Assembly: GCA_009772895.1 (NCBI GenBank)
Contig: WOUP01000001.1
Coordinates: forward strand, 372,001 to 436,000
Reading direction: 5' to 3'
DNA length: 64,000 nucleotides
From: Puniceicoccaceae bacterium 5H
GTDB taxonomy: Bacteria; Verrucomicrobiota; Verrucomicrobiia; Opitutales; Oceanipulchritudinaceae
Below, in pieces: positions 1 to 64,000 of the stretch (position 1 is its first letter; every line of letters starts with the position of its first letter). Both the position numbers and the translations under genes were made by a program. Below the pieces are notes generated by a model that did not search any database, was not told where the DNA came from, and saw only the letters and a list, made by a program, of their open reading frames with translations.

Positions 1-11
1 AGCCAGAAGGC

Positions 12-1260
<1,249 letters not shown>

Positions 1261-3696
1261 CTAGGCTTTCACCCAAAGGGCGCAGCTAAGCGGCATGAGC
1301 TCGAGGTAGTTCTTCTCGCGCCGCACCTGAGCGGTATGAATGCCGTGCCCGTCGAAACGCTCGTGGTCGGCCACCTGAGTATATCCGTCGAGCAATCCCT
1401 CAGGTATCTCCATGCGCACGATCTCGAAATGGGGATTGATCGTGAAGAACAGGCGCCGGCTGCCGAGCTGCCCATTGGCATTGTAGACCATCCCGAGTGC
1501 GGATCGGCAGGTGAACGACTGGTAGTAGTCCTTGCGGGGGTGCTCGTAGAGACGGATCAGCCGTCCCCACTCACTGCGCCGGAAGCGGATCCAGTTGCGG
1601 AAATACTCGTGCGTGCCGCTGTAGAAGATCGCCCGGGTGTAGGGGATCGCGTTGAGGTCTTCACGCTGGTAGGTGTTGTTGATCCCGTGCTTGCTCTTGA
1701 GCATATCCATGCCGCTATTGAGCATCGGAATGCCGACCGCCATGCTCATGATCGACATCATGAGGTGTGTGCGGCGCCGGTCGTTGAAGGTCGGGAAGTA
1801 GCCGTTGTGGTCCCGGTTCTCGGTAATCTTGTCCATCCAGCAACGGTCGTCATGGCTTTCGACATAGTTGACCGTCTGCGCCGGGAACGAGGCCATTTCC
1901 CGCGAACCCTGCAAGTAGTAGCGTAACCCGTCGGCGTTGCCTTTGCCCGTCACGTATTCGCGGATGAATTCACGGTAGCCATCGTTCCAGGAAGCCACGC
2001 CCGTTTCCTTCAGCTGGTGGGCGATATGACCGCGAAAGCTCCAGGGTTCGGCGATGACTACGACGGAGGGCTTGACCGCCTTGAGCTTCTGCTCGACATC
2101 GGCCAGGGCATCCCGCCCCACCAACTCACCCAGGTCGAAGCGGAAGCCGTCTACATCGTAGGTACGCACGAGATGGATCAGGCTCTCGATCATCAAACGC
2201 CGCGCCATCGGGGCGTCGCAATCGAGCGTGTTGCCGCAACCGCTGAAGTTCATGTATTCGCCGTCGCGGCTGAGCAGGAAGTAGTACTGCTTGTCGATGT
2301 ATTGCAGGTAGTTCGGCTCGCCCACGTGGTTGTAGACCACATCCAGAATGACCGCCATGCCTTGCCGGTGGAAGGCGTCTACCAGCTCGCGAAACTCCTC
2401 GATCTGCGTTGCCTTGGCCGGGTCGGTCGCATACTGGCTCGCCGGGCTGAAGTAGTTGCAGGTCATGTAGCCCCAGTGATACTGCTCGGGGCTCTTGGCA
2501 TCGTTTTCCTGGATGGGCTGCAGCTCCACGGCATTGAAGCCGAGCTCCTTCAGGTAAAACGACTCGTGCTCGACCCATTTGCGCAGGCCCGTGAAGCCCC
2601 GGCGCTCGACCTCGGACATCGCGATCGGGGCAAACTTGGTCAGGTCGCGCACGTGGGCCTCGCAGATGACGAGGTCGTGCCACCACGGCGGGCGGAAGGG
2701 GCGCGGTGTGCGCGGCAGGCGGCCGTGGTCGATGACGATGGCCGGGCCCAGCGGGCCGACCACCGCCAGCGCATAAGGATCGAGGATGCGGAAGTTGGGA
2801 TCGAAATTCGTGGCGCCTTCGATGCTGCGGCCATCGATCTTGTAGTAGTAATACCAACCGTGGCGATTGCCGGCCACACTCGCCTCCCAAGTCATGCCGT
2901 CGATCATGCGCAGGCGAATGGGTTCGGGCTCGGGATCGTCGAGCTTCTCGAACAGGAAGAGCTTCACTGAATTGGCGCGCGGCGCAAAAATGCGGAAGCG
3001 GGTGATGCCGCCGAGCACCTTGACCCCCTGCTCCATCGGGCTCTCGAGCGTCTTGAGAAAGACGCCGGCCTGCATCGTGGTCGTCTCTTCGTAATCTCCT
3101 TCGACGTAGGCGATTTGAGCAGTCCCGCTCTGGTTGATCGAGCGCGGGGTGGTAAACTGAAAGACGTGCTTGCCTGTGCGCTCGGGCTGAAACTGGTAAT
3201 TCCGGTTGCCGTACGGGTCGTGGTGCACGTTCGGGGCGTCGGAGGGGACCTCCAGCCAGCGGCCCGTCCCGGTGACGAACTTGAACTCCACCGCATCGCT
3301 GCTGATGGACTTCTTGCGCTTGCGCAGCACAAAGTAGGTTTCGCCATCGATCTCCTGGGACTGCAGGCGCCACTTGGCCTTGCCGATCGCCTTGTTCCAG
3401 CCGCTGAACGGACCTGCGAGGTAGAGTTTTTCTTCCTCGAACGAGATATTGGGCATCCGGTTGGCCCGGAGCATGAAAATGATGTAGGAACCGGAGCAGT
3501 AATAGGCGGCATGCTCGCCGAAGATCGTCAGCGGCGCAGGCTTCACATCGTGCAGCGGGATCCGGTCGCGCCCCCAGAACAGAGGCGGCATCTTCTTGCG
3601 CTTCCAGTCTCGCTGCAAAGAGACGACTCCGGTGTGTAGAGAGGTCCAGTGGGCACTGGAAAGGACTGGAGACTGCGGCTTGGTCTGGGATCCCAT
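1261..3696 (-). CDS. GH13 alpha-glucan debranching-type enzyme (pullulanase/isoamylase/GlgX-like)
   Basis: Likely hydrolyses alpha-1,6 (or alpha-1,4) links in glycogen-like glucans. The 811-residue protein has no signal peptide, so it probably acts in the cytoplasm. Two beta-sandwich modules of CBM48/E-set type appear to occupy about residues 60-185 (with LYLAGPFSGWN) and 225-330. The GH13 barrel follows with the four conserved regions: VILDVVYNH (449-457), DGFRFDLGE with nucleophile Asp521, VVIAEPW with acid/base Glu550, and NYVESHDD with Asp616. The NSGMDML...NNTYQREDLNAIPY stretch resembles pullulanase and isoamylase sequences more than amylases. The exact specificity (pullulanase, isoamylase or branching) cannot be settled from sequence alone. 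No clear Shine-Dalgarno precedes the ATG. Confidence 0.85.
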   Translation of the reverse strand: MGSQTKPQSPVLSSAHWTSLHTGVVSLQRDWKRKKMPPLFWGRDRIPLHDVKPAPLTIFGEHAAYYCSGSYIIFMLRANRMPNISFEEEKLYLAGPFSGWNKAIGKAKWRLQSQEIDGETYFVLRKRKKSISSDAVEFKFVTGTGRWLEVPSDAPNVHHDPYGNRNYQFQPERTGKHVFQFTTPRSINQSGTAQIAYVEGDYEETTTMQAGVFLKTLESPMEQGVKVLGGITRFRIFAPRANSVKLFLFEKLDDPEPEPIRLRMIDGMTWEASVAGNRHGWYYYYKIDGRSIEGATNFDPNFRILDPYALAVVGPLGPAIVIDHGRLPRTPRPFRPPWWHDLVICEAHVRDLTKFAPIAMSEVERRGFTGLRKWVEHESFYLKELGFNAVELQPIQENDAKSPEQYHWGYMTCNYFSPASQYATDPAKATQIEEFRELVDAFHRQGMAVILDVVYNHVGEPNYLQYIDKQYYFLLSRDGEYMNFSGCGNTLDCDAPMARRLMIESLIHLVRTYDVDGFRFDLGELVGRDALADVEQKLKAVKPSVVVIAEPWSFRGHIAHQLKETGVASWNDGYREFIREYVTGKGNADGLRYYLQGSREMASFPAQTVNYVESHDDRCWMDKITENRDHNGYFPTFNDRRRTHLMMSIMSMAVGIPMLNSGMDMLKSKHGINNTYQREDLNAIPYTRAIFYSGTHEYFRNWIRFRRSEWGRLIRLYEHPRKDYYQSFTCRSALGMVYNANGQLGSRRLFFTINPHFEIVRMEIPEGLLDGYTQVADHERFDGHGIHTAQVRREKNYLELMPLSCALWVKA

Positions 3697-3843
3697 TGGG
3701 GAGGGAGTTACTGGTGTTCCTTCTTCAAAGCAAATGATAACAGCAAAAAGGCCGCCATTGTGCGTGAAGGTGTGGCAATTGAGTGAAATTCACGTGGGTC
3801 CGGGTTTGCACCGGCAGACAAGTTTGTCCAAGTTACCGGCACC

Positions 3844-4917
3844 ATGGGTCAGCGGGTATTATTAGGATTGTCAGGCGGCGTGGACAGCGCGGTGGCCGCC
3901 CTGCGCCTCAAAGAGCAGGGTTATGAGGTCGTGGGCGCTTACATGAAGAACTGGATCAACGAGGAAAACGTCTTCGGCAATTGCCCCTGGGAGCAGGATA
4001 TCGTGGACGCGCGCGCCGTGTGCCAGCATCTGGGCATCCAGTTCGAGGTGATCAACTTCATGCGCGATTACCGCGAACGCATCGTCAACTACCTCGTCGA
4101 AGGCTACGCCCGCGGTCTGACGCCCAATCCGGACGTGATGTGCAACCGTGAGATGAAGTTTGGCGTATTCCTCGAGTGGGCCCGCGAACATGGCTTCGAC
4201 TACGTGGCCACGGGCCACTACGCCCGCAAGATCGGAACGGGACCGGAAGCCAGGCTGCTGGAAGGCGTGGACCCGAACAAGGACCAGTCCTACTTTCTCG
4301 CACTCCTGCAGCCGGACCAACTGGCCGCTGCCCTCTTCCCCGTCGGCGATCTGCAAAAGCCGCAGCTGCGCGCGATCGCCCAAGCCGCCAAGTTGCCCAA
4401 CGCCGACAAAAAGGACAGTCAGGGCATCTGCTTTATCGGCGAGGTGAAGATCAACGACTTCCTCGAGAAATTCATTCCCGACCAGCCCGGACCGATCGTT
4501 AACCTCGAAGGCAAGGTGCTGGGCGAACATCGTGGCTTGCATCGCTATACGCTCGGCCAACGCAAGGGCATCGGCGTGCCCTCCAATGCTGACAACGAGT
4601 TTTACGTGGTCGTGGCCAAGCGCGTGGACACCAATGAACTGGTGATCGCCTTCGAGAGCCAGAAGCCGGACGAGTTGTGGCAACAGGACATCCACGTGCA
4701 CCAGCTCAGCTGGGTGATCCCTGCGGGGCTGACGGAAGCGGAAGACCTCGAGGCACGGGTGCGCTATCGTGACCCGCGGGTAAAGGTCCATTTCGCCCCA
4801 AAAGGCAACGGGACCGCCCAGCTCCACTTCGCCGAACCCCAGCGTGGCCTCGCCTCCGGGCAAGTCTGCGCGCTCTATCGAGGTGAGCAGCTTCTGGGCG
4901 GTGGCATCTACTTCTAG
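3844..4917 (+). CDS. mnmA: tRNA-specific 2-thiouridylase MnmA
   Basis: Adds sulfur to position 2 of the wobble uridine in tRNA-Lys, tRNA-Glu and tRNA-Gln, using ATP and a persulfide relay. The 357-residue length is normal for the family. The N-terminal PP-loop is [11 protein letters not shown] (residues 8-18). The two catalytic cysteines are visible as Cys100 in [11 protein letters not shown] and Cys196 in [10 protein letters not shown]. The tRNA-contact segment GHYARK follows at 124-129. It is transcribed away from the GH13 gene across 147 bases, and pgi follows. No Shine-Dalgarno is evident before the ATG. Confidence 0.97.
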
Positions 4918-5033
4918 AAATCGTGCGAGCGGCGCGCCTTCTGGAGCTATGAGCGGCGTTCATGGAGGCGAATCGAACAACTCCCACCTTTCGTTTTGCA
5001 TTTTCCCGTACAAGCGCCACTTTGGCTTCAGCC

Positions 5034-6614
5034 ATGTCCTGGAATCGTTTCAAGGAATACTACATCGAGAACGCTGACCTCGGCTTTGCCCTGGACGTCA
5101 GCCGCATGAATTTTTCCAACAGCTTTCTGACGGAAATGGAAGGGCGCATGCAGCTCGCCTTCCAAGCCATGAGCGCCCTCGAAGACGGCGCGCTGGCGAA
5201 TCCGGACGAAGTGCGGATGGTGGGCCACTACTGGCTCCGCAACCCCCGGATCGCTCCCAAGCCGGAGCTGTCCGAGGAGATCACGCAGACGCTGGACCGC
5301 ATCGACACCTTCGCCAAGCAGGTGCACTCGGGCGAAATCCAGGGCGCGGGCGGCAAGTTCACCGACCTGCTCGTGATCGGCATCGGCGGCTCGGCCCTCG
5401 GCCCCCAATTCGTCTCCCAGGCGCTCGGCCGCCCGGGCGAGGATCGCATGCAGGTCCACTTCTTTGACAATACCGATCCGGACGGCTTCGACCTCGTGCT
5501 CTCCAATCTGCGCGGCAAGTTCGACCGGACGCTCGTGCTCGTGGTCTCCAAGAGCGGCGGCACGCCGGAAACGCGCAACGGCATGCTCGAAGCTCAGCAG
5601 GCCTACCTTTCCGAAGCGGTGAACTTCGCGCAGCACGCGGTAGCGATCACCGGTCAAGGCAGCAAGCTCGACAAGGTGGCCGACGAGGAAGGCTGGCTCG
5701 ACCGCTTCCCCATGTGGGACTGGGTCGGGGGCCGCACCAGCGAAATGGCCGCAGTCGGTCTCCTGCCCGCCCGCCTGCAAGGCATCGACATCCGCGCAAT
5801 GCTCGATGGCGCGGCCAAGATGGACGAATGGACCCGCCAGCACGAAACGCTGAAGAATCCCGCCGCCATGCTGGCGCTGATGTGGTACCACGCCACCAAC
5901 GGCCAGGGCGACAAGGATATGGTCATCCTGCCCTACAAGGACCGCCTCGCCCTCTTTGCTAAATACCTGCAGCAACTGGTGATGGAAAGCCTGGGCAAGG
6001 AGAAGGACCTTTCCAACAACGTCGTCAACCAGGGCATCGCCGTCTACGGCAACAAGGGTTCGACCGACCAGCACGCCTATGTGCAGCAACTGCGGGAAGG
6101 CGTGAACAATTTCTTCGCCACCTTTATCGAGGTGCGCAAGGACCGCGAAGGCGCCTCCGTCGACGTGGAAGAAGGCGTGACCGCTGGCGACTACCTCAAC
6201 GCCTTCCTGCTCGGCACCCGAGCCGCCCTGGCGGAAAAGGATCGCGAGTCCATTACGATCACGGTCGAAGAAGTGACGCCGGAAACGGTGGGCATGCTGA
6301 TCGCGCTCTACGAGCGTGCGGTGGGCTTCTACGCCAGCCTCGTCGGGATCAACGCCTATCACCAGCCGGGCGTCGAAGCCGGCAAAAAGGCGGCCGCCAC
6401 CTTCTTGCGCCTCAAGAAGCGCATCATGTCGCACCTGCAGTCCAACGCCGGCAAGGCCTTTACGGTGGATGAAATTGCGGCTTCCCTGGGTGAAGAGCAG
6501 GAAGCGGAAACGATCTTCAAACTGCTCGAGCACTTGGTGGCGAATCCGGCCAAGGGCGTGACCAAGCAGACGGCGGGTAGCTCCTGGAACGCCAAATATC
6601 AGCTCCAGGCCTAG
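5034..6614 (+). CDS. pgi: Glucose-6-phosphate isomerase
   Basis: Interconverts glucose 6-phosphate and fructose 6-phosphate in the cytoplasm. Sugar-phosphate-binding motifs [11 protein letters not shown] and [13 protein letters not shown] are present, as is the [11 protein letters not shown] region. The chosen start, [10 protein letters not shown], gives 526 residues. The frame is open further upstream (ATGs at 4962 and 4949), but that sequence is not family-like. The last 80 residues (about 450-526, rich in KK and ending [14 protein letters not shown]) resemble a small winged-helix-like tail, seen in some long bacterial Pgi forms but not needed for catalysis. The coiled-coil protein gene begins 21 bases downstream. 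Confidence 0.95.
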
Positions 6615-6635
6615 GAGCCGGCACACGACCCCGAG

Positions 6636-7316
6636 ATGGGCTGGATCACTGGAGTCATATCGGCTTTTGCCGTGCTGGCCCTCTCGGCGGCGATCGTGCA
6701 GTCCGAGCGCCTGCGCGTCGCGCATGTTGAAGTCGCGACGCTGCAGGAACGCGAAAGCCAGGCCGTAAGTCTGCAGGCTCAATTGCAGGAGTCCTTCAAT
6801 CAGGCGCAGCGCGAACAGGAACGCCTGGCCCGCCAACTGTCGGGCGCGGAGGCGGACTTGATCGAGTCCAAGGCACGTCAAGCCGCCCTGCAAGGCGACG
6901 TGGCACAGCTGCAGCGCGACCTCGAGGCGACGCAGGCCAAGCTCGAGCAGCGTGAAGAAACGCTGAACGATCGGGAGTTGCGCCTTGCCCGCCTCCGGGC
7001 CGAGCTGGAGCGTCAGCTGCAGACACCAGCGGCCCCCGCAGCAGCCCCGGTTGCCGTCGCGCCTCAAGCCGGGCAGTCGCCGGCAGAATGCGAAGTGCTC
7101 GCCCGCTCCCGCAACGGCAAGGTCATTGCGCTGGAAAACGCCGAGGCGTATTTTGCGCAGGGAGAGACCTATACCCTCCAGTTGCCGGGCGGCGAAGAGC
7201 TACGCTTTCATCCGACGCGCCTGGCGCAAGATGCTGCCGTCGGATGGATTGAGCCGCTCGAGCTCAGCTCTGCACTTGATCCCGGGATCAAACTCAGCTT
7301 GTATTTCACCCCATGA
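6636..7316 (+). CDS. Membrane-anchored coiled-coil protein of unknown function
   Basis: I do not recognise this 226-residue protein. It begins with a hydrophobic segment (about residues 3-22, WITGVISAFAVLALSAAIV) that should anchor it in the inner membrane. A long Gln/Glu/Arg-rich heptad region follows (about 25-135, with repeats such as QLQRDLEATQAKLEQREETL), and then an Ala/Pro linker. The C-terminal part of about 75 residues contains one cysteine and a mostly beta-like pattern, and its last residues (LSLYFTP) suggest a compact domain. Its stop codon overlaps the ATG of a tiny lipoprotein gene (ATGA), which suggests that the two products are made together. Confidence 0.7.
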   Translation: MGWITGVISAFAVLALSAAIVQSERLRVAHVEVATLQERESQAVSLQAQLQESFNQAQREQERLARQLSGAEADLIESKARQAALQGDVAQLQRDLEATQAKLEQREETLNDRELRLARLRAELERQLQTPAAPAAAPVAVAPQAGQSPAECEVLARSRNGKVIALENAEAYFAQGETYTLQLPGGEELRFHPTRLAQDAAVGWIEPLELSSALDPGIKLSLYFTP

Positions 7317-7486
7317 ATATGATCAGTGCCTTTTGGTTCTGCCTCCGCCTTCTTGTGCTGGGTGCATTGGCATGGACGATTTCGGGTTGCGGTTCACTTA
7401 CCGGCGAAGATCCGAACATGTCCCCGGTTCCCCAGGCTCAACCGGCCGGATGGGAAAACCAGGTGCCTGGCTTCAATACGCCGTAA
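7313..7486 (+). CDS. Small lipoprotein, 57 residues
   Basis: This short gene begins in an ATGA overlap with the coiled-coil protein gene. It encodes 57 residues: an N-terminus with Arg12, a hydrophobic core (LLVLGALAWT) and a lipobox ISGC with the lipidated cysteine at position 26. The mature peptide is only 32 residues and ends in GWENQVPGFNTP. The features seen are those of a lipoprotein signal peptide processed by signal peptidase II. The function is unknown. Tiny lipoproteins ending in a Trp/Gly-rich motif occur in related bacteria, as I recall, but I cannot name a family. rsmI follows 9 bases downstream. Confidence 0.7.
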   Translation: MNMISAFWFCLRLLVLGALAWTISGCGSLTGEDPNMSPVPQAQPAGWENQVPGFNTP

Positions 7487-7495
7487 GGTCTTTTT

Positions 7496-8221
7496 GTGGA
7501 CGCTGAGGCTCCGAATCAGCAACTTCCAGCTGCGCTGTATCTGGTCGGCACCCCGATCGGGAACCGTCATGAGCTGACGCCCCGAGCGGTCGAGGTCCTG
7601 GAACGGGCCGACGTCATCGCCTGCGAGGACACGCGGCACGCGCAACGGCTGCTCTCCCACCTAGACGTCTCGGCTCCGCTACGCGCCTATCACGACCACA
7701 ACGAACGCAACCAGGCAGACAGCCTGGCCGATCTCGTGGCGGAAGGTAAACGTGTGGCCCTTGTCACGGATGCGGGGATGCCGGCTATCAGCGATCCCGG
7801 CTTCAGGGTGGTGCGGGCGTGTCGCGCCAGGGGCTTGACCGTGACGCCCATCAGCGGGCCTTCCGCCGTCACCGTGGCGCTCGCGGCCTCCGGCCTGCCG
7901 ACCGACGGTTTCCTCTTCTTAGGATTCCTGCCGCCCAAGACAGCGGCCCGTAAGCGCACGTTCGAGCGTTGGCGCGAGCTGGAATATACGCTCGTGTTCT
8001 ACGAATCTACCCACCGCATCACCAAGTTCGTCGACGACGTGATCGAGATCCTGGGGGCGAACCGCTGTATGGCCATCGGGCGCGAGCTGACCAAGCTGCA
8101 TGAAACGTTTTACGTCGGGACGGCAGCCGAAGTGCGCACGAAACTGTTAGCGGGCAGCCTCAAGGGCGAATTTGTCGTGATGATTGCCAAACCCGGCTAC
8201 CAACTGGACGACCCCTCATGA
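7496..8221 (+). CDS. rsmI: 16S rRNA (cytidine-1402-2'-O)-methyltransferase RsmI
   Basis: Methylates the 2'-OH of C1402 in 16S rRNA, using S-adenosylmethionine. The tetrapyrrole-methylase fold motifs are clear: LYLVGTPIGNRHELTPRA near the N-terminus, ACEDTRHAQRLL, VTDAGMPAISDPGF and GPSAVTVALAASGLP. The length of 241 residues is slightly short of the usual 280, because the C-terminal extension is reduced. The start is GTG at 7496, preceded by TAAGGT at a suitable distance. The gene ends in an ATGA overlap with the next gene. Confidence 0.95.
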   Translation: MDAEAPNQQLPAALYLVGTPIGNRHELTPRAVEVLERADVIACEDTRHAQRLLSHLDVSAPLRAYHDHNERNQADSLADLVAEGKRVALVTDAGMPAISDPGFRVVRACRARGLTVTPISGPSAVTVALAASGLPTDGFLFLGFLPPKTAARKRTFERWRELEYTLVFYESTHRITKFVDDVIEILGANRCMAIGRELTKLHETFYVGTAAEVRTKLLAGSLKGEFVVMIAKPGYQLDDPS

Positions 8222-9156
8222 AGACCGTCGCCGTCATCGACGTTGGCAGCAACACGATCAAGACGCTGGTCGGGGTGCGCGGCTCGCATGGGCGCGTCGA
8301 ATCGCTCTTCGAGCACACCTTGGAAGTGCGCATCAGCCAGGGGATTTCCGGGCACCCTCCCCGCCTCCAGCCCGATCGCATTGCGGCCGGTATCGACGCC
8401 GTGGTGACGCTGCACCGAGACTGGCAGAAACACGGTCCCATCGACGATTGCGCTATCGTCGCCACCAGTGCGGTCCGCGACGCTCAAAACGGAGAAGACT
8501 TCCTCGGAGGCGTGGAAGAGGCCATCGGCATCCGCCCCATCATCCTGACAGGAGACGAGGAAGCGCATTTCATCGCCGAAGGTATCCGGCAAGACCCGGA
8601 GATCGGAACCGAGCTGCAACAGTTTTCGCTGGCCGACCTCGGTGGCGGCAGCCTCGAAATCATCCGCTTTGCCGAGGGGGCGATCGATAAAGCCGTCAGC
8701 CTTCAGCTCGGTTCGGTGCGCCTGTTCGAAGCCTTCCCGCCAGACCCCAAGGGCCGCTACCCGCAGTCGATGCTGGATGAGCTTCAGGGGCATGCGCGTC
8801 GCGAGATCGAACAGCACGACATTGTGCCGGTGGCTCCCCTCGTGGGCACAGGTGGGGGCATGGCCGTCACACGCGCCCTGCTGGCAGGCAAGCATCATAC
8901 CACTTTCAAGGAAATCTCGCCCACGATCGCTTACGAAGACGTTTGCGAGCTCGTGCAGGAACTTTCTGCACTGACCTTCGCCGAGCGCCTCGAGGTGCCT
9001 GGCCTACCGCCGGGGCGCGCCGACATTTTCCCCGTGGCGCTGGCCATCTATCAGACCTTGATGGAAATGGCCGACGCCCAGGCGATTCAGCAATCGCTCT
9101 ACAATCTGCGCTTTGGCATCGCCTCGCATCTGCTGACGCACGGCTACTTTCGCTAA
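8218..9156 (+). CDS. Ppx/GppA family phosphatase
   Basis: Member of the ASKHA-fold exopolyphosphatase / guanosine pentaphosphate phosphohydrolase family. The 312-residue length matches the short catalytic-core form. The first phosphate loop is VAVIDVGSNTIKTLVG, the second is LADLGGGSLEIIRF, and VATSAVRDAQN is the usual core motif. The substrate is either inorganic polyphosphate or pppGpp, and the sequence does not decide. The start overlaps the rsmI stop (ATGA). The stop codon overlaps the stop of the convergent rlu gene by 4 bases (CTAA). Confidence 0.9.
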   Translation: MKTVAVIDVGSNTIKTLVGVRGSHGRVESLFEHTLEVRISQGISGHPPRLQPDRIAAGIDAVVTLHRDWQKHGPIDDCAIVATSAVRDAQNGEDFLGGVEEAIGIRPIILTGDEEAHFIAEGIRQDPEIGTELQQFSLADLGGGSLEIIRFAEGAIDKAVSLQLGSVRLFEAFPPDPKGRYPQSMLDELQGHARREIEQHDIVPVAPLVGTGGGMAVTRALLAGKHHTTFKEISPTIAYEDVCELVQELSALTFAERLEVPGLPPGRADIFPVALAIYQTLMEMADAQAIQQSLYNLRFGIASHLLTHGYFR

Positions 9157-10091
9157 AGCTGGCGGAGCGCCGCCAGCGTCGCCTCGAAATCAGGCGGCAT
9201 CGGTGCCCGCAATTCCAGTAGCTCGCCCGAAACCGGATGTGCGATCTTGAGCAGCGCGGCGTGCAGCATCACCCGCATCACGGGCGTGGGAAAGCTGCTG
9301 ACGCGGAAGCCGTAGGTCGTATCGCCCGCCAAGGGATGTCCGATATGCTGCGCGTGAACGCGAATCTGGTGCGTCCGGCCGGTGTGGATGTGAAACTCTA
9401 CCAGAGCCGCGGCCTCCTTGAAGTGCTCCTGCACCGCGTAGTCGGATAAGGCATACCGGCCGTTGGCGACCACGGCCATGCGCTGGCGGTGCACCGGATG
9501 GCGCCCGATCGGCGCATTGATACGTCCGCTACTCGACGAAGGCGTGCCTTGGGTTATCGCGAGGTAGCGCTTCTCGGTCTTGCGTTCGGCAAACTGATGG
9601 GACAACCCCTGATGCGCGCGGTCAGTCTTGGCCACGATGATCACGCCGCTGGTCTCGCGATCCAGACGGTGCACGATCCCCGGGCGCTCCACGCCACCGA
9701 TGCCGCTGAGCTGCCCCTGGCAATGATGCAGCAGCGCATGCACCAGCGTATCGTCACCGGTTCCTGCCCCGGGATGCACCACCATGCCGGCCGGCTTGTT
9801 AATTGCGAGGCAGTCTGCATCCTCGAACAGCACATCCAACGGGATCTCCACCGGATGCAGTTCCAGCGGCTTGGGCGGCGGCACGGTATAGTTGATCCAA
9901 TCGCCTTCGAGGACCTTGTCCTTTTGAGTCAATGCGGCATCTTCGCGCCACACAAGGCCAGCGGCAAAAAGCTTCTGCACCTGGCTGCGGCTCAGCCCCT
10001 CCGCCATACGCGTGACGGCCTTGTCCGCCCGCTCGCGATGGAGCATCGCAGTGACTTGAAACGAAAACTCCTGGCCTGCGTCCTCTGCCAT
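9153..10091 (-). CDS. RluA/RluD family 23S rRNA pseudouridine synthase
   Basis: Converts specific uridines to pseudouridine in structured RNA, most likely large-subunit rRNA. An N-terminal S4-like RNA-binding domain (about residues 15-75) is followed by the catalytic domain with GIVHRLDRETSGV, where Asp144 is the catalytic residue. The substrate-binding segments EKRYLAI and HTGRTHQIRVHAQHIGHPL are present. The 312-residue length fits RluD (E. coli 326). The exact target uridines are not inferable. It follows the deaminase gene by 2 bases and is probably cotranscribed with it. Confidence 0.92.
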   Translation of the reverse strand: MAEDAGQEFSFQVTAMLHRERADKAVTRMAEGLSRSQVQKLFAAGLVWREDAALTQKDKVLEGDWINYTVPPPKPLELHPVEIPLDVLFEDADCLAINKPAGMVVHPGAGTGDDTLVHALLHHCQGQLSGIGGVERPGIVHRLDRETSGVIIVAKTDRAHQGLSHQFAERKTEKRYLAITQGTPSSSSGRINAPIGRHPVHRQRMAVVANGRYALSDYAVQEHFKEAAALVEFHIHTGRTHQIRVHAQHIGHPLAGDTTYGFRVSSFPTPVMRVMLHAALLKIAHPVSGELLELRAPMPPDFEATLAALRQL

Positions 10092-10093
10092 GG

Positions 10094-11104
10094 TCAGCCC
10101 GCAAAATCCGCCACCACGCGGTCGATCTCGTCCAGGTGACGCTGACGCAGTTCGTCGGGAATCAGGGCAACGCGAAAGCCGTTTTTCGCCAACTCGCCCA
10201 GTTCTTCCACCGTAAAATCGAGTTCGTCGTGCAGCGCCTGATACTCCTCATGCAGCTGATTGCCGAACGAAAGCGGGTCGTCGGTACTCACGGTACAGGT
10301 AAAGCCGGCGTCCACCAGACGGCGAATCGGGTGCTCCCGCATGGTGGGCACCACATCCAGCTTCACGTTGCTGATCGGACAGATGTCGAAGGCGATGCCC
10401 CGTTGATGCAGCTCCTCGAGAAAGGCAGGGTCCTGGACGGCCCGGACGCCGTGCTGGATCCGCGTCACCTGGAGATCGTCCACAGCGTAGCGCACAAATT
10501 CCGGACCGGCAAATTCCCCGGCGTGGGCCTTGGTGATCATACCGTTGGCCCGCGCCTTCTCCCAAAGCCGAGGCGCCCATTCGCCCACCGGATCCGTCTC
10601 TTGTCCATGCAGGTCGATGCCGTCAAGGTGAGGCCATTGCACCGACTCCTCGATCCAGCCCCGGGTGCGCTCATTGTAGCCGGCATGGTGGATACCCATG
10701 AAGACCTTCACCACCATGCCCTGCGGAGCCGCGTGCTTGATCGCGTCGATGATACCCTGCCCGTTCAGGCCGAGAAACTCGACCATACCGGAGGCGAAGC
10801 TCGTCTCGACGTAGCGCACATGCTGCTCTTCGTAGAGCCGTCGAAAAACGATTCGGGCCGCCTCGTGATAGCGCTCAGGCGAAATGTACCACTGGGTGGC
10901 CATGGTCAGCAGCTCCTCCTCAAACTGGGCGAAACTCCCGAATTTGTAGTCAGGCGCCCACGACAACGGCGGGCGTGCCCACTGGGCGTTGTCCTGCTTT
11001 TGCAGGAGCTCGTAGGGCAGCGCACCTTCGATATGCAGGTGCGTTTCCGTCTTCGGCAAGGCGTCGAGAAACGCCTTCAGGCGAGGAGCCGGCAATTTGG
11101 ACAT
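10094..11104 (-). CDS. Adenosine/adenine deaminase family protein
   Basis: Zinc-dependent amidohydrolase of purine salvage that deaminates adenosine or adenine. Metal ligands and catalytic residues are all present: HLHIEGAL (His22 and His24), KAHAGE (His194 and Glu197), QHGVRA (His218) and STDDP (Asp275). The segment CPISNVKLDVV resembles the adenine-deaminase branch (CPLSN-type) more than true adenosine deaminases, which usually have CPWSS-type sequence there, so adenine or a modified adenine may be the substrate. The 336-residue length is normal. It lies between the M29 aminopeptidase gene (12 bases upstream) and the rlu gene. Confidence 0.88.
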   Translation of the reverse strand: MSKLPAPRLKAFLDALPKTETHLHIEGALPYELLQKQDNAQWARPPLSWAPDYKFGSFAQFEEELLTMATQWYISPERYHEAARIVFRRLYEEQHVRYVETSFASGMVEFLGLNGQGIIDAIKHAAPQGMVVKVFMGIHHAGYNERTRGWIEESVQWPHLDGIDLHGQETDPVGEWAPRLWEKARANGMITKAHAGEFAGPEFVRYAVDDLQVTRIQHGVRAVQDPAFLEELHQRGIAFDICPISNVKLDVVPTMREHPIRRLVDAGFTCTVSTDDPLSFGNQLHEEYQALHDELDFTVEELGELAKNGFRVALIPDELRQRHLDEIDRVVADFAG

Positions 11105-11116
11105 CAGACTGAAACC

Positions 11117-12235
11117 TTACTCGGCGAGCAACTGTTCGGGGTTGAGCGACTGCAGGTCTTCCGGCACGAACAGCCCATCCTTGCGGATCAGTTCGCCGTC
11201 GAAGTAGATCTCGCCGCCGCCATACTCCGGGCGCTGGATGCAGACAAGGTCCCAGTGAACTTGTGAACGATTGCCGTTGTCCGCCACGCCTTCGTAGGCC
11301 TGCCCGGGCGTGAAGTGGAAGCTGCCAGCGATTTTCTCGTCAAAGAGGATATCGCGCATTGGCTCCAGGATGTGCGGATTGCAGCCGAGGGCGAACTCGC
11401 CCACGTAGCGCGCGCCTTCGTCGCTGTTGAAGATGGCGAGCAGCTTGTCCTGACTGCCGGAGCACGTGGCCTCGACGATCTTGCCCTCCTTGAAGAGCAG
11501 GCGCACGTTATCGAACGATACACCCTGGTAAACCGTAGGCGCATTGTATTGGACCACGCCCTCAACGCTCTCCTTGACGGGCGCGGTAAAGACTTCGCCG
11601 TCTGGAATGTTGTGCGTGCCGACACAGGTCAGCGCCTCAAGCCCTTCGATCGAAAAGCGCAGGTCCGTGCCATTGCCTTTGATCTCAACGGTCCTGGCGG
11701 CATCCATGCGCTTCTTGAGCGCATTCTGGCCCTCGATCATGCGGGAATAATCGAGTGTGCAGACGCGGAAGTAGAAGTCCTCGAAGCTCTCGGTACTCTT
11801 GAGTGCCTGTTGTGCCATGGCCGAAGTCGGCCAGCGCAGCACCACCCATTTGGTATTGTTCACCCGATGGTTCAGCACCGGGCGCATCTTGTTCAGGGCC
11901 ACCTTCATCCGGTCGCTCGGCACATCGGAGAGCTCAAAAATGTTCTCAGCCCCGCGCAGTGCGATATAGGCGTCCATGCCCTGCATGCGCTTCATCTCCA
12001 CGTCGGCGAGGAACTCGTATTGCTCCTCGGTCGCGTTCATGAGCAATTCGCGGCTGATGGCGGCGTGATGCACGTTGACGAACGGGACCGCACCCTGCTC
12101 ACGGGCCGCCCGCACCAGCGCGACGATCATCCGATCGGGCACATCGAAGGCTTCGATGAGCACCTTTTCGCCTGCCTTGAGGCTGACGGAGTAGTTGACG
12201 AGCTGGGAAGCGAGTTTCTCGAAACGAGGATCCAT
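11117..12235 (-). CDS. M29 family aminopeptidase (AmpS/AmpT type)
   Basis: Metal-dependent cytoplasmic aminopeptidase that removes N-terminal residues from peptides. The 372-residue length is close to family size. Conserved stretches include [32 protein letters not shown] and the C-terminal block with SQVHWDLVC and [16 protein letters not shown], which carries the histidine and acidic ligands. The open frame runs upstream to 12391, but the family match begins at [13 protein letters not shown], so the ATG at 12235 is used. The Adk-like gene lies 19 bases upstream on the same strand. Confidence 0.92.
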
Positions 12236-12254
12236 GAAAGTGGAAGATGGTGGG

Positions 12255-13478
12255 TTAGTGGCCGCGGCGGATAACCGAGCCCTCAAAGAAGAGGCTAAAC
12301 CGGTAGACCTTTTTCTGTCGGGTGTAAATCTTGCCGGTGTTAAGATCAACTCGATCGGGGATTTCTTCATGCCGCACGTCCGCAGCAGCACGGTAGCCGC
12401 GCTCGGAGAAAATATCGAGCAGCATCGTCAACGCCAGCGGATCCTCGAAGACCGGGTCTTCGGTCGAGATGTAGGCGTGTCCCGAGATCGCGTGCTTGAG
12501 CACCACCGGCATCACCTTGTCGTCGATCAGAGCGATCACCCGACTGAACAGCTCGGTGTTATGCAGCGCGTAGGTATCGAGACGATTCACCAGATCCTGC
12601 CGGGCGTGCACCGTGATGGAATCCGCCACCGGGATCTGCGCAATCATGTCGTAGGTGCGCTCTTCCAGCTCCAGCGTGCTCTGGTACTTGAGCTCGCGCA
12701 CGATGTTGCGCTGCACCTCCGCGATCGAATTCTGCGCGTTGATGAAGTGATAGTGGAAGATCTCGCGTAGCGACGTCAGAGACTCGTAAGTGATCTCCTT
12801 GAAGGTCCGGTAGCGATTGCGGGCGAGGTCGACGCTCAAGTCCGTCTTGCGCACTTCCGCGGTCTGCACGGTCTCCTCCCCGGCGGTGCGGGCGCGTTCA
12901 GCGGTCTCGAGCGCCTTGCGACCGCGCGAGAGCTGACGGTGCACCGAGACGGCTTCGTCCACATAGAGCACCACGATGTGGAAAATAGGCTTGGGGAACT
13001 GATTGCTCAGCTTGGTGCCGAGGAACTGCCGCCGCAGGTCCATCAGGCGCTGGTAGAAGAGCTTCAAGCACTCGACCTGCACCTTGGTGCGCGGAAAGCC
13101 GTCGACGATGACCCCGGTCTGGCGCTCGGGCTTGAGCAACTCGCGAAACATCAGAGACGTCACTTCGCGGTCGCCCACCATCATGCCGGCATCTTTCAGG
13201 CGCTTGGCTTCGGGGCTATTGAGCAGCTCACTGATCACGATCGGGTAAGCCGTCAGCCCGCAGTATTCCATAATGAAACTGGTCTGGGTGCCTTTACCTG
13301 AGCCGGGCGCACCATTGAGCCAGAACATTTCGCGCGGGAAGTTGAGGTGCTCGACACCTCCCTTTTCCGCCACCAATTCATTCCAGACTGAGTTGAAGAT
13401 CAGCTGGGCGTCCTTGATCTCGAGGTCGAGCTCTTGCTTGCTTTGGGCTGTTGTTCTAGAACCGGTCGGATGTGTCAT
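12255..13478 (-). CDS. Adenylate-kinase-like nucleoside monophosphate kinase with long C-terminal extension
   Basis: The P-loop [10 protein letters not shown] (56-65) and the DGFPRT motif (126-131) identify the nucleotide monophosphate kinase fold, so phosphoryl transfer between ATP and a nucleoside monophosphate is the likely activity. Two features are unusual. About 50 residues precede the P-loop. The protein runs to 407 residues, about twice a normal Adk, and after a lid region rich in Arg/Glu (about 175-215) an unassigned region of some 190 residues follows, containing [11 protein letters not shown] and ending [17 protein letters not shown]. The start at MTHPTGS is chosen over a longer frame. 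The gene lies between lpxK and the M29 peptidase gene on the same strand. Confidence 0.75.
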
Positions 13479-13540
13479 GTAGAGAAGAGCAGTAGAGTCT
13501 AAACCATCAGCCGTAGCGCAAACCAGCGCTTCATACAAGA

Positions 13541-14776
13541 CTAAGACCGCTTTTGCGCATTGCGTTGTGGTTCTGGAGGCAAGCCCGGCATCGTTCTAAC
13601 AACAGAAGGGCGCCGGCTGATGCGGTTGACGGCCGCCTCGAAGTCAGCGGCCCCGGCGATGATCTCAATCTCGACGCGCAGGTAGAAGACGGGCATCGGC
13701 TTGGCCCAACCGGTAGGGATACGCACCGCATCTTTTTCGGTCGTGATCAGCCACTCCGCCCCAGCCACGCGAGCCTGCTCGTAAAGTTCCTCAATTTCCT
13801 CTTCCCGGAAGCGGTGGTGGTCGAGGAAGCGGCGGCGCAACACGATCTCCGCACCATATTGTTCGACGAATTTTTCAAAGCTCTCCGGCACGGCGATCGC
13901 GCTGAAGGCGGCCACCTTTTTGCCCGCAAGCTGTTCGAGGTCGATGCGCTCTTCGCCATTGAGCGCCTGCAGAAAACGCGGCTGGTGGGTGCACTCGATC
14001 AACTCCGTGCCCGGGCGATGACGGCGAATCAGGGCTTCCAGTTCGTCATCCGGCTCGCCGTCCGATTTGGTCAGAAAAACGTAGGACGCGCGCTGCAGGT
14101 GGCTAATGGGTTCACGCAGGATCCCCCGGGGGAGCAATTGGCCATTACCGAAAGGATTGCTCTTGTCGATCAGCAGCAACTGAAAGTGGTCCTTCATGCG
14201 AAAATACTGGAAGCCGTCGTCCAGGATCAGCGTGTCGGCCCCAAAATGACGGATGGCGTAGATCCCCGCCTTGGCGCGATCCTTATCGGTCAGCACTACG
14301 ACGCCGGGCAGGTTTTTCGCGAGCATGAAGGGCTCGTCGCCCGCGATTTCCGAGTCGAGCAACACCTCCTGGCCGTTGCTCACGATACGCGGCGGTTCCG
14401 GCTCTGCGTGGGTGAACCAGCGCCACCACTTATGGTAGACGGGCTCCTTCTTGCTCTTGTAGCCGCGGCTGAGAATGGCGACCGTCCGCCCTTTGGCCTG
14501 CAAGTGACGCGCAAGTTTTTCCACGACGGGCGTCTTGCCCGTGCCCCCTACGGTCAGATTCCCGACCACGATGACCTGGCACCCCAGGTGGTGGGCGCGC
14601 ATGACCCGACGCTCGTATAAATAATACCGAGTGGTGACGATCGCCCGGAAGAGCAGGGACAGCGTGCGCAGAAATCCGCCCCACAGGCGGGCCTGCAGAT
14701 CGTGTCGCCGATCATAAATAACGTCGACGGTGAAAGACTCCAGCGCTTCCAGCTTCTTTTTTACCGAGCCACCCAT
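13541..14776 (-). CDS. lpxK: Tetraacyldisaccharide 4'-kinase
   Basis: Phosphorylates the 4' position of the lipid A disaccharide precursor on the inner face of the inner membrane. This is late lipid A synthesis and indicates a lipopolysaccharide-bearing outer membrane. The P-loop [18 protein letters not shown] follows an N-terminal amphipathic or membrane-associated stretch ([18 protein letters not shown]). Downstream motifs [20 protein letters not shown] and LILDDGFQY are standard LpxK. The ATG at 14776 gives 411 residues and is preceded by GAGGTG at about 8 bases, so it is preferred over the longer frame reaching 14908. The protein is longer than E. coli LpxK (328), with an extended N-terminus. 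Confidence 0.95.
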
Positions 14777-14886
14777 TAGCAAACACCTCGTAATCAGACA
14801 AAAAAGGCTATATCGCACAAGGCCGGAGGCAGATTTGTGATCGAATTTGGTGCCGCAACTATCGGGGGCCTGTTCGCGGATTCCCC

Positions 14887-14915
14887 TTGACGGTCTCTGA
14901 AGAGGCACTTTTTAA
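14887..14915 (+). promoter_or_regulatory. Candidate sigma-70 promoter for the class V aminotransferase gene
   Basis: TTGACG at 14887-14892, a 17-base spacer and TTTTAA at 14910-14915 lie in the 220-base divergent region between lpxK and the aminotransferase. The -35 matches 5 of 6 consensus positions and the -10 only 3 of 6, so this is tentative. The Shine-Dalgarno AAGGA at 14987-14991 then precedes the ATG at 14997. Confidence 0.25.
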
Positions 14916-14996
14916 CCAGATGGACCTGCCTCATGGGCGCACTGCCCATCGTCAGCCTGTTCTTCACTGTTAACAGACGTATTTATCAAGGAATAC

Positions 14997-16073
14997 ATGA
15001 GCTATAAGCTTTTTATCCCCGGTCCTATCGAAGTATCGGCCAAAACGTATCAAGCGATGACGACGCCCGTCGTCGGCCACCGCAGCGCAGACTTTGTCGC
15101 TCTTTACCAGTCTGTGCAGCCCAGCTTGCAGAAGCTGTTCTACACTCAGGACCCGGTTTACCTCTCCACCAGCAGCGCCTGGGGCGTGATGGAAGGTTCC
15201 CTGCGGAACCTCTCGCGTAAAAAGGTGCTCAACTGCTGCAGCGGCGCTTTTTCCGACAAGTGGCACGATGTGGCCAAGCGCTGCGGCAAGGACGCCAAGG
15301 CCCTGAAGTATGAATGGGGCACGCCGCTCGATCCGGAAGACATCCGCAAGGAGCTCGCGACCGGCGAATACGACGTCATCACGTTCATCCACAACGAAAC
15401 CTCCACCGGCACCATGAACCCCATCGAGGAGATCATGGAAGTGGTGCGCGAGTTCCCGGAAGTGATCAGCGTGGTCGACACCGTCAGCTCCTTCTCCGCC
15501 GTGCCGATCAAGAAGGACGAACTCGGCGTCGACGTGATGCTGACCGGTTCGCAAAAGGCCCTCGCGTTGCCCCCGGGCCTCTCGCTGATCAGCGTGAGCG
15601 AACGCGCCCTGAAGCGCTCGGAAGAGCTGCCGGACCGCGGCTACTACTTCGACTTCCAGGAGTTCCAGAAAAACCACGCGAAGGGCATGACCCCCTCCAC
15701 CCCGGTGATCCCGCTGATCTACGCCCTGCGCAGCAAGCTGGAAGACATCGAGGCGGAAGGACTGGAAAACCGCTATGCCCGCCACGAAAAGCTGAACGAC
15801 ATGGTGCACACCTGGATGGACAAGCACGGCCTCGAGCTGCTGCCCCCGCGTGAGTTTGCTTCCAAGAGCCTCAGCTGCGTCAAGAACCTCAAGGAGTGGG
15901 ATCTGCCCCAACTGAACAAGCTCCTGAAGGAACAACACAATTGCGTGATCGACGGCGGCTACGGCAAGCTCAAGGGCCAGACCTTCCGCATCTCCAACAT
16001 GGGAGACGAGACCGAGGAAACGATGCAGGAACTCCTGAACAACCTCGACAAGGTCATCGCCCAACTCGGGTAA
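14997..16073 (+). CDS. Class V PLP-dependent aminotransferase (alanine/serine-glyoxylate type)
   Basis: Transaminase of fold type I. Lys187 in TGSQKALALPPG should bind pyridoxal phosphate as a Schiff base, and Asp161 in VVDTVSSFS should contact the pyridine nitrogen. HNETSTGTMNP (132-142) is the usual class V motif. The 358-residue length fits alanine-glyoxylate or serine-glyoxylate aminotransferases. A role as a phosphoserine aminotransferase substitute is possible, since this subgroup is often annotated either way, and I cannot decide the donor. A strong Shine-Dalgarno (AAGGA, 5 bases) precedes the start, and a hairpin follows the gene. Confidence 0.85.
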   Translation: MSYKLFIPGPIEVSAKTYQAMTTPVVGHRSADFVALYQSVQPSLQKLFYTQDPVYLSTSSAWGVMEGSLRNLSRKKVLNCCSGAFSDKWHDVAKRCGKDAKALKYEWGTPLDPEDIRKELATGEYDVITFIHNETSTGTMNPIEEIMEVVREFPEVISVVDTVSSFSAVPIKKDELGVDVMLTGSQKALALPPGLSLISVSERALKRSEELPDRGYYFDFQEFQKNHAKGMTPSTPVIPLIYALRSKLEDIEAEGLENRYARHEKLNDMVHTWMDKHGLELLPPREFASKSLSCVKNLKEWDLPQLNKLLKEQHNCVIDGGYGKLKGQTFRISNMGDETEETMQELLNNLDKVIAQLG

Positions 16074-16113
16074 ACAGCCCCACCCATTACATAAAGTTCT
16101 TATTTCAATTACC

Positions 16114-16140
16114 GAAGCGCGCTTTGAACGAGCGCGCTTC
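16114..16140 (+). terminator. 10-bp hairpin after the aminotransferase gene
   Basis: GAAGCGCGCT and AGCGCGCTTC form a perfect 10-bp stem around a 7-base loop. Only a weak T-rich stretch (CTCCTTGTATT) follows, so it may be a partial terminator that lets some transcription continue into topB 15 bases downstream. Confidence 0.6.
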
Positions 16141-16154
16141 CTCCTTGTATTATC

Positions 16155-18740
16155 ATGAAGAAATTGGTCATAGCCGAGAAGCCGAGTGTCGCCCAGGATA
16201 TCGCCCGCGCCTTGGGCGGGTGCAAGAAGGTAGACGATCACTTCGAAGGGGATGAATATGTGATCGCCGCCGCCGCCGGCCACCTGGTCGAGCTCTATAT
16301 GCCTGAGGACATCGACAAGAAGCGCTATGGCTACTGGCGGCTCAGTGAGCTGCCCATCATCCCCGACGCATTTCAGCTGAAGCCGATCGAGGAAAAGCGC
16401 AGCAAGGATCGCCTCAAATACCTCGAGAAGCTGATCAAGCGCAAGGACGTCACCGAGATCTACAATGCCTGTGACGCCGGGCGCGAAGGTGAGTTGATCT
16501 TCACCTACATCTATCAGGTCACCAAGTGCAAAAAGCCCTTCCGTCGCGTCTGGATGCAGTCCATGACCAAGGACGCCATCCGTGAGGCCTTCCAGCGCCT
16601 GCGCGAACCCGACGTGATGCAGGGCCTCCAGGACGCCGCCCGCAGCCGCTCGGAAGCCGACTGGCTGATCGGGATCAACGGCACGCGCGCCATCACCAAG
16701 CGCATGTTTGGCCGTGCCCGCCAGGTCGCGACCGTCGGCCGCGTACAGACCCCCACCCTTTCCATCGTCCTGCAGCGCGAGCTGGAGATCCGGGCCTTCA
16801 AGCCACGGACCTACTGGCGCATTCTCGGCAACTTCTCCGTCACCGAAGGGGCCTACCAAGGCTACTTCCAGAAGGCCGAGAAGGTGAACAAGGAGGACAA
16901 CCACGACAAGGCGGACCGCCTCTGGAAAAAAGAAGCGGCGGAAGCGCTCGTCGCCAGCCTGCAGGAAGCCGCCTGGGGCTCGGTCGAGGACACGCGCAAA
17001 CGCACGCGCCAGAGCTCCGGGCGCCTCTACGACCTGACGTCCCTACAGCGCGAGGCCAACGGCCGCTATGGCTTTTCCGCCAACCGCACGCTGCAGATAG
17101 CCCAGGCGCTCTACGAAAAGCACAAGGTGCTGACCTACCCGCGCACCAACTCCCGCGCACTGCCGGAAGACTACATCCCGACGGTCAAGCAGACGCTGGG
17201 CAACCTCACCGGCACCTTCGGCGAGATCGCCCAAAAGGTGTTGGACAACGATTGGGTGAAGCCCAACAAGCGCATCTTCAACAATGCGCAGGTCAGCGAT
17301 CACTTTGCCATCATCCCTACCGGTCAGAAGATCCCCAAGTTGCGCGACGACGAATACAAGATCTTCGATATGGTCGCGCGCCGGTTCATGGCGATCTTCT
17401 ACCCGCCGGCCGAATTCGACGAAACCGAACGTATCACCACGGTTGCCGGCCACGCCTTCAAAACCAACGGCAAGGTATTGGTAAAGCCCGGCTACCTCGA
17501 AGTCTACGGCAAGGCCCAACTGGATCGCTCCCTGCCCGATCTCGTCGAGCAAGACAAGAATCCGGCCTGGCTGCCCGAGCGCCTGCAGCAAACCGGCGCC
17601 GAAGCTCCGAAGGACCAGAACGCCCACCTCGCCAAGCCCGAAGACTTCAATCAGGAGGAGGACGAAACCCGTCCGCCGCCGCGCTTCACCGAAGCCACCC
17701 TGCTTGCTGCCATGGAAGGCGCGGGCAAATTGGTCGACGACGAGGAGCTGGCCGAAGCCATGAAGGAGAGCGGGCTGGGCACGCCGGCCACGCGCGCTTC
17801 CATCATCGAGCACTTGCTGCGCGAAAAGTACCTGGAGCGCGAAGGCAAGAACCTGCTGCCAACCGTCAAGGCCGAGAACCTCTTCGAGTTCCTCAGCGCC
17901 GTGAAGGCCGAGACGCTCACGCAGCCCCGCCTGACGGGCGAGTGGGAGCACAAGCTGCTCGAGATGGAGAAAGGCAACCTGAGCCGTGGCCAATTCATGC
18001 AGGGCATCATCGACTTGACCAAGAGCATCGTAGACCGTACCCGCGATTTCGAGGAAGAGGATGCCGGTACGCGTGAAACGGCCGTGATTTCCCCAACGGA
18101 CGAGAAGCCGATGCTCGAGACGCTGCGCTTTTACAAGAGCCAGGACGACGCCCTGCAGGTGCCCAAGACCATCGGGAACCGCCGGATGTCCGAGGAGGAA
18201 ATCCAGACGCTGGTCCGTGAACGTGTGATCGGTCCGCTGGACGGTTTTCGCTCCAAGGCGGGCAAGCCCTACTCCACCATGTTGCGGCTCGATCCCAACA
18301 ACAAGGTGATCTTCGACTTCGGCAACGGCCCCAACCAGGACGACGATGGCGAGAGCCTGAATCTGGACGAACTGCGCGTGGTCGGCGTCTTTCCCAAGAC
18401 CGGTGCCAAGGTCTACGAAACGCCCAACGCCTATGCCTGCGAAAACAGCATCGCCGGCGAGGAAAAGAACGCGTTCCGCATGAGCCGCACCCTGCTGGGC
18501 AAAACGGTGCCACCGGAAGAAGTCGAAAAGCTGTTGAAGGACGGCAAGACGAACCTCATTCAGGGCTTTCGCTCGAACCGGACCAAGCGCCTCTTCGACG
18601 CCTTCCTGATCCTCAAGGATTCGGGCGGGATCGGCTTTGAATTCCCGCCGCGACCGGCCAAGAAAGGCGCCAAGAAGGCAGCGAAAAAAGCCACGAAAAA
18701 GGCGGCCCGCAAGTCGCCTTCCTCGGAGCAATCGGAGTAG
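16155..18740 (+). CDS. topB: DNA topoisomerase III (type IA) with Lys/Ala-rich tail
   Basis: Breaks and rejoins one DNA strand to relax or decatenate DNA. The Toprim domain has VIAEKPSVAQDI with Glu8 and the acidic pair in CDAGREGELIF (Asp107, with Glu111 and Glu113 following). The active-site tyrosine is Tyr328 in LTYPRTNSRALPEDY. The Toprim motif without an insertion and the CDAGREGE sequence fit TopB rather than TopA. Residues about 675-830 hold beta-rich C-terminal repeats (FDFGNG, RMSEEEIQTLV) instead of zinc fingers. The protein ends in about 28 residues rich in Lys/Ala (KKGAKKAAKKATKKAARK), like a histone H1 tail, probably for DNA binding. The length of 861 residues is above the E. coli TopB length of 653. 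Confidence 0.92.
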   Translation: MKKLVIAEKPSVAQDIARALGGCKKVDDHFEGDEYVIAAAAGHLVELYMPEDIDKKRYGYWRLSELPIIPDAFQLKPIEEKRSKDRLKYLEKLIKRKDVTEIYNACDAGREGELIFTYIYQVTKCKKPFRRVWMQSMTKDAIREAFQRLREPDVMQGLQDAARSRSEADWLIGINGTRAITKRMFGRARQVATVGRVQTPTLSIVLQRELEIRAFKPRTYWRILGNFSVTEGAYQGYFQKAEKVNKEDNHDKADRLWKKEAAEALVASLQEAAWGSVEDTRKRTRQSSGRLYDLTSLQREANGRYGFSANRTLQIAQALYEKHKVLTYPRTNSRALPEDYIPTVKQTLGNLTGTFGEIAQKVLDNDWVKPNKRIFNNAQVSDHFAIIPTGQKIPKLRDDEYKIFDMVARRFMAIFYPPAEFDETERITTVAGHAFKTNGKVLVKPGYLEVYGKAQLDRSLPDLVEQDKNPAWLPERLQQTGAEAPKDQNAHLAKPEDFNQEEDETRPPPRFTEATLLAAMEGAGKLVDDEELAEAMKESGLGTPATRASIIEHLLREKYLEREGKNLLPTVKAENLFEFLSAVKAETLTQPRLTGEWEHKLLEMEKGNLSRGQFMQGIIDLTKSIVDRTRDFEEEDAGTRETAVISPTDEKPMLETLRFYKSQDDALQVPKTIGNRRMSEEEIQTLVRERVIGPLDGFRSKAGKPYSTMLRLDPNNKVIFDFGNGPNQDDDGESLNLDELRVVGVFPKTGAKVYETPNAYACENSIAGEEKNAFRMSRTLLGKTVPPEEVEKLLKDGKTNLIQGFRSNRTKRLFDAFLILKDSGGIGFEFPPRPAKKGAKKAAKKATKKAARKSPSSEQSE

Positions 18741-18746
18741 CCGGCC

Positions 18747-19928
18747 ATGCCAGACGCGTCCCGGAGAGTGTTTAAGCGACTGCACTTCATCCATCAACCG
18801 AAGTGCGGGGGCAATGGACTCTACCGGGCGCTCCTCGAGGCCTGGCAAGTGGAGCCGGATCAGGTGCCCCACTACTTTCCCTTCGACCAGCGCATGGACA
18901 GCGTCTACTTCCGGCGTGGGTTCCACTGCTATGCGGAGGCGGAAAGGGGCATCTTCGATACGCTGCACACGACGCTGTCGCTCTATTTCTCGGCCGGCTA
19001 TCCCGTCATTGGGGACCACCACCCCTTTTCGCCGCGCCTTTTCGAGGCATTTCGTCACAATACCGCCTTCATTACGGTGCTGCGCGATCCGCTGGCTCGA
19101 GTCCGCAGTCACCTGCTCTACAATGTGTTCCTGAACCGCGGCGCCAGGCCGGACCACAACCGCCCCAAAGACGCGCCTTTCGACGTCATTGCCGAGCTGG
19201 AAAAATCCCTCGGCACTGATGCACTTGAACACATCTCCAACATCTACCTCAAGAATCTAGGCGGGCTGACCCCCACCGACACGGTCGATTTCTCGCCGGT
19301 AGAAGCCCTCGGGCGCGCCTTCGCGGCGATCGACCTGCTGGACGTGGTGGGCATGCTCGACGACATGGATCGCTTTGCCTCCGAGCTACAGGAGGTGACA
19401 GGCCGGCAGATCACGCTTCCCAACGCCAATCAGACGCGCGATTTTGCCGACAGCCCCGCTCAATACGAAGCCGCACAAGCCTGGGTCCGCCGCCCGGAAC
19501 TCGAAGCGACCCTGCGCGATCTCTGCCGTTACGATGCGATTATTTACCAATATGCTCGTTACCGTCTAGGGCTCACAGACGCACCGCCGCCGGAAGCGCT
19601 TGAGGGCGTAACCGCTTTCCAGGCCTTTTTTGAACACCAGCCGGACGTGCGAATTTCGGGCCGGAAAGCCAGCGGCTGGATGGGAGAAATCGTGCTAGCC
19701 ACCTTCCCCTGGTGCTACCATCAGGAGCTGGGTTGGCTCAAGCTGCTGGGTAAAGCATCGCCCGATGAGTTCTGGGTGGAGCGCAAGACCATCGGCGAGG
19801 CTTGCCTGCGCCGCGACGCCTATCCCAGGCTCTACGCCAAGCAATCTGACAGCTGGTTCCTCGCCTCCGCACCGGGCACATGCAACCAGGGTATTTGGGA
19901 TTACGCGAACGAGGCATGGATTTCTTAA
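18747..19928 (+). CDS. Sulfotransferase-like P-loop protein
   Basis: The N-terminal FIHQPKCGGNGLYRAL (about residues 14-29) resembles the 5'-phosphosulfate-binding loop of PAPS-dependent sulfotransferases (FIHIPKTGGTS type). FITVLRDPLARVRSHLLYN (about 109-127) resembles the 3'-phosphate-binding motif. The N-terminal half therefore probably binds PAPS and transfers sulfate to a carbohydrate or similar acceptor. The C-terminal 120 residues (after about 270, with many Trp) are not recognised. The protein has 393 residues and begins 6 bases after the topB stop. The acceptor substrate is unknown. Confidence 0.65.
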   Translation: MPDASRRVFKRLHFIHQPKCGGNGLYRALLEAWQVEPDQVPHYFPFDQRMDSVYFRRGFHCYAEAERGIFDTLHTTLSLYFSAGYPVIGDHHPFSPRLFEAFRHNTAFITVLRDPLARVRSHLLYNVFLNRGARPDHNRPKDAPFDVIAELEKSLGTDALEHISNIYLKNLGGLTPTDTVDFSPVEALGRAFAAIDLLDVVGMLDDMDRFASELQEVTGRQITLPNANQTRDFADSPAQYEAAQAWVRRPELEATLRDLCRYDAIIYQYARYRLGLTDAPPPEALEGVTAFQAFFEHQPDVRISGRKASGWMGEIVLATFPWCYHQELGWLKLLGKASPDEFWVERKTIGEACLRRDAYPRLYAKQSDSWFLASAPGTCNQGIWDYANEAWIS

Positions 19929-19990
19929 GCAACTGAACGAGTTGTCCTTGCCCTTCCTCGCTTGTTCCACAAAAAATTTTCCTGAAAACC

Positions 19991-20018
19991 TTGCCAGTGA
20001 CTCCACAGCTTCTAATGC
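19991..20018 (+). promoter_or_regulatory. Possible promoter upstream of fba
   Basis: TTGCCA at 19991-19996 and TAATGC at 20013-20018 are separated by 16 bases within the 137-base gap before fba. The matches to consensus are partial and no other support is available. Confidence 0.2.
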
Positions 20019-20065
20019 TGAGCAGGGTTTTCCATTAGAAACATTCAACAAAGCCTACATTACCG

Positions 20066-21100
20066 ATGCCCATCGCCACTCCCAAACAATTTGCCGCGAT
20101 GCTGGATGCCGCCCAACAAGGCGGCTACGCCTACCCGGCGATTAACTGCACCTCGATTGCCACGCTGAATGCTGCGATGAAGGCCTTCGCCGACACCAAG
20201 TCGGACGGCATCATCCAATTCTCCACCGGTGCCGGTCAGTTCGCCAGCGGTCTGAACCACAAGAATTCCGCCTTTGGGGTCATCGTTCTGGCTGAAGCGG
20301 CTCACCGCCTCGCGGAGCAGTACAACGTCCTGATCGGTCTCAACACCGACCACTGCCCCCCCGACAAGGTCGACAGCTTCATGAAGCCGCTGATCGAAGC
20401 GACTGCGAAGCGCCGTGCCAAGGGCGAAGGCAACCTCTTTAACAACCATATGCTCGACGCTTCCAACCTGCCGTTGGACGAAAACATGGCTATCTCCAAG
20501 GAGATGATGAAGCTGTGCGCCGAGAACGAGATCGTGCTCGAAGTCGAAGCCGGTGTCGTGGGTGGTGAAGAAGACGGTGCCGCTGGCAGCGCTGACACCC
20601 CGGAAGAAAAGCTCTACACGACCACCGAAGACATGCTGACGGTTTACGAATCGTTGAATGAGCTCGGTCGCTTTACCTTTGCGGCTACCTTCGGCAACGT
20701 GCACGGCCACTACAAGCCCGGCGCCGTGAAGCTCCGCCCCGACATCCTCAAGCAGGGTCAGGACGCAGTCATGGCCAAGTATGGCAAGGGTGCCGAAATG
20801 GACCTCGTGTTCCACGGCGGTTCCGGCTCCCTGCTCTCCGAAATCCGCGAAACGCTCGGCTACGGTGTCGTGAAGATGAACATCGACACGGATGCCCAGT
20901 ACGCTTTCACCCGCCCGATCGTCGACCACATGTTCAAGAACTACGACGGCGTGGTGAAGATCGACGGCGAGATCGGCAACAAGAAGGTCTACGACCCCCG
21001 CAGCTACATCAAGAAGGGCGAAGAAGCCATGGCCGCTCGCGTGGCCGAAGGCTGCGACAACCTCCTCTCCGTGGGCAAGACGCTCTACGGCCAGGTGTAG
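20066..21100 (+). CDS. fba: Class II fructose-bisphosphate aldolase
   Basis: Zinc-dependent cleavage of fructose 1,6-bisphosphate in glycolysis, or its synthesis in gluconeogenesis. The motif GLNTDHCPPDKVDSF supplies the catalytic aspartate and a zinc histidine. Further ligands sit in GNVHGHYKPG and VFHGGSGS, and the phosphate-binding KMNIDTDAQYAFTRP is near the C-terminus. The 344-residue length and the TPEEKLYTTTED insert fit the class IIA (E. coli FbaA) branch. A strong terminator follows, so it may be transcribed alone from the 137-base upstream gap. Confidence 0.97.
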   Translation: MPIATPKQFAAMLDAAQQGGYAYPAINCTSIATLNAAMKAFADTKSDGIIQFSTGAGQFASGLNHKNSAFGVIVLAEAAHRLAEQYNVLIGLNTDHCPPDKVDSFMKPLIEATAKRRAKGEGNLFNNHMLDASNLPLDENMAISKEMMKLCAENEIVLEVEAGVVGGEEDGAAGSADTPEEKLYTTTEDMLTVYESLNELGRFTFAATFGNVHGHYKPGAVKLRPDILKQGQDAVMAKYGKGAEMDLVFHGGSGSLLSEIRETLGYGVVKMNIDTDAQYAFTRPIVDHMFKNYDGVVKIDGEIGNKKVYDPRSYIKKGEEAMAARVAEGCDNLLSVGKTLYGQV

Positions 21101-21127
21101 TCGCTTCGACACCTTGCAAGCTTTACC

Positions 21128-21155
21128 GCCCGGTCATCGCGACCGGGCTTTTTTT
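21128..21155 (+). terminator. Rho-independent terminator of fba
   Basis: An 8-bp perfect GC-rich stem (GCCCGGTC, loop ATCGC, GACCGGGC) is followed at once by seven T residues and a further T run. Confidence 0.93.
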
Positions 21156-21202
21156 GTTTTCGTTCACCTGCAGGGAGGCACCAAATAGGCTTCCGCTCAC
21201 GG

Positions 21203-21847
21203 ATGAACTGTGCACACTGGGCGGTGATGTCCTTCAAGCGAGACCGCAAATATCCCGCCTACATCTTTGATTGCGATGGCACGCTCGCCGACTCGATGCC
21301 GATGCACTTGCTGGCCTGGAACCACGCGCTGGAACAGGTAGACGCACCCCTGCGGCTCGAGCGCGAATCGTTCATGACAGTAGCCGGAATGGCACTACAA
21401 CAGACGATCGATCATTGGAATCGGCTGCATGATACCGACATCGATGCGGACAAGGTCATCCGCATCAAGAACGACTACGTAAAGAACAACCTCCACCATC
21501 TCAAGGGCTTCGACGATGCAATCGCCTGGGCACGGGAACTGAGTGAAGCAGGCGAAAAGTTGGCGGTGGCCTCAGGCGGCACTCGGGAAGACGTGGAATA
21601 TACGCTACAGCATCTCGGCATCCGCCCGTATTTCCAGGTCGTCGTGACTGCCGACGATGTGGCCAACGGCAAGCCCGAGCCAGACCTGTTTCTCGAAGCC
21701 GCCCGACAACTGGGAGTGCCACCGAAGGGCTGCCTCGTTTTTGAGGACAGCCTGCTGGGCAAGGAAGCCGCCGACCGTTGCGGTATGGAAACGGTCATGG
21801 TCGACACTTGGCGCGGCTTCGACCAGACCGGCGAATTCGAAGCGTAG
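21203..21847 (+). CDS. HAD-superfamily phosphatase, beta-phosphoglucomutase-like
   Basis: The nucleophile motif IFDCDGTLADS (Asp23 and Asp25 from this start), the threonine/serine motif VASGGT and the acid motif VFEDSLLGKEAA define a haloacid-dehalogenase-type hydrolase with a helical cap (subclass I). It probably dephosphorylates a small sugar phosphate or similar metabolite. The specific substrate cannot be read from the sequence. The 214-residue length is typical. A second ATG at 21227 (MSFKRDRK) is an equally possible start. A GGGAGG lies at about 21173-21178, which is rather far from either. Confidence 0.85.
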   Translation: MNCAHWAVMSFKRDRKYPAYIFDCDGTLADSMPMHLLAWNHALEQVDAPLRLERESFMTVAGMALQQTIDHWNRLHDTDIDADKVIRIKNDYVKNNLHHLKGFDDAIAWARELSEAGEKLAVASGGTREDVEYTLQHLGIRPYFQVVVTADDVANGKPEPDLFLEAARQLGVPPKGCLVFEDSLLGKEAADRCGMETVMVDTWRGFDQTGEFEA

Positions 21848-21850
21848 CGC

Positions 21851-22684
21851 CTAGGGCAACCAGGGATACTTCTTGAAGTCCGGCTTGCGCTTTTCCACGT
21901 AGGCGCGGTGCCCTTCTTCTCCCTGCTCCGTAAGGTAATAGAGCAACGTGGCGTTACCCGCGAGCTCTTGCAGCCCTGCTTGCCCATCCACGTCGGCATT
22001 GAAAGCGCTTTTGAGGCAGCGGATGGCCAGCGGGCTGTGTTGCAGGATCTCCTGAGCCCACTTCACGCCTTCGGCCTCGAGCTGATCGACGGGTACCACC
22101 GTGTTGACAAGGCCCATCTCCTTCGCTTCCTGCGCATTGTATTGACGACAGAGGTACCAGATTTCACGCGCCTTCTTCTGGCCGACGATGCGCGCCAGAT
22201 AGCTGCTGCCGAAACCGCCGTCAAAGCTCCCGACCTTCGGCCCGGTTTGCCCGAAAATAGCGTTGTCGGCCGCGATCGTCATGTCGCACACAACATGCAG
22301 CACGTGACCGCCACCGATCGCATAGCCGGCCACCAGCGCGATGACGACCTTGGGCATGGTGCGGATCAGGCGCTGCAGATCGAGCACGTTCAGGCGCGGC
22401 ACCCCATCCTTGCCGATGTAGCCGCCCTTCTGCTCCCCACGGATCTTTTGGTCGCCGCCAGCGCAAAAGGCGTATTTGCCATCCGTCTGCGGGTTGGCCC
22501 CCATCAGCAGGACCACCCCCACGGAAGTATCGTCACGGGCATCCTCAAAGGCCTCGATCAGCTCCGCGACGGTGTCGGGGGTAAACGCGTTGCGCCGGTG
22601 CGGGCGGTTGATCGACACCTTGGCGATGCCGTCGGCCTTTTCGTAAATGATGTCTTCAAACTCGCGGACTTTTTGCCATTCCAT
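21851..22684 (-). CDS. menB: 1,4-dihydroxy-2-naphthoyl-CoA synthase
   Basis: Closes the second ring of the naphthoquinone during menaquinone synthesis, from o-succinylbenzoyl-CoA. Crotonase-fold motifs: [25 protein letters not shown] (oxyanion hole), [18 protein letters not shown] and the MenB-specific [19 protein letters not shown]. The C-terminal [16 protein letters not shown] is typical of MenB. The ATG at 22684 (MEWQKV) gives 277 residues. A GTG four codons upstream is also open. It lies 14 bases after menD in a menF-menD-menB run. Confidence 0.97.
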
Positions 22685-22698
22685 GATAGACAACACGA

Positions 22699-24534
22699 TC
22701 AGGAATTGGGCTCGTTTGGCAATGCGAAGTCGGCGAAGAGTTTTTGCCGGAAGCCGGCATCTCGCTTGCGATCCGTCTGCACTTCCAGCAAGCGCACGCC
22801 CCGATCCGGCAGATGCTCGAGCCGCTCCCGTAGCGTATCCACATCTTCGATCAACTCGTGCGCAAGATCATAGGCCGCGGCCAACCGTTGGAGATGGACG
22901 GGCTGCGGGGTCGCCCAGAGCGCCTCGAAGTGCTCGTTTTGCTGTGAAATCGGCAAATGCTCGAAGATCCCGCCGCCGCTATTGTTGATGCAGACGATGG
23001 TCAACGCGCTCTTGAAGTAGCGTGACGCCGCCACCAGCAATCCATTGGTGTCGTGCAACAGCGCCAAATCGCCGGTATAGAGCAAACCTGGTTTTCCCAA
23101 GCCCTGCATGATGCCGAGGGCCGTCGAAAGCGTGCCGTCGATTCCATTGGCGCCGCGGTTGAAGTAGATCCGCCGCTTGCGATCTCCACCGGCCCAAAAC
23201 CACTCGAAGTCCCGAACCGGCGTCGAACTGGCCACATAAACCGGTGTGTGATCGGGCACCGCAGCCGCCATAACCCGCACTACGGCGCCCTCGAAAATAG
23301 CAGGCGGCGTCCCCTTCAGATGGTCCCGCAGATAGGTTCTAGCCTGCTTGTCCGCCCGCAGCCAGCGCACCGTATGCGCCATATCCATGCGCAGGTTGCG
23401 GTGTAAATTCTGGGCAAACGCCTCGAGCGTGCAACGGCACGCCACCGAGCGGGTATGAGCGGCGTCACCATTCACATCCCCCGGATCGAGCACGACAGTC
23501 GGCAACTGCCGCTCCTGCAACCAGCGCCGCAGGACCTTGCTTGTGGGCAATTCACCGACCTGCAGCACCTGCTCCGGGGTAAAAGGCTGGGTGTTCTCCT
23601 GCCGCAGGATCAAGTCATAGCAGCTGATGACGTTCGGAACCGTCTCGGTGTAATGGCGCGCCGGGCTGAGTGCATCGGCGAGGATGGGCCAGTTGGTCTT
23701 TTCGGCCACGAGCTTGAGCGATTCAACATAGCGCTCCACATCCAGCGGCTGGGCAGGACCGGCGATGATCATACCGCTGCCGTTGAGTTCGGGAGTCGGT
23801 GTGCGCTGCTCTGGCGGCTCAATCGGCTCCAGATGCTTGAGCATCGCTTCAAACTGATCCGCTGAATCTCCGAGATCGACCGGCTCCAACGGCTCGCGGA
23901 AGGGCACGTTGAGGTGCACCGGGCCAGCCACAGGGTAGACACACCGCTCGACGGCGTTGAGCAAAAGATTCCGCCAGTAGCGGAGAGATTCCGGCCGGAT
24001 ATCCGGATCTCGCACCTCCGCAAACCACCGGACATAGGTGCCGAAGAGCTTGACCTGATCGATGGTTTGTCCCGCCCGGCAGTAGCGCAGCTCGTCGGGG
24101 CGGTCAGCCGTCAACATCAACAGCGGCACACGGCTCTCGCTCGCTTCGATTACTGCCGGCAAGTAATGCGCCGCGGCCGAGCCCGAGGTGCAAACCAGAA
24201 CCGTCGGCTTACCCGTCGCCCGTGCGAGCCCCAATGCGTAAAAGGCCGCGGAACGCTCGTCCAGCACCGGTGTCAATTCAATGCCGTCTCGTCGGGCGAA
24301 GGCGTGTGTCAAGGGCGTCGAGCGCGAACCGGGCGACACGACGGCATGGCAGACGCCCAGCTTTTCGCAGGCCGCCGCCGCCATCTCTCCCCACAACGTA
24401 TTGACCAGCCGATGGCTCGGTGGTGAAGCGGCCACTACCGGCTGCGACTGCGGATCGGTTTTTCGAGGACCCTCAACCGATAGTTCTAGCTGGTTAGACT
24501 GCGAGGTATTGGGGTTCTGGTTCAAATCTGGCAC
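22699..24534 (-). CDS. menD: 2-succinyl-5-enolpyruvyl-6-hydroxy-3-cyclohexene-1-carboxylate synthase
   Basis: Thiamine-diphosphate enzyme of menaquinone synthesis that joins isochorismate and 2-oxoglutarate. [18 protein letters not shown] and [19 protein letters not shown], the latter with the cofactor-activating glutamate, lie in the N-terminal domain. The C-terminal domain has [18 protein letters not shown] and [13 protein letters not shown], the diphosphate-Mg site, and then NNSGGGIF. The protein is 611 residues, with about 40 extra polar residues before the conserved region. The annotated start is GTG at 24534 with no Shine-Dalgarno, so the true start may lie further in. Confidence 0.95.
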
Positions 24535-24548
24535 GGAGGTTGTAGATG

Positions 24549-26111
24549 CTAAAGCTGCCGATCGTGACTTTCCAGCTCGGAATTCGATCCGTGAAGAATT
24601 GCACGCAGAAGCGCCTGCATTTTCACCTCGGTCTCGCGCCGCTCCTTGGTCGGTTCGCTGCCCGACACGATGCCTGCCCCCGCGTAAAGCCGGGCGTGGG
24701 CTTCGCGGACGAGGGCACTGCGGATGGCCACGACAAATTCTCCGTTACCCGCGTGGTCAAACCAGCCGACCAGCCCGGAATAGAGGCCTCGGGGGAAGGG
24801 CTCCATGCCCTTGATCCGTTCCATCGCCTGTCGGCGTGGCATCCCGCCCACCGCCGGAGTGGGATGCAAAGTCTTCAGGATGTCGAGCAAATGCAGCCCC
24901 TCCGGCAGGTCTGCCGAGATGGGCGTGCGCAGGTGTTGAACATTGGCCAACTGGACCAGCTCGGGCTGTTTGGCGTAATCCGGGTCGATCCCCAATTCGG
25001 CCAAGCCGCTGACCAGCTCCTCGACTACCACCCGATGCTCGTGCAAATCCTTTTCACTTTCCAGCAGCGCCCTGGCCAACGCGGCATCCTGTCGCGCCGT
25101 GGTGCCCCGAGGCTCACTGCCCGCGAGCGCCTCGGTCTCCAGACGCCCGTCGTGCACCCGCACCAAGCGCTCCGGCGTGGCACCGATCAGGCTGTGCCCG
25201 CTCGTGTTTTCCAGTGAAAAGCTGAAGCAGGTCGGGAAGCGGTTGCGCAAATTGTTCAACGTCTCCAACGGCTTCAGCGGCCGATCGAAGTGCAAGTCCA
25301 GCGCACGGGCCAGCACGATCTTGTCGAGCAGCTCGGCCCGGATCTCGTCTACCGCCTCGGCCACCAGCTTCTCATAACCGTCTTCTGCGCCTACCTCGGC
25401 CCGCCGCACGAGCTCCCGCGGTTGCGTCGGCGAGGCCTGGTCATAGTTGAAGGTGAGGAACTTCTGATAGGCCGCCCAGATCTTTTCGGTCAGGGCATCG
25501 ACATCGGCATCTGCGTCCACGCGGCAGTTGGCCACGGCCGTATAGGTGCTGCCTCGACGCCCCACCTGCCAGCGCGGGATAAACAGCGTGGCGGGCGCAA
25601 ACTCGCCGTCGAAATCGTCGGGGGTGTAGGGAAAGTGAACGTCGCTTTCGCCGGTTTTGCGCGCATCGGGGTCCGGCAGTTGGCCGCTGGACTGGGCTTC
25701 CGGCGGCGGCGCCGGCTGTTTGGCATCCGGGAAGAAGGTGAAGCCGCCAAAGAAGTGCAGGCCCGAAAATGGCGCCTCCACGTCTCCCACCGCGACGGTA
25801 TGGGCCAGGACGTCTTCGGCAAAAGCCTTGGCTTGCGCGAAGCGATCGTTCCCGGACCACTCCCCCTGGACCACCGCCTCTGCACCCGCGATCGCCTCGT
25901 TGCGTTGCGGGTGCTCGAGGTAAAAGTGCAGCTCACCCGGCTCATAGATACTCTCCAGCACCGCCAGGGGATCGAGGTGGCGACACGAACGCGAGATGCT
26001 GACCAGCTTGAAGTGCTGGTCTTCCTCGGCCGCATCGCGACAGGCCTCCAGGAACTGCCGCAGTTTGTCTTTATCCGGATCCAGGTAGGCGTCTGTCGTG
26101 ATCACTTCCAT
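24549..26111 (-). CDS. menF: Isochorismate synthase (menaquinone pathway)
   Basis: Converts chorismate to isochorismate, the first committed step toward menaquinone. The C-terminal chorismate-binding domain is clear: KIVLARALDLHF, SLIGATPERLVR, TEALAGSEPRGTT, LQHLRTPIS-like sequence, LLDILKTLHPTPAVGGMPR and LYAGAGIVSGSEPTKE. The N-terminal half of about 250 residues, with an Ala/Pro/Ser linker around 130-155, is less conserved. The length of 520 residues is typical. Position directly upstream of menD supports a menaquinone role rather than a siderophore one. Confidence 0.94.
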   Translation of the reverse strand: MEVITTDAYLDPDKDKLRQFLEACRDAAEEDQHFKLVSISRSCRHLDPLAVLESIYEPGELHFYLEHPQRNEAIAGAEAVVQGEWSGNDRFAQAKAFAEDVLAHTVAVGDVEAPFSGLHFFGGFTFFPDAKQPAPPPEAQSSGQLPDPDARKTGESDVHFPYTPDDFDGEFAPATLFIPRWQVGRRGSTYTAVANCRVDADADVDALTEKIWAAYQKFLTFNYDQASPTQPRELVRRAEVGAEDGYEKLVAEAVDEIRAELLDKIVLARALDLHFDRPLKPLETLNNLRNRFPTCFSFSLENTSGHSLIGATPERLVRVHDGRLETEALAGSEPRGTTARQDAALARALLESEKDLHEHRVVVEELVSGLAELGIDPDYAKQPELVQLANVQHLRTPISADLPEGLHLLDILKTLHPTPAVGGMPRRQAMERIKGMEPFPRGLYSGLVGWFDHAGNGEFVVAIRSALVREAHARLYAGAGIVSGSEPTKERRETEVKMQALLRAILHGSNSELESHDRQL

Positions 26112-26162
26112 GGTTTGGCCCTACTGTGACGCCGAAGCCCCACGACTGCAAGTTGCTGGGCC

Positions 26163-27542
26163 TCAAAGCTTGCTTGGGTCGGCACCTTCGGGCTCATGGG
26201 CCGGGATGCCTTCGGCGAAGAATTGCCCCAGCGCATCTACCAGATAAACGGACATGATGGGCATCTCCTGGCCGGTCTGCAGATCGCGCACCTTCACCTG
26301 ATGCTGCTTCACTTCCTCTTCGCCATAGATCAGGGCAAACCGAGCCCCACTCTGCCCTGCCAGCTTGAACTGCTTGCCAAAGCTCTGATTCTTCAGCGGG
26401 TACTCCACGCTGTAGCCCAGGGCGCGCAGCCGTTGGGCATCATGCAGCGCGATCTTGCGCTCATGATCGCCGCCTACGACCAGATAGATCTCGGGGGCGA
26501 TGATGAAGTCGGGCAACAGCCCCTTGGACTCGAGCAGATCCGTCAGCGTCACATCGCCCATGCCAAAGCCGACCGCCGGCATGTCCGGATAGCCGAGCTT
26601 CTTGACCAGGTGATCGTAGCGACCGCCGCCGCAGAGCGCCCGGCCGGTCAACTGACCGTCATCACCCTTTTCGAAGACTTCAAAAACGAAACCAGTGTAA
26701 TACGCGAGGCCGCGCACGATGCCGAGGTCGATCCGCAGCACATCGGTCACGCCCAGGCCCTCCAGCCAATCCAGCAGGGAACTCCACTGCCCCAGGCGCT
26801 CGTCGACGGTCTGCTTGAGCTCTGTCGCAAGCTCCAGCCCTTCGAAGAACTGCTTGAGTTCGTCCAGAGATCGGATGGCGATCAGCGATTGAGCCTGCTG
26901 CAGGAAGCTTTCCGCCTTATTTCCGAAGAGCGGCTCGAGCTTTTCGATCACCGCCTCACGCGGCAGGCGCTCCATCTTGTCCACCACGCCCAGCACGGCC
27001 ATGGCGTCGTCGCCCGTCTTCCCCTGGCTTTCCAAAAAGTGCAGCCACAGATTGCGATCGCTCAGCCGCACGACGAAATCAGCTCCAGAGAGTCCGAAGA
27101 CCTGCAGGCAGCCCACGGCGGTCGCAATCACTTCCGCATCGGCACCGACGCCCGGTTCGCCGAATACGTCGCAGTTCAACTGATAGTGCGAGCGCAGGCG
27201 GCCCTTCTGCTGCTTTTCATAACGAAAATTCTCCGCGATGTTGAACCACTTGACTGGGCGCTTGAGCGAGTTCGCCTGACTGCCGATCATACGGGCCAGC
27301 GACGGCGTCAACTCCGGGCGCAAGGCCACTTCACGACCACCTTTGTCCGTAAAGTTGAAGAGCTGACCGACGATTTCCTCCCCGCTCTTTTGCGTAAAGA
27401 GCTCGAGCGGCTCGAGAGTCGGGATGTCGTACTGCTGAAAATTGAAGGAACGTGCGGTTTGGGTCCAAAGGCGGAAAATGTGATTCCGCTTGGCGCAGCG
27501 TTCAGGGAAAAAGTCACGAAAACCGGGCAGAGGCTGAAACAT
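26163..27542 (-). CDS. hisS: Histidyl-tRNA synthetase
   Basis: Charges tRNA-His with histidine in the cytoplasm. Class II synthetase motifs are present: motif 2 FRYEKQQKGRLRSHYQLNCD, the histidine-specific RGLAYYTGFVFEVF, and motif 3 around PAVGFGMGDVTL. The C-terminal anticodon-binding domain begins at about 345 (IYLVVGGDHERKIALHDAQRLRALGY). The start at MFQPLPGFRDFFP (27542) gives 459 residues. An upstream in-frame extension of five codons is not family-like. It is separated from the HU gene upstream by a strong terminator, and menF follows 51 bases downstream. Confidence 0.96.
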   Translation of the reverse strand: MFQPLPGFRDFFPERCAKRNHIFRLWTQTARSFNFQQYDIPTLEPLELFTQKSGEEIVGQLFNFTDKGGREVALRPELTPSLARMIGSQANSLKRPVKWFNIAENFRYEKQQKGRLRSHYQLNCDVFGEPGVGADAEVIATAVGCLQVFGLSGADFVVRLSDRNLWLHFLESQGKTGDDAMAVLGVVDKMERLPREAVIEKLEPLFGNKAESFLQQAQSLIAIRSLDELKQFFEGLELATELKQTVDERLGQWSSLLDWLEGLGVTDVLRIDLGIVRGLAYYTGFVFEVFEKGDDGQLTGRALCGGGRYDHLVKKLGYPDMPAVGFGMGDVTLTDLLESKGLLPDFIIAPEIYLVVGGDHERKIALHDAQRLRALGYSVEYPLKNQSFGKQFKLAGQSGARFALIYGEEEVKQHQVKVRDLQTGQEMPIMSVYLVDALGQFFAEGIPAHEPEGADPSKL

Positions 27543-27602
27543 GGCAAAGTGGAGCATCCGAAAGGTTGCCGGGGCCTAAGGCAAGCCAAAGCGTGTGCCC
27601 CC

Positions 27603-27634
27603 AAAAGCAAAAGGGCCCCGCGGAGAGCAGGGCC
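27603..27634 (-). terminator. Rho-independent terminator of the HU gene
   Basis: On the minus strand GGCCCTGC pairs with GCGGGGCC (8 bp including one G-U, 5-base loop) and is followed by CTTTTGCTTTT. It ends the HU transcript and insulates hisS. Confidence 0.88.
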
Positions 27635-27663
27635 TGTTGGTCAAAATTGAACTGGAGAGAAAA

Positions 27664-27984
27664 TCACTCCTCGGTATCGATTTTACCGAGGTCCAAATCC
27701 TTCAATTCGGCCTTCAGTTCCTTGCCAGCTTTGAACTTGATCACGGCCCGCTTGGGGATGATCACGTCTTTTTCTGGCTTGTTGGGGTTGCGTCCGATAC
27801 GAGATTTGCGAACTTGTACCTCGAAAACCCCGAAATTACGCAATTCGACGTTGCGCCCCTCGGCCAGAGCGTCGGCGATCGTATCCAAGGTGAACTGGAC
27901 AATCTCACGAACCTCCTTTTGCGGATAGCCCGTCTTGTCGTAGATGCTCAGGACGATATCACGTTTGGTGAGGTTAGCAGCCAT
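27664..27984 (-). CDS. HU/IHF family DNA-binding protein
   Basis: Nucleoid-associated protein that bends DNA as a dimer. The 106-residue length fits HU/IHF plus a short acidic tail (LGKIDTEE). NVELRNFGVFEVQVRKSRIGRNP is the beta-arm region with the Arg-Asn-Pro tip that intercalates DNA. The Met at 27984 (MAANLTKRD) is the family-like start, although the frame is open 14 codons further. It is divergent from the ClpX-like gene across about 96 bases. Whether it behaves as HU or IHF cannot be said. Confidence 0.95.
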   Translation of the reverse strand: MAANLTKRDIVLSIYDKTGYPQKEVREIVQFTLDTIADALAEGRNVELRNFGVFEVQVRKSRIGRNPNKPEKDVIIPKRAVIKFKAGKELKAELKDLDLGKIDTEE

Positions 27985-28080
27985 AGAAGATTCTGTTGGA
28001 GGGGTTGCAAGCGAATTTGAAGTCACTAGTTATCTGATACTTGGAAATGTGTCAAGCCAACCACCGGCTTTTTCCTAAAA

Positions 28081-29703
28081 ATGAGTAAAGACAATAACAA
28101 GAACCCGCTCGAGGAACTACAGGACAAACTGCAAGAAGCAATCCGTAGCGGACAGGTGAACATGGACAACCCTTTCGGATCGGGCATCTCACCACAGGGC
28201 GGCTCCGGCAGCTCCAGTGAGGATTCTGCTAATAGCGATGATGATACTGTGCTCCAGGCTATCCAGGAATTCAACCGGAAGCCGCGAGAAATTCGGGATT
28301 ATCTGGATCGTTTTGTGGTTAAACAGCAGGAAGCAAAGCGCGTCCTGTCGGTCGCGATCTGCGATCACTACAACCATGTGAGGCAGTGTATCGAGAATCC
28401 CGAGTTGCTGGAACGCGACTACCACAAGCAGAATATCCTGCTGCTGGGGCCGACGGGCGTAGGCAAGACCTATCTCATGCGTACCGCCGCCAAACTGATC
28501 GGAGTGCCCTTCGTCAAAGCCGACGCCACCAAGTTTTCCGAAACAGGCTATGTCGGTAGCGATGTCGAAGACCTCGTGCGCGACCTCCACCGGGCCAGCG
28601 GGCGCAACGCCGACCTGGCACAATACGGCATTATCTACATCGACGAGATCGACAAGATCGCCTCGGCCAGCAACTCCCAGGGCGGTGGCGGCAAGGACGT
28701 CTCCGGACGCGGCGTGCAGATCAACCTGCTCAAGCTGATGGAAGACGCCGAGGTGCCGCTGACGAGTGCGACCGATATGATGGGGCAGATGCAGGCGATG
28801 ATGGAGGCCCAGCGCGGCGGCAAAGGCAAACGCACCATCAGTACCCGCCACATCCTCTTCATCGTGTCCGGCGCCTTCGATCGCCTGAGCGAAAGCGTCA
28901 AGAAGCGCCTCGAAGAAACGCCGCTGGGCTTCGGCCAGCCGACAGAACTGGTGGAACGCGAGGATTCGGACTACCTGCACCGCGTCGAGACCAAGGACTT
29001 GATCAAGTATGGCTACGAGCCGGAGTTTGTCGGTCGCCTGCCCGTGCGTGTCGCCTGTGATCACTTGAGGACGGACGACCTCGTCCAGATTCTGACCAGC
29101 AGCGAAGGCAACATTCTGGAACAATACCGGCAGGACTTCAAAGGCTACGGCATCGATTTCAAGATCACGACCGAAGCCCTCGATGCGATCGCCGAACGCG
29201 GTCACAGCGAAGGTACCGGTGCACGTGGTTTGATGACCGTATTCGAGAAGATCTTCCGCGAGTTCAAGTTCGAGCTGCCGAGCACCGGTATCCAATCGTT
29301 CGAGGTGACGCGCGAGACCGTCGAGAATCCGCATGAGGCACTGAAGGCCCTGCTCCGCGAAAACGCGCACCTCCAGCGGAGCGTGCTGCGCAAGGAATTG
29401 GAGACCTTCGCCGCGCGCTTTGAGGAAGATCACGGTCTGAAACTCCGCTTTACCGATGAGGCCTGCGATGTGTTGGTCGACGCCGCAGTGGATCAGGACA
29501 AGACGATCCGTGCCATCTGCGAAGACCGTTTCAAGGACTTCGTCCACGGCCTCAAGATCGTCGCCCGCAACACGCAAACGGATCAGTTCGAGATCTCGGC
29601 CGCCATGGCGCGCAACCCCGACAAGGAGCTTTCGCGCCTCGTGGTGGAGAGTTTCCAGAATCGCGAAGCGGTCCAGCCGGAGGCCGACGACGCGGATCAG
29701 TGA
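28081..29703 (+). CDS. ClpX-like AAA+ ATPase without zinc domain, with C-terminal extension
   Basis: The AAA+ core is closest to ClpX: Walker A GPTGVGKT (123-130), pore loop GYVG (156-159), Walker B IIYIDEIDKI (184-193), arginine-rich PEFVGRLPV and sensor 2 GTGARGL. True ClpX has an N-terminal four-cysteine zinc domain, which is absent here. It is replaced by about 65 polar residues rich in Ser/Gly/Asp. The position of the ClpP-docking loop (IGF in ClpX) reads LGF at 282-284, so protease docking remains possible. About 115 residues follow the normal end of ClpX (425-540). The role is probably unfolding of specific proteins or complexes. Confidence 0.82.
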   Translation: MSKDNNKNPLEELQDKLQEAIRSGQVNMDNPFGSGISPQGGSGSSSEDSANSDDDTVLQAIQEFNRKPREIRDYLDRFVVKQQEAKRVLSVAICDHYNHVRQCIENPELLERDYHKQNILLLGPTGVGKTYLMRTAAKLIGVPFVKADATKFSETGYVGSDVEDLVRDLHRASGRNADLAQYGIIYIDEIDKIASASNSQGGGGKDVSGRGVQINLLKLMEDAEVPLTSATDMMGQMQAMMEAQRGGKGKRTISTRHILFIVSGAFDRLSESVKKRLEETPLGFGQPTELVEREDSDYLHRVETKDLIKYGYEPEFVGRLPVRVACDHLRTDDLVQILTSSEGNILEQYRQDFKGYGIDFKITTEALDAIAERGHSEGTGARGLMTVFEKIFREFKFELPSTGIQSFEVTRETVENPHEALKALLRENAHLQRSVLRKELETFAARFEEDHGLKLRFTDEACDVLVDAAVDQDKTIRAICEDRFKDFVHGLKIVARNTQTDQFEISAAMARNPDKELSRLVVESFQNREAVQPEADDADQ

Positions 29704-30398
29704 GTCATTTCGCCCGCCACCCTCACATCCCGGATGTTGAGGGTGCGCTCCATTTCCTGCTCGATGTAAAGGGCCTGCTCGGGCTTCTCCAGCTTGAGCA
29801 GCTTTTTCGTCTCCCCACCGCATAGCTGGGCGTTGACCAGGTAAGAACGGTTTACGCCGTTCTTGGTGCGCGTGATCTTTTCTTCGCAAAAGATCTGCTG
29901 GATCTCGCGCGGTTCATACGCCTGATCTTTGGTGAACAGTCGCATCGGCCGCGTTTGCACCGTCACCTTGTCGGGGCTGAAGGTGATCGTCGTCCGGTTG
30001 CGGAACTTCGCCAGCGTGCCGTAGATCAAGCCCAACCCGACCGCCAGGTGGATAATACCGAACGCCGCCATGGTCCACTCCTGCTCATGGATCGCGATGC
30101 CATACCACATTGCCATGAAGCCGTTCCAGAGCAGACAGAAAAACAACAGACCGTAGGCCGAGGCGGAGCGCCAATCGTAGACCAGCGTCAGCCCGTCGAA
30201 CGTTTCCTGCCAGCTAAACGGCTTCGGCATCTCCACCTCCGGGCGTTCGGGAGTGGGTGTACCGGCCAGTTGCTGACGAAAGTCGAAAACGGCGTTGCAC
30301 TCCCCGCATTTGGCGAGGCCACTCTCCAGATTCACGTTTTCCGCCTCGATCGGGGCGGCACAGCGGGGGCAGACGACGTCCATCACGATGAGCAGCAT
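29697..30398 (-). CDS. Zinc-ribbon membrane protein of unknown function
   Basis: The N-terminus holds a CxxC...CxxC zinc ribbon (CPRC and CGEC within residues 10-37). A Pro-rich linker and then two hydrophobic segments follow (about 82-101 and 107-130). After these comes a soluble C-terminal region of about 100 residues, which starts in a PH-like manner (TTITFSPDKVTVQTRP). This pattern is common in small membrane proteins of unknown role, and I do not recognise the family. The start at 30398 is supported by GGGAGG five bases upstream. The stop overlaps the stop region of the convergent ClpX-like gene by 7 bases. Confidence 0.7.
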   Translation of the reverse strand: MLLIVMDVVCPRCAAPIEAENVNLESGLAKCGECNAVFDFRQQLAGTPTPERPEVEMPKPFSWQETFDGLTLVYDWRSASAYGLLFFCLLWNGFMAMWYGIAIHEQEWTMAAFGIIHLAVGLGLIYGTLAKFRNRTTITFSPDKVTVQTRPMRLFTKDQAYEPREIQQIFCEEKITRTKNGVNRSYLVNAQLCGGETKKLLKLEKPEQALYIEQEMERTLNIRDVRVAGEMTH

Positions 30399-30487
30399 AG
30401 GTCCCTCCCGTTCAAGACAACGCTGTTGGTTACCGTTGAGATAAAAACCGTGGCAGAATCGCCCGAGTTAGCCCATATTGGCCGCTT

Positions 30488-31252
30488 ATGACGCAGCCGA
30501 CTGCATTGGTAACCAACGACGATGGCGTCCACTCCATCTTCTTCCAGCTACTGCTGGAAGCCCTGGAGCCCCATTTTCGCGTGATCATCGCCGCCCCTGC
30601 GGAAGAACAAAGCTGGATTGGCCGCGCCTTCAGTCGCCGCCGCAGCGTGCATGTGGAGGAGGTCGAGATCGGCGAGTCCCGCGGCTGGAAGATCGGGGGC
30701 ACCCCGACCGACTGCGTCAACATCGCCCTTGGGCGTCTGGTCGACGCCAAGCCGGACGTCGTCGTCAGCGGCATCAACATCGGCTACAATACCAGTATGC
30801 CGCTCATCCTGAGTTCGGGCACGCTCGCCGGGGCCATCGAAGGCGCTCATTGGGGACTCCCGGCCATCGCCGCATCCCAGGCGCTTCCCGCCGGCGAATT
30901 CCGCGAAGCTGCTCGCAGCGGCGGACGCCTGCCGGACGATGGCCTGATGACCGTGCGCAATGGTGCCCGCCTCACGGCCAAACTCGCCCGGGAAATAGCC
31001 GGTCGCGACAACTCTGAACTGCAGGTCCACAACCTGAACTTCCCCTACCCGCTCAAGGAGGGCACCGAGGTGGTGGAGACGCGCCCGGCGCGAGTCGAAG
31101 CAAGCTGCCTGTTCAGCGCCACGGAGGGAAATCGCTACGATTTTGAATATAACCGCCCACCCGAGCCGGAGGTGGATCACGCCACCGATCGGGCGGTCGT
31201 GAGGCAAGGCCTGGTGAGTCTTTCGATTTTGAACTTTTCCATGCTGGCCTAG
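30488..31252 (+). CDS. surE: 5'/3'-nucleotidase SurE
   Basis: Metal-dependent phosphatase that acts on nucleoside 5'- and 3'-monophosphates, with a role in stationary-phase survival in E. coli. VTNDDGV (residues 8-14) holds the metal-binding aspartates. GTPTDCVNIAL and VVSGINIGYNTSMPLILSS follow, with the Asn and Ser ligands of the active site. The length of 254 residues is normal. The C-terminal part is more divergent than the N-terminal 120 residues. A secreted repeat-protein gene follows 78 bases downstream. Confidence 0.93.
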   Translation: MTQPTALVTNDDGVHSIFFQLLLEALEPHFRVIIAAPAEEQSWIGRAFSRRRSVHVEEVEIGESRGWKIGGTPTDCVNIALGRLVDAKPDVVVSGINIGYNTSMPLILSSGTLAGAIEGAHWGLPAIAASQALPAGEFREAARSGGRLPDDGLMTVRNGARLTAKLAREIAGRDNSELQVHNLNFPYPLKEGTEVVETRPARVEASCLFSATEGNRYDFEYNRPPEPEVDHATDRAVVRQGLVSLSILNFSMLA

Positions 31253-31330
31253 TCTCTTAAATTAAGGACTTTTAAGGGGGAGCGCTTATCGCAGATCCCG
31301 CACATCTCCATTAACTTTAGATAGTACATT

Positions 31331-32500
31331 ATGCCCCTGTTTCGTTCCATCTGGCTCCTCTTGGCACTCCTGTTCGCCGGTCAGCTTGTGCATGCACAAG
31401 ACGTGTCTGCTGACGACTTTCGCGGCTTCTGGATTGTACGGGAAAGCGCCGGTGACACCTGTGTGATCAATATCAAGGCTGGTGGTCGGCTCTCCTGTTT
31501 CTGGACGGGCACACGGACCAACGACATCATTCACGGGTCCTGGGAAGTCGACGGTGACCGGCTGGTTGCCAAGTGGGACTCGGGCGTGACGGATGTCTTC
31601 GAAGTATGGGGAGCGTCCTCGCTGGTGCGCAAAAGCTACCAGTCCAGCGATATTTCGGGCGAGCCGTTCGAAGAGGCGCGCGCCACCCGGCTCGATCCGC
31701 GGCAAGTGGGCAGCCTGGCTTCCGGTAGTGCCAATTCCTCGGACGAAGCGTCCGACGAGGAGTCCGGCGACAAGCCGCTCGTAGGCGAGGCGGAAGAACC
31801 TGAACCCCAAGCCCCGAAGGAGACTCCGCCCCCTGCCCCGCTGCAAAGCAATTACGTGGGCTATTGGGTCATCCCGCAGAGCGGTGGCGGCTTCATGGGC
31901 TTTGGTGGCGGCAGCGACAAGTTTTACCTGTTCCTCTCCCGCAGTGGTGAAGCCAAAGTCTCCCTGCGCTCCTGGGACGAAAGTCCCGGCGCTGTCGGCC
32001 GCTGGCACGAGAAAAACGGTTCGGCCTACATCGAGTGGAGCGGCGGCACGAAGGACCTGCTGCAACCGGGCACGCAAAGCAATTTCGAATTCCTCACCTA
32101 CTCGCGCAAGCAAGGCTGGAGCGACAAGCCGAAGCAGGCCCGCAAGGCCGAGCGCTCGAGCGCTTCCGAGGCGGGCCGCCTCTTCAACGCCGGTGACGTG
32201 CAATTCCTCTCCGTCGACGACATCCGTGGCAGCTGGAAAACAGTTGGGGAAGACGCCGACGAGCAGTCCATCCAGATCGACGGCTGGGGCCGCGCCGTGC
32301 GGACCGGTGCGGATCAGAAAAAGCTGCAGGGCGAATGGCGCCTCTACAGCGACTATCTGGTCATCAACTGGGAAGACGGCTCCAAGGACCTGCTCCGCCC
32401 GGGCGCCCGCGGGTTTGTCCGCGAAGTATTTGCGCCCGGCGTGCCCTTGAGCAGCCCGCCCAGCAGCCAGCAACTGCTGGTGCGAGCCAACGGCTCCTAG
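31331..32500 (+). CDS. Secreted protein with three internal beta-type repeats
   Basis: An N-terminal signal peptide (MPLFRSIWLLLALLFAGQLVHA) predicts export. The rest is built from three copies of a roughly 75-residue unit that begins DDFRGFW, NYVGYWV and DDIRGSW. Each unit contains a G-x-W block, a Trp two strands later and a G-x-x-D-hydrophobic turn: GSWEVDGDRLVAKWDSGVTD, GRWHEKNGSAYIEWSGGTKD and GEWRLYSDYLVINWEDGSKD. A Ser/Asp/Glu/Pro-rich linker (about 120-175) separates units 1 and 2. I do not recognise the family. The architecture suggests a small beta-barrel or propeller-like fold facing the periplasm. The stop overlaps the convergent gene's stop at CTAG. Confidence 0.7.
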   Translation: MPLFRSIWLLLALLFAGQLVHAQDVSADDFRGFWIVRESAGDTCVINIKAGGRLSCFWTGTRTNDIIHGSWEVDGDRLVAKWDSGVTDVFEVWGASSLVRKSYQSSDISGEPFEEARATRLDPRQVGSLASGSANSSDEASDEESGDKPLVGEAEEPEPQAPKETPPPAPLQSNYVGYWVIPQSGGGFMGFGGGSDKFYLFLSRSGEAKVSLRSWDESPGAVGRWHEKNGSAYIEWSGGTKDLLQPGTQSNFEFLTYSRKQGWSDKPKQARKAERSSASEAGRLFNAGDVQFLSVDDIRGSWKTVGEDADEQSIQIDGWGRAVRTGADQKKLQGEWRLYSDYLVINWEDGSKDLLRPGARGFVREVFAPGVPLSSPPSSQQLLVRANGS

Positions 32501-33918
32501 TCGGAGCTCTTGTCTCCTTCTTCGACGATGCGGCAGGGCAAAAGTGCCGCATCGCGCATCCCGTGGATGATCTTTTTGTCCGCTGGGCAGAAGGTCGCCA
32601 GGATACCGGAAAGTGTCGCCTTGTCACCCTCTACAAAGTAGTAAGGGCACAGGCGCAGTCGCCCTTCCATCGTGCGCACGTTCCCATCGTCTTCATAGAC
32701 GGGATGGCGCAGACGCACCGGCTTGCGATATTCCTGCAAGATGTAGAGGTTGTGATCGGCTTCGGCGATCGCCTCCACGATGCCCTCTTCCCATTCCGCA
32801 CGGGAAGCGTCGCTGCCGAGCAAGACGGAACGCGCGCCCCAGGCATTTTCGTGGTAGCCACTGAGCTTCAGAATCAGGTTGCGCTCTTTTTGCGACGCTT
32901 CGGCCAGCTGCTCCCATTTATAGATGGGCTTGCCTCCGACCTCAGGTCCATCGAGCACGGCGTTGGGCGGCAGGTCTACCGGGTCCATGATCCAGCCTTG
33001 CGGGATGATCTTTTTCAGGAGCTTCAGCGAACGCTTGCTCATGTTTTCCCGCCAGTAATCCTCCAGCAAATGATGGTGGAACAGGGCCAAGTTGAGCTTT
33101 TCCTCCTGAAAGTGTCGCATCGGCGGCGTCACCTGCAGATTCTGCCCATTTTCCAGCATCTCCTTGATGTAGGGAGCGACCGGGATATTGGGCAGATCGA
33201 ACAACTCCCAAAAGCGATAGACGATGTCGATCTCTTCCGGGTTGCCGCCCACATCCGCGCACAGGCTGTCGCCGAGCGGCATCACATCGCTGGGGTGAAA
33301 GGCGTAAACGCGGTGCCCCCGGCGCTGCAATTCGCTGGCCAGCCAATCCATTTCCGGGCGGTAGGTCGCGGCCTCATCGGAAACCAGGATCGCGATCATC
33401 GGCGACGCCTTGCCCGGGCATAGCGACGCCAGCGAGGCATAAAACGCCGTCAGCATCTCATCATCGCCACCAATCACGTTGCCTTGCTCGCGGTAGAGAC
33501 GATTCAGAAAGGCCGTCAGCCCGATGCCGCCCGGGACTGAGTCCACCTCGGTCAGCGCAAACCCGTCCTCGACCGGCAACAAGTCCGGCCGGATGACCAT
33601 GGGCTGGGACTGTCGCAAGTTCTTGTGGCGCGCGTGTTCGATCAGCTCCTGCGGCTTGCCGCGATCCAGATACTCAGCCACCCAAGGCGTCTTCAGCTCG
33701 CGATTGCGCAAGATGTTCTTGCCATCCGCGGAGCGCTGGTAGAGCAGCTCCACCGCCTTGTAAAACTCCAGGCACGCCTGCCCGATCGCCTCCAGTTGCT
33801 GGACCTGCTTCGGGCTCAGCGGCCACGCCTCGGGAGAGAGGCGCCAGGTCTTGTCCTCGAAAAGCGGCTGGGCCGCCGTTGCGTCTTTGATTTCTTGATA
33901 CGAAAGTTGCTCTGCCAT
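32497..33918 (-). CDS. Probable circularly permuted ATP-grasp-like protein, function unknown
   Basis: This 473-residue cytoplasmic protein is not one I can name. The central and C-terminal parts read like an ATP-grasp ligase of the circularly permuted type. VIRPDLLPVEDGFALTEVDS and VPGGIGLTAFLN resemble a substrate-binding segment. NLILKLSGYHENAWGARSVL resembles a glycine-rich ATP loop, and NLYILQEYRKP, EGRLRLCPYYFVEGD and CPADKKIIHGM resemble the C-terminal catalytic strands. A ligase that joins an acid and an amine with ATP would fit, but this is inference. It converges on the triple-repeat protein gene with a shared CTAG. Confidence 0.5.
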   Translation of the reverse strand: MAEQLSYQEIKDATAAQPLFEDKTWRLSPEAWPLSPKQVQQLEAIGQACLEFYKAVELLYQRSADGKNILRNRELKTPWVAEYLDRGKPQELIEHARHKNLRQSQPMVIRPDLLPVEDGFALTEVDSVPGGIGLTAFLNRLYREQGNVIGGDDEMLTAFYASLASLCPGKASPMIAILVSDEAATYRPEMDWLASELQRRGHRVYAFHPSDVMPLGDSLCADVGGNPEEIDIVYRFWELFDLPNIPVAPYIKEMLENGQNLQVTPPMRHFQEEKLNLALFHHHLLEDYWRENMSKRSLKLLKKIIPQGWIMDPVDLPPNAVLDGPEVGGKPIYKWEQLAEASQKERNLILKLSGYHENAWGARSVLLGSDASRAEWEEGIVEAIAEADHNLYILQEYRKPVRLRHPVYEDDGNVRTMEGRLRLCPYYFVEGDKATLSGILATFCPADKKIIHGMRDAALLPCRIVEEGDKSSD

Positions 33919-34004
33919 GACAATTCGGTCGCGCAGCAGTCCATCCTGCCGTGTTTAGGATATAGCCGCGAAAGGATACTCCTGCAACCCCAAGACCAAA
34001 TTGT

Positions 34005-34619
34005 CTACCTGTTACGGGCCCGCTTTTTCTTCGTCGGGCGCCACTTCGCCGGCTTCAAGTCGTGCGTCGCCTCCCGCCAGATAAAGCGGAACGGCTTCTC
34101 AACCCACTCCTCGGCATACGCGATGCCGATCCGCGGCGTCACGTCCACCGCCTTGTCCGGGACGTCTTCGCCGGTCTCGATCCAGAGCCCGTTCGCCGGG
34201 ACGGCCAACTTACCATGATGTTGCTTGCCGATGCCCAACCCCTTCGTCAGCTTGCCCGGCCCATCCGCATGGCCCGCGCCTCTGAGCAATACTGCCGCCG
34301 GATGATCCTGCCGCTCGCAAACGATATTCGCCATCCAGTGGACCCCGTAGCAGAGGTAGATATACCAGTGACCAGGGGCTCCAAACATCACCTGGGTGCG
34401 AGGCGTCAGCCCCTTGGCCGCGTGGCAGGCTTTGTCGTCCGGCCCTGTATAGGCCTCCGTCTCATGAATGACCCAGCGGTGAACCGGACCATGGGGATGC
34501 TCCCGCAGGCAAAGATAGTCCCCCAACAGTTCGCGCGCTACCTGGAGGGCACTACGCGCAAAAAACTCCGGTGGAAGCACCTCCCCCGGAGCCATCGACT
34601 CTAATTGGCGCCAGCTCAT
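34005..34619 (-). CDS. 3-methyladenine DNA glycosylase (AAG/MPG type)
   Basis: Excises alkylated purines and hypoxanthine from DNA at the start of base-excision repair. ETEAYTGPDDKACHA carries the catalytic glutamate. VMFGAPGHWYIYLCYGVHWMANIV is the base-flipping and DNA-binding core, and LTKGLGIGKQHHG follows. The length of 204 residues is usual for bacterial Mpg. The Lys/Arg-rich C-terminus (KKKRARNR) may aid DNA binding. The start overlaps the meaB stop as ATGA, so translation is likely coupled. Confidence 0.93.
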   Translation of the reverse strand: MSWRQLESMAPGEVLPPEFFARSALQVARELLGDYLCLREHPHGPVHRWVIHETEAYTGPDDKACHAAKGLTPRTQVMFGAPGHWYIYLCYGVHWMANIVCERQDHPAAVLLRGAGHADGPGKLTKGLGIGKQHHGKLAVPANGLWIETGEDVPDKAVDVTPRIGIAYAEEWVEKPFRFIWREATHDLKPAKWRPTKKKRARNR

Positions 34620-35716
34620 CCGTTCCAGAGCGCGAGCAGGTTTTCTGCCGCCTGAGCTGCCGGGACTTCGCCTTTGGCCACCTGCTGCCGGATGCCGACG
34701 AGCCGTTCCTTGACCGTCGGGTCACGGAAAAACAGGTCCTGCAGCCCTTCGGTCAACAGCGCATCGAGCCACTCGACCCGCTGCTTTTCCCGGCGGCGTT
34801 GGAACTCTCCGCTTTCCCCGGTCTGGCGACGGAAGTCTTCGACCTTCTCCCACAACTCCGGCAAACCTTCCTTGGTCAACGCGGAGCACATGACGGCCTT
34901 GGTCTTCCAGCCTTGCGTCGCGGGCGCAAGAAAGGACAGCACACGGTTGAGCTCGGCCTTGGCCATGCGCGCCCGCTGCACATTGTCGCCATCGGCCTTG
35001 TTGACGGCGATCAGGTCCGCCAGTTCGATCACACCCTTTTTGATCCCCTGCAGTTCATCGCCGGCACCTGCAATGGAGAGCAGCATGAAGAAATCGACCA
35101 TCGAGCGGACCGTCACTTCGCTCTGCCCCACCCCGACCGTTTCCAGGATGATGACGTCGCAGCCGAAGGCTTCACAGACCAGGAGCGTTTCGCGGGTTTT
35201 GCGAGCAACGCCGCCCAGGTTGCCGCCGTTTGGCGAAGGACGAATGAAGGCGTTGGGGTGCCTCGACAGCTCGACCATGCGCGTCTTGTCGCCGAGAATG
35301 CTCCCCTTCGTGACGGAGGAAGAGGGGTCGATCGCCAGCACCGCCAGCCGGTGTTCCTGATCGCACAGCCATTTTCCCAAAGCCTCGATCGTGGTGCTCT
35401 TGCCTGCGCCCGGCACGCCCGTAATGCCGACACGGATCGACTTGCCCGTGTGCGGCAACAGTGCGCTCAACACCTCTTGCGCCACTTCCCGGTGTGCGGC
35501 CGCGTTGCTCTCGATCAGCGTGATCGTGCGGCCCAGCATGGTGCGATCCCCCGCCAACACGCCCTGGACGTAATCGTCGGCCTTAAGCGCTCGCCGACGC
35601 TTAACGGTGCGGGTGCGGGCAGTCGCCATTTCGGTGCCTGCTCTGACAAAGCTGTTGAATCCCTGATCCGGGCCTCCCTCGGCCCATTCCGGGCGGCTGG
35701 TTGATTCCTTCGCCAT
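34616..35716 (-). CDS. meaB: MeaB/ArgK-type GTPase
   Basis: G protein of the SIMIBI class, known for protecting and loading cobalamin on methylmalonyl-CoA mutase. The G1 loop is GVPGAGKSTT, followed by VLAIDPSSSVTKGSILGDKTRM, the G3-like VILETVGVGQSE and NKADG (G4). A C-terminal helical dimer region follows. The length of 366 residues includes about 30 N-terminal residues before the conserved part, and an internal ATG at 35629 is an alternative start. No methylmalonyl-CoA mutase lies in this window. The overlap with the DNA glycosylase gene is unusual for meaB. Confidence 0.92.
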   Translation of the reverse strand: MAKESTSRPEWAEGGPDQGFNSFVRAGTEMATARTRTVKRRRALKADDYVQGVLAGDRTMLGRTITLIESNAAAHREVAQEVLSALLPHTGKSIRVGITGVPGAGKSTTIEALGKWLCDQEHRLAVLAIDPSSSVTKGSILGDKTRMVELSRHPNAFIRPSPNGGNLGGVARKTRETLLVCEAFGCDVIILETVGVGQSEVTVRSMVDFFMLLSIAGAGDELQGIKKGVIELADLIAVNKADGDNVQRARMAKAELNRVLSFLAPATQGWKTKAVMCSALTKEGLPELWEKVEDFRRQTGESGEFQRRREKQRVEWLDALLTEGLQDLFFRDPTVKERLVGIRQQVAKGEVPAAQAAENLLALWNG

Positions 35717-35797
35717 GGCCTTTAGCCAATCGACTGCAAACGCACCTCACAACAAAAACCCGCATCTCTCGCGCCCGGGCCCTTCATTCGAAGCGTG

Positions 35798-36493
35798 CTA
35801 AGGCTGACGCGTGCGCCACTTGTCCATCGCCTCCAGACAAGTCATCAGGCAGGCCACGTTTTGCTCGTCTGCCGAGAGGAGCCGTCCCGAGGACATCGAA
35901 GCGATCTCCTGCCCCTGCTGATGCCACCTCCGGTAGGTGTGGCTCATCATAGCTCGCTGTTCGGGTGGAAAATGCGCGCTCTTGAACCCAAAGAAGAAGG
36001 TGGCGAGGCTGCGAAGGTCCGGCCAGGTTTCCATTTGCCCGGCCTCCCACATCCTCGATTGCAGCTGCTGAAGCGTCTGTTCATCGCGCAAGCGCCAGCA
36101 AGTCTCCCGCAGGACCCCCAGTCGGCGCCGGGTCGAGACTTCTACAATGGCTTTGAATTCGAGCCCCTGTGCTACCATTTCCGCCGCCAGAAAATTCTCG
36201 TGGAGCAGCGCTTCAAAGGCCTCCTCGATTGTCAGTGGCTGCAGCTGGCGGATCAGACGCTCGATCGAAATCAGCGGCTGACGTTCGGGCCAATCATCCT
36301 TTTCCTCCCGCTTGGCCACGATGTAGCGGCGCGTGTCCAGGCTGATACGCGCGCGCAAAAGCAACTCCGTAAGTCCTGCTACCAGATAGATCAGGTGGTT
36401 ATCCACCTCCCGACGGACGAAGCGCCTCTTGGCATCGAAAGCGCGTAGCAGCAAGACTTCCTCGGGCAGCGTCAAATACTCAATCGCCACCAT
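35798..36493 (-). CDS. GPP34 (GOLPH3-like) family protein
   Basis: The N-terminal pattern EYLTLPEEVLLLRAFDAKRRF, followed by VAGLTELLLRARISLDTRRYIV, matches the start of the GPP34 family, whose eukaryotic members bind phosphatidylinositol 4-phosphate at the Golgi. Bacterial members are known but little studied. The 231-residue protein is mostly helical by pattern and has no membrane segment or signal peptide. The assignment rests on the first 60 residues. The rest is Arg/Glu/Leu-rich and not obviously homologous. It sits 73 bases after the CII-like gene, and meaB follows 81 bases downstream. Confidence 0.55.
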   Translation of the reverse strand: MVAIEYLTLPEEVLLLRAFDAKRRFVRREVDNHLIYLVAGLTELLLRARISLDTRRYIVAKREEKDDWPERQPLISIERLIRQLQPLTIEEAFEALLHENFLAAEMVAQGLEFKAIVEVSTRRRLGVLRETCWRLRDEQTLQQLQSRMWEAGQMETWPDLRSLATFFFGFKSAHFPPEQRAMMSHTYRRWHQQGQEIASMSSGRLLSADEQNVACLMTCLEAMDKWRTRQP

Positions 36494-36566
36494 TTCTTTT
36501 CAAGCTGCGGGAATTTTCAGAGGAATACAAGGCTGCCCAAGTGCGTTATTTGCAATTTCTTGAGGT

Positions 36567-37064
36567 TCAGGCGCCCACGCGCTTGAGGCCGCACCGATCC
36601 AGTGCCTGCTGGCTGATGCTGGCATAATCACCGCGCTCGCACGCGGCCACAAAGCCTTCGGTGTCTGCCTTTAACTCGTCCCAACGCTGTCGGATCGATT
36701 CGGCTTCGATGCGGGAGATCCGTTCGTCACCCGCAGCCTGGGTCACGGTCGAGAGCAGGCTGGCAAACTCGCGCACCAGTTGATTCATGCAAGTGACGTA
36801 GTCTGGCCGGGCCTCTTCTTCCACTGGTGGATTGGGCAGAAAAAAGCCGTCGGCCTTTTCGGCCATCCAGCGGGCAACCGCATGGTCCTTACTGACCGCG
36901 TCGAGCTGGTTCGCACGATCCAGGGGATTCAAGGCGCCACTGTGCTGGTCGTGCGTCGGTTGCGACCACTTGTAGACCAGCGATACCGAGACCCCGAGCT
37001 CCCGCGCCAATTCCTTGGGGCTCATCTCGGCCAGACAGCTCTTTACGACCTCGTGCGATTCCAT
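36567..37064 (-). CDS. CII-like helix-turn-helix protein
   Basis: The N-terminal helix-turn-helix reads SPKELARELGVSVSLVYKWSQP (about 15-36), in the style of phage CII-type regulators. An alpha-helical region about 100 residues long follows, with acidic and Arg-rich patches (LVREFASLLSTVTQAAGDERISRIEAESIRQRW), probably for oligomerisation. At 165 residues it is longer than lambda CII (97). It is probably a transcription regulator, but no target can be named. Nothing else near it looks like a prophage. It lies 75 bases downstream of the second hybrid kinase gene. Confidence 0.65.
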   Translation of the reverse strand: MESHEVVKSCLAEMSPKELARELGVSVSLVYKWSQPTHDQHSGALNPLDRANQLDAVSKDHAVARWMAEKADGFFLPNPPVEEEARPDYVTCMNQLVREFASLLSTVTQAAGDERISRIEAESIRQRWDELKADTEGFVAACERGDYASISQQALDRCGLKRVGA

Positions 37065-37139
37065 GCCTCCCTTATGCAGGCAATTCCACCAGAGGCAAGA
37101 TCGGGTTGTCCAATCCGTAGAGCGTTTGCGCGGACGACC

Positions 37140-39062
37140 CTAGCTGGCGCGGCCTTCGAGCGACTTTTCGATCAGGTTGACCAACTGCTCGGCCCGGAAC
37201 GGCTTGCCGAGGTAGGTATCGAAGCCCATCGACTCGAAGCGCTCTCGATCCCCCGGCAGCGAAAAAGCGGTAAACGCCACCATCACCGTCTGGTCGTAGC
37301 CCTCGATGGCGCGCAGTTGTTCCAACGCATTGATCCCCGTGGTTTCACCGAGGTTGATATCCAGGAAAACCAACTTGTAGTGCCTCTGTTGCGCATGCTC
37401 CAGGGCTTCCTCGGCTGTGAGCGCAAAGTCGATCTCGTACCGGTCCTGCAAGAGCAAACGCATGACCTTCACGGTATGTGCGTTATCCTCTACTACGAGG
37501 ACGGGCCCCTTCTTGACCGCCGACTTGGGCGGCATCGAGTGCCGTGTCGTCTGGGGTTCACTTTGTGCATTCTCCTCCGCATTGCGTTCGGCCAGCGGTA
37601 GCGAGACAATGAAAGTCGTACCCTTGTCGGGTTCACTCTGCACTTCGATGCGGCCATTCATCAACTGCACGAGTTGGTGCGTAATCGCCAAACCAAGACC
37701 GCTACCTTCGTGGCGTCGGTTCTCGCCGCTGGACTCCTGCTCGAAGGGACGGAAAAGGCGGGTCCGAAAGTCAGGTGAAATGCCTCGACCGGTGTCGCTG
37801 ATGATAAAGCGGGCACTTTGTTCGGCCTCCTCGACCCGCACCTCAATCTTGCCGTTTTGGGTAAACTTGACGCTGTTACCGATCAGATTGGTCAGGATCC
37901 GGTGCAAAGCAGCTTGATCGGCGAGAATGCGAACGGGCACATCACATCCTGTCACCGCGATTTCATTGCCGGCGTCACGCGCCTGTAGTTGCATCAAGTC
38001 CACCGTTTCGTTCACCTCGCGACAGATGTCGTGCGGGCTGATGCTCAGCTTTGTCTTGCCGCTCTCAAGGCGAGCGAGATCGAGCACGGAATTGATCGTC
38101 CCCAGCAGTCGCTGGCTGTTGCTGTGCAGCAACTCGGCCATATCTTGCAGCTCGCGGTCAGCCTTCTCCTTCAGAATTTCCGCCATACCGATGATGCTGG
38201 TCAGAGGCGTACGAATCTCATGACTCATGTTAGAGAGGAAGTTGGATTTGGCGCGGCTCGCCGCCTCCGCTTCTTCCTTCGCCTTGACCGTGGCCACCTG
38301 GGCCTGCTTCTGAGAATCGATGTCTGTCGAACTCGCGACCCAGTAGTCTGACGGATCGTTTGGCGAGCGCAGGGGAATAACCCGCGTCAGTTGCCAGCGG
38401 TATTCATTGTCCGGGTCGCGCAGGCGGTATTCCTGGGCGAAGTCGACCTTCTGTTCGATCGCCGTTTCCCAGTCGCGTTTCAGCGCAGCGCGATCTTCGG
38501 GATAAACGGCTTCAAAGAAGCCTGAGTGCGGATCGAGCCCCAGCCTTTTGGCCAGTGCACGCCAACGCCGGTTCGCGTATGTCACTTCACCCTGCTCATT
38601 CATGATCCAGACGTACTGGGGCAGTGAATCGAGACAGGCCTCCCAGCGGTGCGAAAGTCGATCGGCGTGCTGTTCTGCTCGGCGCATCCGCAGCAGCGAA
38701 TTGACTGTTGCAATCAGCTCACGCGGACGGATCGGGTCACGCAGATAACCGTCGGCACCGCTCTCCAAGCCCTCAATTACGTCGTCCGAGTCGACAAAAG
38801 CGGCCGACGTCTGCAGGATCGGAATGGACGAGGTTTGCGGGTTAGAGCGCAAGTGCCGGCATACTTGGTACCCAATCATGTCCGGCAGCTTCACATCCAG
38901 AATGATGAGCGCCGGCCCTTGCTCAGCCAGCTGAAGTCCTTCTTCACCGCTGCCGGCCTCCTGGACCTCGTAGCCCGCTCGTTCCAGGTATCGACGCAGC
39001 GTATAACGATTCGTCTCCTGATCATCGACGATCAGGATCGTATCTTTGTCGTTCATGTGCAT
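37140..39062 (-). CDS. Hybrid histidine kinase: REC-PAS-HisKA-HATPase-REC
   Basis: The 640-residue cytoplasmic sensor kinase has receivers at both ends and no membrane segment. The N-terminal REC has Asp56 (LIILDVKLPD). A PAS-like region spans about 140-255. HisKA places the phosphoacceptor at His281 (LSNMSHEIRTPLTS). The ATPase motifs GRGISPDFRTRLF and GLGLAITHQLV follow. The C-terminal REC (about 525-640) has FLDINLGE with its acceptor Asp near 573. The start could be 39062 or 39056, and the latter overlaps the preceding stop as ATGA. The gene is the last of the run that starts at rsbR. The N-terminal REC should take phosphate from another kinase, perhaps its neighbour. Confidence 0.92.
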   Translation of the reverse strand: MHMNDKDTILIVDDQETNRYTLRRYLERAGYEVQEAGSGEEGLQLAEQGPALIILDVKLPDMIGYQVCRHLRSNPQTSSIPILQTSAAFVDSDDVIEGLESGADGYLRDPIRPRELIATVNSLLRMRRAEQHADRLSHRWEACLDSLPQYVWIMNEQGEVTYANRRWRALAKRLGLDPHSGFFEAVYPEDRAALKRDWETAIEQKVDFAQEYRLRDPDNEYRWQLTRVIPLRSPNDPSDYWVASSTDIDSQKQAQVATVKAKEEAEAASRAKSNFLSNMSHEIRTPLTSIIGMAEILKEKADRELQDMAELLHSNSQRLLGTINSVLDLARLESGKTKLSISPHDICREVNETVDLMQLQARDAGNEIAVTGCDVPVRILADQAALHRILTNLIGNSVKFTQNGKIEVRVEEAEQSARFIISDTGRGISPDFRTRLFRPFEQESSGENRRHEGSGLGLAITHQLVQLMNGRIEVQSEPDKGTTFIVSLPLAERNAEENAQSEPQTTRHSMPPKSAVKKGPVLVVEDNAHTVKVMRLLLQDRYEIDFALTAEEALEHAQQRHYKLVFLDINLGETTGINALEQLRAIEGYDQTVMVAFTAFSLPGDRERFESMGFDTYLGKPFRAEQLVNLIEKSLEGRAS

Positions 39063-40723
39063 TCGGGCGGAGAAATGTTAAGAGCTTTGGTTAGCTGCTG
39101 CAGCGCGCGATCCAGCTCTCGGTTGGCGGTGTCGGCGTCACTGGAATCAAGCTTCGGCAAAATGGTAGATGTCAACTGTTCGACGACATCCGCAGAGACG
39201 GTATGGGGGGATTCCGCAGTGTTGACGATAACGGGTATCTTTCGCAAGTGCTCTTGCGTTTTCAGTGCATTCAACACCTCCCAGCCACTCATGTGCGGCA
39301 TCTGCAGATCCAGGATCATGAGGTCGACAGACTCCGTTTCCAGCTTTTCCAAAGCTTCGCGGCCATCGGCGGCTTCGATGACGACCGGGAAACGCTGCTC
39401 CAACATGGAAACGAGCCAATAGCGATAAGCTTCGTCGTCATCGGCCACCAGGATGCGCTGCGGATTGAGCGGCTTAAATACGGCTTCGGGTTCTGCCGGT
39501 TCGATGGCCACCACCGGGCTTGCCGGCAACTCCAACCGCTGCTCCGCTTCGCGCGGCAAATGCAAGGTAAAGGTTGATCCCTGTCCCGTTCGGCTCTCCA
39601 CCGTCAGGTATCCCCCGAGCATCTGCGAGAGACGCTGCGAAAGCGACAGGCCGAGACCGGTGCCCTTGGCACGTTTCTGCAACGGATTCTCGATCTGGAT
39701 AAATTCTTCGAAAATACGTTCCAGGTTTTCCGGTGCGATCCCGATTCCGGTGTCACTCACCTCAAAGGTCAGGCGATCCGCACGCACACTAACGGTGACT
39801 CGGACCTCACCCTTTTCCGTGAACTTGAGCGCATTGGAAACCAGATTGCGCAACACTTGAGTCAGCTTGCCGTCATCGGTATCCCAAACTAAGTCTTCCT
39901 GCGGTTCCTCGATCACGAGGGCCACCGGACTATCCTTGGCCTGCAACGGCCGCATCAGGCCCTTGAGGCTGTTCAGAACGGAGCGCAGGGAGGTCGGATG
40001 ATGGTAGACCTCGAGCTTCCCGGACTCTGCTTTGGTGAGATCGAGCAGGTCGTTCACCAAGCCGAGCAGCGTTTCGCCAGCGTGCTGGATTAGCTTCACT
40101 TGCTTGTCCTGCTCTTCCGTCAAGTCTCCGTCGAAGCGGTCAAGCAGCATTCGGCTCAGATTGACGATCGAAGTGAGGGGCGTGCGAAACTCGTGGGTGA
40201 TATTGGAAAGGAAGCGCTGCTTTACTTCGGCCGAATGGCGGATGGATTCGGCTTTTTCTTCCAACTCCGCATACAGCGCCACGACGCCGCGATTCGTTTC
40301 CTCAATCTCCCGGTTTAACTCGAAGCTCTCGTTGCGCCGGAGTTTCAGTTCGCGCAATACATCGAGGACATTCGACGCTTCGAGCGGGGCCCCCAGAATC
40401 GGCGTCTGGTCTACCTTGAAAATGAGTTCGGTTTCGTGCTGCTCCAGCTCGAAGCCCAGTTGGGTTGCTTGCTGCGTCAGCGAGGCCAGCCAATCCCCGG
40501 GCGGGCTCTGCCAGGCGAACTTCGCGCTCGGGGTAGCCTCCGACTCCAGGCTCGCACTTAAAGGGATCTCTCGGCGAATGCTCTGTTGTACGATTTCATC
40601 AAGTAAAGTGAGCGCGCCAAGCTTCGTGGCCCCGTCGATCTCCGCACACTCCAGAGCCTCCCGCCAGTGCTGGACAAGAAGATGGCAGGAAGATGACGAT
40701 GCTGTGATCTCGTAGTCGGGCAT
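39053..40723 (-). CDS. Hybrid histidine kinase with C-terminal receiver
   Basis: The 556-residue soluble kinase lacks membrane segments. The HisKA phosphoacceptor is His177 in LSNITHEFRTPLTS, and the ATPase motifs are GIGIAPENLERIF and GLGLSLSQRLSQM. The C-terminal receiver has VDLMILDLQMPHMSGW with its aspartate near residue 485. The first 110 residues do not match a usual sensor domain. They include TKLGALTLLDEIVQQSIRRE, which loosely resembles the N-box helix of a degenerate RsbT-like ATPase; this is a speculative reading. It follows the SpoIIE-phosphatase gene by 9 bases and overlaps the next kinase gene, so it is part of the stressosome operon. Confidence 0.9.
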   Translation of the reverse strand: MPDYEITASSSSCHLLVQHWREALECAEIDGATKLGALTLLDEIVQQSIRREIPLSASLESEATPSAKFAWQSPPGDWLASLTQQATQLGFELEQHETELIFKVDQTPILGAPLEASNVLDVLRELKLRRNESFELNREIEETNRGVVALYAELEEKAESIRHSAEVKQRFLSNITHEFRTPLTSIVNLSRMLLDRFDGDLTEEQDKQVKLIQHAGETLLGLVNDLLDLTKAESGKLEVYHHPTSLRSVLNSLKGLMRPLQAKDSPVALVIEEPQEDLVWDTDDGKLTQVLRNLVSNALKFTEKGEVRVTVSVRADRLTFEVSDTGIGIAPENLERIFEEFIQIENPLQKRAKGTGLGLSLSQRLSQMLGGYLTVESRTGQGSTFTLHLPREAEQRLELPASPVVAIEPAEPEAVFKPLNPQRILVADDDEAYRYWLVSMLEQRFPVVIEAADGREALEKLETESVDLMILDLQMPHMSGWEVLNALKTQEHLRKIPVIVNTAESPHTVSADVVEQLTSTILPKLDSSDADTANRELDRALQQLTKALNISPPECT

Positions 40724-40732
40724 TCGCTAGCT

Positions 40733-41770
40733 CTAGGCTACAGGAGGGAATACGAGGATGCCAACATCATCCCGCCCCCGACCGAATTGATTGAACAGGA
40801 TGGATGCCGCCAGCATCGGCGCCATACGCCAGACATTCAGGCCGGGCGGCAACTGCCACCGTGACTGAACGCCGTCGGTAGCCATGACAAACGCCTCAGT
40901 GGGATGCAGAGGGTAGACTTGCGAGTGAGCCCGCGATTTTTCGACGCCCACAATGCCGTTGGAGGTTAGCAGGTAACGGTTGCGGGTCTTCTCTCCGATC
41001 ATGCCCTGGACGTTACCCAGGCTGCAAAACTCTACCTGATGCTGCTCTCGGCTAATCCGGGCCAGCGCAACTGCAGCCCCCCGCGTGCGGCGCAAATCTG
41101 CATGCATGCGCTCGATCATTTCTGGCAATTCCATGCGCGCATCACGCTCCACGATCCCGTGAAAACACTCTTGTGCGCACAGCACCGCCTTGGCTGCGTC
41201 CGGGCCATGCCCCAACCCATCAGCCAGAAGCGCCAATTCGAAATCCGGCGTGCAGTGCAGCGACCAGGCATCTCCTGAAACCTGTTCATTGGGATGCGGT
41301 ACCAGCAAACCGGCAAAGTTGCACATGCGCTCACGGACTTTCTGCTCGAGTCGCGAATGCTCGCCCCAGAAGCGCATGAGAAATACCGCCCCCTGGCGCG
41401 GCTGGCTGAACACCTCGAACTCGTCGGAAAGGCGTTTCAGAGCCCCCAGTCCCGTGCCCATGGAGCCAGCAGAAGAGTAGCCATCCTGCATGCACTTGGA
41501 GATGTCGACCATACCCTGACCACTGTCGATCGCCAGAACATCGAGGTAATGGGTGTCCTGGGAGGCCACCGTCTGGGCCACGATCAGGCCCTTGCCGGCG
41601 TGCTTGATGATGTTGCGCGCGGCCTCCTGCACCGTAATCTCGATGCGCGAGGCGGTCGTGTCACCGAAACCATGGCGCTTGGCCAATTCGACTACCTGAC
41701 GCCGAGCCCAGCCGACATCGGCCCTTTCGACCACCGGTTGGCGCGCAATTGCAGTTCCTCTTAGAATCAT
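40733..41770 (-). CDS. RsbT-like ATPase fused to SpoIIE-type (RsbX-like) phosphatase
   Basis: The N-terminal 130 residues form a GHKL ATPase like RsbT/RsbW, with N-box TVQEAARNIIKHAG (47-60), DSGQGM (82-87) and SMGTGLGALKRL. The C-terminal part is a PP2C/SpoIIE phosphatase with SGDAWSL (Asp167), LADGLGHGPDAAKA (Asp184), ATDGVQ and GRDDVGIL at the end. In known stressosomes RsbX removes phosphate from RsbS and RsbR to reset the complex. Here a second switch-kinase domain is joined to it, giving 345 residues. The start overlaps the rsbT stop (ATGA). Confidence 0.88.
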   Translation of the reverse strand: MILRGTAIARQPVVERADVGWARRQVVELAKRHGFGDTTASRIEITVQEAARNIIKHAGKGLIVAQTVASQDTHYLDVLAIDSGQGMVDISKCMQDGYSSAGSMGTGLGALKRLSDEFEVFSQPRQGAVFLMRFWGEHSRLEQKVRERMCNFAGLLVPHPNEQVSGDAWSLHCTPDFELALLADGLGHGPDAAKAVLCAQECFHGIVERDARMELPEMIERMHADLRRTRGAAVALARISREQHQVEFCSLGNVQGMIGEKTRNRYLLTSNGIVGVEKSRAHSQVYPLHPTEAFVMATDGVQSRWQLPPGLNVWRMAPMLAASILFNQFGRGRDDVGILVFPPVA

Positions 41771-42171
41771 AGCCAGCGGGTGATGGAGACCGTAGTTCCT
41801 TCCCCGGGAGCCGATTTTACTTCAAACTCGTTACTGAGCCGACGGGCCCCTCCCAGTCCCAGGCCCAAGCCTGATCCCGTGGAGTAACCGTCTTCCAGCG
41901 CCTTTTCGATATTCTCGATTCCCGGGCCCTGATCCTGAATCGTCAGGCAGACTCCGGTCCGGGTGCCTTGCTGCTTTTTTTCAATGGTCGCCATGCCTCC
42001 TCCTCCATAGATCAGCGCATTGCGTGCCAACTCGCTGGCGGCAGTAACGAGCTTCGTCTGGTCGATCAAAGAAAAGCCGATTTCGCTGGCAAGCTTGCGC
42101 ACGGCCTGGCGAACGTAAACAACATCGGGCTCTGTCGAGATGGACAGCTGCAGGTGCTCATTCCCGCTCAT
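41767..42171 (-). CDS. rsbT: Stressosome switch kinase RsbT
   Basis: Serine/threonine kinase of the GHKL fold that phosphorylates RsbS and RsbR and is released from the stressosome on stress. The N-box is ASELARNALIYGGGG, then DQGPGIENI and the ATP lid GLGLGLGGARRLSNEF. The length from the ATG at 42171 is 134 residues, as in B. subtilis RsbT (133). The frame is open 20 codons further, but GAGGAGG sits 6 bases before 42171 and fixes the start. It overlaps rsbS by 14 bases. Confidence 0.95.
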   Translation of the reverse strand: MSGNEHLQLSISTEPDVVYVRQAVRKLASEIGFSLIDQTKLVTAASELARNALIYGGGGMATIEKKQQGTRTGVCLTIQDQGPGIENIEKALEDGYSTGSGLGLGLGGARRLSNEFEVKSAPGEGTTVSITRWL

Positions 42172-42547
42172 CGGATGCCTCCTCGTCCCTGCCAGCCAGG
42201 AAGCGCCGTAAAAATCGCATGCCTTGATCAATGTGCAATGCAGTTTGCACTCCGCTCAGCGATAACCCAAGCTCTACCAGAGTGATAGCTACCGCCGGCT
42301 GCATCCCGACAACGATGGCATGGCAATCCTGGATACGGGCCATGGTGGAAATGTCGGCCAGCATGCGACCGATAAAAGAGTCGACGATTTCCAGCCCGGA
42401 AATGTCGATGATCACGCCGCGGGCATGATGCGTCGCGATCGCGGTCGTGAGGTCGTCCTGCAGCTTGACCGCCAGGGCGTCGTCGAGATCTGTCTGGATC
42501 GAAACGAGGAGGAACTCTTCGACCCGAAGGATAGGAATGCGATACAT
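42158..42547 (-). CDS. rsbS: Stressosome core protein RsbS (STAS domain)
   Basis: Single STAS-domain scaffold of the stressosome. The 129-residue protein matches B. subtilis RsbS across its length: MYRIPILRVEEFLLVSIQTDL at the N-terminus, GVIIDISGLEIVDSFIGRML in the middle, and GMQPAVAITLVELGL later. Ser57 in VDSF corresponds to Ser59, the RsbT target in B. subtilis. It sits between rsbR (11 bases upstream) and rsbT. The C-terminal 15 residues (FLAGRDEEASDERE) are extra, acidic and overlap rsbT. Confidence 0.95.
   Translation of the reverse strand: MYRIPILRVEEFLLVSIQTDLDDALAVKLQDDLTTAIATHHARGVIIDISGLEIVDSFIGRMLADISTMARIQDCHAIVVGMQPAVAITLVELGLSLSGVQTALHIDQGMRFLRRFLAGRDEEASDERE
42178..42184 (-). 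promoter_or_regulatory. Shine-Dalgarno of rsbT inside rsbS
   Basis: GAGGAGG on the minus strand, 6 bases upstream of the rsbT ATG, lies within the last codons of rsbS. It decides the rsbT start and suggests coupled translation. Confidence 0.9.
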
Positions 42548-42558
42548 GAGGAAACGGC

Positions 42559-43431
42559 CTAGATGTCCTGAACCTTCTGCCGCTTTTTCTTGAGCGCGAG
42601 GGCGAAGGCGTCAGCCAGCGTGCCCTTGGTCGTGACGTTGCCCAACTCGACGCCGAGATGAACGATCGTCTGGGCAATCTGCGGGCGAATGCCACTGATG
42701 ATACATTCCGCGCCCATCAAGCGGGCCGCAGTCACTGTCTTCAAAAGATGCTGTGCCACGAGGGTATCCACGGCCGGAACGCCCGTAATGTCGATGATCG
42801 CGATGTCGGAGCCGGTCGCGACGATCTTTTGCAACAGGCTTTCCATCACCGTCTGCGTGCGCTCGCTATCGAGCGTACCGATCACCGGAAGCGCCAGGAT
42901 GCCGTTCCAGAGGCTGACCACCGGCGTGGACAGCTCGAGCAGGTCTTGCTGTTGCCGCTGGATAATGGCCTCGCGGGTGTTGATAAAGACTTCCGTCGTA
43001 TTCAAGCCCAGGCGGTCCAGCAACATGGTGGCCTGCCAGATGTCATCGAGCAGTGCGGTCGTGTCGTTGTCGCCATGTGCTTCCTTGAGCTCGCGAAAGA
43101 GCGGGCGCTTGAGGGAAAAGACAAAGGTAGCGGTTTCCGTCGGCGTAAAGCCTTGTTCGCTGCGGGAGCGGGAAAGCTCGTCCAGCAGGTCGCGCAGCTC
43201 GTCGTAGGCCGCCGTCTTCTCTGGATTGACGCCGGCAACCTTGATTGCCTTGCGCAGGAGATCGAGAAAACGCGAGGCTTGTTCACGCAGTTCGCTTTCG
43301 CGAATCAGGTTGAGAAGACGCCCCCCATCGACCTGTAGCTCACTGATCCAGGTGTCCAGGATGCGGTCGAGGTTCTTCTCGATAACGAGAGGTAAGCGAG
43401 AGTCGGCTGAGTTTTGCGGAGAGGTGGTCAT
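42559..43431 (-). CDS. rsbR: Stressosome sensor RsbR
   Basis: The C-terminal STAS domain (about 165-285) carries both RsbT target positions of B. subtilis RsbRA as Thr169 (ELSTPVVS) and Thr223 (AVDTLVAQ). The N-terminal domain (about 1-150) is helical and globin-like by pattern, as in RsbR family sensors, but I see no heme or flavin ligand that I could defend. The start at MTTSPQNSADS gives 290 residues; the frame is open further upstream but is unlike the family. It is the first gene of the stressosome-kinase operon, with the promoter expected in 43432-43530. Confidence 0.93.
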   Translation of the reverse strand: MTTSPQNSADSRLPLVIEKNLDRILDTWISELQVDGGRLLNLIRESELREQASRFLDLLRKAIKVAGVNPEKTAAYDELRDLLDELSRSRSEQGFTPTETATFVFSLKRPLFRELKEAHGDNDTTALLDDIWQATMLLDRLGLNTTEVFINTREAIIQRQQQDLLELSTPVVSLWNGILALPVIGTLDSERTQTVMESLLQKIVATGSDIAIIDITGVPAVDTLVAQHLLKTVTAARLMGAECIISGIRPQIAQTIVHLGVELGNVTTKGTLADAFALALKKKRQKVQDI

Positions 43432-43530
43432 GAGAACGGGTGTTGGGAATAGCCCTAGAGGTTTTTTGGGGCTACTGAAAGTGTAAAATATCCCCCGACC
43501 CTCTACCAAATGGCCACGTCCCACCGGCTC
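43432..43530. other. Region upstream of rsbR with inverted repeat
   Basis: An inverted repeat TAGCCC (43450-43455) and GGGCTA (43469-43474) with a 13-base centre lies 19 bases before the rsbR start. No T run follows on either strand, so it does not look like a terminator. It could be an operator or a leader structure for the operon. I could not assign a -35/-10 pair with confidence. Confidence 0.3.
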
Positions 43531-44364
43531 TCAGCGCGCTTCCACCTTATCGCGTCGCCGGGGGTCCAACATGTGGGCGACCTTGAATCGATCCTCCTCG
43601 TCCTCACAGTATTGCTGCCCCCGCCAGACACGCTTGCGCAAACGGATCTCGTTTCCGTCGATCGTAATCCAGTTGTAGGCGTTGGGCTCGCTCTTCAGGC
43701 GAGTGGAGGTGGCGGTGGCGGCCTGGATAACCAGAATCCGCTCGACGATCTGGTGCTGGGTCAACGCATGTCCGGTAAAGCCCAGGTGCAGGTGCCCTGA
43801 CAGCAGCAGGTCCACCCCGATCTCGGCAAACGCATGCAGCGCATCGTGGGCGTTGCCGATAACGCCCCGATCCTTGGCGATATCGGGCACCAGAAATGGG
43901 TGGTGCGTCACCACGATCTTCATCTTACCGGCGGGCACATCCGCGAACGAGCGCTCCACGATGCCGATTTGCCGGTCACTGATGCGTCCCTTGGACCAAT
44001 CCGCATAAAATCCGCCCGCCCGCGCCGTATTGAGCCCGAGGACCGCGCAATTTTCGGCTTCGACAAAGGGGAAAAGCTCATCGGTGAGGTAGCGGCGGTA
44101 GCGCTTCAGCGGCTTCACAAAACGCTCCAACAGGTTCCAGTGCGGCAGGTCGTGGTTGCCAGGCACGAGCAGCTGCGGTTGCGGCAGCGACTCGATAAAG
44201 GCCTTGGCCTGCAGAAACTCCTCTTTCTTGGCCCGTTGCGTAAAGTCGCCGCTGATCACGAGGATGTCGGGCTTTTGCCGATTCAGGTCCGCCCGCAGGG
44301 CTTCGAGCAGTTCGGGCAGCGTCGTGCCAAAGTGAAGGTCCGAGATATGGGCCAGCGTCGTCAC
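43531..44364 (-). CDS. Metallophosphoesterase (Icc/CpdA-like)
   Basis: Calcineurin-like phosphoesterase with a two-metal site: HISDLHFG, LVISGDFTQRA, LLVPGNHDLPHWN, VVTHHPFLV and LLLSGHLHLG. The 277-residue length suits the cyclic-nucleotide phosphodiesterase / metallophosphatase group, and 3',5'-cyclic AMP is one candidate substrate. No signal peptide is present. It follows the lipid kinase gene by only 4 bases, and these two probably form one transcription unit. Confidence 0.9.
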   Translation of the reverse strand: MTTLAHISDLHFGTTLPELLEALRADLNRQKPDILVISGDFTQRAKKEEFLQAKAFIESLPQPQLLVPGNHDLPHWNLLERFVKPLKRYRRYLTDELFPFVEAENCAVLGLNTARAGGFYADWSKGRISDRQIGIVERSFADVPAGKMKIVVTHHPFLVPDIAKDRGVIGNAHDALHAFAEIGVDLLLSGHLHLGFTGHALTQHQIVERILVIQAATATSTRLKSEPNAYNWITIDGNEIRLRKRVWRGQQYCEDEEDRFKVAHMLDPRRRDKVEAR

Positions 44365-44368
44365 AGTC

Positions 44369-45328
44369 CTAAGCTTTTTCAGTAATGCACTCCTGGCAAG
44401 ACGCGTCCTCCTCCAGTTGCGGAGCCGTCAACACCTTCAGGCCGCGCGCCTCGATCTTGTAGTGCAGAGGGGTTTTCATGCGAAATACCTCGCCGTCGGT
44501 CATGGAACGGACGCGGCGACGGAAACGCGGGCGGATCTCGACTTCCTTGCTCCGGAACGACTTGAGTTCAGGCACCTTGTCCCACCACCCCAGCAAAAGG
44601 GCCGCCGTCACCCAAAGCATTTGCCACCGGCCAGGGCTGTCGAAGACGTAAATGCCCAACTGCCCTTCATCGAGCGCCCGCCGTTTGGGCAACTGCCCCA
44701 GCACTGCCTCGTCGTAGCAGTTATTGGAGACGATGATCAGGCGGCTGCACAAATTGTGCTTTTCGCCTTCCACCGTCGTCAGCGATACCCGTAACAATGG
44801 ATAGGTGGCCAGCATGCGGATGCCCGCGATGGCCACCCGGGTCCACTTGACCAGAAAGAAGCGTCCGCGCAAGGATTCGCGCGTCTCGGAGATCCGAGGG
44901 TAGACGCCCAATACGGACATACAGGTAAAGGGCACGCCGTTGACCTCGGCGACATCGATTTCTCGTGCTTCACCCTCGATCAAGAGGTCCAGGGCCTCTT
45001 CCCAGTCTTCCGGCAGGCCGAGATCCTTGGCCAGCAGGTTCATCGTCCCCAGGGGCAGGATGGCGAGCGTCTTGCCCGTGCCGCGCAACATCTCCACCGC
45101 GGTGGCGATCGTCCCGTCACCACCGCCCACCAGAATGGTGTCCGCACCGTCATCTGCGGCTTCCTGCAAGGTCTGCTTGAGGGTGTCGCCATCGACGATA
45201 CGTGCGTTTACCGTCCAAGCATTTTGCTCGAAGGCCTCAGTGATCCGTTTTGCCACGGCCTCCGCATCCATCTGGATGAGGGTTCCCGAGCGTTGGTTGA
45301 GAATGATTTGAAGCCGCTTGGCGGGCAT
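44369..45328 (-). CDS. Diacylglycerol/lipid kinase family protein
   Basis: ATP-dependent lipid kinase of the DagK/YegS/sphingosine-kinase fold. VGGGDGTIATAVEML is the diagnostic nucleotide-binding motif, and LPLGTMNLLAKDLGLP is the second conserved block. TDGEVFRMKTPLHYKI occurs near the C-terminus. The start MPAKRLQI at 45328 gives 319 residues and is preceded by AAGGTG, so it is preferred over a start 13 codons upstream. The lipid substrate is not determined. It precedes the phosphoesterase gene and diverges from the YciF-like gene. Confidence 0.88.
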   Translation of the reverse strand: MPAKRLQIILNQRSGTLIQMDAEAVAKRITEAFEQNAWTVNARIVDGDTLKQTLQEAADDGADTILVGGGDGTIATAVEMLRGTGKTLAILPLGTMNLLAKDLGLPEDWEEALDLLIEGEAREIDVAEVNGVPFTCMSVLGVYPRISETRESLRGRFFLVKWTRVAIAGIRMLATYPLLRVSLTTVEGEKHNLCSRLIIVSNNCYDEAVLGQLPKRRALDEGQLGIYVFDSPGRWQMLWVTAALLLGWWDKVPELKSFRSKEVEIRPRFRRRVRSMTDGEVFRMKTPLHYKIEARGLKVLTAPQLEEDASCQECITEKA

Positions 45329-45403
45329 ACGAGCACCTTTAGCAGATGTTGTTCCCATTATTGGCACGCTGCTTTCTAGAAGGCAAGGGAACCCAATTCA
45401 ATT

Positions 45404-45910
45404 ATGGCAGACACGACTACACGATTTACCGAATGGCTGAAAAACGCCTATGGGATGGAAAAGGCTTTCATCGAGATGCTCGAACGCCAGTCCTCCCGTC
45501 TCGAGAACTACCCTTTCTTTGCCGAAAAGGTCACCGACCACCTGGAGGCTTCCAAGAAAAGCGCCGACCGCATCGGTCAACTGCTGCAGGACATGGGCGA
45601 GAAGCCCGACAGCGCCTTCTCGGGCGTCAGCTCTCTTGCGGCCAAGTTCAGCTCGCTCTTCAACACGACATCCGACCACGAAGCGGTTCAGTATGCCCTC
45701 TCCAACTTCGGCTATGTGAACTTCGCGATCGCCTCCTATGTGTCGCTGCTCGCTTCCGCTGACCAGCTCAACCATGAAAAGGCCAAGCCGGTGATCGAGC
45801 AGAACCTGAGCGACAAGCGGGAGTTCGCCGACTTCCTCGCCGACAACATCCCGGCGGTGACGCTGCGCTTCCTTGAACGTGAAAGCGTAGCCGCCAAGGC
45901 CAAGCGGTAG
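45404..45910 (+). CDS. YciF/YciE-type ferritin-like protein (DUF892)
   Basis: A 168-residue all-helical protein: an amphipathic N-terminal helix with EWLKNAYGMEKAFIEMLERQ, helix pairs with conserved His/Glu (DHLEASKKSADRIGQLLQ) and FGYVNFAIASYVSLLASADQL. These fit the DUF892 family, which has a ferritin-like four-helix bundle and is often stress-induced. The likely roles are metal binding or oxidative and osmotic stress response. It stands alone between divergent genes and has its own terminator. Confidence 0.8.
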   Translation: MADTTTRFTEWLKNAYGMEKAFIEMLERQSSRLENYPFFAEKVTDHLEASKKSADRIGQLLQDMGEKPDSAFSGVSSLAAKFSSLFNTTSDHEAVQYALSNFGYVNFAIASYVSLLASADQLNHEKAKPVIEQNLSDKREFADFLADNIPAVTLRFLERESVAAKAKR

Positions 45911-45942
45911 GGACGGCACCCGCTCTTCTCCCAACCTTCCAG

Positions 45943-45970
45943 GGCCCCGGTTACGGGGCCTTTTCTATTT
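45943..45970 (+). terminator. Rho-independent terminator after the YciF-like gene
   Basis: GGCCCCG pairs with CGGGGCC across a GTTA loop and is followed by TTTTCTATTT. Confidence 0.9.
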
Positions 45971-46108
45971 TGCAGCGTGCATCTCAGCCCGATTCTCAGC
46001 CTGCACCGTGCACCGCCCCGGACCACCGCCAGCAATCCCCTGCCCTCTGAATCAGCGACCCGGAGGACCATGAAGCGGATGGCATGGCTTAGGCTTGATA
46101 TTCCGCTT

Positions 46109-47272
46109 ATGAGCGAAATCGATTTACTGCCCGTTGACATGCTGAAGGAGCAACTGAAAGAAGCCGATCAGCGCTTTCCTACTCTTACCCTGGCGATGCC
46201 GATGGCCAAGGCGGGCCGTGATTCACTTGGAAATCCCACGCGCCTGAAACATAACCTGCAAGACATCGAACGCTTTGCAGAGGAAAAGAACTTCAACCTG
46301 CCCAAGAACTTTTTGGAGCCGCTGCAAGGACTGCTCGATAACTACGATTTTTGGCAGCACCAACGCCACGGGCTAGGCATCGTCCTCAACGAGGATTCGC
46401 TGGTCGTAGGCGGCCTGCCTTACGAGCCGGACGAATACTGGGCCTTTGACCGCACGATGCGTATCCTCCCCTTCTTGCCCCTTTTCGAGCAAGCCTTGGA
46501 TGCCTACGTGCTTCTGCTGGCCAAGGGCCATGTCGCCCTTTATCGCCTGCACAACGAACAATTCGAAAAGGTCGATGTGCCGGGCATGCCGACCAGCTTG
46601 AGCGAAGCGATGAAGTTTCGGGAGAATATCGACAACCTGCAGGTGCGCTCTCAGAGCCCGACGCCGCAGGTGGACGACCCGAAGTTTTACGGTCCGGGTG
46701 GCGACGAGGAACACCAGGAGCGCAAGATCAAGGAGTTCTTCGACCGCGTGGATGCGGCCGTCTGCAAGAAGATCAATAGCAGCAACCTCCCCCTGATTCT
46801 GGCCTGCCTGCCCGAACACCACGGGCGCTACGAAAAAGCCAACCGCTATGCCCACCTTGCCAAGAGCTTCGTCGACGGCAACCCCGATGCCAAGAAGCCG
46901 GCTCAACTGGCCGAGGAGGCGCGCGAGATCTTGCGCCAGATGCGCAAGGAGCGGCTCGACCAGATCGGCCAGCAGATCAACCAGGAGATCGCCCGTGGCG
47001 GGCGTGGAGAGCAGGATCCGCAGCAGCTGGCGCTCGATGCGCACTTCGGGCGCGTAGAAGTCTGTGTCGTCGATCCCCACTTCCGGCAAAACGCTGAAAT
47101 CGATCCGGAAGAAAACCACGTGAAGCTCCTCAACGGCGAAGTGAAAGCCGAGGCGACCGACCTCGCGGACTACATCGCGCGGGAGACCATTCGCAACAGC
47201 GGACACGTGATTGCGGCCGACCCGCATGACATCCCGGGAACGCGACCTTTTGCCGGGCTACTCCGTTACTAG
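46109..47272 (+). CDS. baeRF-type (archaeo-eukaryotic release-factor-like) protein
   Basis: Residues about 100-165 (RILPFLPLFEQALDAYVLLLAKGHVALYRLHNEQFEKVDVPGMP) and 210-290 (IKEFFDRVDAAVCKKINSSNLPLILACLPEHHGRYEKANRY) match the pattern of bacterial proteins with eRF1-like domains, known as baeRF families. These are suspected to act on stalled ribosomes or RNA, but their roles are mostly unproven. The C-terminus (about 355-387, ending HVIAADPHDIPGTRPFAGLLRY) resembles the last eRF1-like domain. The start MSEIDLLP gives 387 residues, and the longer upstream frame is not family-like. No GGQ motif, the peptide-release signature, is visible. Confidence 0.7.
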   Translation: MSEIDLLPVDMLKEQLKEADQRFPTLTLAMPMAKAGRDSLGNPTRLKHNLQDIERFAEEKNFNLPKNFLEPLQGLLDNYDFWQHQRHGLGIVLNEDSLVVGGLPYEPDEYWAFDRTMRILPFLPLFEQALDAYVLLLAKGHVALYRLHNEQFEKVDVPGMPTSLSEAMKFRENIDNLQVRSQSPTPQVDDPKFYGPGGDEEHQERKIKEFFDRVDAAVCKKINSSNLPLILACLPEHHGRYEKANRYAHLAKSFVDGNPDAKKPAQLAEEAREILRQMRKERLDQIGQQINQEIARGGRGEQDPQQLALDAHFGRVEVCVVDPHFRQNAEIDPEENHVKLLNGEVKAEATDLADYIARETIRNSGHVIAADPHDIPGTRPFAGLLRY

Positions 47273-47318
47273 GGAAAGCTGACTTGTCAAACAGCGCGCG
47301 CTGCTCTACATCTGCAGT

Positions 47319-47855
47319 ATGGCAGACGCGCTTGTTTTAACCCTTCTTGGCCCTGACCGCCCCGGTCTCGTCGAAGATCTCGCGGCGCTGGTTTCCTCTT
47401 GCGGAGGCAACTGGCTCGATAGCCGCATGAGCCATCTCGGCGGTCAGTTTGCCGGGATTTTGCGTATTACAGTCGCAGCCGATCAACAAGAAGAGCTGCA
47501 AAATGGCTTTGCCCAGCTCCGTGAAGCCGGGCTTCAAATCAGTGCCATGCCGGACGACGCTCAAGCGCCGTTCGAAGCACTCAAGGCCGTCAAGATCCAG
47601 GTAACCGGCCAGGATCACCCGGGTATCGTCCGGGATCTGACGCATGTCCTGGCCCAGCACGAAGGCAATATCGAAGAGCTGAACACCTGGACCGAAAATG
47701 CGCCCTGGTCCGGCGATGTGCTCTTCTGCGCTTCGATCGAAGTGCAGATCCCCGCCGAAGTTCCTTCGACGGAGCTGCGCACGTCCCTCGAGTCGATTGC
47801 CCAGGATTTGATGGTGGATTTGCGGCTGGAAGCACCCCAGCCCGAACTCGCCTAG
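47319..47855 (+). CDS. GcvR-like double ACT-domain protein
   Basis: Two ACT domains fill this 178-residue protein: first LVLTLLGPDRPGLVEDLAALVSSCGGNWLDSRM, then KIQVTGQDHPGIVRDLTHVLAQHEGNIEELNTW. This arrangement is that of GcvR, the glycine-cleavage regulator of E. coli. The ligand is probably an amino acid such as glycine or serine. There is no DNA-binding domain, so it would act through a partner. A possible promoter (TTGTCA at 47284, TACATC at 47307, 17-base spacer) lies close to the start codon, which leaves almost no 5' leader. Confidence 0.85.
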   Translation: MADALVLTLLGPDRPGLVEDLAALVSSCGGNWLDSRMSHLGGQFAGILRITVAADQQEELQNGFAQLREAGLQISAMPDDAQAPFEALKAVKIQVTGQDHPGIVRDLTHVLAQHEGNIEELNTWTENAPWSGDVLFCASIEVQIPAEVPSTELRTSLESIAQDLMVDLRLEAPQPELA

Positions 47856-47989
47856 CTAAAGAACATCAGTGAAGACTTGAGCGCTTGCAGCAAGGCCTGC
47901 GCAGCCTGTTGCGGCGTCAGTCTTTGCTGCGTGCCGGTCTGGCCGGTAGTCGAAGAGTGCGAGGTGGGAGCGGGAGCCGTGGTGACCAT
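47852..47989 (-). CDS. Possible small protein, 45 residues
   Basis: An ATG at 47989 opens a frame of 45 codons that ends with TAG at 47852-47854 and shares CTAG with the gcvR-like stop. The peptide is Thr/Ser/Gln/Ala-rich at first (TTAPAPTSHSSTTGQTGTQQ) and then helix-like (LTPQQAAQALLQALKSSLMFFS). No Shine-Dalgarno is seen. It fills an otherwise empty gap between two genes. It may be a real small gene or chance, and I have no function. Confidence 0.3.
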   Translation of the reverse strand: MVTTAPAPTSHSSTTGQTGTQQRLTPQQAAQALLQALKSSLMFFS

Positions 47990-48024
47990 GAGGCCACGTT
48001 AAAGCGCGCCCAGTTTTCTCGTCA

Positions 48025-48059
48025 GATAAAACAGGACCGACGGTATGCGCGCCGGTCCT
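48025..48059 (-). terminator. Terminator of glnS
   Basis: On the minus strand AGGACCG (48059-48053) pairs with CGGTCCT (48039-48033) and is followed by GTTTTATC. It lies directly downstream of the glnS stop. Confidence 0.8.
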
Positions 48060-48096
48060 TCGGTGAAAGATCAGGACGAAGTGGACTGGAACGGGG

Positions 48097-49758
48097 TTAG
48101 CCCTTTTTGGCCCAGCTGTCCTTTAAAGAAACCGTTCGGTTCCATACCCACTGATCGGGAGTGCTGTCCGGATCGAGGCAGTAGTAGCCCTTGCGCTCGA
48201 ACTGCACAATGTCGCCCACCCCGTGCTGCGCCAGCTCAGGCTCCCCATATGCGGTGATGACCTGCAGGGACTCGGGGTTGAGGTTGTCGAGGAAGGTGTG
48301 GCCTTCTTCGACGTCCTCGGGATCGTCGCTCATGAAGAGGTGATCGTAGAGGCGGCCTTCGAATTTCACGTTTTCCGTCGCGCTGACCCAGTGGATCGTG
48401 CCCTTGACCTTGCGGTTGTCGGGGGTGCTGCCACCGCGGCTTTCGGGGTCGAATTCCGCTTCGAGCTCCACCACGTTGCCGGCCTCGTCCTTGATGACCT
48501 TGGTACAGGTGATGTAGCAGGCATAGCGCAGGCGCACTTCGCGCCCCGGTGCGAGGCGGAAATACTTCTTGGGCGGATCCTCCATGAAGTCGTCGCGCTC
48601 GATGTAAATCTCACGCGTTAGCGGTACCTTGCGCGTGCCAAAGGACGCATCGCCGGGATGATTCGGCCCTTCATACCACTCCGTTTCTTCGGGAAAATTC
48701 GTGATCGTGACCTTGATCGGGTCCAGCACCGCCATCCGGCGCGGCGCGCGGCTCTCGAGATCCTGACGCAAACAGTGCTCGAGCAGCGCAAAATCTGTGC
48801 GGCTGTTGAATTTCGTCACCCCGACGCGCGCCATAAAGTCCTTGATCGACTCGGGCGTGAAGCCGCGGCGGCGCATCCCCCGCAGCGTGGGCATACGGGG
48901 GTCGTCCCAGCCATGGACGTGTTGCTCTTCGATCAGCTGACGCAGCTTGCGCTTGGTCACGATCGTGCGGGTCAGGTTGAGACGCGCGAACTCGATCTGG
49001 CGCGAGGGAAAGATCTCGAGCTTTTCGATGAACCAATTGTAGAGTGGCCGGTGATCCTCGAATTCCAGTGAGCAGAGACTATGCGTCACGTTTTCGAGGG
49101 AATCGCTTTGGCCGTGCGTGTAGTCATAGGTCGGATAGATGCACCACTTGTCGCCCGTACGGTGGTGGTGCTGGCGGATGATGCGGTACATCACCGGGTC
49201 CCGTAGGTTCATATTGGGGCTTGCCATGTCGATCTTGGCGCGCAGCACCTTGCTGCCATCCGGAAAGTCGCCGGCGCGCATACGCTGGAACAGGTCCAGG
49301 TTTTCCTCCGGCGTGCGGTCGCGGAAGGGGCTCGGCTTGCCCGGTTCCGTCAACGTGCCCCGGTTCAGGCGGATTTCTTCCCCGTTCTGATCGTCGACGT
49401 AAGCCAGGCCCTTTTCGATCAGGCTGCAGGCCCACTCGAAGAGCTGCTCGAAGTAATCGGAAGCGTAGCACTCCTTGTCCCAGCTCCAGCCCAGCCAGGC
49501 AATGTCTTCCTTGATGGCGTCGACGAACTCCGTCTCCTCTTTCACCGGGTTGGTGTCGTCGAAACGCAGGTTGACCTTGCCGTTGAACTCGCGGGCCAGA
49601 CCGAAGTCGATCGTAATGGCCTTGGCGTGTCCGATGTGCAGGTAGCCATTGGGCTCGGGCGGAAAGCGCGTCTGAATTGCTTCGTGCTTACCCGACTGCA
49701 AATCTTCGGCAATGATGTCGCGGATAAAGTTGCTGGGCTTTTTGTCTTCGTCAGCCAT
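48097..49758 (-). CDS. glnS: Glutaminyl-tRNA synthetase
   Basis: Class I synthetase that charges tRNA-Gln with glutamine. [15 protein letters not shown] (HIGH motif) and the C-terminal anticodon-binding beta barrels fit GlnRS. The length of 553 residues matches E. coli (554). The usual MSKRK loop reads IVTKRKL here, a Met-Ser to Val-Thr change next to the catalytic lysine. CDPE-type features of GluRS are absent, and the N-terminal block [17 protein letters not shown] matches GlnRS. A direct GlnRS implies that tRNA-Gln does not need transamidation. Confidence 0.94.
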
Positions 49759-49863
49759 GGGAATGCATACAGAGTTGCGGATTGAACGACGTCGTCAACC
49801 GGAATGACGTTTTACCGCGGGTTCTGCAGTCTGGAATGCGAGGCAGGGCGTTTGGAACGAGAT

Positions 49864-50634
49864 ATGCGTCTTCAACCGTCCATGTGGCAGACGTTTATCT
49901 ACGGCTTGATCGCTTCGAGCGCGCTTCTGCTCGGCGCGGTCATCGGCACTTACTGGCGGCCCTCGAAACGGATCACCGGCGTCACCCTCGCCTTTTCCAG
50001 CGGTACGCTCATTTCGGCGCTTTGTTTCGAGCTGTTTCCCGAGGCTGCGGAGCAAGGTGGCTTCTGGCTTAGCGGCATCGGCCTGGTCGCGGGGGCGGGC
50101 GCGTTTGTGCTGCTCGACGCTTGGCTGGACCGCATGGCTGCGCCAAAGGCAGGCCCGGAAGAACCACAGGAGCGCAAGGTGGTGCAGGAAGCCAGCCGCG
50201 GCGTCGGCCTTTCGTTGCTCGCCGGGGTGACGCTGGACGGCATCCCGGAAAACCTGGCCCTGGGCGTCTCGATTGCCAGCGGCCTGAGCCTGCCACTGCT
50301 GGTCGCGATTTTTGCCAGTAACCTGCCTGAAGCGCTCGTGGGCGCCAACGCGATGCGGGATGCCAAACGTTCCAAGCGCTTCATCATTGGCATCTGGACC
50401 GCGACGACCATCCTCTTGACCCTCGCCACAGTGGGCGGAGACGCCATTGGTGAATCCCTGAGCCCCGAAATGCTGTCGCTGCTGCTCTCCTTTTCCGGTG
50501 GCGCCGTGCTCGCTTCGCTGGCCGACACCCTGATGCCGGAGGCCTTTGAGCACGGCAAACCCTGGAATGCGTTCGGCACTGCGGCGGGCTTCTTTATTTC
50601 CTTCGTCCTCGCCCATCAGGGCGCGGGCGGATAA
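49864..50634 (+). CDS. ZIP family divalent-metal transporter
   Basis: Inner-membrane protein with about seven to eight hydrophobic segments. TLAFSSGTLISALCFELFPEA forms part of the membrane metal site, and TLDGIPENLALGVSIASGL is the signature helix of the ZIP family with conserved Glu and Asp. FASNLPEALVGANAMR is the next conserved helix. The start is uncertain: MRLQPSMW (49864) or MWQTF (49882), and the upstream frame is open. It is probably zinc or iron uptake. It is divergent from glnS. Confidence 0.85.
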   Translation: MRLQPSMWQTFIYGLIASSALLLGAVIGTYWRPSKRITGVTLAFSSGTLISALCFELFPEAAEQGGFWLSGIGLVAGAGAFVLLDAWLDRMAAPKAGPEEPQERKVVQEASRGVGLSLLAGVTLDGIPENLALGVSIASGLSLPLLVAIFASNLPEALVGANAMRDAKRSKRFIIGIWTATTILLTLATVGGDAIGESLSPEMLSLLLSFSGGAVLASLADTLMPEAFEHGKPWNAFGTAAGFFISFVLAHQGAGG

Positions 50635-50669
50635 ACAAAACGAGGTGTCCCCAGATTGGGAGCACCTCG
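50633..50669 (-). terminator. Rho-independent terminator of typA
   Basis: CGAGGTG (50641-50647) and CACCTCG (50663-50669) pair with a further CCC/GGG inside. On the minus strand the hairpin is followed by TTTTGTTTA, which ends typA transcripts. The T run overlaps the stop codon of the ZIP gene. Confidence 0.85.
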
Positions 50670-50695
50670 CAGAAAGAGCACAAGAGTCGCGCCGC

Positions 50696-52528
50696 TTAGG
50701 CGTTAAGCGCGGCTTCGCGCTTCTCAGCCTTGCGACGCTCGTTGGAGTTCAGGATACGCTTGCGCAGGCGCAGGTGATTCGGCGTGGCTTCGACGTATTC
50801 CTCCGAGCTAATGTACTCCAGCGCGCGCTCGAGCGAGAAACGCAGCGGCGGCGCGAGCTGCACGTTGTCGTCCTTGCCCGAAGAGCGCATGTTGTCCAGC
50901 TTCTTGGCCTTCGTCGGGTTGACGGGGATGTCTTCCTTGCGCGGGTTCTCGCCCACGATCATGCCCTCATAGGTCTTCTCGCCCGGCCCAATGAAGAGCT
51001 TGCCGCGCTCCTGCAACGCCATCAGCGAATAGCCGGTGCTCTCGCCGATGTCCATGGAGACCAGCGTGCCGGTGTTGCGGGTGCGGATTTCGCCAGCCCA
51101 GGGACTATACTCCTTGAACAGGTGCGACATCACGGCACGGCCGGAGCTGATGTTGAGCAAGTCGAACTCAAAGCCGATCAGACCGCGGGTGGTGATCGTA
51201 ACCTCCAGGTTGGTACCGAGGGCCGTCTGGTGCATGTTGTCGATCCGCCCCTTGCGGCTGGCGAGATTCTTCATGATGTCGCCCAGGCACTCATCCGGCG
51301 TTTCGACCCAAAGGGTTTCGTAGGGTTCCAGCGTCTCGCCGTCGTCACTCTTTTTGGTGATGACCTTCGGACGAGACACGAGGATTTCGTAGCCCTCGCG
51401 GCGCATCGTTTCGACCAGCACGGAAACCTGCATGGCGCCGCGGGCCACAATATCGAAAGTGCCGCCGAACTCACCGTCGCTGATGCGCAGGGAGATGTTG
51501 ATCTTCTGCTCGCGCGCCAGACGGTCGCGGATTTGGCGAGACGTCACATACTTGCCGTCCTGACCGGCCAGCGGACCGTCGTTGACCGCAAACATCATGG
51601 AGATGGTTGGCGGGTCGATTTCCACGAAAGGCAGCGGTTCGGCCGTTTCGTCCGCCGTCAGCGTCACGCCAATATCGACGTCTTCAAAACCGGCCAGGCC
51701 CACGATATCGCCTGCCTCACCCACCGGCGAGTCGGAGCTGGTCAGGCCTGAGTAGGTGAAGACCTTGGTGATCTTGGTGCGCTTCTTGTTACCCTCGCGG
51801 TCGAAGACAAAAATCGAGTCGCCCGCCTGAATCTTGCCAGAGGAAACCTTGCCGAGCGCCACCCGGCCCACGAAGTCGTTCCAGTCGATGTTTGAAACGA
51901 GCATCTTGAACGGTTCATCGGGTTCGGCCTCCGGGCCGGGGATATTGTCGACGATCATCTGGAACAGCGGCAGCATGTCCTTCCGCTCGTCTTCCAGTTC
52001 GTGCACCATGAAGCCATTCTTGGCGCTGCCATAGACGAACGGACAGTTGAACTGCTCCTCCGTCGCTTCCAGCTCCATCAGTAGCTCGAGCACCTGATCG
52101 TGCACCTTCATCGGGTCGCTGTTCTCGCGGTCCACCTTGTTGATGACCACGATCGGACGCAGCCCTTGCTGGAGGGCCTTGCGCAGCACGAAACGCGTTT
52201 GGGCCTGCGGGCCGTCATAGGCATCGACCAGCAACAGTACGCCGTCCACCATCTTCATCACGCGCTCCACCTCACCGCCAAAATCGGCGTGGCCCGGCGT
52301 ATCCACGATGTTGATGATATAGTCGTGCCAATGCACGGACGTGTTCTTGGCTTTGATCGTGATGCCCTTTTCCCGTTCCAGGTCCATGCTGTCCATGGCC
52401 CGTTCGGCCACCTGCTGGTTTTCGCGGAAAGCTCCGCCCTGGCGCAGGAGTTGGTCGACCAACGTGGTTTTCCCGTGGTCAACGTGAGCAATGATCGCAA
52501 TATTGCGAATGTGAGCGATGGTCGGCAT
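50696..52528 (-). CDS. typA: Translational GTPase TypA/BipA
   Basis: EF-G-like GTPase that assists ribosome assembly and growth under stress. G1 [11 protein letters not shown]2-like [12 protein letters not shown]3 [11 protein letters not shown] and G4 NKVDREN are all present, and domains III-V follow with [15 protein letters not shown] and the BipA-specific C-terminus ([23 protein letters not shown]). The length of 610 residues is normal. It is divergent from hemE across 115 bases. Confidence 0.96.
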
Positions 52529-52643
52529 GCCTGAATTTCGTTAAGACAAAAGCTCCAAGATGACAGATCCGGCCAGCGTGGCAAGGCTGCTTTTGACTTG
52601 AATATGATTGCCAATGCGCCGCCATGAGTGAACATGCCCGCAC

Positions 52644-53672
52644 ATGAAGTCCCGCGAACGCATGCTCGCCGCCCTTTCCTGCCAACCGGTGGACCGCCCG
52701 CCCCTCTGGGTGATGCGCCAGGCGGGCCGTTATCTGCCTGAATACCGGGAGTTGAAAGCCCAACACGGCTTTCTGAAGATGGTGCGCACGCCGGAGTTGG
52801 CAACCGAAGTGACCCTGCAGCCGCTGCGCCGCTTCGAGCTGGATGCCGCCATTCTCTTCAGCGACATCCTCGTGATCCCCGAGGCGCTGGGCCAGCCCTA
52901 CCGCTTCCGCGAAGAAGGCGGCATCGCCATGGATTACCGCCTCGCGGCAGCGGCTGATATCGAACGCCTCAAACCGGCAGACGCGGTCCGGGACGCCCTG
53001 GAATACATGCCGGCGGCGCTGCGCATCCTGCGGGAGGAGCTGGGCGACCGAAAGGCGCTGCTGGGCTTCGCGGGGTCTCCGTGGACGCTCGCCACCTACA
53101 TGGTCGAGGGCGGTTCCAGCAATACCTACAGCCAGATCAAGACCCTCTACTTTGAAGACAAGGCGCTCTTTGAGCAGCTGATGACCAAGGTAACGGATGC
53201 GGTGGCCACCCTGCTGAACATGCAGATCGAGGCGGGCGCGGACGCGGTGCAGATTTTCGACTCCTGGGCGTCGGCCTGCCCCGGCAACCTCTACACCGAC
53301 CTTTCACTGCGGTGGATCTGGCGTATCATCCAGCAACTGCCCGAAAGATTCCCGGTGATCCTGTTTGCCAAGGGCGTCGCCCATCAGCACGCGCAACTCG
53401 TGGCCACCGGCGCGTCTTGCCTCGGCGTGGACTGGACCGTCGATCTGCCTACTTTCTCCCGCCAGCTGCGTCCCGATGTGGCAGTGCAGGGCAACCTCGA
53501 CCCGGTGCTCATGACCTTGGAGCCCACCCACGTGGCCCGCGAAGCCCGTCAGCTGGTCGAGCGCATGCAAGGGCGCCCCGGCTTCGTGCTCAACCTGGGG
53601 CACGGCATCACGCCGCAGGCGAAGGTCGAATCAATGCAAGCTTTGGTGGACGTCGTCACCTCTTTGGCCTAA
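52644..53672 (+). CDS. hemE: Uroporphyrinogen decarboxylase
   Basis: Removes four carboxyl groups from uroporphyrinogen III to give coproporphyrinogen III. PPLWVMRQAGRYLPEYRELK is the N-terminal signature, and Asp in LFSDILVIPEALG fits the catalytic residue. The second signature is GFAGSPWTLATYMVEGG. The length of 342 residues is normal. It starts the heme operon, and hemN follows 10 bases downstream. No Shine-Dalgarno is obvious, and the promoter should lie in 52529-52643. Confidence 0.96.
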   Translation: MKSRERMLAALSCQPVDRPPLWVMRQAGRYLPEYRELKAQHGFLKMVRTPELATEVTLQPLRRFELDAAILFSDILVIPEALGQPYRFREEGGIAMDYRLAAAADIERLKPADAVRDALEYMPAALRILREELGDRKALLGFAGSPWTLATYMVEGGSSNTYSQIKTLYFEDKALFEQLMTKVTDAVATLLNMQIEAGADAVQIFDSWASACPGNLYTDLSLRWIWRIIQQLPERFPVILFAKGVAHQHAQLVATGASCLGVDWTVDLPTFSRQLRPDVAVQGNLDPVLMTLEPTHVAREARQLVERMQGRPGFVLNLGHGITPQAKVESMQALVDVVTSLA

Positions 53673-53682
53673 AGGTACTGCC

Positions 53683-55038
53683 ATGCTTCCCCGCGCCCTA
53701 GTGGAAAAATACCAGCGGCCCGGTCCGCGCTACACGTCTTACCCGACGGCGTTGCACTTTACGGACCACGTGGTTGAAGATACCCTCATCGCCGAAGCCG
53801 CGGCGGAAACCGGCCCCCGGTCGTTGTATTTCCACCTGCCCTTTTGCGAGAGCCTCTGCTGGTTTTGCGCCTGTGCCAAGGTCATTACGCAAGACACGAC
53901 CAAGGCGGACCGGTATCTGGATGCGCTGGCCCGCGAGATGGATGCCTACATCGCGGTGACAGGAGCGGAGCGGCCGGTCGAGCAGCTCCACCTGGGCGGT
54001 GGCTCGCCGAGCTTCTTCACGGTGCCTCAACTAGGCCGGTTGCAACGACTGGTAGAGGAACGCTTCCAATACACGCCAGATGCAGAACTGTCGGTGGAAC
54101 TCGACCCGCGCACGGTCGATGCAGACAAGATCGCCGTGTTGGCCGAAGCCGGCTTCCGTCGTGCGTCCTTTGGCGTTCAGGACGTTGAGCCCAAGGTCCA
54201 GCACGCCGTCCACCGCATCCAGCCGAGCAAGATGAACCGGCAGTGCATCGAGCAAGCCCGCGGCGCAGGCTTCACCTCGATCAACATCGACCTGATCTAC
54301 GGTCTGCCGGAGCAAAGGCCCGATTCCTGGGCGCGGACGCTGGATGAGGTGCTCTCCTACTCGCCCGACCGCCTGGCCGTCTTTGCCTATGCCCATGTGC
54401 CTTGGGCCGCCCCGGCGCAACGTATTCTGGAGAAGCGTTCGCCGTTGCCCGATGCCGAGACGCGACTGGAGATGCTCGAGATGGCCAATGAGCGTCTGCT
54501 GGCCGCAGGATACCACTTCATCGGCATGGACCACTACGCCCTGCCCGACGACGAGCTTTCGGTCGCCCAGCGGGAGGGCTCCCTCCACCGCAACTTCCAG
54601 GGCTACAGCACCCGTGCGGGGCGTGAGATCGCCGGCTTCGGGATGAGCGCCATTTCCCAGACCCACGGGAGCTTTCGTCAAAATCTGAAAGACCTGGAGG
54701 CATACTACGCTGCAGTCGAAAAAGGCGAATGGCCCCTCGAACGCGGCTACCTGCTGACGGAAGACGACCACATCCGCCGCTACGCGATCATGGAAGTCAT
54801 GTGCCACGGCCAACTGCGGTGGGATGACTTGCGCGAGCGTTTCGGCATCGAACCCACGGCTTACTTCCAGGAGGCGTTGCCCCAGCTCTCGACGATGGAA
54901 GAAGACGGGCTGTTGACGCTCAACGCGGAGGAGGGCTTGAACGTTACGCACATCGGCTGGCGCCTCTTGAGAAATATTGCGATGACGTTCGACGCCTATC
55001 TCAAGCCGCAGGAACAGCGTCACGCCCGCACGATCTAG
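53683..55038 (+). CDS. hemN: Oxygen-independent coproporphyrinogen III oxidase
   Basis: Radical-SAM enzyme that decarboxylates coproporphyrinogen III to protoporphyrinogen IX. The iron-sulfur cluster cysteines are Cys55, Cys59 and Cys62, with Cys64 alongside, in FCESLCWFCAC. RPGPRYTSYPTA near the N-terminus and HLGGGSPSFFTVPQL and NIDLIYGLPEQRPDSW follow. The length of 451 residues fits true HemN (E. coli 457) rather than the shorter HemW. The 3' end is followed by the inserted prepilin block, not by hemG. Confidence 0.96.
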   Translation: MLPRALVEKYQRPGPRYTSYPTALHFTDHVVEDTLIAEAAAETGPRSLYFHLPFCESLCWFCACAKVITQDTTKADRYLDALAREMDAYIAVTGAERPVEQLHLGGGSPSFFTVPQLGRLQRLVEERFQYTPDAELSVELDPRTVDADKIAVLAEAGFRRASFGVQDVEPKVQHAVHRIQPSKMNRQCIEQARGAGFTSINIDLIYGLPEQRPDSWARTLDEVLSYSPDRLAVFAYAHVPWAAPAQRILEKRSPLPDAETRLEMLEMANERLLAAGYHFIGMDHYALPDDELSVAQREGSLHRNFQGYSTRAGREIAGFGMSAISQTHGSFRQNLKDLEAYYAAVEKGEWPLERGYLLTEDDHIRRYAIMEVMCHGQLRWDDLRERFGIEPTAYFQEALPQLSTMEEDGLLTLNAEEGLNVTHIGWRLLRNIAMTFDAYLKPQEQRHARTI

Positions 55039-55154
55039 GGGCAAAAACCCGGCCAATGCCGCCAGTTTACGTATGCATTTTGCCGGAATGAACCCTCTTT
55101 TCGCAAAAACTAGGTCAATATAGGTGTATTTTCTATAAAGCGTTTTTCCGGGAA

Positions 55155-55183
55155 TTGACTATTCTGCGTTGGGGCTCTTTAAG
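55155..55183 (+). promoter_or_regulatory. Candidate promoter of the prepilin block
   Basis: TTGACT at 55155-55160, a 17-base spacer and TTTAAG at 55178-55183 match sigma-70 consensus at 5 of 6 and 4 of 6 positions. It lies in the 190-base gap between hemN and the first prepilin gene, so the block can be transcribed on its own. The rest of the gap is A/T-rich and without a coding frame. Confidence 0.5.
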
Positions 55184-55228
55184 ATGAGTTAGATGGTCCG
55201 ATGTCCTCTACTCCGACCCGGAGTTCCC

Positions 55229-55750
55229 ATGCTGCGAGATCTGCGTCATCCTGAGAAAGCTCGCCAAGGCTTTACGCTGGTTGAGGTCGCCATAGGCATG
55301 GCGATCTTCTCTATCGTCGCCATGGCGGTGTTGGCGGCTTCGATGCGCGCCTATAAAGATGCGGAAGATACCAACCGCTACCTGGCCGCCCATGCGCTGG
55401 CGATCAGCGTGCTGCAGCAGTTGGCGTCCATGCCCAAGACGCAACACTCCGACGCCGTGCTCATGCCCACGTCGCAAACCTACACGGTTTACGACTCTTC
55501 GGGTCAGGTCATCAACCTGATGATCGATCCGCCGGCGCCCATCACCACCCACCTCTTTTCGACCCTGGCGCAGGGTGAGCGTCACGCCACCGCCCAATTC
55601 GAGGTCACGATCGACCTGGATGTCGCCAAGGTCACCGACTACGACTGCTACCAGATCAACGTGGCCTGCAGTTACGTATCTCCTTCCACCCACCAGACGA
55701 AGACGGTGGAAGTCAGCACCCTCACCCCGAGTGTCGTCGAAGACAACTAA
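55229..55750 (+). CDS. Prepilin-like protein (class III signal, GFTLVE)
   Basis: Residues about 12-32 (RQGFTLVEVAIGMAIFSIV) hold a prepilin peptidase site (Gly then Phe) with the conserved Glu at +5, followed by the hydrophobic N-helix. The 173-residue protein then has a globular C-terminal part with cysteine pair CYQINVAC. It should be cleaved by PilD-type peptidase and enter a type IV pilus or type II secretion pseudopilus. The start at 55229 is preceded by GGAG. Its stop overlaps the start of the next gene. Confidence 0.9.
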   Translation: MLRDLRHPEKARQGFTLVEVAIGMAIFSIVAMAVLAASMRAYKDAEDTNRYLAAHALAISVLQQLASMPKTQHSDAVLMPTSQTYTVYDSSGQVINLMIDPPAPITTHLFSTLAQGERHATAQFEVTIDLDVAKVTDYDCYQINVACSYVSPSTHQTKTVEVSTLTPSVVEDN

Positions 55751-56577
55751 TGATGCGCTCCAGCCGATCTTCCCGCGGTTTTACATTATTGGAAGTGATG
55801 GTGGCCGCCACCATCCTCTTCGTGCTCGTAGGCTGCATTGCCGTCTTCATGCTCGAGGTCACCAAGACCTATTACGGAGCGGTCGCCAAGACCGACTATG
55901 CCGCCAGGGTCCGTGAGCTTTCGCAAGATATTGGCCGAGACATCATCAGCGCCAATGTCTTTGTGGTCTATCCTTCACAGGCAGATGAAGACCACGACTC
56001 CGAAGCGGACGAATGCAGCAATGACGTAGGAGGCCGCTTGCTCGTCCTGGTGCACGCCACCCTGAACATGGACGATACGCTGCCGGCCTATGACCGCATC
56101 GACCGCATCATCGCCTATGCAGTCGATACCACATCTCCCGTGGTCGACGGTGAAGGCAAGACCATCGGCTATCCGCTCTTCCGCTACGAACTGGAGCCAC
56201 CTGCCACCGAAGATTGGATTACAGACGTCGCAGGGTACTACGACAACGTCTACACGCCAGCCGGCGCCGTCAACATGCCGACAGGCATCACCGAGTTTCT
56301 CGACTACGTCGACAAGGTGCTGGATACGACTCCCGAGTACATCCTCACCGTAGCAGGTGAAAACAGTGAGGCAGACGAGGACGGGAGCACGTTCGACGTT
56401 TCTGAATCTTTCCTGATTCGCCGCGGCAAAACCGTCACCCTCACTCTCGGCGTCGTGGCCAGCAACGACAACATCGTCGACTCCGATGGCGACGGCAAAT
56501 ACGAGGCCAAAGCGACCAGCATCGTCACTGCCAACACGCTCAACCTTTCCTTCACTCCCCGGGGAACCTCAGAATGA
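55750..56577 (+). CDS. Prepilin-like protein with larger C-terminal region
   Basis: SSRGFTLLEVMVAATILFVLVGCIAVFML is the prepilin signal and N-terminal helix (cleavage after Gly10, Glu at +5). The 275-residue protein is PulJ/GspJ-like in its early part and then has a region rich in Asp/Glu/Ser (SQADEDHDSEADE, DSDGDGKYEAKA), perhaps calcium-binding. It overlaps both neighbours by 1-4 bases, so it is translated with the preceding prepilin and the following large protein. Confidence 0.88.
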   Translation: MMRSSRSSRGFTLLEVMVAATILFVLVGCIAVFMLEVTKTYYGAVAKTDYAARVRELSQDIGRDIISANVFVVYPSQADEDHDSEADECSNDVGGRLLVLVHATLNMDDTLPAYDRIDRIIAYAVDTTSPVVDGEGKTIGYPLFRYELEPPATEDWITDVAGYYDNVYTPAGAVNMPTGITEFLDYVDKVLDTTPEYILTVAGENSEADEDGSTFDVSESFLIRRGKTVTLTLGVVASNDNIVDSDGDGKYEAKATSIVTANTLNLSFTPRGTSE

Positions 56578-58961
56578 CGAAAAGCCAACTGCTGCAAAAC
56601 CACCGCCGAGGATCCGTCTATGTCCTGATCCTCATCATGTCCGCTGCGTTTGGGATGCTCGTCTATTCGATGCTCTCCCTCCAAAGCAGTGAGCTGAAGA
56701 ACAATTACTCCTATACCCTGCAGAAGCAGGCCCGCCTGGCCAACGAGTCGCTGTTTTTTCTCGTTTGCGAGCAATTGAAGGACATCTACGACAACAACAC
56801 GGCATCGCTTCAGCCCGGCTCTTCCGTTACCATCACCATCCCCAAGGAACAGCTCGAGGCCATGCTTCCCGCCTCACTGCACGCGAGCTTCAAGTATGAG
56901 AGCGATGGGGTCGAAGTCGTCGTAGGCAGTCTTTCCGACTGGACCTTGCGCTTTGTCGGGAGCGACGTCCCCGGCAGCGAAAACAGCCAGTTCTTGAACC
57001 AGAAGCACTCCTACCGCAGCGTGCCGGTTTTGACCAAGGTGACCCTGATCGGTTCCAATGGAGCGAAGGCCGTCAACTGCGCACGCAGCGTGTTTGCGGT
57101 CAAGGCAGCCCCGCTTACTTCCTACGCTATCTTCTACAATCAGCTTTTGGAGTCCTACGCGGGTGGCGATTTCACGGCGGCTGGGCGTGTGCACGTCAAC
57201 GGCGACTTCTCCACTGCCAACAACGCGTCCAACGCCTTCCATTTGTATTTCGACCGGGTGACCGTAACCGGGAAGCACTTCATGGACGACTTTCACGGCA
57301 ATTCCGACTCCCGGATCATCGCCTTTACCAATGGCCTCACCCGCGCCGATGGCTCCCCGTATTTTGTGGCGCTGGAAAACCGCAGCAACAGCAAGAGCAT
57401 CCTGAACAATTTGTACACCGTCAGTGCCTTCAACCCGGGTGCATTCGACTTTGGGGAGCTTCAGGGGAGATCGGAATCGGGCTACCCTTACCGCTCTTGG
57501 ATGGACAACCACTTTTCCGAAGTCGGTGACAGCCATTGGTACGACCTGGCGCTGGAGAACTGGAACGGCTACCTCAAGACGGGTGTTCACGGCGTGCAAA
57601 AAGTCACGGTCCCGGGCATGGAACGGTATGAAGTTCCAGAGGGATCAAGCTTTACGCCCACGAGCGAAGACTACTGGAATACTTCCTACCAGATGATCCA
57701 GCCCGTGCGGGAAGCCGACTCGGAAGACTTCGCGGTAGACAATGCGGACCATGCCGCCAACCTGACCCGCGAACACAACAAATTTGCCTATAACGCCGGA
57801 CTCATCATCGAGGTGGACGGCCATTCGGGCTACGACGGTTATGGCTACGTCGACCTCGATCCCGCTACCGTGTCTTTCAAGGCCTACACTTACAAGCGAG
57901 ATGCCAAAGGAGACGTCGTCTACAATGGCGACGGCACGCCGCAAACCGTAGACGTAGGCGATCCGGTGGCCCTGGGGATTGTAAAACTCAACCGCTACTC
58001 CGAGGACCCCTACGATAACTCCCTCGTCACGAGTGGCATGTATGACAACCGTCGCAGGGAACATGTGAACCTGGTCGAAGTGGATGTCGGCAAGATCAAG
58101 GAGATCGTGGACGACTACAACGATCTGGACAGCACCGAACGCTTCACTCAGGACCCGGTTGGCGGCGACTTGAACAACGGATTCTGGAACGGCAGCGTCT
58201 ACGTACAGTTCCCCTACGCCTCCAAGAGCCGCATCTGGGAGGGTGACGACAAACCGACCCACGATGGCATTCAGCGCTCCGTCGGCAACTATGGACTCTA
58301 TGTGCACAATGGTCAGGAACTCCCCGAACAGGGCCTGACCATCGCAACCAACAACGTCGTCTACCTGTCCGGTCACTATAATGCCGACGGCGATCCCACG
58401 ACCGGCGACATGCAGACGCCGGACGATGCGGACGAACCGCCGGCCGCCATCGCAGCGGATTCCGTCATTCTGCTCAGCTCGGCCTGGGAAAGCGACGAAA
58501 GCTGGCGCTACAGCAAGAAGGGCTACAGCGACCGCAAGGCCGCCGCGACCGAGTATTCCACCGCTCTCATTACGGGCAACGTACCTACCGGTCGCCAGAC
58601 GAGCACGGGCACGAGCAGCAATAGTGGTTCCATCGCCAATTTTCTGCGGTTTTACGAAAGCTGGCAAAACAACAGCAGCCGCATGTGGGACTCCCATTCC
58701 GAAGGGATCGAGGCCCTGGTTCGCGGCTCGATCGTCTGCATGTGGGACAGTGAGGTCGCGGAAGAAAGATGGCCCGGGCACTCGAACGTTTATTACCGCC
58801 CAGCCCGCCTCTTCGGCTACAACAAGCTGTTCGACAGCCGCGTTCCCCCAGGCATTCCGCTGGGCGGCTTCTCCGGACCAGGCTATTTCAGTGAGATCAA
58901 GCAGTCAGAGTGGGATGACGCCGTCGCGGAAGTGCGTCCGACCACTCCCACAGAAGCTTAG
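56574..58961 (+). CDS. Large PilX/GspK-like surface protein A
   Basis: The 795-residue protein starts with RRGSVYVLILIMSAAFGMLVYSMLS (about 11-36), a PilX/GspK-style signal: the basic end, a Gly before the cleavage site and one long membrane helix without the Glu5 of pilins. About 750 residues of predicted extracytoplasmic sequence follow. The motif GRVHVNGDF (about 204-212) is shared with PilX-like proteins. DDYWNTSYQMIQP, NLTREHNK, GMYDNRR, NGSVYVQFPYA and PPGIPLGGFSGPG are shared with its paralogue downstream. The last 20 residues are acidic and Pro/Thr-rich. The function is unknown; minor pseudopilin or adhesin tip is an inference. Confidence 0.8.
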   Translation: MTKSQLLQNHRRGSVYVLILIMSAAFGMLVYSMLSLQSSELKNNYSYTLQKQARLANESLFFLVCEQLKDIYDNNTASLQPGSSVTITIPKEQLEAMLPASLHASFKYESDGVEVVVGSLSDWTLRFVGSDVPGSENSQFLNQKHSYRSVPVLTKVTLIGSNGAKAVNCARSVFAVKAAPLTSYAIFYNQLLESYAGGDFTAAGRVHVNGDFSTANNASNAFHLYFDRVTVTGKHFMDDFHGNSDSRIIAFTNGLTRADGSPYFVALENRSNSKSILNNLYTVSAFNPGAFDFGELQGRSESGYPYRSWMDNHFSEVGDSHWYDLALENWNGYLKTGVHGVQKVTVPGMERYEVPEGSSFTPTSEDYWNTSYQMIQPVREADSEDFAVDNADHAANLTREHNKFAYNAGLIIEVDGHSGYDGYGYVDLDPATVSFKAYTYKRDAKGDVVYNGDGTPQTVDVGDPVALGIVKLNRYSEDPYDNSLVTSGMYDNRRREHVNLVEVDVGKIKEIVDDYNDLDSTERFTQDPVGGDLNNGFWNGSVYVQFPYASKSRIWEGDDKPTHDGIQRSVGNYGLYVHNGQELPEQGLTIATNNVVYLSGHYNADGDPTTGDMQTPDDADEPPAAIAADSVILLSSAWESDESWRYSKKGYSDRKAAATEYSTALITGNVPTGRQTSTGTSSNSGSIANFLRFYESWQNNSSRMWDSHSEGIEALVRGSIVCMWDSEVAEERWPGHSNVYYRPARLFGYNKLFDSRVPPGIPLGGFSGPGYFSEIKQSEWDDAVAEVRPTTPTEA

Positions 58962-58980
58962 CCCCAGCCAGTCACATCCC

Positions 58981-59685
58981 ATGAAGAAGCATTATTTGAA
59001 GGCGACATTGCTCGCCGCGGCCTTGCTTGGGCCAACGTTCGCGCTTCAGGCCCAAACCGCCCGTAACGCACCAGACAAGCAAGCCCAGGTCGAAGCCCCC
59101 TACGCCGACATTTCAGGCTCTCCGATCCTCCTTGGGGCCGATACGGCCAGCTCACGTTTCTACGCTGAAAACGAAACGATCGATGGCTATCGTTTCGACT
59201 ATCTTGCCATTGCCTTTGGCGACTTCGTGCTGCGCTATCAGTATCCCGCCGAAGGCTTCCCCCTGCAGACGGCCTCGGCGGTGCCACCCTTTGCCGCCGT
59301 TTTGCGCCTCCCCAACGTGCCGGATACGTTTGTCGGAGTGGCGTATTTTCGCAGCGCGCCGATGCCAGACCTCAAGGAACCCAGTCAGATGCGCTACCTC
59401 AAAGGGGTGATGGCAACCGCGCCCGAAGGTCAGCATGTCGAGATCCTGAAGGGCCCGGTCGAAGGCAACCGTGGGACCGTACTCTACGGTATGAACACCC
59501 GCGAGTTTGAATACGTCTACGTCGGCAATGAAGACGGTGCAGTTCTGCGTCACGTGCAGGAGTATCTGACCGAGGTAGGTGACGGCAGCTGGATCTTGAG
59601 CCGCTATGAAGGTGCGCCGCGCGCATTCGATCAGATTTCCACCGCCGCCAATCAGTTCCTGACCCAGATGTACCGCAAGCCGTAA
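58981..59685 (+). CDS. Secreted protein of unknown function within the prepilin block
   Basis: A clear signal peptide (MKKHYLKATLLAAALLGPTFALQAQ) heads this 234-residue protein. The mature part begins with a polar stretch and includes YRFDYLAIAFGDFVLRY, PNVPDTFVGVAYFRS and EFEYVYVGNEDGAVLRHVQEYL, so it is likely a soluble beta/alpha domain in the periplasm or outside. I do not recognise it. It starts 19 bases after the large protein A gene, and the unrelated frame upstream of this ATG is not coding. It may work with the two large proteins on either side. Confidence 0.75.
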   Translation: MKKHYLKATLLAAALLGPTFALQAQTARNAPDKQAQVEAPYADISGSPILLGADTASSRFYAENETIDGYRFDYLAIAFGDFVLRYQYPAEGFPLQTASAVPPFAAVLRLPNVPDTFVGVAYFRSAPMPDLKEPSQMRYLKGVMATAPEGQHVEILKGPVEGNRGTVLYGMNTREFEYVYVGNEDGAVLRHVQEYLTEVGDGSWILSRYEGAPRAFDQISTAANQFLTQMYRKP

Positions 59686-59844
59686 AGAGGTATATAACCC
59701 AGGCACCCACCGGAGCGTCCTCATTGGCGCATGCAGTTGTTATGTAGGTGCTTATTAATAGCACTGGATCTTCAACTTCATCATTTACTAACGCGTTCTG
59801 AATAGCTATGCGTAGAGCTAACTTACCACGTATTGCTGTTGACT
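59686..59844. other. Intergenic A/T-richer gap between secreted protein and large protein B
   Basis: These 159 bases are A/T-richer than their surroundings, with several TA-rich stretches (TATATAA, TATTAATAG). A short inverted repeat GTGCT (59748-59752) and AGCAC (59760-59764) with a 7-base loop is present. No T run follows. A promoter for large protein B is plausible, but I cannot point to one. No coding frame is seen. Confidence 0.3.
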
Positions 59845-62232
59845 ATGAAGACGCTTTGCTTCCTGCGCCGCAAGACCGGCTCGATCTATGTCTTGATCCT
59901 GTTCATGTCCGCCGCCTTCGGTCTGCTCGTTTACTCGATGCTGTCGTATCAGAACAGCGAGCTGATGAACAATTATTCTTATACCCTGCAGAAGCAGGCT
60001 CAGCTGGCCAATGAGTCCCTGTTCTTTCTTGCCTGCGAGCAACTGAAAGAGACGTACGACAACAACACCGCCGCACTCCAGCCAGGCTCAACCGTTTCTA
60101 TCGACATACCGGAAGACCAACTCCGGGCCATGCTGCCGCTCGACCTGCACGCCGATTGGGATTTTGAGAACACGGAAGTGCACGTCGGCTCGCTCTCAGA
60201 CTGGACGGAGCGCTATATCGGCTCGGATGTGCCCGGGAGTGAAAACTCACAATTTCTCGACCAGACGTTTTCCTACCGCAGCGTCCCGGTAATGACCAAG
60301 GTGACGCTGACAGGGCCGAAGGGCAGTAAGGCTGTCAGCTACGCCCGCTGCACATTCGGGGTCAAAGCCGCTCCGATCACGTCATTTGCGATCTTCTACA
60401 ATCAGAATCTCGAATCTTACGCCGGTAACGACTTTTTGGTGGACGGACGCGTCCACACCAACGGCGATTTGATCCTCGCGCCCGAAAATGGAGGTGGAAA
60501 GGCTCACATCTACCTCGGTCGGGTATCCTCCGCCGGTCAGATGCGCCTGTTCGACCGGGGGCACAACATGGACAACCCCTTCCCGATCGGCTTCAATACC
60601 GGCCTCGAGGTGAATGGCTCGCCTCAGATCATGGGGTTGAGTCAGTCCTCCATTACGCGCAATCTTCAGGGCAGCAGCTATTACGTCTCGCGATTCGACT
60701 CGGGCGACTACTCATTCTCGGAGCTGCAGAATGGCAGTGCCGATTACGACGGCTACCCCTACCGCGCCTGGATGGACAAGTTTTATTCGGAACAAGACAA
60801 AAACTGGTATCAGCTCGCGCTCGACAACTGGAACGGCATGCTGAAGACCGGTGTGCACGATGTGCAAAAGATCACCATTCCCGGCATGGATCGTTATGAG
60901 ATCCCCACGGTGACGGACCGGCCTTACGAGCAAAACAGCGCGTTCAAATGGGATCCGCAGAGCGACGACTATTGGAACACTTCATACCAGATGATCCAGC
61001 CGCTGCGGTCTGCCGATGACCCTGCCTTTGACAGTACCAATACGGAGGCATCCGCCAACCTGACGCGCGAGCACAACAAGCTTTCATATAATGCCGGCCT
61101 CATCATCGAAATCGATGGCAGCTCCGGCCATGGCTACGATCTGGATCCGTACTCGGTCACGTTCGACGCCTATTACTACAAGCGAAATGCGGCTGGCCAG
61201 GTCCTCTATAATGCCGACGGTACGCCCCAGAAGGTCAGCGTCGGCGACCCGCGACAACTGGGTATCGTCGAGGTGGAACCTTATCAGGAAAACGCCTACG
61301 ACAATAGTCTCGTCGAAACCGGCATGTATGACAACCGGCGAGGCGAGTCCGTCAACTTTGTGAAACTGGATGTCGACCGCCTGCGCGAGCTGGTCGATGA
61401 CTATGACTCTGGGGCCGCCGCCACCGACAAGTTCAGCGAAGACCCGGTAGGAGCGGACCTCGCCAATGGCTGGTGGAACGGCAGCGTCTATGTCCAGTTC
61501 CCCTACGCCGACGATAACCCGCGGCTCAGCGGCAACCATTCAGGTGTAAGCCACGACGGCGTGCAGCCTTCGGTCAAGAACTACGGGCTCTACGTCTACA
61601 ACGGCGAAGAGATTCCGGAGAAGGGCCTCACAGTCTCGACCAACAATGTGATGTATCTCGTGGGCAACTTCAACGCCGACGGCAATCTCAACACCGGCAG
61701 CACGACCGAGCCCGAAGACGCCGGCGAACCCCCGGCAGCCGTTGCCGCCGACGCCGTCATCCTGCTCAGCTCCAACTGGATTCCGGGGCAACTCAACAAG
61801 CTGAGCAAGAAGAACGCGACCGAGCGTAATCCGAAGGCAACGGAATACTCCGCCGCCATCATTGCAGGTAATTCCCCCCTCGGGCGCATTACTTCCTCCG
61901 GCCAACGCGTGGACGACAGTGGCTCCGTCGCGAATTTCATCCGCTTCTACGAGGACTGGAGCGACACCTGGGGCCGGTATCCGGGCACAACGGCCGGTGC
62001 CACCCAGGCCATGATTCGCGGGTCCATCATCTGCCTCTTCGATAGCGAGGTGGCCGAAGAAAAGTGGTCCTACGGCGGCAATCGCTACACCGCCCCGGCC
62101 CGCCTGTGGGGTTACAACTCGCTCTTTGAAAAGCAGACGCCTCCGGGGATTCCGCTCGGCGGGTTTTCCGGCCCCGGCTCTTTCCAGGAAGTCGACCGCG
62201 CCGATTGGGACGAAGCGGTCGCGGCCCTGTAG
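59845..62232 (+). CDS. Large PilX/GspK-like surface protein B, paralogue of A
   Basis: The 795-residue protein resembles A along its whole length: RRKTGSIYVLILFMSAAFGLLVYSMLS at the N-terminus (leader and membrane helix), GSDVPGSENSQFL, SYRSVPVMTKVTL, GRVHTNGDL, DDYWNTSYQMIQP, SANLTREHNK, YDNRRGESVNFVKLDVDRL and PPGIPLGGFSGPG at the C-terminus. The middle (about 210-260 and 370-385) differs, for example the extra NSAFKWDPQ stretch. The duplication is direct, with the secreted protein gene between. The start MKTLCFLRR at 59845 is chosen over a TTG four codons earlier. The function is unknown. Confidence 0.8.
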   Translation: MKTLCFLRRKTGSIYVLILFMSAAFGLLVYSMLSYQNSELMNNYSYTLQKQAQLANESLFFLACEQLKETYDNNTAALQPGSTVSIDIPEDQLRAMLPLDLHADWDFENTEVHVGSLSDWTERYIGSDVPGSENSQFLDQTFSYRSVPVMTKVTLTGPKGSKAVSYARCTFGVKAAPITSFAIFYNQNLESYAGNDFLVDGRVHTNGDLILAPENGGGKAHIYLGRVSSAGQMRLFDRGHNMDNPFPIGFNTGLEVNGSPQIMGLSQSSITRNLQGSSYYVSRFDSGDYSFSELQNGSADYDGYPYRAWMDKFYSEQDKNWYQLALDNWNGMLKTGVHDVQKITIPGMDRYEIPTVTDRPYEQNSAFKWDPQSDDYWNTSYQMIQPLRSADDPAFDSTNTEASANLTREHNKLSYNAGLIIEIDGSSGHGYDLDPYSVTFDAYYYKRNAAGQVLYNADGTPQKVSVGDPRQLGIVEVEPYQENAYDNSLVETGMYDNRRGESVNFVKLDVDRLRELVDDYDSGAAATDKFSEDPVGADLANGWWNGSVYVQFPYADDNPRLSGNHSGVSHDGVQPSVKNYGLYVYNGEEIPEKGLTVSTNNVMYLVGNFNADGNLNTGSTTEPEDAGEPPAAVAADAVILLSSNWIPGQLNKLSKKNATERNPKATEYSAAIIAGNSPLGRITSSGQRVDDSGSVANFIRFYEDWSDTWGRYPGTTAGATQAMIRGSIICLFDSEVAEEKWSYGGNRYTAPARLWGYNSLFEKQTPPGIPLGGFSGPGSFQEVDRADWDEAVAAL

Positions 62233-62280
62233 CGGCAAAACAGACTGGCGAAAGCGCTGCAGGCGACAAATAGTAGGGGC

Positions 62281-63684
62281 ATGGATTCTGCCCCCGCCTC
62301 TCCTGCGGTAGACGTCGCCATCATTGGTGCCGGCATTACCGGCTTGGCCCTGGCCCTCGAACTCGAGCACCAGGGCTTGTCTGTCTGCATCCTGGAACGT
62401 TCCCCGCAGATAGGTGGCGCTATTCAGACGGTGCAGGAAGACGGCTATCTGTGCGAACGGGGGCCCAACTCTCTACTGTTGCGCCGCCCGGATGTGGCGG
62501 AGTGGCTCCGTCATCGTGAGCTCGACGAGGGGATGGTCACCGCGAACGAGGCCGTTAAAACCCGCTATCTGGTAAAAAACGGTCGCGTGCTGCCCATGCC
62601 CAGCGGACCGCTCAGCGCGGCCACCACTCCGCTCTACTCCCTGGGCGCGAAGCTGGGGGTGCTGGGGGAGCCTTTTCGTCCCGCCACTCATCAAGAGGAT
62701 GAGAGCGTGGCCGATTTTGTCTCGCGCCGACTCGGCCCGGAATTTCTGGATTACGGGATCGCGGCCCTGGTAAACGGCATCTACGCGGGCGACGCCGAGC
62801 GTTTGTCCATCCGGCATGCGTTCTCCCGGGTCTGGAATCTCGAGCGCAAAGGGGGCAGCTTGATCAAGGGCGCGCTCAAGCTGAAGCGTGAGCGCAAGGA
62901 ACGCGGAGAAGCCCCTTACCATAGCCGAATCGTCTCCTGGGCAGATGGCCTGCAGGCCTTGCCGCAACAGATCGCCTCCAGGCTCCAGTCCCGCCCGCAA
63001 CTCAGCGTGCAGCTCAAGCAGATCCAGCCCGCAGCTGACGGTTGGCAGCTCACCTACCATGATGAAGCAGGCGGCACGCAAGCCCTCCAGGCGCGTCAAC
63101 TCGTCGTCACACCTCCGGTGCACACCTGGAGCCGTCTGCCCTGGACAGCCGACCTGCAACCTCACGTGGCACAGATCGAACAGCCACGCTATGCGCCAGT
63201 CGTCACGATGCTGCTGGGCTTCAAGCGGGAGCAGGTTCGGCACTCGCTCGATGGCTTTGGCGCCCTCATCCCGCCCAAGGAAAACCAGCGAGTGCTCGGC
63301 GCCATCTTCAGCTCCACCCTCTTTCCGCAGCGCGCTCCCGAGGGCTGCGTTGCGCTTTCTTGCTTCCTCGGCGGCATGCACTATCCCCAGCTGATTGAAG
63401 CCGAAGACGCGGAATTGCGCCGCATCGCACTGGAATCCCTGCGCCCGCTGCTCGGCATTACGGGCGAACCGGAGAAGGTGATCCTGACCCGCTGGCCCCG
63501 CGCGATCCCGCAGTACGAATTGGGCTACGAGCGCTTCCTGCAACAAGTCGCCCAACTGGAGGCCACCCAAGCGGGCCTCCACTTCCTGGGCAACTTCCGC
63601 GAAGGGCCCGGGCTTTACGACTGCCTCGATCTGGCCCGGCGCAAAGCCGTTGAACTGGCAAAAGCGACCAGTGACACGGTCTGA
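62281..63684 (+). CDS. hemG: Protoporphyrinogen oxidase, HemY-type flavoprotein
   Basis: FAD-dependent oxidation of protoporphyrinogen IX to protoporphyrin IX. VAIIGAGITGLALALELEHQG is the FAD-binding motif, ERGPNSLLLRRP the FAD/substrate segment, and the C-terminus PGLYDCLDLARRKAVELA completes the FAD site. The length of 467 residues fits the HemY type, which uses oxygen, although the substrate chain here follows an oxygen-independent HemN. It begins 48 bases after the large protein B gene, and hemH follows 37 bases later. Confidence 0.94.
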   Translation: MDSAPASPAVDVAIIGAGITGLALALELEHQGLSVCILERSPQIGGAIQTVQEDGYLCERGPNSLLLRRPDVAEWLRHRELDEGMVTANEAVKTRYLVKNGRVLPMPSGPLSAATTPLYSLGAKLGVLGEPFRPATHQEDESVADFVSRRLGPEFLDYGIAALVNGIYAGDAERLSIRHAFSRVWNLERKGGSLIKGALKLKRERKERGEAPYHSRIVSWADGLQALPQQIASRLQSRPQLSVQLKQIQPAADGWQLTYHDEAGGTQALQARQLVVTPPVHTWSRLPWTADLQPHVAQIEQPRYAPVVTMLLGFKREQVRHSLDGFGALIPPKENQRVLGAIFSSTLFPQRAPEGCVALSCFLGGMHYPQLIEAEDAELRRIALESLRPLLGITGEPEKVILTRWPRAIPQYELGYERFLQQVAQLEATQAGLHFLGNFREGPGLYDCLDLARRKAVELAKATSDTV

Positions 63685-63721
63685 GGTTTGACGTTCCGCC
63701 GAATTTGCCAAGGCTTGCAAT

Positions 63722-64000
63722 ATGCCCAAGCAAGCCGCGTTGCTGATCAATTTAGGATCTCCCGATAGTACCGATCCGGCCGATGTGCGCCGTTACCTCG
63801 CCGAATTCCTCGGCGACGAGCGCGTGATCGATGTGCCCTTCGTGCGCAAGGTCGTCGTGCCCGGCATCATCCTGAATACGCGGCCCAAGAAATCGGCCGA
63901 GGCCTACGCCCAGGTTTGGACCGACGAGGGTTCGCCGTTGATCGTGGTGAGTGAGAAGCAGCAGAAGCTGCTGAGCGAACGCGTGGACATCCCCGTCTAT
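63722..64000 (+). CDS. hemH: Ferrochelatase, cut by the window edge
   Basis: Inserts ferrous iron into protoporphyrin IX. The 93 codons visible read [19 protein letters not shown] at the start and continue with [38 protein letters not shown] and [19 protein letters not shown], the standard N-terminal signature of HemH. The reading frame is open to the last base, so the gene continues beyond the window. Confidence 0.95.

What the first reader, a model, noticed from the sequence alone, without database searches (positions are those of the whole stretch)
56574..62232. Tandem paralogous 795-residue proteins with PilX/GspK-type N-termini flanking a secreted protein
Both large proteins start with a Gly-containing prepilin-like signal and a membrane helix, but have a C-terminal region of more than 700 residues, far larger than normal minor pilins. 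They share many blocks (such as DDYWNTSYQMIQP and PPGIPLGGFSGPG) and differ in the middle. The unit (prepilin, prepilin, large A, secreted, large B) looks like a pilus-tip or surface-assembly system that I do not recognise.
Basis: partly seen in the sequence, partly recalled or inferred. Interest (0 to 1): 0.65.

Follow-up and report, generated by a model that had tools for sequence, protein, structure and literature searches.

The report
Pilus-tip gene set with giant pilins
These genes most likely build the tip of a type IV pilus, in which a small pilin stalk carries a large ridged (beta-solenoid) domain that probably grips something outside the cell, and the same gene set turns up in several bacterial phyla, including relatives of a cyanobacterial motility protein of unknown role.

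Summary
Two intact 795-residue paralogues (58% identical) lie behind two prepilin genes, with a 234-residue secreted protein between them. Both have a prepilin leader and helix without the usual Glu+5, as in PilX and GspK. The reading "pilus tip" is supported, and the family is now partly recognisable. An AlphaFold2 model of protein A (pLDDT 84, pTM 0.85) shows a split pilin domain (about 12-180 plus 760-790) interrupted by about 580 residues of beta-rich sequence. The best solved match is Thermus ComZ (Z 10.3), a tip pilin with a beta-solenoid inserted between its last two strands. By sequence, 52 of 55 family members match the model of the cyanobacterial protein HpsA, A and B far below its cut-off; ComZ itself is not detectable by sequence. 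The order prepilin, prepilin, giant pilin recurs across Verrucomicrobiota, and three-prepilin versions occur on Deinococcota and cyanobacterial plasmids. The secreted protein folds like PsbP/Mog1/DcrB/Eag proteins. The genome has a prepilin peptidase, ATPases and secretins, plus a T2SS with its own GspK. Most likely the cassette encodes a GspI-J-K-like tip complex displaying a solenoid receptor. The ligand, and whether it works on T4P or T2SS, are not shown. New variant of a known kind.

The parts
55193..55750 (+). prepilin 1, GspI/PilV-like minor pilin (185 aa), leader R-Q-G|FTLVE
   Evidence: PF07963 E 7.1e-8; TIGR02532 above cut-off, GspI 28 bits below cut-off; paralogue in the second cassette, E 3e-26
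55750..56577 (+). prepilin 2, GspJ/HpsC-like minor pilin (275 aa)
   Evidence: PF07963 E 1.6e-6; weak HpsC and Verru_Chthon C matches, both below cut-off; paralogue in the second cassette, E 1e-55
56574..58961 (+). large A (795 aa): PilX/GspK-type N-terminus, pilin domain split by a ~580-residue beta-rich (solenoid-like) insert
   Evidence: HpsA model E 1.7e-8, below cut-off; AlphaFold2 pLDDT 84.2, pTM 0.85; ComZ 6qvi Z 10.3
58981..59685 (+). secreted protein (234 aa), signal peptide plus a PsbP/Mog1/DcrB/Eag-fold domain
   Evidence: model pLDDT 85.2; PsbP Foldseek E 1.9e-5; EagT6 Z 10.9, LpqN Z 10.7, DcrB Z 9.3; same family beside many giant pilins
59845..62232 (+). large B (795 aa), paralogue of A
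   Evidence: 58% identity to A; HpsA model E 1e-11, below cut-off

Best explanation
The cassette encodes the tip complex of a type IV filament. Shown by sequence: two prepilins, a giant GspK/PilX-type pilin, a secreted partner and a second giant pilin. Shown by prediction only: the giant pilin has one pilin domain interrupted before its last beta strand by a large solenoid-like domain, as in ComZ. Inferred: the prepilin peptidase cuts all the pilins after the leader Gly; the GspI-like and GspJ-like pilins and one giant pilin form the first-assembled tip; the platform and ATPase push it out through a secretin; and the solenoid is displayed at the tip as a receptor or adhesin. The secreted PsbP/Mog1-fold protein probably helps in the periplasm or binds the tip. 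A and B are probably alternative tips, with their binding faces diverging in the first part of the insert.
For: Split pilin fold, with strands 143-180 before the insert and 763-775 after it. ComZ is the top solved match, Z 10.3 over 369 residues, with another Thermus competence pilin second. ComZ has its solenoid between the penultimate and last strands and is argued to be a tip pilin next to pilA1-3 (PMC6561018). The gene order is kept: 56 of 60 giant-pilin genes have a prepilin just upstream and 45 have two, against 1 of 94 background genes. Deinococcota and cyanobacterial plasmids carry three prepilins plus the giant pilin. No Glu+5, as in GspK and PilX. PilD, PF00437 ATPases, PilT/PilC, PilQ-like and Amuc_1098-like secretins are present. 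The T2SS in the genome has its own GspK. In L127 the cassette lies next to a secretin gene.
Against: All structure evidence is prediction. The ComZ alignment has rmsd 10.7 A and Foldseek gave no E below 0.001. No sequence relation to ComZ was found, even with a profile of Thermus members. The window cassette lies among heme genes, not pilus genes. The ligand is unknown. The T4P-specific assignment rests on general genome content.
Confidence: 0.66

Rival explanations
1. The giant pilins are outsized GspK-type tips of a type II secretion pseudopilus and push polymer-degrading enzymes out of the periplasm, with the solenoid acting as a substrate or gate domain.
For: I-J-K gene order as in T2SS; 3 of 55 members match the GspK model; a T2SS cluster is present.
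Against: That T2SS cluster already carries its own prepilin and GspK genes. The insert point is that of ComZ, not of GspK (against PMC6561018). The cassettes lie away from that cluster.
Confidence: 0.17
2. The cassette is a DNA-uptake receptor, the functional counterpart of ComZ-PilA2.
For: ComZ-like architecture; ComZ binds DNA (PMC6561018); ComEC is present in the genome.
Against: ComEC is near universal in the bacterial control genomes. Two to three giant pilins per genome and fast divergence fit varied ligands better than DNA alone. The two ComZ lysines could not be compared, because no sequence alignment to ComZ exists.
Confidence: 0.14
3. Like HpsA, the proteins serve polysaccharide secretion for surface movement or coating.
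For: 52 of 55 members match the HpsA model; hpsA-D is a large protein with pseudopilins that may act with T4P in polysaccharide export (PMC6495340).
Against: Scores of A and B are far below the equivalog cut-off. There are no glycosyltransferase genes beside the window cassette. HpsA's own role is unknown.
Confidence: 0.12

Closest known systems
HpsA with HpsB-D of filamentous cyanobacteria (NCBIfam NF038301)
   Same: Detectable homology in ordered blocks (HpsA 285-337, about 950-1067 and 1333-1397); large protein beside pseudopilin genes.
   Different: About 800 instead of 1503 residues, scores at about a tenth of the cut-off, prepilins before instead of after the large gene (Nostoc order from locus tags), no glycosyltransferase genes nearby.
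ComZ of Thermus thermophilus (PDB 6qvi)
   Same: Predicted pilin domain interrupted before its last strand by a large beta domain; gene next to minor pilins; best fold match.
   Different: No sequence similarity detected; larger insert (about 580 against about 380 residues); DNA binding not tested; extra secreted partner and tandem copy.
GspK/GspI/GspJ tip of type II secretion
   Same: Gene order I-J-K; leader and helix without Glu+5.
   Different: Insert lies at another place and is beta, not alpha; below the GspK model cut-off; the genome has a separate GspK.
Verru_Chthon cassette proteins A-D (NCBIfam)
   Same: Verrucomicrobial cassette of prepilins with one large protein (from memory); prepilins 1 and 2 touch models B and C weakly.
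   Different: No giant pilin here matches the large cassette protein A model at E 0.001.
Modular pilins such as S. sanguinis PilB and PilC
   Same: A functional module grafted on a pilin for display by the filament (PMC8179133).
   Different: There the module follows the pilin; here it is inserted inside it.

Membership tests
type IV pilin (class III signal) | basic leader ending in Gly, then a hydrophobic N-terminal helix | tested here: met
   R-R-G|SVYVLILIMSAAFG in A and K-T-G|SIYVLILFMSAAFG in B; Gly invariant in 55 members; helix 12-74 in the model
type IV pilin (class III signal) | pilin fold, alpha helix plus antiparallel sheet | tested here: met
   predicted only: helix 12-74, strands 143-159, 165-180 and 763-775; competence pilins rank first and second
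type IV pilin (class III signal) | cleavage by prepilin peptidase | not testable with these tools
   the enzyme gene is present; processing needs an experiment
HpsA equivalog (NF038301) | score of at least 400 bits | tested here: not met
   32.6 and 43.3 bits; 0 of 194 phylum genomes over the cut-off
HpsA superfamily (homology) | significant, ordered block matches | tested here: met
   52 of 55 members, best 3.2e-25; block positions
HpsA equivalog (NF038301) | linked hpsE-K glycosyltransferases | tested here: not met
   window neighbours read as heme genes from their sequences
ComZ-type solenoid pilin | large beta-solenoid between the penultimate and last pilin strands | tested here: met
   by predicted model only; ComZ Z 10.3, rmsd 10.7, 369 aligned; insert not folded alone
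ComZ-type solenoid pilin | sequence homology to ComZ | tested here: inconclusive
   no ComZ chain found by profile searches or phmmer
ComZ-type solenoid pilin | DNA binding and role in transformation | not testable with these tools
   needs purified protein and a deletion strain
GspK (NF037980) | score of at least 130 bits | tested here: not met
   neither A nor B matches at E 1; 3 of 55 members match at E 0.001
Verru_Chthon cassette protein A | match to its NCBIfam model | tested here: not met
   no such hit for A or B at E 1 nor for 55 members at E 0.001
PilY1 tip adhesin | PF05567 C-terminal domain | tested here: not met
   no PF05567 hit in A or B or in the genome (no control genome rang, so the genome negative is uncontrolled)
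PsbP/Mog1/DcrB/Eag fold (secreted protein) | fold match to solved members | tested here: met
   Foldseek E 1.9e-5 to PsbP; EagT6 Z 10.9, 125 aligned, rmsd 4.2; no Pfam family

The most novel reading that the evidence does not exclude
The HpsA-related giant proteins of Verrucomicrobiota, Deinococcota and Cyanobacteriota are one ancient superfamily of solenoid tip pilins (including HpsA itself), carried as an exchangeable I-J-K cassette on chromosomes and plasmids. Each cassette equips the same pilus machine with a different tip, so HpsA would act as a tip pilin and not as a biosynthesis enzyme.
Probability: 0.45. Interest if true: 0.66.

Novelty: new variant of a known kind. Interest (0 to 1): 0.5.

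Why it matters
It gives a concrete structural hypothesis for a large, widely spread and essentially unannotated protein family. It links three things studied apart: ComZ as a tip receptor, HpsA in cyanobacterial motility, and unexplained giant proteins of Verrucomicrobiota. If true, HpsA's role becomes directly testable, and pilus tips would be swappable cassettes, some of them on plasmids.

Tried and rejected
Verru_Chthon cassette: my first idea from memory; the large proteins do not match that model. PilY1-type tip: no PF05567 hit, but the genome negative is uncontrolled. A broken third copy: the apparent TGA at C11 is only the end of an intact 800-codon frame. PDB by sequence: nothing. PHROGs: nothing. 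Foldseek alone on the large model: no E below 0.001; the ComZ match came from VIA-align 2. Viral contigs: the alignment was too diverse to search. Promoter and terminator scans: no better than shuffles. Prepilin 2 against the Thermus oshimai prepilin: only the N-terminus aligns.

Full report
WHAT IS THERE. The unit starts at 55193, before the coordinates given. In order on the + strand: prepilin 1 (55193-55750), prepilin 2 (55750-56577), large A (56574-58961), a secreted protein (58981-59685) and large B (59845-62232). The first three genes overlap by a few bases and the fourth follows after 19, so they are probably one operon; B follows after 159 bases. A and B are each 795 residues and 58% identical over their whole length. 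They diverge most in one stretch in the first half of the extra domain (38% in alignment columns 240-320). The flanking genes read as hemE and hemN upstream and a protoporphyrinogen oxidase and hemH downstream (names from the sequences, not tested).

A SECOND COPY AND THE HISTORY. The genome holds a second, intact cassette on contig 11 with the same order: prepilin, prepilin, giant pilin (800 codons), secreted protein. Its prepilins match those of the window at E 3e-26 and 1e-55, its giant pilin is 43-44% identical to A, and its secreted protein is a weak homologue. A genome of the same genus has both cassettes, one in the same heme locus with a single giant pilin. The tree groups A with that protein and puts B outside (support 0.976), so the A/B duplication is probably older than the split, with B lost in the relative, unless gene conversion has blurred the signal.

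DISTRIBUTION. A profile of the three proteins finds relatives in 21 of 37 close genomes and 41 of 288 across the phylum. The named relatives are mostly Opitutaceae, so the window is a verrucomicrobial genome, probably Opitutales (inference). Of 60 giant-pilin genes with enough upstream sequence, 56 have at least one prepilin in the 2.5 kb before them and 45 have two, against 1 of 94 background genes. Around twenty have a secreted protein of the same or a similar kind behind them; profile comparison joins the window's group with a ten-member group at 98% probability, while some small groups join only through that larger group. In several Opitutaceae-type loci a histidine kinase and a LuxR-type regulator precede the cassette, and in one (L127) a secretin-containing gene cluster lies beside it. 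Beyond the phylum, Thermus, Deinococcus and Picosynechococcus plasmids carry homologues. On a Thermus oshimai plasmid, two plasmids of Deinococcus sp. KNUC1210, a D. wulumuqiensis plasmid and the Picosynechococcus plasmid, three prepilins precede the giant gene; on the small Thermus brockianus plasmid two do. Profile comparison with the 55-member alignment gives 100% probability for the T. brockianus protein, and the three-protein profile of this genome against the plasmid-protein profile gives 99.9%.

WHAT FAMILY. NCBIfam NF038301 (HpsA, 'hormogonium polysaccharide biosynthesis protein') matches A at 1.7e-8 and B at 1e-11, 52 of 55 relatives and the plasmid proteins, with blocks in the same order. 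The scores of A and B (33 and 43 bits) and all others printed are far below the curated cut-off of 400 bits, so these are relatives, not HpsA. HpsA itself is described as a hypothetical membrane protein or of unknown function, encoded with the pseudopilins HpsB-D (PMC6495340; PMC4284469). Pfam gives nothing for A and B and PilX_N for three relatives; GspK touches three relatives.

WHAT FOLD. AlphaFold2 with the 55-member alignment gives A at pLDDT 84.2 and pTM 0.85: a long helix 12-74, a strand pair 143-159/165-180, about 580 residues rich in short strands, then one last strand 763-775 and a helix. Among solved structures VIA-align 2 puts ComZ first (Z 10.3, 369 residues, rmsd 10.7), a second Thermus competence pilin next (Z 5.7), and unrelated chains at 4.5 and below. 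The high rmsd probably reflects a different angle between the two domains (inference). Foldseek alone gave nothing significant, and no sequence search finds ComZ, so common descent with ComZ is open. [quoted passage not shown] The predicted insertion point of A is the same, and prepilin 1 is GspI-like, as PilA2 is.

THE SECRETED PARTNER. Its model (pLDDT 85.2) matches PsbP by Foldseek (E 1.9e-5) and EagT6, LpqN, SciW, PsbP and DcrB by VIA-align 2 (Z 9-11). Eag proteins are chaperones for transmembrane segments (from memory), so a periplasmic or pilin-chaperone role is a possibility, not a result.

MACHINERY. The genome has one prepilin peptidase, nine PF00437 matches, three secretins that classify best as PilQ-like, GspD-like and Amuc_1098-like, a PilT/PilU-family ATPase and a PilC/GspF-type platform protein, and a T2SS cluster with its own GspK. 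Which machine takes these tips is not shown.

MECHANISM. Shown: gene order, paralogy, prepilin features, family membership by profile. Predicted: split pilin domain and secreted fold. Inferred: peptidase cutting, assembly first in the filament, tip display and ligand binding. Lack of Glu+5 in the giant pilins fits a first-position subunit, as in GspK (established knowledge). The ligand is open: DNA as for ComZ, polysaccharide as suggested for Hps, or a surface.

NOVELTY. Modular pilins are known to be widespread (PMC8179133) and ComZ is a precedent, so this is a new variant of a known kind. New here, as far as the library searched shows, is the link between HpsA relatives, the ComZ-like architecture and a conserved tip cassette across three phyla.

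Noticed in passing
window:50696-63684: The pilin unit sits inside a heme-synthesis gene run (hemE- and hemN-like before it, hemG- and hemH-like after it); the congener keeps the same arrangement (L087).
   Followed up: partly
L125:10101-13480, L030:3554-6964, L138:8704-12033, L028:4810-6967: In Opitutaceae-type loci a NarL/LuxR-type response regulator, mostly with a HisKA_3 kinase, directly precedes the cassette, which suggests regulated expression of these pilus tips.
   Followed up: partly
L159:30-2743, L167:2267-5842, L166:1946-7313, L168:1954-6028: Prepilin plus giant-pilin cassettes on plasmids of Thermus, Deinococcus and Picosynechococcus, some next to transposases; possible horizontal spread of pilus tips.
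   Followed up: partly
L093:793-6323, L125:3630-10089, L123:6856-15214: Other genomes also have tandem giant pilins, either directly adjacent (L093) or as two whole cassettes in a row (L123, L125).
   Followed up: no
L170:3890-5823: The giant pilin gene of Deinococcus sp. KNUC1210 plasmid unnamed3 is annotated as two overlapping pieces, so it may be frameshifted or mis-sequenced.
   Followed up: no
L014:7829-10227 (contig 8) and L015:8888-11331 (contig 3): Two further minor-prepilin clusters in the same genome; the contig 3 one belongs to a T2SS operon with GspK, the contig 8 one was not identified.
   Followed up: partly
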